32,712 bases of DNA from contig AZLU01000040.1 of the NCBI GenBank assembly GCA_002224055.1, positions 209,850-242,561 on the forward strand, written 5' to 3'. This document shows, piece by piece, positions 1 through 32,712 of the stretch. Source of the stretch: Pezizomycotina sp. ARF18 (taxonomy: Eukaryota; Ascomycota). Numbering within the stretch: the first letter of the stretch is position 1; every line of letters begins with the position of its first letter. The position numbers and the translations under genes are program-made. Below the pieces are notes generated by a model. That model ran no database searches, was not told where the DNA came from, and worked only from the letters and a program-made list of their open reading frames with translations.

Positions 1-7
1 TTATATA
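1..7 (+). promoter_or_regulatory. TATA-like element at window edge
   Basis: TTATATA lies 19 bases before the ATG at 26. Its position fits a core promoter of the gene at 26-1779, but the upstream sequence is outside the window and the spacing is short for a fungal TATA box. Confidence 0.3.
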
Positions 8-25
8 CCACGACAAGATCGGAAA

Positions 26-1779
26 ATGGACACCACAATCCTTGAAACCAATGCTCAGCCACCCGTACCGCCGGGCGACTACATGTTCTTCTCCACGACG
101 AGAGCAAGTGCCGGCACTCCGTATTGAAGCCGCACCTTCCTCCCCTCCAGAACCTCCCCTGGCGTCGCCCCGCCGGCTTGCGTTACAAAAAAGCGCCTCA
201 AGGTTCACAAGCCGTCTTACGCCCACCTAGCGAACTTCTCGCCAGCTCCGAAGCACGCGAGGCTTTAGCTCCGCACGCAACCGCGACTGCCGCTGCCTGC
301 TGACGGGCTACAATTTCCTCCACCGCGATTCGACTCCCGCTCACCCTGCGGCGGCTTCGGACGGGTGTCCGTAGCCGCGCACGTCATACCCCCGAGCCTG
401 CCGAACCTGTGGACCGCAGAGATCCAACGCGCCATATACGGCCACGCGGCACACCTGATGAGAGGAAGTTCCGTCCCTCTGGATCCTAGAAAACCGGCAT
501 CTTACTCCGGAGGGACCTCGAAAGATCGCTGGACGAGTACCCACTGGAACCGTCGATCCAACACGCGGAAGGTAAGTGGTTAGTACCGCCTGATATCACC
601 TCATGCAGTTCCACGGGCAGGATATATACAAGTACGTCGAACCAGAGAACATGAACAAGATGCCCGTGATGGAGCAGTGGGAGGTACAACTACCACCGAG
701 GCGATGCTGAGGCTCTGAGGGTGCAGCCACCGGATGACCCTGAACACCTCGGTAGGTTTCCATGGCTAATGAAGAAGCCGGACAAACTCGTCGAGGTGTT
801 TACCGAGATGATTGGCAGCGGGCCGGATCCGTTGACGTTTACGAAGCCGTTGGGCCCCGTCGGTGAAAACGTTTACGGTACCATCTGCTGCCCCGACCGT
901 ATTGCTCCAACGAGACCGCTACCGAGAACCGCGGCCTGAGGTTAAAAGACGAGGGAGGAAGCGATCGAGGCGTCGGAAAGTTATTAAGGGTTGTTGGATC
1001 GGATAAGCTGCCATTTTCGCAGCTGTAGTAACGTTGCGCGTTGATGGAGCACACGGATATAACCATGCGTAGCGCAAGTGAAGCTAGCAAAGAAGAAGTT
1101 AATAGACGAGTCGGAAGCTCTCGAGATACGAAAGCAAAGCTACTAAAAAAAGGTAGCAGACCGAAGAAGCTGAACTGTCAACTGAGAAGGCAGACCTCGC
1201 GAGCAAAAGGGAAGCTTCAAGACTTCGAAACAGAAAAGCAACTCGCAAAGCTACACGCGCAGCAAGCGAGCTTGAAATTTCAACTTGGAACAAGTGGACG
1301 TGATCAATCTGAAACTGGCTAGAAGAGTCACGCCAACGAAGCACATTGTTGGAAACCCGCGTCAAGGCAAGAACTCTCCAACACATCAGCCTCACAGCGG
1401 AGTTGAAAAGAGTCAAATCGGAAAGGCAAAGATTCGAAAACGATACCAAAGACCAAAGCCGACGATCAATGAGCTCCAAGCCAACTTGAAGCTCTACAAA
1501 AAAAGCAACAAAGAGCAGACACGGAAGGCACAGGAGCGGTTAAAAGCAACAGGAGCTGGAGAAGAGGCTGGGAAGTACGAGGTACCAGGGCAAATCCAAC
1601 GGGAAGATAATCCTCTTTACGCAGCGCCTCTGCCGCCGCCGATTCAACCCCCTAATCCTGGAAAGAATCCCCGCCAAAAAGCCCGCGGTTCCCCTCTTCC
1701 TACTTTGAACCCACTCAGGCGAATTTACCATGGTACATACGTATGCTCAAGAAAGTTTGACGAAGGCAACATTATCTAA
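26..1779 (+). CDS. Unrecognised protein, proline-rich N-terminus and coiled-coil C-terminal part, frame-broken
   Basis: I do not recognise the family. The likely start is the ATG at 26 (AAAATGG context), beginning MDTTILETNAQPPVPPGDYM. Coding signal then moves among the three forward frames. There is a basic, proline-rich stretch to about 350, then a segment around 510-720 containing EGKWLVPPDI, FHGQDIYKYVEPENMNK and YNYHRGDAEALRVQPPDDPE, then 720-1020 with MKKPDKLVEVFTEMIGSG. From about 1070 to 1600 the residues are almost all K, E, R, Q, A and L with heptad-like spacing (LETRVKARTLQHISL, ELKRVKSERQRFEN, NELQANLKLYKK), so a long coiled coil is likely. The tail is proline-rich and ends at the TAA 1777-1779. 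At least six single-base shifts are needed. The GTAAGT-like site at 572 and CAG at 608 would enclose only 37 nt, so I read through it. Expected length is near 580 aa. The alternative is a true pseudogene. Confidence 0.5.
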
Positions 1780-2295
1780 ATTTGTCTTCAGGGTTGACCT
1801 GCAGCTTTCCTTCTTTGTACCAATCATAAAGACTCGCTGCTATGTCCGTACATACATAACTATATTGTACCCCAAATCGCGCCTTCTAATTCGCATCAGA
1901 CAGCATTTTGTATATCTTTCCACATAGGCGCAACACGCGATTCCATTTCGCTATATCTATTATTCACTCCCAAGAGCTGAACTGTTTAGTCTTGGTCCGC
2001 ATGCAAAGCAAATGCATTTTCTTGTACATACTTCTCAGTGATTCATAGAAACCGAATATCCCAATATTATTCTTCCATCGTAGCTAAAGGCTAACCCTCT
2101 TGAGTTACTCAGCTTCAATCGACAAGCTAGCAGTATGGCGCACCGCGATCGTAAAATAGTTATATTTTGTCAGAAGTTCTTTTTTTATGAAGAGATCGAT
2201 CATATCACACTCTCTAATGATTGGTTCCAATGAAGCAAGCCAACGCTAAATAAAAATCACGTCAGGCACATTCAACATTAAACTATTCCCCGGCT
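1780..2295. other. Intergenic region between convergent genes
   Basis: AT-rich spacer between the ends of the coiled-coil gene (+) and receptor H (-). It presumably carries both 3' untranslated regions and polyadenylation signals. No coding signal or repeat was seen. Confidence 0.5.
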
Positions 2296-3533
2296 TTATG
2301 ACTCCGTAATGGCTGACTCAACTCTCCCACGCTTCCCCGACATTTGCCCTCGCGCTGCCGCACTTCTCCAGATCGACGTGGCTCGGCCGCTTCGTACTCG
2401 CACCATAATGCGTTCCACACCGACGGAACTGCATGCTGACCGCGGGTAGATACCCGATGATGCTGCGTATCGTCGATACGACCGTTGACCTGTGCAACGG
2501 CCGGCTACCGGACGGCGAGCGCTTTTATCGCCGGGGCGCTGTCGACGATGATGGCGAGATCGACTTCGACCACGTGCCAGAACATGAAGAGCGGCCCAGT
2601 TCCATGTCTGGTCCGGTGTACGCTCGTATGGCTCGATTTGAGGAGACGGAGGACAGATGCGATGCAGACGCTATAAAAATAAAAATTAGATTCCGTCGGC
2701 GCGTTGACCTTGTTCAAAAAAGTACGGAAAAAGTTAGGGGCTGGTGACATACAGAAGACCTGATCCGAAGAACAAGAAGTGCGATCCGTTTCCGTAGATC
2801 GAAGTTGACCAGCATATACAACCCACCGTGACAGCGGTAGACTAGTATCATAACGTCGGTTCCGAGACTAAATGCCGCCTGCGCGAATGCCCGCGCCGTT
2901 ACGTTTGTGCAATGGCCCAGATGTCTGCCGAGTAGCACCAGATGTCGATCGGGTGGCCTTCGATATAATGAAATTCATTTTAGTCAACATCGAGAAAGAG
3001 TGTGAATAAAGAACACGTACAAGCAAACGCGGCGGCAAGTATCAGTGCTACACTGCCCATCGTCATAAATATCTCCACAGCAAAACACGTCACTGGAAAT
3101 CTCTGTTGTTGGAGCCAGATAATGTTCGATAGAAATTGAGAAAAGCGAGCTTGACGAAGAGAATCGTGGACATAAACGTGAGGTTTACAATCATGTTCAA
3201 TTTTAGGCTGACAAGGTTCTCCCGCTGTGTAATATCGTAGAAAATGCCGACCGAAGCCTTTTCAAAACATCAGCTATCACTATATATACAATCAGGAACA
3301 TCAGAGAGGGACCGATTTGCTTGTTTACCCCATTCGATATACATAACCAGGTCTCGACCTGCAGCGCTAACAGCCAACACCGTCGCAGCCAATATGTACC
3401 AATCATCCAACCGTAGCCTCCCTTACAATACTTCCATCCGCGAGTATATCCTCATCGCTAACCGCAAGCAGCATCGCTATCGTGAACGCCAACACTACGG
3501 GTTCGTCGCCATGTGATGCGTGCTGTAGTCCAT
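2296..3533 (-). CDS. Pth11-like fungal rhodopsin-domain membrane protein (receptor H)
   Basis: Seven-helix membrane protein of the fungal rhodopsin / Pth11-like family. In Magnaporthe the founder Pth11 acts in surface sensing; most members have no known ligand. The likely ATG is at 3533, though a longer N-terminus is possible. Family marks in order: MRIYSRMEVL, then LDDWYILAATVLAV (helix 2 entry), an F-G-R turn, MIVNLTFMSTILFVKLAFLNFYR (helices 3-4 region), VEIFMTMGSVALILAAAFAC, CHPIDIWCYSADIW, a hydrophobic stretch ending MILV, then FMFWHVVEVDLAIIVDSAPAIKAL. Three introns are readable: 3258-3328, 2959-3020 and 2671-2752, all GT..AG. At least four frame breaks are present, for example one G lost at 2916-2918 within W-G-H-C; the TAA near helix 1 would need a substitution or indel. 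The C-terminal frame is uncertain; the stop at 2296-2298 follows a tail containing VGVERIMVRV. Length is about 340 aa, normal for the family. Confidence 0.75.
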
Positions 3534-4434
3534 CCTGCGCATCACTAGCGGGACATTTCGGATCGGCGGCCGAAGGCGTCGTTGTATAACATCGCGTATC
3601 TTGTTCTTAGTTCTGTTAAGTTCGGGTATTTCCTTCCATCAATTGTCGGAATATAGGGAGGGCACAGTATTGCGTGAAGGTAAGGTCGTAGACTTCGGGA
3701 TTTTGGCATCGATGTTTAGCGCGAGGTGGCAGATTCCTTGGACCCAAAGAGGGAGGGAACAGACGTTTTCGCGACGCCGGGAAACATCGTGAAGGGGGAA
3801 ATTTATTGTAGCGTTCACCCCTTTTGAGCTAGTAATTTCAGAATATAGATAATCGTTGATAAGCGTCAATAGACTTCGCGATTATATCTTATGATAATAC
3901 TCGATTCTAAGACTTCATGCGATTCGTCGGCGCATGGGGGTATATATGTCTGTTCAACTATTAGTTGTTTATACCGTTGAGAAAAAACAAAAATGTAAAA
4001 ATGATGTTCGAAGCCCCACAGATGGCGAGATCTGAGAGGAAACTTGATGATAAGAGAAACTAAGGAATTCATTAGGCGAGAAAAGCATTCCAGACCAAAA
4101 GGACAGTGGAACTTGCGGTTTGAAAAACAGGAATTTGGCGGGGCTAGAAAGATGATCAGATTCGAACGTATTTCTCTCTAAATCCACTCGCATGATTTTT
4201 CTCCTGTTTTTGTTGGAAAAAAAGGTATGTACCTTTTTTTCTTTGTTTCGGATGGAATTAGCCTGATAGATTTTCAAACGCTCTTTCTTCTGAGGGAAAC
4301 ATTCAGACGAATGTACCTAATTTGATCACAGTAGCGTCGAGTTTGAGCTAGGCAGGAAACAATTCTGTACTAGTTCCCTGTTAGTCGAGAGTGGGGGCTT
4401 GCTGGCGGCGCTGGGGCCCTTGATCTTCAGGCCC

Positions 4435-4448
4435 CGCTATATATAGCG
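4435..4448. repeat. 14-bp perfect palindrome
   Basis: CGCTATATATAGCG is its own reverse complement. It follows a GC-rich stretch (4413-4435) that itself can pair through GGGGCC and GGCCCC. No gene start lies close, so a core-promoter role is not supported; function unknown. Confidence 0.5.
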
Positions 4449-4841
4449 AATCAAAGCGAGATTTATATCTCTTATTCGTTACGTTGAGCGTTTGCTAGAA
4501 TAAAGTACCCACGATCATGATATCTTCAAGCACCTTCGTTTCATCTCTGCCGTCTGATGGTACTTTTCTGCCGGAAACACATATGAAAAATCCCGATACG
4601 AGCATCGCTACCCTGGCTTGCCTCCCTCAGCGGCGGGGTCGAGAGTGGCCAAGCCTTTTCACTTTCGGATCTTCAAGTTCGCAATTGATCATTGTCTCTA
4701 GACCTTCGCTTTTGCATCTATTGAATTATTCAGGTCTTGCCTTTATAATCCCGATTATCTAGATAAGCTATGCAAGTAAGTCAAGCGAGGCGTTGATATA
4801 TTGGAGATGAATTGCCAGCTTGGATTCTTAAACTATACCGG

Positions 4842-4861
4842 AGTACTAGGTTACTAGTACT
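4842..4861. repeat. Inverted repeat, 7-bp arms
   Basis: AGTACTA and TAGTACT are perfect inverted copies separated by GGTTAC. The arm AGTACTA is rich in TA steps like the surrounding sequence, so this may be a by-product of composition. Confidence 0.4.
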
Positions 4862-5189
4862 TTGTATCAGCGTATTTTCCTTAGGCTTTCCTTATTTTAT
4901 ATACAGCGCAGGGCGTACAATAGATTATAGTAGTCTCCAACGCGAGTGGCATCATCAATAGCAGTCGCGCAGTGTTACAAATATGAAATAAGAAATGACA
5001 TATTGACATTTATACAGGAAATTTATCAAATATAGCGTAAGCTATAAGTATTATCTTGCATGGGTAGTAACCCGAGCATCTTATGAGTTTGCAAAACTTC
5101 AATTCGCTCCAAACATAGTCTTATTCAACTAGCAATAAATTTAATCAACTTCCACCGGCGCACTTACATCCCCATCCTTAGCAACAGTC

Positions 5190-6476
5190 TCACTGCTGTG
5201 TCAAAAGAATCCCGGTCTCAACCTTGAAGTTCTTCTCGAAATCTTCCTTCGTCCTCGTAGGCTTCCATCCGAGCTTAGCTGCCCGATCCGCCTTGATCAA
5301 AGAATTCGACGCGAAGCCCAACTCTGCGATGAGAGTATTTCCACCGAGCCATTTCGACGATGGTTCCTCCAAGCTCACGCTCTAGACATTCTCTTTCTTC
5401 CAGGCGCCGAGTTCAACCGCGGCCTTGCTTATACCCGCCGCAATCTCTTTCCACTTGAATACTCCCGTTCGGAGAATATAAACCCTTTCAACCGTAAGGA
5501 AGCTTTTCTCCTTCGCTCTGATCGCACGTATCAGCTATGGCTTTCGTTGTGAGGATCTCGTAGAGCTGTACGAGGTCTTCGATGTGCACGATGTTCCACG
5601 GGTACTCTCCGGTACCGATGTACTCAGCACGCCATATTTAAGCGCATTGAGGATTGAGAGGGGAACTTGGATGGAGAGCTTATTGAAGATGCCGCTGCCG
5701 GGACCGTAGATAGTTGGCGACATAAGGATGTAAATACGGACATTCTGGGCGATACCTTCCTTGACTACGGTGATGTCGGTCGTTCGTTGGGGTAATGCTA
5801 GTTCAGACTCCATATCGAGGAGAGTTTTGTAAACGGGAGAGGAAACGTCGGAGTAGACGGGAACGGGGTAGTTGGCGGCGTGGGGCGAAGTCACCGGTGG
5901 GTCGGCAAGATTCGAAGTTCCAGAGGTCGGCAAAGAATCGTTAATTTAAGGTGCCTTGTTAAGTGTAAGTACAATGCCGAGATTACGCAGGATTACGGAC
6001 GTAGATAGATGACATCCTTGCCGTTCTTCTTCTTGTGACCACCGAGGCCTTGAATCAAAGATCGCGCAGACTCGGTATGGAAGCCGGATGCAGTGTGGAT
6101 GACCACTGTTTTAGATTCATTTGCGTTAGCGCGTCTTTTTCGATCTCAAGCCAATTTGCAAGCTTTGAGCAAGTTGCGCACAATCATGTTCACTGGTGAC
6201 CTGTCTGAGGCGCTCCGCGTCGTCAAGGTCACGGAAGAGCTCAATGTTGAGACGGCCGAAAGTTTCCCTGAGCTTCCGCTTATCCTCACCGCGCACAAGG
6301 GCGGTGATTTCGGCAGATTTGAGTGTCTCGTTGGACGACTTGAAGAAAGTGTTCAAAATGGACCCGCTATACGATATGAATGTTAGCAAATAACTAAAAA
6401 AAACCGTGCTTGTATTCCAGAATCTCCCTTACATGTAGCCGGTCGCGCCCGTGATGAGGATCTTGACGGGAGACAT
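5190..6476 (-). pseudogene. NAD-dependent epimerase/dehydratase (extended SDR), damaged
   Basis: Rossmann-fold NAD(P)-dependent epimerase/dehydratase-type protein, family length about 330-360 aa, cytosolic by lack of a signal. Exon 1 (6476-6433) encodes MSPVKILITGATGY, with the TGATGYIG nucleotide-binding loop completed across intron 1 (6367-6432). Exon 2 runs to 6182, intron 2 is 6106-6181 (donor GTGCGC, acceptor CAG), and exon 3 gives VIHTASGFHTESAR. Later pieces include SGTSNLAD, MSPTIYGPGSGIFNKLSIQV, WNIVHIEDLVQLYEIL, WKEIAAGISKAAVELGAWKK, and the C-terminal LGWKPTRTKEDFEKNF. Damage: intron 3 starts at 6000 (GTCCGT) but no AG precedes the T-S-G-T-S segment at about 5927; one base is lost near 5630; an extra T gives TGA at 5488-5490; and TAG lies in frame at 5382-5384, probably from GAG. 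A classical YxxxK pair is not obvious. This is the best candidate in the window for a genuine pseudogene. Confidence 0.8.
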
Positions 6477-6630
6477 TTTGTACTGCTTTGGATTGGAAGA
6501 TGAAATCAAGTTGGGTTTGATCAAGTCCGTGAAAATATTAGAAGAGAGCTTGCGCTTATGGTTTGTAAAGAATACAGAAGTGCTTTGGTATCGAATCTGA
6601 TGATGGAATGCTTCGAACGTCTTTGAGGTG

Positions 6631-6640
6631 GCTTTTTATA
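6631..6640 (-). promoter_or_regulatory. TATA box of the epimerase locus
   Basis: On the minus strand TATAAAAAGC lies 155 bp upstream of the epimerase ATG at 6476. The sequence and distance fit a fungal core promoter. Confidence 0.45.
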
Positions 6641-8228
6641 ACATCATGAATGAAATATGAGGAGTCATGTTCATATGGTTTCTTACCAAGTCTTCAGTTC
6701 TTCTGATAATATTACCAATGCAATCTGATGGTAAATTACGATATTCATTCAACCTATGGTTTAACGACTCGTGTATCCATTTTCATCTCACGATTGAACA
6801 TTTCCCATATCTCATACTTACAAACAGAATTGAAACATCAAATTTGTTGTAGTGCTCTGCAGTCAACTCCGGAGCTTCAATCCTGGCGGAACTAAAAACG
6901 CGTCTCAAAAATAACCTTAGAACTTCAATTCGGATGCACGGCAATAAATTTCGGATAGCTGTCAGATGCGAGAACCTGGTACTCCGTAGGTTCAAGATGG
7001 ACTGGCTGGTCTCATTGGCTTCGATGGAGTAGTGCCGAAGATAAGACTTGGAGCGAGAGAACGTCATCGCTAAATTCTCCCAAATGATGGAAATGCCCAG
7101 TTCTTACAAATCCAGGATCACTGAACATTTTCGCTGGTGAAATTAATAAGCTGGGGCAGAGGTCCTACGTATCGTAGACAAGCTTTGAGGCTCAATATTG
7201 CTGACCCGGCTTCAAATGTCGGGACGAAGTACGCGACAGATATAAACACTCCTTTGGGTAATCACGATACGAGTACCGGGGACCCCGAATCCAAGGGGCA
7301 TTTAATAATAAAAAGTATTTCAAACCCTTGTTTGTCGGGAAATGTGGAGTTTCGAATAATAACGTGAATAGGGCCTCGCATTATTGTAACAGCGGCTGTC
7401 ACTTTTGTTGACCCTAAGCCTCAAACACGACGTCCGATAAGATAATAATAAAGACTGGGAAAGATCGGATCGGTGAATCTAAGTCTGATGAATATTCATT
7501 CTCAGCAGGACGAAACGGATTGCTATTCATAGCATTGCGATATAATTAGTTGGACTAAGCATGGATAGCCTGTAGAATCCCCGGTTTCGCACGGGCTCAA
7601 CTAACTGAATTCTCCAACTTGCCTTGAGTATCAGACCCATATCATCGAAGGAAAGTATGTAAGAACTCCCACTGGATCCCTCGTATCTTCAATCATGGTC
7701 AGCTGCGCTGCCGACGCTGCCCTTTATACTCGCTTTCTGGTTCCGGATGTTACTAGGGATCACATATCAAGGTCGAAAGAAACAGAGAGTACCTTATTCA
7801 ATGATAGGGGGTCTCGCCACTCAACTGCCTCTCACAATCAATAAGCCACCCTACCCCTACCCTTACGTTACTACCTCCTCAGAATGTGTCCTGCAGACGA
7901 TATTTCATATCTTAACATTTTAAAGCGCTTTCGTATTCGAGTCTTTTCGTCCGTTTCTCGGAAAGATCGGGGATCTTTAGCGATGGCTTGGCTTCATCCG
8001 AGATCGCGAGATTGGATGTTTACTGCGTTTCAATCCCGAACGCCACTGCGTTTCAATTTTTCAGCCCTTCAGCTCTCCGGGACAAGCCGGTATCGAATGC
8101 AACTCAGCCGTAGTCTAGAACGCGGCACACGCTCCCAGTACATACACCAGGCCTATCGCGGACACTTCACGAAAAAAATCTGGGGACATTGAAATGTCTG
8201 AAATGGCTCTTAAAACCCGCCCGGGTTC
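6641..8228. other. Intergenic region between divergent epimerase and DUF2235 genes
   Basis: No recognisable gene. Open frames at 6783-7067 (-), 7137-7367 (+) and 7884-8192 (+) show no family motif and no codon bias like the neighbours. Hand count at 7381-7500 gives TpA 9 against ApT 12, so no RIP-like excess here. Confidence 0.45.
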
Positions 8229-8229
8229 G

Positions 8230-8274
8230 ATATAAACGACGCGATATACCTTCCTCAATTTCAATATAAACGAC
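8230..8274 (+). promoter_or_regulatory. Duplicated TATA element of the DUF2235 gene
   Basis: The 11-mer ATATAAACGAC occurs twice, at 8230-8240 and 8264-8274. TATAAA at 8265 is 82 bp before the ATG at 8347 and the other copy 116 bp before it, both suitable for a core promoter. Confidence 0.5.
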
Positions 8275-8346
8275 TCCAAAGTCAAGCTGGTCATCAAAGG
8301 GCAACCAATTTTCAAATCGCCTCTCTTACAAGACGAAACAATCATA

Positions 8347-9717
8347 ATGGAAGTGCAAGGAGCGATATACAAGCGCGTGATTATCGCGTGCGACGGCACA
8401 TGGCAAGCCGGGGACAAGCTGCGAAACAAGTCGTCGTGGCTGTCCTACCTGAACCCGTTCTACGCGGCGCCTTCCACCGAGGAACTTGCGAAACCGATCG
8501 TAACTTCAAACGTGATGAAGATATGCACCGCTATCACAGACTCAGGTATCGACTCCCACGGCAAGCAAGTCCAGCAAATAACATACTACCAAAATGGATT
8601 GGGCACCGACGGCGGTAATTTTTGTCCGGTTATACCGGATCGGGAATTGACGCGAATGTTATAGAAGCGTACTTTTACCTCTCGATGAACTATTCTGAGG
8701 GGGACGAGGTTTTCTTGTTTGGGTTCAGCAGGGGAGCGTATACTGCAAGGTGCATTGCAGATCTCGTTCGATGCGTGGGATCTTTGAAAAGACGAGTCTG
8801 GCTATGTTCCCCGCGGTGTGGAATGCGTACAAGACCAAGAAAAGCGAAGAGGAGTGGGAGGCGTGGGTTAGACAGACCGAGTGGAAGTGGGAGAGGATCA
8901 GGGATGTCAGGATCAAGGTGATTGGCGTGTGGATACGGTTGGGAACTTGGGTGGACAGTATAAATTTTACAACGTGGAGTTAGGATCACGTATGTCATGT
9001 TTCCGCTTATCCTCTTTAATGGTGATCTTTAAGTTGACATACCGCTGACCCGGGATGTATAGATATTGATAATGCTTTTCAAGCTTTAGCACTTGATGAG
9101 CATCGGAAGCCGTACGCTCCTGCGATCTGGACTTTGCCGCCTGCACACCCCAACGGGACAGTTCCTAATCTAGCGCAATGTTGGTTCCAGGTGTTCACGT
9201 CAATATTGGCGGGGGAAGTTCCGATGGAGATATACAGAAAGACCCACGCCCTCTGTCTGATCTGACCCTTGTCTGGATGCTTGATCGCTGCGCCCCCTTC
9301 CTCGGCATAGACGAGAAAGTTGTCGCTACCGCGCGCGATCGCATCCATGCCTACAATCCTGCTTCGAGCTCTGATCCCAATGTGGCATACGGAACTGGAC
9401 TGATCAAGGATAGCTATACTGGTTTCATGAAGCTGTTTGGCACGCAGGCCAGAACACCCGGCCAGCAAGCCGGAACCACGAACGAGCATATCCACCCTTG
9501 CGTCAGAATTAGGGAGAAGGAATTGGCAGTGCGTGGAAGAACGAAGGCATGAGCGGATTTAAATGCCGCCAAGCTGGTGGAGCGGAGGGGAGAGGAGCGG
9601 GTGGTATGGGAGAAGAATGCGACTAGGAAGACGATCAAGGTCGAGGAATGGAGAGTCTCAGAGGGACAGCCGGGGTTCGAGAGATCCCTGATGGACGGGG
9701 AGGTGTTGAAGATCTAG
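8347..9717 (+). CDS. DUF2235 alpha/beta-hydrolase domain protein
   Basis: Member of the DUF2235 family, which has an alpha/beta-hydrolase fold; bacterial relatives include type VI secretion phospholipase effectors (Tle1), while fungal members are uncharacterised. The start ATG at 8347 has a good context (ATAATGG). Motifs in order: RVIIACDGTWQ near residue 10 (first strand), NGLGTDGGN, then FGFSRGAYTAR, where the Ser is the predicted nucleophile of a G-x-S-x-G elbow, then MFPAVWNAYKTKKSEEEW, TVGNLGGQYKFYNVEL, ALALDEHRKPYAPAIWTLPP, GVHVNIGGGSSD and LVWMLDRCAPFLGID. One intron is clear at 8990-9062 (GTATGT..TAG). Six frame breaks: loss of a base at T-run 8619-8623, G-run 8777-8779, GG 8931-8932, GG 9190-9191 and GG 9525-9526, and an apparent extra base near 9557-9564. 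The stop is TAG 9715-9717. About 430 aa, usual for the family; no signal peptide. Confidence 0.85.
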
Positions 9718-10216
9718 AGGGAATGTAGGTAACCCTTGTTTAATATGAATTTAGAACTTTTTGGAGATCCTGAAATCGAATATTTGGTACCGTACAACCT
9801 TGATTTTCTAGGTATGCGACGGAGATAATCTTTCCTTTTGGTGAATATATCTACTGTAACTGTAGATTGATATCATGATTATTCTTCCGGAGAACGTAGA
9901 TTACTGCGCTGCCCGTGATACTGCGTTATCCAGGGATTAGGATCTTGGTGAGACAAATCCGGGTTGTATTGCATTCGCCTAGTACCTGCTCCCGTAATCC
10001 CGAATTCCCCGCAACGATCAACAATGAACATTCGCGATGCGGATGGCAGGGGTTTGTCGAACTGTCAACCTCTCGCTTATCACTACTTGATTTTGTAACT
10101 ACTGTTGGAGTATCCTATAAACAACGTTGACACGGAGCGTATTTCCGTCTCATAGTATTCCTCCTCCAAAACCGTACTGGGATTTATTTCCTCCTCTCTC
10201 AGAGTGTGGAGCCTGT
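9718..10216. other. Intergenic region
   Basis: Downstream region of the DUF2235 gene. The open frame at 9915-10130 has no recognisable motif. Nothing else seen. Confidence 0.4.
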
Positions 10217-10223
10217 TATAAAA
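10217..10223 (+). promoter_or_regulatory. TATA box with C/A-rich leader
   Basis: TATAAAA lies 158 bp before the ATG at 10375. Between them is a leader rich in C and A (CACCTCC, CACAACCAAA) and a run of nine A at 10345-10353, like many fungal 5' untranslated regions. Confidence 0.4.
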
Positions 10224-10374
10224 GCAAGAACGAACGTCTTCCAGTCATAAATTTGGATACCGGCAAATCTTTCTAAGACGCAAAACACGCTTCATAATAA
10301 TTATAACAGTTCACCTCCTACACAACCAAATACCACCTCCACGCTAAAAAAAAACTTCTTGAAATCACGCCAAC

Positions 10375-10720
10375 ATGTGTTCAGACTTAAGCCGTCCACA
10401 CTCTCCAGCATCTGAAGTCTCAGAAGATGGCCGCACTTCAAATGGATGCTCTCCGCGAATGAAAAGGCATCGGTCAAAGAAATGATCGATTGCGACTGGA
10501 AGTCCCTTATTTCTTTCCAGTATCGCTGGTCTCTTCATCGCGACCTAGCGTTAATCCTGAAATTTACTATGTAGTAGACGATTTGGGCGTCTCCTTTACG
10601 CGTCTCGATAGAGATCGAATGGCATGCACGTCGTGCGGCAAGCTTTCCGGCCTCGATGACTTCGTTGAGAACGCGTTGCGCTTTGGTATCCACGATGCGG
10701 AGTTCATGACCAGGTTTTGA
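10375..10720 (+). CDS. Possible small gene of unknown function, frame-broken
   Basis: The ATG at 10375 (CAACATG) follows a promoter-like stretch and encodes MCSDLSRPHSPASEVSEDG, a Ser-rich acidic start, before the frame closes at about 10485. An open frame on the same strand from about 10487 to TGA 10720 contains MACTSCGKLSGLDDFVENAL. Joining them needs one or two single-base shifts. The opposite strand is also open over 10560-10740 (HELRIVDTKAQRVLNEVIEA) and has a more protein-like composition, so the coding strand is uncertain. There is no family assignment for either version. Confidence 0.35.
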
Positions 10721-13212
10721 AAAAGGAGGTTAGCTTGGACGGTAGCCCGGGGCATAACCTACAGTGTTCGAAATGTCAGGTTGCATATGGGGGCCTGTTT
10801 TACTGAATGTACCCTATCGACTGGCTTTAAATATCACAGATAATCATCTTGATATTGCGAAACTTGACCCTGGCTAGAACTAGCTAGAATACTTCTGCAA
10901 AGCCTACTTATTAGTCCTAGAGTAGATCTCCTAGGCAATAACTAAGGGGCCGTATCACCACGTATCCAAAGCTCGTTGATTTCCTATACCGGCTAAAAAG
11001 GGTCTGATATAAGTGAAGATAAGAATAAACACCAACTTTCGGGCGTCCATCAAAGTACTTCCATCACGCTACTATCTATACAAGATGCAAACCAATAGGA
11101 GTTACACTACTATGTAGTGCAATTTTCTAATTTCAATAAACAAAGCTTGGATTACAAATTACCCCGTCTAGGGTTTGTAAGCTATCTCCCGTCTGTTTAG
11201 TACTACCTAGTGGATTTAGAAGGTTATTCATGAAGCCAGGTTTTTGTTTCACGATAGCCGTCGGACGATTAGGATTATATGCAGACCCTACGACCGACGT
11301 TCATAGGTACTCTACATACTGAACGCCTGGCAAGACAGCGTGCCTGAGGCCAATGGTGATTCACGCTCCTAGACTTGAACTTGAAGGAGGTTGTTGACCA
11401 CCTGAGTGATTTATTGCTCAAACGGTTTAGCACATTGATAGCAGCTCTCTCAGGTTCTATCCGGTAATATCCAACGAAATAAAAGCCAGATTTTGGGCCT
11501 CTTGTCATGGTTGAGAACCTTCAAGGGCAAAGTTAGTATGTAGGATTCTGCCATTCCATAAGAATTCTAGTAGTATTCCGCAAAGGATGTTATAGCCTAT
11601 TTTGTATTGGCAAGATTTCAGAGAATTCTCCTCCGCGTATCTCCTACCGAGCCATATTACTAGGCCTGGCTTGGGAAAGTTTGGCTATGTATCATTGTAT
11701 GACTATCTAGAGGTGCAAGCCTCCCATCTCTGTTAATTTCATGCAGGCCGATACCTGGCTCTGGAAATCGGATGCGATGTGGGACACTGGGACTCTATCG
11801 ATAAAAGGAGCTGCCTTCGCACTTGATCGTACCTTCAAACAAAATATATTGATTAACCAAGGGTGGATGGATACGAAAAAAGTTCACGTAAAACACGGAC
11901 TTATATGCCAGAGGAAACCGTGATACAGATTGCGAAAAATGCGCGTACGTGCTTGCCTTGGCGGTTGGTTCACAGGCAACACCTCAGGAAAGCACCGGCT
12001 CATTGTTGGACGCTTGGACATGTTTCGTGAAACGTAAAGTCATCGCGACAAGAACAAAGAACTTTCTAAGTATCTTGAATACGAAAGCTCAAACCTACGC
12101 GCCATAAATCTCCGCCTTCGACAAAGGCCCATCGCGGAGTGAAAAGGCTTCTTTGTACATATTCAAGTTTAAGTTCCTACCAACCCTGGAAGAGCTCTAA
12201 TGCAGTGAGCGCGTATGTTTATGTACGATCACCTCAAAGACTCGAAGGCAAAAAGGCTTGGAAAATTTATTTAATCACGCAATGTTCAAAACAAGGCCTA
12301 CATGCTACAGACCAATAGCTCAAATCAAACGAACATTCATGCTGTAGGCACAAGTCTGGTGCAAACACGATCCGGACTACGAACTTGACAGGTCCACCTA
12401 GCCTGTTATGTAGTGATGAGGAGGCATGATCTTCAATGAAAGCGCTCGTGAAATTAAACATTTATGCAGTACATGCAGGTGCCGTTTCAAGCAGTTGAAG
12501 CAAACAAAGTGCAGCGATAAGAACAACATCAAACATACACGTCAGGTTTCATCGCATAAACATTCTATGGAAAATTTTCATCATCCGGGAGTAATCACTT
12601 ATAACTAGTTACAGAAGTCCAGCTGTCTTTTAAGCACTTTCCAGAAAGGTTATGGATGACTTCCTCTGGTGCAGAACCAGATCACGATGCATTTAACCGG
12701 TGGATGATCTGCCTGAGTACAGGAAACCCAAACTTCGCCTAGATACTCATGTTTATGCGAGTCCCTCACCTGTCCAATAATAATCACGAATACCTGAGGA
12801 TCGTCTCACTTTCATACCGTAACGTAATTTCTGGCGATATTCTGGAAGGAAATCCGTGGGAAAAAGACGCAGACATGGAACCAGAGTATGAATATCGCCC
12901 GCTGTCTATGGGTGCCCCTTTTCTCAAGCCCCATTTGTCCTCTTACTGGACACCGGGATCCAACAAGTGGGACGGTAAACCCTACCTCAGCTTTATCAAC
13001 AAGGGTTCACGGAAACATAAGTGGTTAGCGTTGTGCTTCTAGCATGCCAATGATGACCTAAGGTTTGATGAGATGAAAGGAAAAGAAAAGAAGATGATGG
13101 CGGTGATTTTGGGAAACAGCTCTTACGAACGTTAGCCGATGGGAAGCAAACCTTCTCCATTTGACAGCAGGAGATACGTTTGCATAAACAGTCCGACGTT
13201 GAAGCCATTTTG
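10721..13212. other. 2.5-kb gene-poor region with RIP-like stretch
   Basis: No recognisable gene. Hand counts give TpA/ApT of 14/7 for 10861-10980 and 13/9 for 11161-11280, with (CpA+TpG)/(ApC+GpT) of 9/13 and 8/16. These values have the direction expected of repeat-induced point mutation, so a decayed transposon is possible, but no transposase or terminal repeat was found. A small inverted repeat CACTAC-TAT-GTAGTG is at 11105-11119. Open frames at 11741-11923 and 12749-13042 lack support. Confidence 0.45.
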
Positions 13213-13434
13213 ATATTTAAATTTGGTCTATCTCCCTTCCCGATTCTTCTTTTCCCTTCTCCATCCTGCATCCTCATCTTCGTTCTCTACAAGCCTTAGC
13301 TGCGAGCTTTCTCAGAAGCAAAAGCGTTTCCGCTCATTTACAACCTGTTCTCAGATCTCTCACATTCCTTTACCACATAAAGTCTTTACCCCCTCGCGAA
13401 AATTCACACTCTTTTCCCTCCCCATCATCTCACA
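13213..13434 (+). promoter_or_regulatory. Core promoter and pyrimidine-rich leader of the rhodanese-like gene
   Basis: ATATTTAAAT at 13213-13222 is a TATA-like element. It is followed by about 200 nt dominated by C and T, leading to the ATG at 13435. Long CT-rich leaders are common at well-expressed genes of filamentous ascomycetes. Confidence 0.5.
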
Positions 13435-14175
13435 ATGCATTACTCAAGCTTCACCGCCATCGTTACCATCCTCGCCGCTTCAGTCTCGAGCGTCATGGCT
13501 GTTTGGCCTCTACAGCCAACTGACAAGCTCGTATCCTACGTGCGCCACAAGTTCGAGCACGACACCAACCACAACCCCGCTGTTTCGTCACCGACGAGGA
13601 GGCCCTCGGCCGCTACATGCACCAGGACGACTGCGAGCCCTACGTCATCGTCGATCTCCGCAAGGCTAAAGATTTCAACGACTACGAAGGACACATCCGG
13701 GGCGCCATCAACGTTCCTGTCGATGGCTGGTTCTCTGGAATCAGGGCTTCGGACCTCGCCCACCGCATCTCTCACGGTTACGTTCCTAAGGAGCTCGACA
13801 ACGACCACGTCCGCAAGGCCAAGTACGTCATCTTCCAGCCATGGACACCACCCGCCAAACTGAACCCATCGCTGCCGCATACTTCAACCGCATCGCGAAT
13901 ACTCTCCCCGAACAGCAGGTTGTTATCATGAGGTCTGAGTATGAGGACTTCAGGAAGGACCGCGCCAACAAGAACCTTATCGAGACCACTCCCGAGCTGC
14001 CGGCCACATGAACTTCGCCGACCGCGTCAAGGAGGGTGTTAAGCACATGTTCGGCAAGGGTATGCAAGACATGGCCAACAAGGTCCAGCAGCGTGACCTC
14101 AAGGCCAACCGCCGTGCTATCGTTGATGCCCACCGGGCTAGAACGTCTAGAATATCTGGACGTTTGATAGCATAG
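13435..14175 (+). CDS. Secreted rhodanese-like domain protein lacking the catalytic cysteine
   Basis: The ATG at 13435 opens a signal peptide (MHYSSFTAIVTILAASVSSV, cleavage probably near MAVW), so the product enters the secretory pathway. After a break in the T-run at 13583-13585 the frame gives a rhodanese fold: FVTDEEALGRYMHQDDCEPY, DLRKAKDFNDYEGHIRGAIN, then NVPVDGWF. The active-site strand reads KYVIFQ followed by MDTTRQTEPIAAAYFNR. The sulfur-accepting Cys expected after VIF is absent: the break lies here (CC 13839-13840), but adding any one base gives no Cys codon. Third break at GG 14002-14003, then HMNFADRVKEGVKHMFGKGM and a basic tail to TAG 14173-14175. About 247 aa, no intron. Sulfurtransferase activity is therefore unlikely; a binding or structural role is possible. 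Confidence 0.75.
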
Positions 14176-14787
14176 CACTTTTGTTTTTGTTTATAACGCT
14201 TATGGAAAACTTGTACTATACGGTATAGCTTGTAGTTTTATGATAAAAAAAAGGATATCATGGATCATAGACAGAGGATGATATAGCCCTCTTCCATTCA
14301 TTTATAAATACCCCCAAAACCCCAAAAGTACTGTATTTTTAGATAGACCCACTCATTGGATAGATATTTCGTATTCTCAATACTAATTAACGACTTCATC
14401 GAAGATCATATTATAACAAATCTATTCAATTCAGTGAACCTTTCTTCGTGATCTAGTAAAGTCAGCAATCAGCGGCCAGTATATCGTGAGTTTTGATCGT
14501 GACCACAAGTAATTTTTACCACCTTCCCGTTCTAGCGGTGTGACATTAAATCTATAGCTGTCTTGTAATATAGGCAGAATCCGGTCTTACAATATTTCAT
14601 ATAGAGGAGCTTTTCGTCGGTGAACAGCTAGGACACTGGGAACCATGTCTGCCTGCCGTTTAATGGGACCCTGATCCTTGATCGCCTAATTTCTCCTTCT
14701 GCATTCACGGATAAGTGCCAGGTTCAGCGAATGATCGACTATCGAACTGCGAAGAATTCCGATGTGAATGGGAGTTTTCGCAGGTTC
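14176..14787. other. Intergenic region
   Basis: AT-rich downstream region of the rhodanese-like gene and upstream region of the GH92 gene. A run of eight A is at 14244-14251. No gene or RNA seen. Confidence 0.4.
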
Positions 14788-14794
14788 TATATAA
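14788..14794 (+). promoter_or_regulatory. TATA box of the GH92 gene
   Basis: TATATAA lies 68 bp before the ATG at 14862, a normal distance for a fungal core promoter. Confidence 0.5.
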
Positions 14795-14861
14795 TTGAGG
14801 GGTCGCATTGTAGATTACATCTAATATCGGGGCTCCGTTGCATATTAAATGATATCTCAGC

Positions 14862-17266
14862 ATGGCTAACCGGAGTTGTTCAGTATTCATCTCGGTCATC
14901 GTCGTGATCCTGCATTTTCCCATAACCCTCGCGGCGTTTGGTTTCGACCCTCTTCAGTTCGTCAACCCTCTTATTGGCTCCGATAACGGTGGCAATGTCT
15001 TTGCGGGCGTTTCCCTCCCTTACGGCCTCGCTAAAGCCGTAGCGGACGTCGACGGCCAGAACACTGGCGGTTTCTCAACGGACGGCAGCAACGTCACCGG
15101 CTTCAGCGCCTTACACGACTCCGGAACTGGCGGAAACCCTAGCCTTGGCAACTTCCCCTTGTTCCCACAAGTATGCCCCGACGAGAACGATGTAAACAGT
15201 TGCAAATTCCGCATCGGTGATAGGAAAGTCGGATACGTGCAAAACACCGTGGTCGCGAAACCGGGGTACTTCGGATTGATGTTGAATAATGGGGTGAAGG
15301 CGGATATGACGGTCGCGCATAAGACCGCGCTTATGAGATTTACGTTTCCTGCTGGTGGAGTCCACTTATTCTCCTCGATTTGACGGATTTATGGGCGAGC
15401 AGGCAGAATGCGTCTATTAGCGCCGATGATAGCGGTAGGATGAAGGGTAATGGGACGTTCTTGCCGAGCTTCGGCGCGGGGTCGTACGTTGCGCACTTTT
15501 GCGTGGATTTCTTTGGCGCGAAGGTACGCGATAATGGTATCTGGGTTAATAATCGGGCGGGCACGGAGCCGAAGACGATGTACGTGACCAGGGTTTCAAT
15601 TTATTCTACCTTGAAGCTGGCGGGTGGGCCAGGTTTAAAGAGATCGTGGATCAGACCGTCACTGCAAGAATAGGGCTGAGCTTCGTCAGTTCCGATCAGG
15701 CGTGTCGGAACGCAGAGAAGGAGATACCAGACCCGCTGAATTCCTTCGATGGGTTGGTTAGAGCGGCGGAAGAAGCCTGGAAGGACAAACTAAGTCCTGT
15801 GACGATAAAACCGGGCGGCGCGAGTAAGGATTTGCAGGTAAGCTTCTATAGCGGACTTTACCGCAGCATGCTGTCACCGCAGAATTATACCGGCGAGAAC
15901 CCTCGTTGGGATAGTGGGATTCCGTATTTTGATTCATTCTATTGGTAAGTCTAGACCTCTCCTTCCCATACAATTCCTACTTTCTAATTGTGCGAAACTT
16001 TGGAAGTATCTGGGATTCATTCCGCGTTCAGCACCCGCTCCTTACGATCATCGATCCGGAAGCACAACGGCAGATGATCGCCTCGCTTCTAGACATGTAC
16101 AAGCACGAGGGCTGGCTTCCCGACTGCCACATGTCCTTTTGCAACGGCTGGACGCAGGGTGGTAGTAATGCCGACGTTGTGTTAGTTGATGCGTATGTGA
16201 AGAACCTGACGCATGGGATCGACTGGAACTTTGCATTGGAGGCCATCGTTAACGACGCTGAAAATGAGCCGCTGGAGTGGAGTAAACACGGGCGCGGCGG
16301 CCTTCAGAGCTGGAAGACGCTGGACTACATTCCATATCTGGACTTCGATCCGCACGGGTTCGGTACAAATTCGAGAAGCATAAGTCGGACGCTAGAGTAT
16401 TCGTACAACGATTTCTGCCTCGCGACGCTCGCGGATCGGCTAGGGAAGTCGGACATGTACTCAAAGTATATGAAGAGAAGCATGAACTGGCAGCACCTCT
16501 GGAAAAAAGATCAAACAAGCGTAATCCACGGAAGAGATAGCGGCTTTAAAGGATTCTTTCAGCCGAAGTACGCGAATAGGACATGGGATACCAAGACCCC
16601 ATCGCGTGCTCTGCGCTGGCGGGCTTTTGCTCGCTAACGACGAATCCCAGTGAGACTTTCGAGGCGAGTATTTGGCAGTACCAGTTTTCATACCGCACTC
16701 GATCTCGTCGTTGATAGCTTTCAGCGGTGGGACGATGCCTTCGTGAAACGGCTGGACTTTTTCCACACGGTCGGACTGGCGGATATATCGAATGAGCCAG
16801 TCTTTTTGACGGTTTACTTGTATCACCACGCAGGTCGGCCTGGGCTGTCTGCGAAGCGTATTCATGATTATGTTCCACATTCTTTCAATAATTCTAACGA
16901 CGGCTTGCCTGGTAACGATGATTCTGGCGCTATGGGAGCGTTTTTGTTCTTCAGTATGACGGGACTTTTTCCTGTAGCCGGGCAAGATGTTTACCTCATA
17001 ACGCCGCCGTTCTTTCAGGAGATCAATATTACTAGTCCGTTGACGGGCAAGACGGCGGCGATCAGAAGCAAAAACTTTGATGCGAGTTATAAGAGTTTAT
17101 ATATACAGAGTGTAACAATAAATGGGAAGAGCTGGACGAAGAATTGGATTGGACATGAGTTCTTCACAGGTGGTTGGACTATAGAACTTGTGTTAGGGAC
17201 AAAGAGTCTGATTGGGGCACGAAGGAGGATGATAGGCCGCCGAGCTTGACCGGTGATATGCGTTAA
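14862..17266 (+). CDS. Glycoside hydrolase family 92 alpha-mannosidase, secreted
   Basis: GH92 enzymes are calcium-dependent exo-acting alpha-mannosidases that trim mannosides such as N-glycans. The ATG at 14862 begins a signal peptide (hydrophobic VFISVIVVILHFPITLA). The family start follows: FVNPLIGSDNGGNVFAGVSL and ALHDSGTGGNPSLGNFPLF. Further marks are GTFLPSFGAGSY, CNGWTQGGSNADVVLVDAYV, NDAENEPLEWSKHGRGG, SISRTLEYSYNDFCLATLA (the family acid Glu is probably here), KYANRTW and LPGNDDSGAMGAF (likely catalytic/calcium Asp pair), then LYIQSVTINGKSWTKNWIGH. One intron, 15945-16006 (GTAAGT..AAG), restores F-Y-C-I-W-D-S-F. Six breaks, each repaired by one added base: CC 15362-15363, GGG 15591-15593, GGG 16585-16587, TTTT 16685-16688, 16733-16734 and GGG 17196-17198. 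The stop is TAA 17264-17266. About 780 aa, full family length with catalytic motifs intact. Confidence 0.92.
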
Positions 17267-17780
17267 GCATTGATCAAACTTATATAATAACTAGTAACAT
17301 CATTTACGAGTGGAAGATGAGTTGGCGGTGAAAGGACATCATGGAAATCGGCAGCGTGTCGTGTTATAGTCTCTACTAAAGATTATAGTGCGAAAACGAG
17401 AGAAAATGTAGCGAAATGAAACAAGTAGCGATATCTCTCACTCATACAGCAACCCCGGCTGAGGCCGCCTCCTCACGCTCACCCCCTCTCCCCAGGCCCA
17501 GTCATAACGCAAACCGTCCTATTCCCGGCATTCTCATCCACCACGAATTGTACCCCTTCTATCCTCTCCGGTACCGCATTCACGTCACCGGTACTAACCC
17601 TGAACCTCCCCTCAGTTCCGCAGTCTAGTCTCGTCGTGCAGAGTGCCCACACCCAAAATGACGGTCGTGTATATAAAGGGGACCTTCTCCCACTTAGCTA
17701 GTTCTTAGTTTAGCAGACCAGATTAATTCCATTTTTCATCCATGATAGTGGTAGTTGCTTTTCATAGCGACTGCGTCACA
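17267..17780. other. Intergenic region between convergent genes, with an orphan TATA-like site
   Basis: Spacer between the GH92 gene and the end of the membrane-protein gene on the other strand. TATATAAAGG at 17670-17679 is a good TATA match on the plus strand, but no plus-strand gene follows it, so it may be chance or mark an unseen non-coding transcript. Confidence 0.4.
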
Positions 17781-19552
17781 CTACGACACTAGCACGAGCG
17801 TACTAACGGGATCCAGCATGTTACACACCAAGACATAGCTGCTCGAGCTCGCCATATAGAATAGCCAGATCCCTGCTGATATACTCAGCGACATTATAAC
17901 CGCCAGTAGTGCTGCTTGTAATGATGCCAGTGAGCCTTGCCCGAAGAGGCCGGAGTATACTTGTACGCCGAGTGGTGTTTGGGGGAATAATGACCCGTTG
18001 CTGGGCCGGATGAGGGTGTAACTGGAGAAAAGGACGAAGAAGGTAGTTGTGAAGCTTGAGCGGAGGACTTTCGATATTGAGATTGCGGCAGCGGCGCGTC
18101 CGCGACGGACGAGAGGTCTTCGTAGCGGAGAATGTCGGGGAGGGAGGAGCGGATTACTTCTTGGACTATAGCGTCGGAGACTGATTTCAGGACGGTGGTG
18201 GATGCGTTGTTGCGAACGAGAGAGAATTCGGAGCCTGAGACGGGACAGTACCATCCCATCGCGTTGTTTCGGGACCTGTATACGTCCCACTTGAGACCAG
18301 TGATGTTGTACGTACAGCTCGCGGTCCAGTCTTTTATATTTGCGGAGGCGAGCGGTATAATGCAAGTTCCATCTGGGACATCCTTTGAACTACTCTGGTT
18401 GCCAGCCTTGCTCAGACTATCGTTCGCGAGAAATATGCTGCAGCCGTATTGCGGGCTCAAGCCCGCGGTCTGTATTCGCGATACGACGTCTGAGCAGTCG
18501 GGGCAATTTGAGTATAATCTGTCGGTCAAAAGATTCTCGACTTCCAAGATCGTCGCATCGGGCCAAGGCCCGGCGGGAGGTGCACCGTTGCTCCAGGATG
18601 TCTTACCCGGACCAGAGTAAATACTGAACCGCGGTACCTATCTGGATAGATACAAAGCCACGGTCGGGTTGGCGGCGTATGTGGCAGCTCTAAAATAGGA
18701 TGGTATACTAACGTTCATCTTCAGTGGCGATAGTTCATCAGTTATGGAAGATATGTTAATATTTGAGTATGCGTTGACGGCATGTAGTAGCGCGTTTTCG
18801 TCGAAAGTGGGATGTTCTGGTACGCCCACAAGAATTCTATTGGCGTGTACGGTGCCCAGTCTTGACTTAACAGCGGCACGACGAGTGCGTTTGCGAATGT
18901 GAGCGGGATCGACCACGCCTCTAGTTCCGGATCTGACCCCATCCAGCTTTTCAGCCCATCTTGAGAGAACAGACTCCGGCCTAGTACGGCGTTGTAAAGC
19001 TTCAAGCTACTGATCTTAATCCTCGTACCCCGCCCGACCTTCCACCGCAAGTACACAGTTATCGCCTGGACGATCGGTAAGCTCAGACAACCCGCGATGA
19101 CATTGCCGATTACAGTGAGACATGAGGATACGGAACTAGGATACTTTTGCCCGAAGTGCCAGGTCAAATACCCAAAGTTCGGGACATGATTGAAGCCACC
19201 GAGGCCGATGACGATGATGAATACCGACCCGACGACGCCGCCTATGAGCGCGATAACGGTTATCGGGTCGAAGGTTCCAGTGGATGTTAAGGCGTGTAAT
19301 GATTTGCGAACGCGGTATTGGCGCTGGCCTTCGCTATAGATTAGGCCGACAAGCTCGTGCGAGTGGTTGCGCTTGTGGGCGTGATCGTACTCGTACGAGC
19401 CGTCGTTGATGTCTGTTTGAGCGGGACGAAGCGGGTTAGGTGTGTTTGTTGATCTTGTTTTTCGGTAGATTCGCGCATTATGTTAGTTGCGCTCGAAGGG
19501 GTGTCCGAAGACTGGGCGCCAGAGCGCTGAGGAATTCCTCAACGTCATCCAT
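17781..19552 (-). CDS. Unrecognised multi-pass membrane protein with Cys-containing extracellular domain
   Basis: I do not recognise the family. The proposed ATG is at 19552 (MDDVEEFLSALAPSLRTP). After one or two shifts comes a charged stretch (DINDGSYEYDHAHKRNH, GQRQYRVRKSLHAL), then a membrane helix ITVIALIGGVVGSVFIIVIG, a second near SCLTVIGNVIAGCLSLPIV, and a possible third in IPLTFANALVVPLL. A conserved-looking segment follows: QDWAPYTPIEFLWAYQNIP. A long hydrophilic part has YSNCPDCSDVV and CPVSGSEFSLVRNNASTTV with several Asn-x-Ser/Thr sites, suggesting a glycosylated outer domain. The C-terminus has helices around FTTTFFVLFSSYTLI and LLAVIMSLSISAGIWLFYM. Frame breaks occur near 18805, at an in-frame TAG 18638-18640 and near 18090, plus one or two near the start. 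Stop at 17781. About 590 aa. Confidence 0.6.
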
Positions 19553-19687
19553 GTTGAGGGTGGTAATATAATGAATGATAGTTACTGCTTCGCAGCGATC
19601 TCAACGGTGAGGCAAGCCTGGAAAGTACTAAAGCTTACGCAGATGATGATCTATTGACGTGCCAAACATCACGGAAGTCTCTTGTTT

Positions 19688-19705
19688 AGGAGGAGGAGGA
19701 GGAGG
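19688..19705. repeat. (AGG)6 microsatellite
   Basis: Six AGG units in tandem. They lie between the TATA box and the proposed start of the membrane-protein gene, so on its sense strand they form a CCT run in the leader. Confidence 0.8.
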
Positions 19706-19751
19706 GCCATTTGTATTGCCACATAATAGCAACGAATGGTCCATACGCCTT

Positions 19752-19762
19752 CTTTATATAAG
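19752..19762 (-). promoter_or_regulatory. TATA box of the membrane-protein gene
   Basis: Minus-strand CTTATATAAAG lies 200 bp upstream of the proposed ATG at 19552, a plausible core promoter that supports transcription of that gene on the minus strand. Confidence 0.45.
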
Positions 19763-20770
19763 TAACATATCTAACCAGTGTACAGACAAAATTCTTAAAT
19801 GGACATTCCCGTCTTTCTACCCCTCTCTCGTTGTGAAATCACTAGCCGTAAGGTCTATATCCGGACAGCGAGTCTACTGAGCAGAGCCGTCAAAGTATAA
19901 GGCTTGGATGCAGCTAAATGCAGCTCAACCCTCAGAAAGGGAAAAAAGTGGGGCCTACCAAGAATGCTGGGTTGTCAGCGACTTGCAGATTCCGAAGGGT
20001 CAGGCAGCGGGGTCTGGCCAATCGGTACTGCAGCTCGCAACTTAGGCCTCTCAGAACGCCCAGAGATTGTGCAACTATTCACCGCTTGGGAGGATTTTGC
20101 CGTTCAGTCCAGTGCCCCGATTGGAACTAGCTCAGGGCACGGCCCGCCGCGTTTTTCAATGACCAACGATGGCATGTCTTATTTTAGAAACATTGCGCTT
20201 TCAAGCCTGTGGCGGTATTCGGTCCGGGTCTAAAAATATTGCAAATTAGGAGACATAGGACGATATGCAGAGACCTCAAGCCCGGCACCTGCTTTGAAGT
20301 TCATTACATCTGGTTTGTTAGCCACCTGCGAAATAGTATGGATCTGATCTTTTTACGCAAGTTTCCCTTGCTGAAAATATCTCGGCATCCGATCCAGGTA
20401 AACCCCCTCTGTATTACATAGTATTGCGTTCTAGTAATCTTGTCGTCTATAGTCAGAGTACTCTGATGTTTCTTTAAGATACCTATATTCCCCGGAATAT
20501 CACTTAAATGGAAGAGGCCTCGGGGAAGGAAATTTACTACAAAAATTATAAGATCATTGTTCCATATAGCTGAGATACTAGATGCCTTGACAACGAACAT
20601 CCTCCTTTGTATGGTACTACCATATGGTATCGTAACCGAAACGGCAAAATACAGGTAGAACTTCATTTATAAAATTATATAATAAGAGAATTGAAGGGTA
20701 TTAGAGATAACATCAATAAGTTTACAGAAAATAACAACCTCTTCCTATCTGATCATCGACCCAGGCCTGC
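19763..20770. other. Intergenic region
   Basis: Open frames at 19904-20233 (+) and 20304-20666 (-) show no family motif, and the second is AT-rich. Nothing supported. Confidence 0.4.
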
Positions 20771-22344
20771 TTATCCGAGCACCTCGTCCGCCTTTCCTTC
20801 ACTGGATATTGTGTATATCGGCGACATCGGGACTGCGATAGCAACGCCGATGCTAGGGCTACTCGCCCGTTTCGTCGAAGAAGGTAGCGAGAGAGGTTGA
20901 ACGGGAAGCGTCGGTGTGTCCGGCGGACATGTCGACGTGGGGCTTCGCTCCTCGACCTGAACCTCAACGTTCGTCGTCTTGACTATCACACTTTGCCCAT
21001 TCATCATCTCCATTTCGACAGCTTGCTCCTCGCCGCAACACCCCACAACTTGAGTATGATTGCTACATTTTCGGCCCTTGGTGTCTTCCCAATCGCTATT
21101 TGTCTCCCTGGAATTAATGTGCCGCTGGATTGCTTCTCGATGTCGCGGTCGCGGATGAGGCTGTCGTCGTCGGCGTCGTAGCCAGTAGATGCTGACTGCG
21201 GGAACATCGGTGAACGGGGCGATCGTGCAGCGGATATCCCTGTTCCGCTGTTCGAGTATCCGCCGGAGTTTTGTTCGCCGCCAGTGTAACGTACGTTTTT
21301 GACTATGCCTAGAACCTTCTTGAGAAGGATCTTGAGGGATGGGAGGCAGGCGCAGATGATGGCAATGTTGAACTCGGTGTGGGACCACAGTGTTACAATT
21401 GCGTTGTCGCTAAAATGTTCAATGGTTAGGCCAACTCCCAGTATGTATTGAATGTGCACGATATGGCAATGTGAATCGAATGAACTTACTAGGTCGGATC
21501 CCCGTAACGCTGACCTTCCACAGCGAATGCAACCTCAAAAAGCCTGTGAGAACCACAAAGAAACCTACAGCAAATACCAACAGGATACCTATCCTCTGCT
21601 TCTTCGGTAGCTGAATATTCCACAGCGTCCTCATGGGAAGCACGTAAACGTAAATATCGCTCACTATATTAATCGCCGCGCAGGAAAAGTAAAATGGGTG
21701 CGACTAATACAGTGACCACCCGCTTTAGGATCCCAGTCGAAATTTATGGGGGTGCACTGGAAGACGTCGACAAGGCAGACGGCGATAGTACTGCAGGTCA
21801 CGAACGCGATGCCAAAGTATACCATGAGACGCAGGGAGCGGGATAAGCGCAGGCAGAAAACGAGAATTGATAGTTTTACAGTCCCGCAGACGGCGAGGTA
21901 CATTATCTGGTGGTAGTAAAAGATCTTAATGGAGGATTTGAAGTCCGTTCCGGGAGGGAGGTCGTAGATGTGCTGGCCGAAGCCATATTTTAGCTCTGTA
22001 ATCTCATAAATTAGTATTAATTTGCCCAAATAATCCCGTGTTTAATTTAGAATATCTAGGAGAAGATCAGACTAGTTACGGTACTTACGGACAAGCTGTG
22101 TAATTGCCATTCCGACGGACAGTCCCAGAGAAAAGAGTATCAACCAGTCATCCCACCATAGGCCACCTTTGTGCTTGAAATATCGAATGTAGAAACGGAG
22201 AGTGACGAAGATTATGGCGAGTATCGTGAGGACCGAGACGAGTATGATGATTTCGTGGACGCGAGATTCATCGTGGTGGTGTTCTGGATGTCCGCCGACC
22301 CCAACATCCGTGCCGTTTGCAGATTTAGCCATGTCCGTATGCAT
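20771..22344 (-). CDS. Pth11-like fungal rhodopsin-domain membrane protein (receptor E)
   Basis: Best preserved of the four Pth11-like genes. The ATG at 22344 gives a His-rich short N-terminus, then helix 1 (IIILVSVLTILAIIFVTLRF), WWDDWLILFSLGLSVGMAIT, the intracellular-type motif LKYGFGQHIYDLPPG, IKIFYYHQIMYLAVCGTVKL, VYFGIAFVTCSTIAVCLVDV with FQCTP, then VSDIYVYVLPMRTLWNIQL, IGILLVFAVGFFVVLTGFLR, and FNIAIICACLPSLKILL in helix 7. Introns are 21996-22088 and 21410-21489, each joining in frame (LVQLKYG and P-T-Y-D-N-A). Three breaks, each repaired by one added base: A-run 21691-21694 (sense TTTT), C-run 21500-21503 and T-run 21068-21071 (sense AAAA). After helix 7 comes a Ser/Thr/Pro-rich cytoplasmic tail of about 150 residues, ending at TAA 20771-20773. 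About 467 aa. No CFEM domain. Confidence 0.85.
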
Positions 22345-22480
22345 CCTTCCGAAGCTTGATCTCTAAGAAGAAGATAAACAAGCGAATGTTTACTTCCTGA
22401 TAGTAAATGCAGCTTTCAGCCCTTTTCTGGGGAAAGAATATTGATAAAGACCCACAGCAGAACCGAAAGAGAAGCCCCAT

Positions 22481-22525
22481 GAAAAAAAGGGAAGGAAAGA
22501 AGAAAAGGGAAAAGAAAAAAAGGAA
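22481..22525 (-). promoter_or_regulatory. 45-nt polypurine tract (polypyrimidine on the sense strand of receptor E)
   Basis: An uninterrupted A/G run on the plus strand, so C/T on the coding strand, between the TATA box and ATG of receptor E. Pyrimidine tracts in this place are frequent in ascomycete promoters and leaders. Confidence 0.5.
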
Positions 22526-22624
22526 CGGAAGAAAAGAACAGCAATCTGGCTGTTCAGTTATATTTTCCTCATAAGCCGTGACGGGGTGCCCGAACCAACA
22601 ACTGCGATGGAAAAAAAACCAGGA

Positions 22625-22645
22625 TCTCGTACGAGACTTTATAAG
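22625..22645 (-). promoter_or_regulatory. TATA box abutting a 12-bp palindrome, receptor E promoter
   Basis: The minus strand reads CTTATAAAG followed directly by TCTCGTACGAGA, a perfect 12-bp palindrome at 22625-22636. The pair lies about 280-300 bp upstream of the ATG at 22344. A palindrome touching a TATA box could bind a dimeric regulator. Confidence 0.45.
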
Positions 22646-23725
22646 AAAAAAACTGTCCGTTTGGTCAGACTCGGCCTTGTAGCCTCCATAATAGATTTCT
22701 ATAGCCTGTCAATCAATGATTTTCCAATGACATGACCGTTTGCCGAGAGATATACCTTGAAATAAACCTTTTCGGCGAGCAGCGAGGATTGGGGGTCCAG
22801 CTTGTACTACCCCTGAAGCTTACCTACCTCTAATGGTTCTTTTCAAGTTTTTTTCGTCTCACAATCCTCGCTTTCCAAAGCTAGCCGTTTCCTTAGCTTT
22901 AACCGTCCGGGGTGTTTACTTGACGAAGGAAAGACACATGACCAGTGCGGGAAGAAAATTTCCACGATCAAGTGAACGACTGAAGGTTTCAATGGGGAAA
23001 TTGATCAACCGGGGGGTTCATCAATGCCAGACATAGAGAGAAGACGCGAAGAATGCGGCGGGATATTCATTTGATGAGTTGAAAGATTATGAATATCGTG
23101 CGGATAATCATAAACAAAGTATATAGTCGGCCCCACGGGTGTATAATAGCTACCAATCCAAGTTAACTGACAGTTCTGGCACATAGAAAAGTGTCAGACC
23201 GCATGACGAACCTGCAGAAATTCATGCATTTCACTTCTCGCTACCGGTTGCTTTATATCCTTTGGTCTTTCAAATATTCAAGGTTATTGTGTTGTTTGTC
23301 GATCGCTGGGAAATGTTTCTGCATTGCGTTAAATTGACCGTCGTACTCGGATCTGCGGGGAAATTTTATAAACACCAAAAGCGATTATGCCATTTACCGA
23401 AAATGCTAAGAGATCTGTCAGGCACCTGCAAGCAATCTAAACGATCCAGGCAGGATAAGAAGAAAACGAAGGAATATTCAGCCAGAGAGCTTAAATATAA
23501 TCGCGAGCTCTATTTCATTAGAAGCAAAGCAGGAGCTAAAGCTTGATTGCTGTAAATCTCTCGTAAACTACATAACGGACGGCAAGTGAAGCTACGAAAA
23601 CCTCCGATGAGATTCCGACACGCTGTTCGCGATAGCAAATAATTCGAAGCAAGTGATCCGACACTGGAACGTCGGCGTGAACTTCGAGAAGAGCCTTCGT
23701 CCCCGTCCAAGACGGCGTTAGATGG

Positions 23726-24070
23726 CTATTGTTGAGAAAGCCATGCGGTAGATGGCATAAGCGATAAACTAATCTTGCGAACGTCGATTATGATTTTTTC
23801 GCAAATGTTCCTTGGTTTTCTATCCAACAGAGGGAAATTTAAGAGGGAGAGATCATGCCATTCGAACAATCCTGTTTGACGATAGATCCCGATGCGAGAG
23901 TAATGGCGTAATAATATTTGCGGAAACTTCCTGAAATCGAAGACTACGGGAAACAAAAATTTCCCCCACTGAAATTGATTTAGGCTACCGTAAGGTTCTC
24001 GCGTATACAGCGTACACGAACTGCCGATGCTGATCCTAATCCAAAGACATAAAATAAGAGACATCTTCAA
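23726..24070 (-). CDS. Orphan open frame, possible small secreted protein
   Basis: From the in-frame ATG (M-S-L-I-L-C-L-W) this encodes about 112 aa with a hydrophobic start that could be a signal peptide (SLILCLWIRISIGSSC), followed by an aromatic-rich body. No homology is recognised, codon use is AT-richer than in the assured genes, and the frame may be open by chance. Confidence 0.15.
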   Translation of the reverse strand: MKMSLILCLWIRISIGSSCTLYTREPYGSLNQFQWGKFLFPVVFDFRKFPQILLRHYSRIGIYRQTGLFEWHDLSLLNFPLLDRKPRNICEKIIIDVRKISLSLMPSTAWLSQQ

Positions 24071-24162
24071 GATTTCAGTATATATTTGTTTCTCGCAAAT
24101 TGTTCAGTAAGCATCTAAACCCCGGAAATGAGAAAACGCCACAAACAGAGGAGCAGGTAGAT

Positions 24163-24185
24163 ATAGACTCTAATAGAGAGTCTAT
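24163..24185. repeat. Perfect 9-bp hairpin
   Basis: ATAGACTCT and AGAGTCTAT pair perfectly around AATAG. No flanking gene end within 90 bp explains it as a terminator of a listed gene. Confidence 0.55.
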
Positions 24186-25097
24186 GTAAACGCGGGCGCG
24201 GCACGGGCCACGAGCCGGAAAGAGACATCTATCCGTTTGCCTTTCGCTAACGTCTACTGGTGGCTTCGGGAGATGATAGACAAAGGATTTCTCTAGGTGT
24301 CGATTACTTTTCATTGGTAGATACCTCACCACTCTTGGTTCTCATGAACGGCGCGTTTGCTTCACTGAGTAACGCATTCGCAGTTTATATATACAGCTAA
24401 AGGCTTTCCTTCAAAGATACTGCAACGTGAAAGTACTTGTCACATCTTCCCTGCGCTTCACCAACGCTGATCTTCTCTGAAACTTTGATTCTTGCATCTG
24501 GGTGACAAGGAGGCATATCCAGCTTCCGGCCTAGCCGGGAACATTACGCCTCGGACGCGAAGTGGATCTATTTACGAAGGAGTTCTGGTCAATATCGGTA
24601 GGTGACGCTACTTGGAATCGCCGACGCTTGTGCTCACAAGATGCTTCATATCTAGTGCTGGTGCTGTCTCAATAAGCACTGGTTTGTTGTCATATTTTCA
24701 TACTTACCGTGGTCACGATGCCACTTTTATGGATGACAGTCTTTTCAATGGCCCGGCGATCGTCTAGAGAAAGACAAAGAGCGCGCTCTGACAAGCAAGC
24801 AGATGACTGCTACTGGTATGAGCAGCAACATTGTACCTCAGACAAGTTTGGCCCAGATTAGTGAGCTTGACTCTAGTTTACTCCATCTGCGGCATCGGAA
24901 TCAATAGAACCGGAGAAGACTGACTCGTGAAATTGTACCAAATGTTTGGAAATCACGGTAAGCTCGATCCATGTGGTATCGCTTTTACCGGATTACTGAC
25001 TTATATCCCATTAATCATAGTTTGATACCAAAAAACCGAGTATCAGGCAGGAAAAGATTTCTACAGAACGCCAACGCCAATTAGATTACACTGAACA

Positions 25098-26813
25098 TCA
25101 TAGAAAGAAAACCTCATTAATTCCGGCGTGCACTGAGTCCTCCATACGTCCTTCCTCTGCGCACCTCAAGCAGTCCACATCTTCCACGCTCGTTTTACTA
25201 TCCTCATAATCGCTATCAATAGTTGAGTAGTTCGTGTCGATCCTGTCAACGGAGAGCATCATCGCGCCCGTACTAGTCCTTCCTCCGTAACAGAACAGCT
25301 GCTGCAACCAGCCCGCTCGCCTTCATCTTCATCGCTTTCCCCAATACGCGTAATAACGTCATCCCCTTCACCGTATCCATCGTCATGTCGTCCCCGTACC
25401 TCGGCCGCACAGAAAACAGCGTATCCGTGAAACCCAGCGATTTCAGCCTCGCACGCTCGAAAAGCCGGCTTTTAACCTTTCGACTGTATCGTCTGTTCGC
25501 GCGGTGTCGTGGGAGCCTAGTCCGCCCGGCGCGAACCTTTTCTTAGTATGCGAGCGCAAGTTTGGATTTCCGTGTCGTTTTCGCCGTCGCTAACGGAGCT
25601 TTTGTAGGCGGACCAGATGCCGCAGCAACAGGAGTTGAAGAGCGGCTTTATGGCGGGCGCATTGACGACGAGAGTGCGACGAGCATTTCTCGCGTTGACC
25701 AGATGAGGACGCCCATGCCCATGTTATAGCCGTCGCTGCGGTGGAGGTTTAGGAGGCCAAGGATGTTTCGGAGGGCGGTAGCGATCATTATGAAGATGCC
25801 GGAGCAGAGGAACAGCGCGAATAGACATTTCCTCTGCCACGAGATCTTAGCCATGAAAAGAAGAGGGCGGTATGAAGACGATGAGTCCGTCGGTACTATT
25901 AAGGAAGACATGTCAGTTTGGTAATCCATGGTTTAAGGCCACAGAAGCACGTATAACGCTGAAGACTCACATGAAATTGCACAAGCCAACTACATAGAAG
26001 TTGGGATAATTCGGTATACAACCTACAAACAAGAAAGGCGATGTTTAGTTAAAGTGTAGTATTATGGTACCAGTTCCATTTGTGGTAGACATACCCGTCG
26101 GTCGAGGCCTGACTTGCCAGTTCTTCGATATCGCTTGCAGTGAAATAATACCGTGCACATGCACGCGATGTATGTCACAACACACAGAGCGCCCGCCGCC
26201 TTTACCAGCCTCCGTTGGCTCAAACCCATCGTAAGTCTGAGGTAGAAAAACGAGCATGCATCCCTTGAGGCTCCACAGAAAACTTGTATATAGTAACCAG
26301 TTGCTGAAATTCTGTTTCGATCCAAGTGTAATCTTCGCTATTGTCGCCTCGCTCATTTCGCAGTCATCGCGTCCGTGAATAGTGTGTTGAAGCCATTTGT
26401 CGCTTTTAGTTAACTGCAAGTTAGTATCAAAGTCTACAGAAGTGCTTGAGAGAGGCAACTAAGGGTGTGAAACTCACCAACTTCCGTGGAAACATAAAAC
26501 ATGGAAATATAGCAGCCCTATTCATCAGAGACATGCCGTCAGTATTAATCCTCTTTATACTACGTTGGGTCGATTGTGGTTTCTATCGGCTTGCCATTGC
26601 TATTAACATCAGGTAGTCGATCACCCTGCCACCTCTGAAATCCGACAACTCTTGTCCGGGCAATATATCGTAATAAGAAGATAGCACCCGCTATCGATGT
26701 TTCGACAACCGTCTCAATATACCTAGCAAACGAAACTTGAAGTTAGGCATATATAATGTATCAGCGCCAAATAAAGAAACTTACCATGGTTGTTTTCCCA
26801 AAGGCTTCGACAT
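25098..26813 (-). CDS. Pth11-like fungal rhodopsin-domain membrane protein (receptor F)
   Basis: The ATG at 26813 (MSKPLGKQPW; upstream TAA in frame) joins over intron 26723-26784 to WYIETVVETSIAGAIFLLRY, helix 1 of a Pth11-like subgroup, then an R-V-V-G and W-Q-G-D turn. Further marks: MFYVSTEVG, KQNFSNWLLYTSFLWSLKG, RRLVKAAGALCVVTYIACMC, LFHCK, KNWQVRPRPTG, CIPNYPNFYVVGLCNFM, AKISWQRKCLFALFLCSGIF and MGVLIWSTREMLVA. Introns 26414-26477, 26023-26094 and 25896-25970 all join in frame; one further intron near 26510-26620 has no clear donor. Breaks include an extra base in the A-run 26246-26250 and in the C-run before LLFMAKI, one lost base before the K-N-W-Q motif, one after M-L-V-A (then LVVNAPAIKPLFNSCCCGIW), and several in the acidic cytoplasmic tail, which has SDYEDSKTSVEDVDCLR. 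Stop at 25098. Confidence 0.78.
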
Positions 26814-26992
26814 CTTGTCGGCTTACCGGCGCTGCAAACTGCCATACACGGATTTCCCTCCTCGAAAGAAACGCGAACTGTCGTGACCGCGAAGCCTCTC
26901 CTGGTAAGGGCGTGAAAGGACGGTTACAGGAAGGCCCAAATATAATTTCAAGGAAACAGTATTGACACCCCTGCCGGATGCGGGAATATTAA

Positions 26993-27016
26993 TTATATAT
27001 ATCGGTTATATATATC
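26993..27016 (-). promoter_or_regulatory. Tandem TATA elements upstream of receptor F
   Basis: The 11-mer TTATATATATC occurs twice with a two-base spacer, 180-204 bp upstream of the ATG at 26813. Read on the minus strand both copies are TATA boxes. Confidence 0.45.
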
Positions 27017-29072
27017 AGGGGGCCAGACGAATGGGCAAATTTCCAAACAAAGTTTCTGTATGAAGAATTTTTTTTAGTCCATCAGCCAGCCATAGAAACA
27101 TCTCCGACGGACTTTGAGCTATGAACAGATCCACTTTTCTTCATACACAAGAGTCCTTTTTTTCGCTTCTGCTTGGGACAGCTTACGTCCAACTAGACGA
27201 TAAAGGGCAACGCGCGTTAGCAATTTGGACACTTTTTCCTTATCACACAGCATGAAAAAGTTTTTTCACATCTTTCACCATTCTCAGACAAGTGCCCTGT
27301 TGGAAGGGTTAAGTGGGAGGGCAAGAAAGGTCTTGAATCTTGATACCGGTAGACCTGTCCCACGGTATCCACTTCGCGTGATTTTTTGGTTCGTTGACAT
27401 TGGGCGTTTTCCACGGTCTCTTTTACCCGAAACCTCGGTCCGTGGGGGAAATCTCGGCGGGCGATGGTGGTTGATTGGTTGATTGGCTGGTTGGCTGCTG
27501 GGCAGACTTCCCCGTTGGCCAGTCCTGATTGCAGCCTAAACTGTCTTGGGAAAGATAGCAACATTGACGAACAACGCCCCCCACAAAACAGCAGAGGAGT
27601 CGAGGAGTTTTGTGTAAGATTTATTACTTTGAAAATGAAAAAACTACTTTGATAAACTATTTAAAAGGAAAAAAAGAAAAGAAAGAAAAAAGCCGCCCTC
27701 TTTTTTTCTAGTGGCGTCGTGCGTTAGCGATAACATCATCAAGTTGGCTTCTGTTGCAGTTGGCTAATGGTAGCATTGTGGTGTCGAGTATATTGGCCAT
27801 CAACTCAGTCGAGTAGGAAGGAGACCTGAGATGAGCATTCTTGTCACACCTTGGAATATTCGGCCTTGCGATGAGTCCAGTTGATCGCGTCGACTTGGAT
27901 CGGCATTCTGATGGAGACCTGAGAGGCTGTGTTACTTCATGTCAGGGTCGTCCTCTTGATTCGCTCCAGGAGCGGTGATCCAGTACTCTTTTTATAGATA
28001 GATATCCCTATTAATGGAACGTCGCGGTAACGCGTAAGGTTGGTGAATTTTCAATGAAAAGTTTTAAACGATGATCTACACTGCGTATATAACCATGGAG
28101 GATTCTTCCTAATTTACGAGGATGGCTATTTTATAAAACAAATCAAAACAGTATAAGACCATAAACCACGTAGGTCAGTAAGATGGTACTCAAGTCTAGA
28201 AGGATACGTTTTGGGGTGATACATCAGTATCAATATGATTAACTGATGACAGATTTGCTATTGCTAGACTAACTTTCTGAGCGTATCCTGGGGTGATCTC
28301 CAGACAACTATAAAGATTAGTGTGTGCTCTATAGTAAACTAACATCGTCAAGAGGTGTTTAGCGATCGTCAAATTTCCCTCCCCAAGACGATTTAGTAAA
28401 TTACCTCACAGTTAATTCAGGGTATGATCGTCGCCGAGGACTCGAGAGAACCCTGTTTTTAAAAAACCACGCCTGCCACCCTTCGGCGGCTACCGGAACT
28501 CAGCGGAGAAGGCATCCGGCTGCTGTGTGACCACTCACTACTGACGTTTCCACTACCTTTAGCTGTCATCATTCCTGTATCACCACTTAGAGTTTCTCGT
28601 GACAGTCAACAAATTTGGGTTCAATAGACGTCATCTGTAGTGCGTTTGCTTCAGGTCCTCACATTCTCGCGGTCCAGTCAATTGAGTCGCCATGAGCTTT
28701 TTGAGCCCAAGTTCTCTTATATCGATGGTATTCCGATGAGTATGATTAGATATGAGTTATATTATATATTATAATTACACTAAATGTTATGCTACCAGTT
28801 GAAAAAATAAAGAAGACCCGGTGAAACGCCTTGTGCTACGAAAAAACTTTTTTTTATCGTGTCTTGCATTGTTAAAAAAGAGAGATTATTTGGCATCTAC
28901 CCTCGCCTGACTCGGCCTCCTCGACCGATCGTGCCTCATAGCGATCTCAATTCCTCCACCGTCATAATCCTGTCACTCCCCGGAAACGGGCGTATCTGTA
29001 CGGCATCGGAATCGGTAGACTATCATGCCATCGTAATACCTCGGCGTCGGTAAGCCCGCTTCGACATCACCC
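27017..29072. other. Intergenic region between receptors F and G
   Basis: No recognised gene. The left part has a purine-rich stretch (27663-27691), poly-T runs and a tandem GGTTGATT-like repeat at 27467-27495. The segment 28436-28560 is GC-richer than its surroundings and may be a remnant of something, but no reading frame supports it. 28735-28800 is strongly AT-rich. Confidence 0.4.
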
Positions 29073-30339
29073 TTAAACTATACCCCTGCTACCCCTTTGC
29101 GTCTCCAACAGCACCGCCGTAAAGCCTGTAAAACCGTATACTCGCTGCGTCGCGTCTGCGTCGTTTCTTCTTGTTTGTCGGGCGGTGTATGTTGATAACG
29201 GCTTGTTGGGTTCATCGCCCATTTGTGAGTGAGAACGGAGCCGGGAGAAGGGGCGGAGATGGTGCTGACTTTCGATTTGAAGCGGTGGATTGTTGATGAT
29301 GTTGAAGGGAGAAGCGGTGGACTGTCGGTGTTAGGGCGCGGATTACGGGTTTGCAGAAGGGGAGACAGGCGCAGGCGATTGTCAGGTTTAGTTCTATGCC
29401 GATGGAGGCGTAGACGGCGTAGGCGTACCTGTGATCAATTTCGTGTTAGTGTAACAGCTCTTATGCTACGATACTCTAGGCGTTGATTATATACGTCCTG
29501 GAAAGCGAAGGAGAAAAGAGAGCTTACAGCTGTTTTCATCCGCATTATACAAAACACCATGATGAGTTTTATGCGCACCAGCGCGACGCACACAGAAAAC
29601 CCACCCCAGCACCGCGATCATGCTGATCTTCTTCGCCTGGACGCGTGCACCTTCCAGATTACTGTACGGCAGCAAAAACACATAAAGTCCGAAATCACGT
29701 TCAGCGCCTGTTGCAATGAACAACACCACTCCCACCGTATGCGGCGTCCAGCACGATCCGTACGGAACATCGTAACTCCAAAACTTCCTTACGGGATTAC
29801 ACGACACCGTTATCAATATCCCAACACCGGACGTCCAAACAATACAAAACGCCATGGTCGAGAACACCGCCAATCGAAACCGGGGGAGGAAGTAGCCGCG
29901 CCGGCGAAGCGCAGGTAGAAGAATAGTATCGATAGCTTTGTCAAGAGCGCGCCGACGGGGAATACCCACTCCTGGATGAACTCGGTGAGCAGAGGCGGGA
30001 AGCGTCGGGGCGGTAGAGGTCGTGGTAGTGCCGTCTGAGCCGTACTCGACGGCGAGCATGTGCGTGACGGTGAGGATTATAGCGCAGAGGAGGGCGAGGG
30101 AGATGAAGAGGTCGTCGAGACCTGGTGTTTTGAGGATGGCGGCCCGGCGTAGATGCGGACGCCCAGAGGGCGAAGGCTATATTAGGAGTATTATCTGTTT
30201 ATAAAAATGTACCAATTAGTAACACAGCTGATCCATGGAGATATTTGGGTCAGAGATTGATGTAATTGGAACTCACCTCGGTAGGAGGGAGGTAATGTCC
30301 TAACGACTGGAGCGTTGGCTTCTTCACGAAGCCGGCCAT
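29073..30339 (-). CDS. Pth11-like fungal rhodopsin-domain membrane protein (receptor G)
   Basis: The proposed ATG at 30339 (MAGFVKKPTLQSLGHYLPPT) is followed by intron 30195-30276. Family marks come next: IAFALWA then V-R-I-Y-A-R, LDDLFISLALLCAIILTVTH, LAVEYG with H-Y-H-D-L-Y, EFIQEWVFPVGALLTKLSIL and FFYLRFA, FRLAVFSTMAFCIVWTSGVG, CNPVRKFW, FGLYVFLLPYSNLEGARV, and YAYAVYASIGIELNLTIACA with CLPFCKPVIR. The second intron, 29429-29527, joins properly if one A is restored in the sense run GATGAAAACAG, one of at least five breaks. After helix 7 two frames are open, so the C-terminus lies between about 29224 and the TAA at 29073-29075. About 360 aa. Intron positions differ from those of E, F and H, so this is an old paralogue rather than a recent tandem copy. 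Confidence 0.75.
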
Positions 30340-30454
30340 TGGTCCCTGGGCATGCCCCGGGCCAGGAGGTGGCCGACGCCGGAGTGGTCTTCCAGAAACA
30401 TCACCACTTGTTTCCAGGAAAAAATCACTGGACCACTGACGCGGGCCGAATGGC

Positions 30455-30486
30455 TATTTATATATATGGTTTTTTTTTTTTTTTTT
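30455..30486 (-). promoter_or_regulatory. Core promoter of receptor G: poly(dA:dT) tract and TATA box
   Basis: Seventeen T at 30470-30486 (A on the sense strand) stand directly upstream of CATATATATAAATAG, a strong TATA match about 120 bp before the ATG at 30339. Poly(dA:dT) tracts keep fungal promoters free of nucleosomes, so the pair forms a convincing promoter. Confidence 0.55.
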
Positions 30487-32712
30487 CTATGAAATAGAAG
30501 CCAGACCATGCATAATGTACGGAATAAATAGGAGAACTTTTACCGGGCTTCAACGGGTATTTAAAGCAATATGGAAAAATATGTGATGGAAAATAAGCAG
30601 GAACAAAAGAATATAAGAGAATCTACAGAACCCCGGCAGAACATCTTTAAGGCATTGACTAACTTATGGCGCAAAAATAAAAATGGATTTCATACTTATA
30701 TTCCCACGTTGCAGACGAACTGCCATGAGAAAAGCAAGATTACAAGTCCAGCCAGGTGGGGCAATAACTTGAATGGAACCAAGGAAAAGCTCATCACCAA
30801 GGGTCCCTGAAGCAATGGCCAGAAGATTTGGGCTCGAACGGTGAGAGATGTTCTGTACATCAGTCTTAGCAGCTAGTATTATGCGGCGCTCGGTACAGTA
30901 ACCTCCTCTCCCAACTACCAACCAACTAACGAAGGATGTCGCTTGTTTATCTCGATCCACGGCGGGTTCGATATTCGTTAAATTTTGCCGTGTTTAGTTA
31001 AAAAGGCGGGAAAAAGGTGAGCATCTTTCATATTACAAAACAAAGCTGATTCCTTTGAATTTAGCCATCTGTGCCAATGCCATGCACCTTAATAGTTGTT
31101 ACTTCTCGTTTTACTGCCCGATTCCGACTAGATAGGGACGAAACAGACTTTCGGCAATCAATCAGAAAAGGGGAGCACTGTAAGTCTGAAGGTCAGATTC
31201 TTTGTATGGTCAAAGCTTCATCCTGACATTTACAAAACATGTCAGAAACACGGATTCATAAAGTATTCGCCGTGGTCTCCTCAGTGGGAGCCTAGACGTG
31301 GCTTTCCCCTCCTTCCTGTTAAGTTGTGACGTAGAGCTTCAAAAGAAGCTCTATATACATTCATTCCATTGAGTGTTTTTCCAACTTTTGACGCTTGATG
31401 CTCGATAATCAGCGTTGATCGGGAGTGCTGAGGATGACTATATGTTACTAAATGAACTATTAGAATTGTTTTCAAATCTTCCAAGAATTGATTAATTAAT
31501 TACACGAAATACTACGAAGCGGTCATATACATACGATCAGTTCGCTGGTAAGAGCATCACAAGATAAAATTCCGTACCTGATTTGCAATAGCCTTGCAAG
31601 AGGTCTGAAAGGATTTCCATGGGGAACATCCGCATAAATGTGTAAATTAGGCGAATGTTTCGCGACGGTGGAGATTCAGGGCAGTTACCCCCTATAGATT
31701 CCTCACTTTGACAAATCGTCTCAGAAACCTTTTTCGCCGATGTCTTTTTGCTTACTGCTTCTCTCACGTCTCCTTCTAGAAACGAGGTATTTGGATTTAC
31801 TCATATATTTATAACGAAGAGTAAACAGGCCAATGCTTGTTCCGATCGGATCCGAAAGACTAATACAGGACCTATAGCCGAAGTATTAGTAATGGTAAAC
31901 ATGACGATAGCCTTGCGAGCTCTTCGTAATGAATCGTAGATTTGAATAAGGCTGAAACATTGATCAATGTAACTCAAGGCAATGTTCATCGCAGGCCACG
32001 GCCAAGATGCTCGATAGCGTGATCCCGGTGAGTTATAACACAGGGAGGAGGCAAATCGGGGTTTTACTCCTCCGCTCGCGGTTCCGGGTTTGACCGAAGT
32101 ACTTTCTTTTCATGGCGCTCATTGGAGGACAATACTTAGTAGTATTAAGTGTCTTACTATGATACTAGCATTCTAACTATGGGTACCTACGTACCTTAAT
32201 TAATAGAAGCATAACATCGCGTGGAAGAAGGAGTATTAACGGCCGTGCCGTTTCGCGCACCCCGCTTTACGGCCAGAAGGAGTTCGAAGGCAAAAAAAAC
32301 CGTTTGTCGAACCCGCTCCACCCGCACAACATATTAAAACGTAGCCCATGCGTGGTCCATATTCTTTATTGATTGGCGTGGATGTTCAAGTCGCCATCAC
32401 GCAATGCGTAAATGGCGCTTGAGTTGAAGAAAGCTTCTCTAGAGCTGCAAGTTCGTTTGTAAGCCAATGAGCTAGCAAACGTTAAACTAAGGCTTCAAGT
32501 AGCGCTTTTGTTGCAGAATTCCTAAAGCTACTCAACACATGATCGCTCGAAAAGAAAGCTTTTAGGTAGGAATATTTTTCCATTTTGATGAATTAAACCT
32601 GAACAGTTCATAATATATTCCACTTTTAGCTAGAATGGACATTTGCTACAGCACTATTTCACTTGTTAAAAGTTTCGAGGAGCTGGTCAATATGTATCGA
32701 AATGAATAAATG
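30487..32712. other. Gene-poor right end of the window
   Basis: Open frames at 30571-30810 (+), 30664-30960 (-), 31281-31484 (-), 31537-31767 (-) and 31748-31939 (+) overlap one another or lack any motif. No RNA gene, repeat family or transposon was recognised. Confidence 0.4.

Follow-up and report, generated by a model that had tools for sequence, protein, structure and literature searches.

Enzymes of family GH92 act as calcium-dependent exo-alpha-mannosidases, and the bacterial members with solved structures (2wvx, 6f8z, 6f91 and 7zgm), as well as genes carried on plasmids of Asticcacaulis and Sphingomonas, carry two Pfam domains, first PF17678 at the N terminus and then the catalytic domain PF07971. 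At the level of a whole genome, the closest described case is that of Drechmeria coniospora, for which nanopore-only assemblies at first yielded full-length predictions for less than a sixth of a set of 305 conserved genes; the errors were mostly homopolymer indels and were repaired by accurate short reads (PMC7500977). Here we analysed a window of 32,712 nucleotides from contig AZLU01000040.1 of Pezizomycotina sp. ARF18, whose assembly comprises 46,361,250 bases (46.36 Mb) in 408 contigs. The window contains a two-exon gene of the GH92 alpha-mannosidase family at 14862..17266 on the plus strand, recognised from its reading frames and from Pfam and TIGR01180 matches to pieces of it. The gene shares the two domains and their order with the bacterial references and is 36-38% identical to them over the aligned length, but unlike them it has one spliceosomal intron and its frames are broken in this sequence. 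We regard the six breaks as single-base deletion errors of the assembly, and hold this to be almost certain because essential genes elsewhere in the same contig set are broken likewise and at least as often.

Three-frame translation resolves the gene into eight reading pieces that run through the three frames in the order A, C, B, intron, A, C, B, A, C (A being the frame of position 14862) and are closed by a TAA stop. Outside the intron there are six frame changes, each of -1 modulo 3 (the size of each is fixed only modulo 3), and the 767 codons lying between breaks are free of stops. The intron, at 15945..16006 on the plus strand, is 62 nt long, runs from GT to AG in phase 2 and takes the same position with either of two bacterial GH92 references. 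The initial annotation had described a full-length GH92 gene with six frame breaks, an intact intron and no nonsense other than that caused by shifts, and our analysis agrees with it in all three respects. The first piece matches PF17678 with E = 2e-40 and the second continues the same profile (140-205 of 236, E = 1.2e-05, under the family cut-off), and three pieces match PF07971 above the cut-off (E = 2.2e-16, 7.7e-62 and 1.8e-48), covering profile positions 1-67, 85-261 and 298-463 of 464; positions from about 262 to 297 of that profile are matched by no piece of the gene. The order of the domains is the correct one, and TIGR01180 is matched piece by piece, with every piece under the whole-protein cut-off. 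The GNDDxG motif, which we take to carry the catalytic aspartates, is kept and aligns with the same motif in the three solved structures shown, so that bacterial GH92 alpha-mannosidases and the ARF18 gene have it in common. For the catalytic glutamate motif, the presumed location is the piece of 36 aa that separates break 3 from break 4, and this piece has neither a Pfam match nor a GH92 match among solved structures. With PF17678, PF07971 and a GNDDxG motif aligned to solved structures, the gene itself is, judged by its sequence, an ordinary one.

Each break can be confined to an interval that runs from the stop opening the new frame to the stop closing the old one, and these intervals are 58-121 nt wide. 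All six lie on the plus strand and stand for a change of -1 modulo 3: break 1 at 15320..15383 (placed by alignment at 15357 or 15372), break 2 at 15550..15673 (15569 or 15578), break 3 at 16577..16637, break 4 at 16651..16714, break 5 at 16635..16746 (16732 or 16735) and break 6 at 17156..17249 (17190 or 17205). The positions given for the six breaks in the initial annotation all fall inside these intervals. Shift-aware alignment to the full-length plasmid GH92 proteins of Asticcacaulis and Sphingomonas (36% and 38% identity) recovers four of the six breaks whichever reference is used; breaks 3 and 4, near 16585 and 16687, are not resolved with either bacterial reference and are swallowed by a gap together with a 48-nt pseudo-intron. 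We nevertheless counted these two as breaks because the stretch between them has a collinear, if weak, match in the other GH92 gene of the genome (10 of 20 residues identical, 50%, E = 0.10), and their status as breaks is less certain than that of the others.

The same kind of breakage was found in conserved genes across the assembly. Matches to HSP70 on contigs C49, C70, C3, C208 and C303 adjoin each other too closely to admit an intron, yet lie in different frames. Compared with E. coli DnaK, to which they are 53-59% identical, the HSP70 genes on C70, C49 and C3 carry 12, 7 and 15 frame shifts, a total of 34 over 5213 bp, the corresponding counts being 10, 7 and 17 with Rhodococcus DnaK and 10, 7 and 19 with Ruminococcus DnaK as the reference. 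By size, 26 of the 34 shifts are of -1, four of -2, two of +2 and two of +1, and 30 are thus base losses. Six control genes together gave 1 frame shift in 11917 bp. These controls, all bacterial, intronless and 44-62% identical, were E. coli hscA, three plasmid dnaK genes (Ruminococcus, Rhodococcus and Streptomyces) and the two plasmid GH92 genes, aligned to one another. The HSP70 gene on C208, which is 32% identical to DnaK and has 6 shifts and one stop, and the CCT/Hsp60 loci L025 (29%, 2 shifts) and L027 (a short local match) were excluded from the counts because the reference was too distant. Match tables of five conserved families, namely CCT/Hsp60, HSP70, ATP synthase, class I tRNA synthetases and the RNA polymerase second subunit, contain 38 frame changes at which no intron would fit, spread over 16 of the 26 groups formed by contig and strand, a mechanical count that takes in a few overlapping or nested matches and was made on this assembly alone; the changes are of -1 or +2 in 29 cases and of +1 or -2 in the other 9. 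In the gene for the RNA polymerase second subunit, the frame changes between neighbouring matches that share one base. Frame shifts likewise break conserved genes in the long-read assembly of D. coniospora; its polishing introduced more insertions than deletions (PMC7500977), while in ARF18 it is base losses that dominate.

The longest stop-to-stop frame measures 151-421 aa (median 241) in the 18 ten-kb stretches surveyed from this assembly alone. Out of the 19 stretches fetched, L007 was omitted for its 3893 N; this stretch (C40:200000-209849), which adjoins the window, has N at 3893 of 9850 bases, possibly an assembly gap. The only other GH92 gene found in the genome, at C60:192859-195485, shows 9 or 14 shifts depending on the reference, a count that is rough because the identity is 37% and there are up to six candidate introns. 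Scanning the contigs with a 217-aa piece returned five stretches that matched the pattern, none of which encodes a relative. The window also holds two PF20684 (fungal rhodopsin-domain) genes on the minus strand, at 29078-30176 and 21004-21534, and these genes, together with the spliceosomal intron and the size of the genome, agree with a fungal source. The frame of the former changes around 29882-29900, between matched stretches 17 nt apart, the shorter of the two matches having E = 0.0006, under the family cut-off.

Break density in the GH92 gene is 2.6 per kb (95% limits 0.94-5.6) against 6.5 per kb in the three HSP70 genes (two-sided p = 0.027), the GH92 breaks having been counted by eye from the frames and the HSP70 breaks by alignment, which gives four for GH92; among the HSP70 genes themselves the density varies from 4 to 9 per kb. 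Since the rate in GH92 is lower than that in HSP70, nothing beyond the background is left to explain in the GH92 gene. The initial annotation had attributed the breaks to sequence error and not to decay, and this attribution is strengthened by conserved genes on many contigs in which single-base losses break the frame as often or more often, and also by single missing bases among copies of the 5S rRNA. The error is not specific to the GH92 gene and affects the assembly as a whole.

The 5S rRNA copies provide sequence that is not translated. Fifteen matches cover the full Rfam model with spans of 116-123 nt, five of them at 120 nt, nine shorter and one longer, and six of the fifteen were taken into an alignment. 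Relative to the best-scoring copy L051, the copies L052, L053 and L054 have 2, 1 and 3 bases fewer; all six of these gaps fall in runs of at least two identical bases and five in runs of at least three, whereas runs of these lengths make up 40% and 21% of L051. L055 and L056 also carry substitutions, and one of the four gap columns in the diverged L055 falls outside a run. Natural variation between 5S copies may be a source of such gaps. An Rfam search of the window gave no match at the gathering score, and no tRNA was found in the window and 30 further loci. Near-identical long repeats inside the 19 stretches amount to one 162-bp pair and two short matches within L017, too few to allow exact indel statistics.

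As to how the bases were lost, the initial annotation had pointed to under-calling of homopolymers, and here the outcome is mixed: the gaps of the three 5S copies speak for it, whereas the 26 HSP70 sites with a shift of -1 show no excess, a run of at least three bases lying nearby in 7 of them (27%) against 30% expected. The position of each of these sites is uncertain by a few bases and a run that has lost a base is less easily spotted, and for this reason the HSP70 result is not contrary to the homopolymer mechanism. The break positions of the initial annotation have a run of at least three bases no more than 4 nt away in five of six cases, compared with 32% of all positions in the gene, although this is not a fair test, the points having been chosen by the annotator within wide intervals. 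A homopolymer bias behind the breaks is therefore only partly supported. In D. coniospora most errors lie in homopolymers (PMC7500977), while in ARF18 a bias towards runs is seen in the 5S copies only.

Other readings of the six breaks were weighed against sequence error. One is that the GH92 gene is a true and recent pseudogene that happens to sit in an assembly full of errors, with some of its breaks being real. Errors elsewhere are indeed no proof that this particular gene is intact, and with a second GH92 gene in the genome its loss could be tolerated, but the gene is broken no more often than HSP70 (2.6 versus 6.5 breaks per kb), the codons between its breaks are free of stops, its intron borders and GNDDxG motif are kept and its six changes all share one sign, which leaves this reading highly improbable. 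Decay confined to the GH92 gene was rejected, the HSP70 breaks being at least as dense. Another reading concerns breaks 3 and 4, which could together represent one unrecognised short intron, the gene then having four breaks and two introns. In its favour, the shift-aware alignment places a 48-nt GT..AG intron at 16606-16654 with both bacterial references, and the piece between the two breaks lacks a match in Pfam and among solved structures. However, the stretch that such an intron would skip is the one that matches the other GH92 gene collinearly (10/20 identical, E = 0.10), that gene has a candidate intron of its own beyond this point, and the alignment requires an additional gap of 5 to 15 residues. 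Fungal GH92 proteins would be expected to carry the stretch in question. On the grounds of the collinear match and the extra gap the single short intron was rejected, and we consider it very unlikely.

Programmed frameshifting throughout the genome, by which the organism would read genes with missing bases, has in its favour that many conserved genes are broken and the cell must make those proteins somehow. Yet at the 26 HSP70 sites no 4- to 7-mer is shared or enriched and the slippery heptamer XXXYYYZ is found at none of them, the HSP70 shifts are mixed in sign and size (-1, -2, +1 and +2), their density differs between HSP70 genes (4-9 per kb), and single-base gaps also occur in the untranslated 5S rRNA copies. 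The lack of a motif or slippery heptamer, taken with the 5S gaps, argues against recoding at translation, and with the mixed signs added programmed frameshifting was rejected, its probability being vanishingly small. A related reading supposes that genes throughout this eukaryote's genome truly lack single bases, the frame being restored during or after transcription by extensive frameshifting or by RNA editing that inserts bases. The 5S copies and the missing motif count against it as well, and we give it a chance so small as to be negligible. Compared with all of these, sequence error in the assembly is by far the better supported reading, and the six-break pattern of the GH92 gene is an artefact and not a real biological feature.

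A separate observation concerns a dispersed repeat of about 158-162 bp, at 17627-17788 of the window, which lies some 360 bp beyond the end of the GH92 gene. It has 28 matches in the genome, of 68-162 bp and 83-100% identity, and 24 of the 27 matches other than the query stretch are shorter than it. In two copies inspected by eye, 4-bp direct repeats lie alongside (CTAG in one, GCAG in the other) and the ends form an inverted pair resembling TGTCGT..ACGACA, and the repeat may be a small mobile element or a solo terminal repeat. One copy, at C60:195896-196057 (L006:5896-6057), is situated about 420 bp beyond the last match of the other GH92 gene and in the opposite orientation. The presence of the repeat beside both GH92 genes, spotted after the fact, is possibly due to chance or to an insertion preference.

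We propose that uncorrected errors across the whole contig set, mostly the drop of a single base during base-calling or consensus, would produce the pattern seen here. Such an error profile would resemble that of long-read assemblies never polished with accurate short reads, a sequencing technology that we infer for this genome. In the organism, the GH92 gene would most likely be one open frame over two exons encoding an ordinary GH92 alpha-mannosidase, and its open pieces and kept motifs suggest that it is probably intact, expressed and active. The breaks thus have no bearing on the biology of GH92 and serve as a warning about this assembly, in which broken frames, missing long open reading frames, apparent pseudogenes and split genes should first be presumed to reflect sequence error. 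Findings from this genome that depend on a disrupted frame, a missing gene or an unusual indel are to be discounted until the sequence is corrected.
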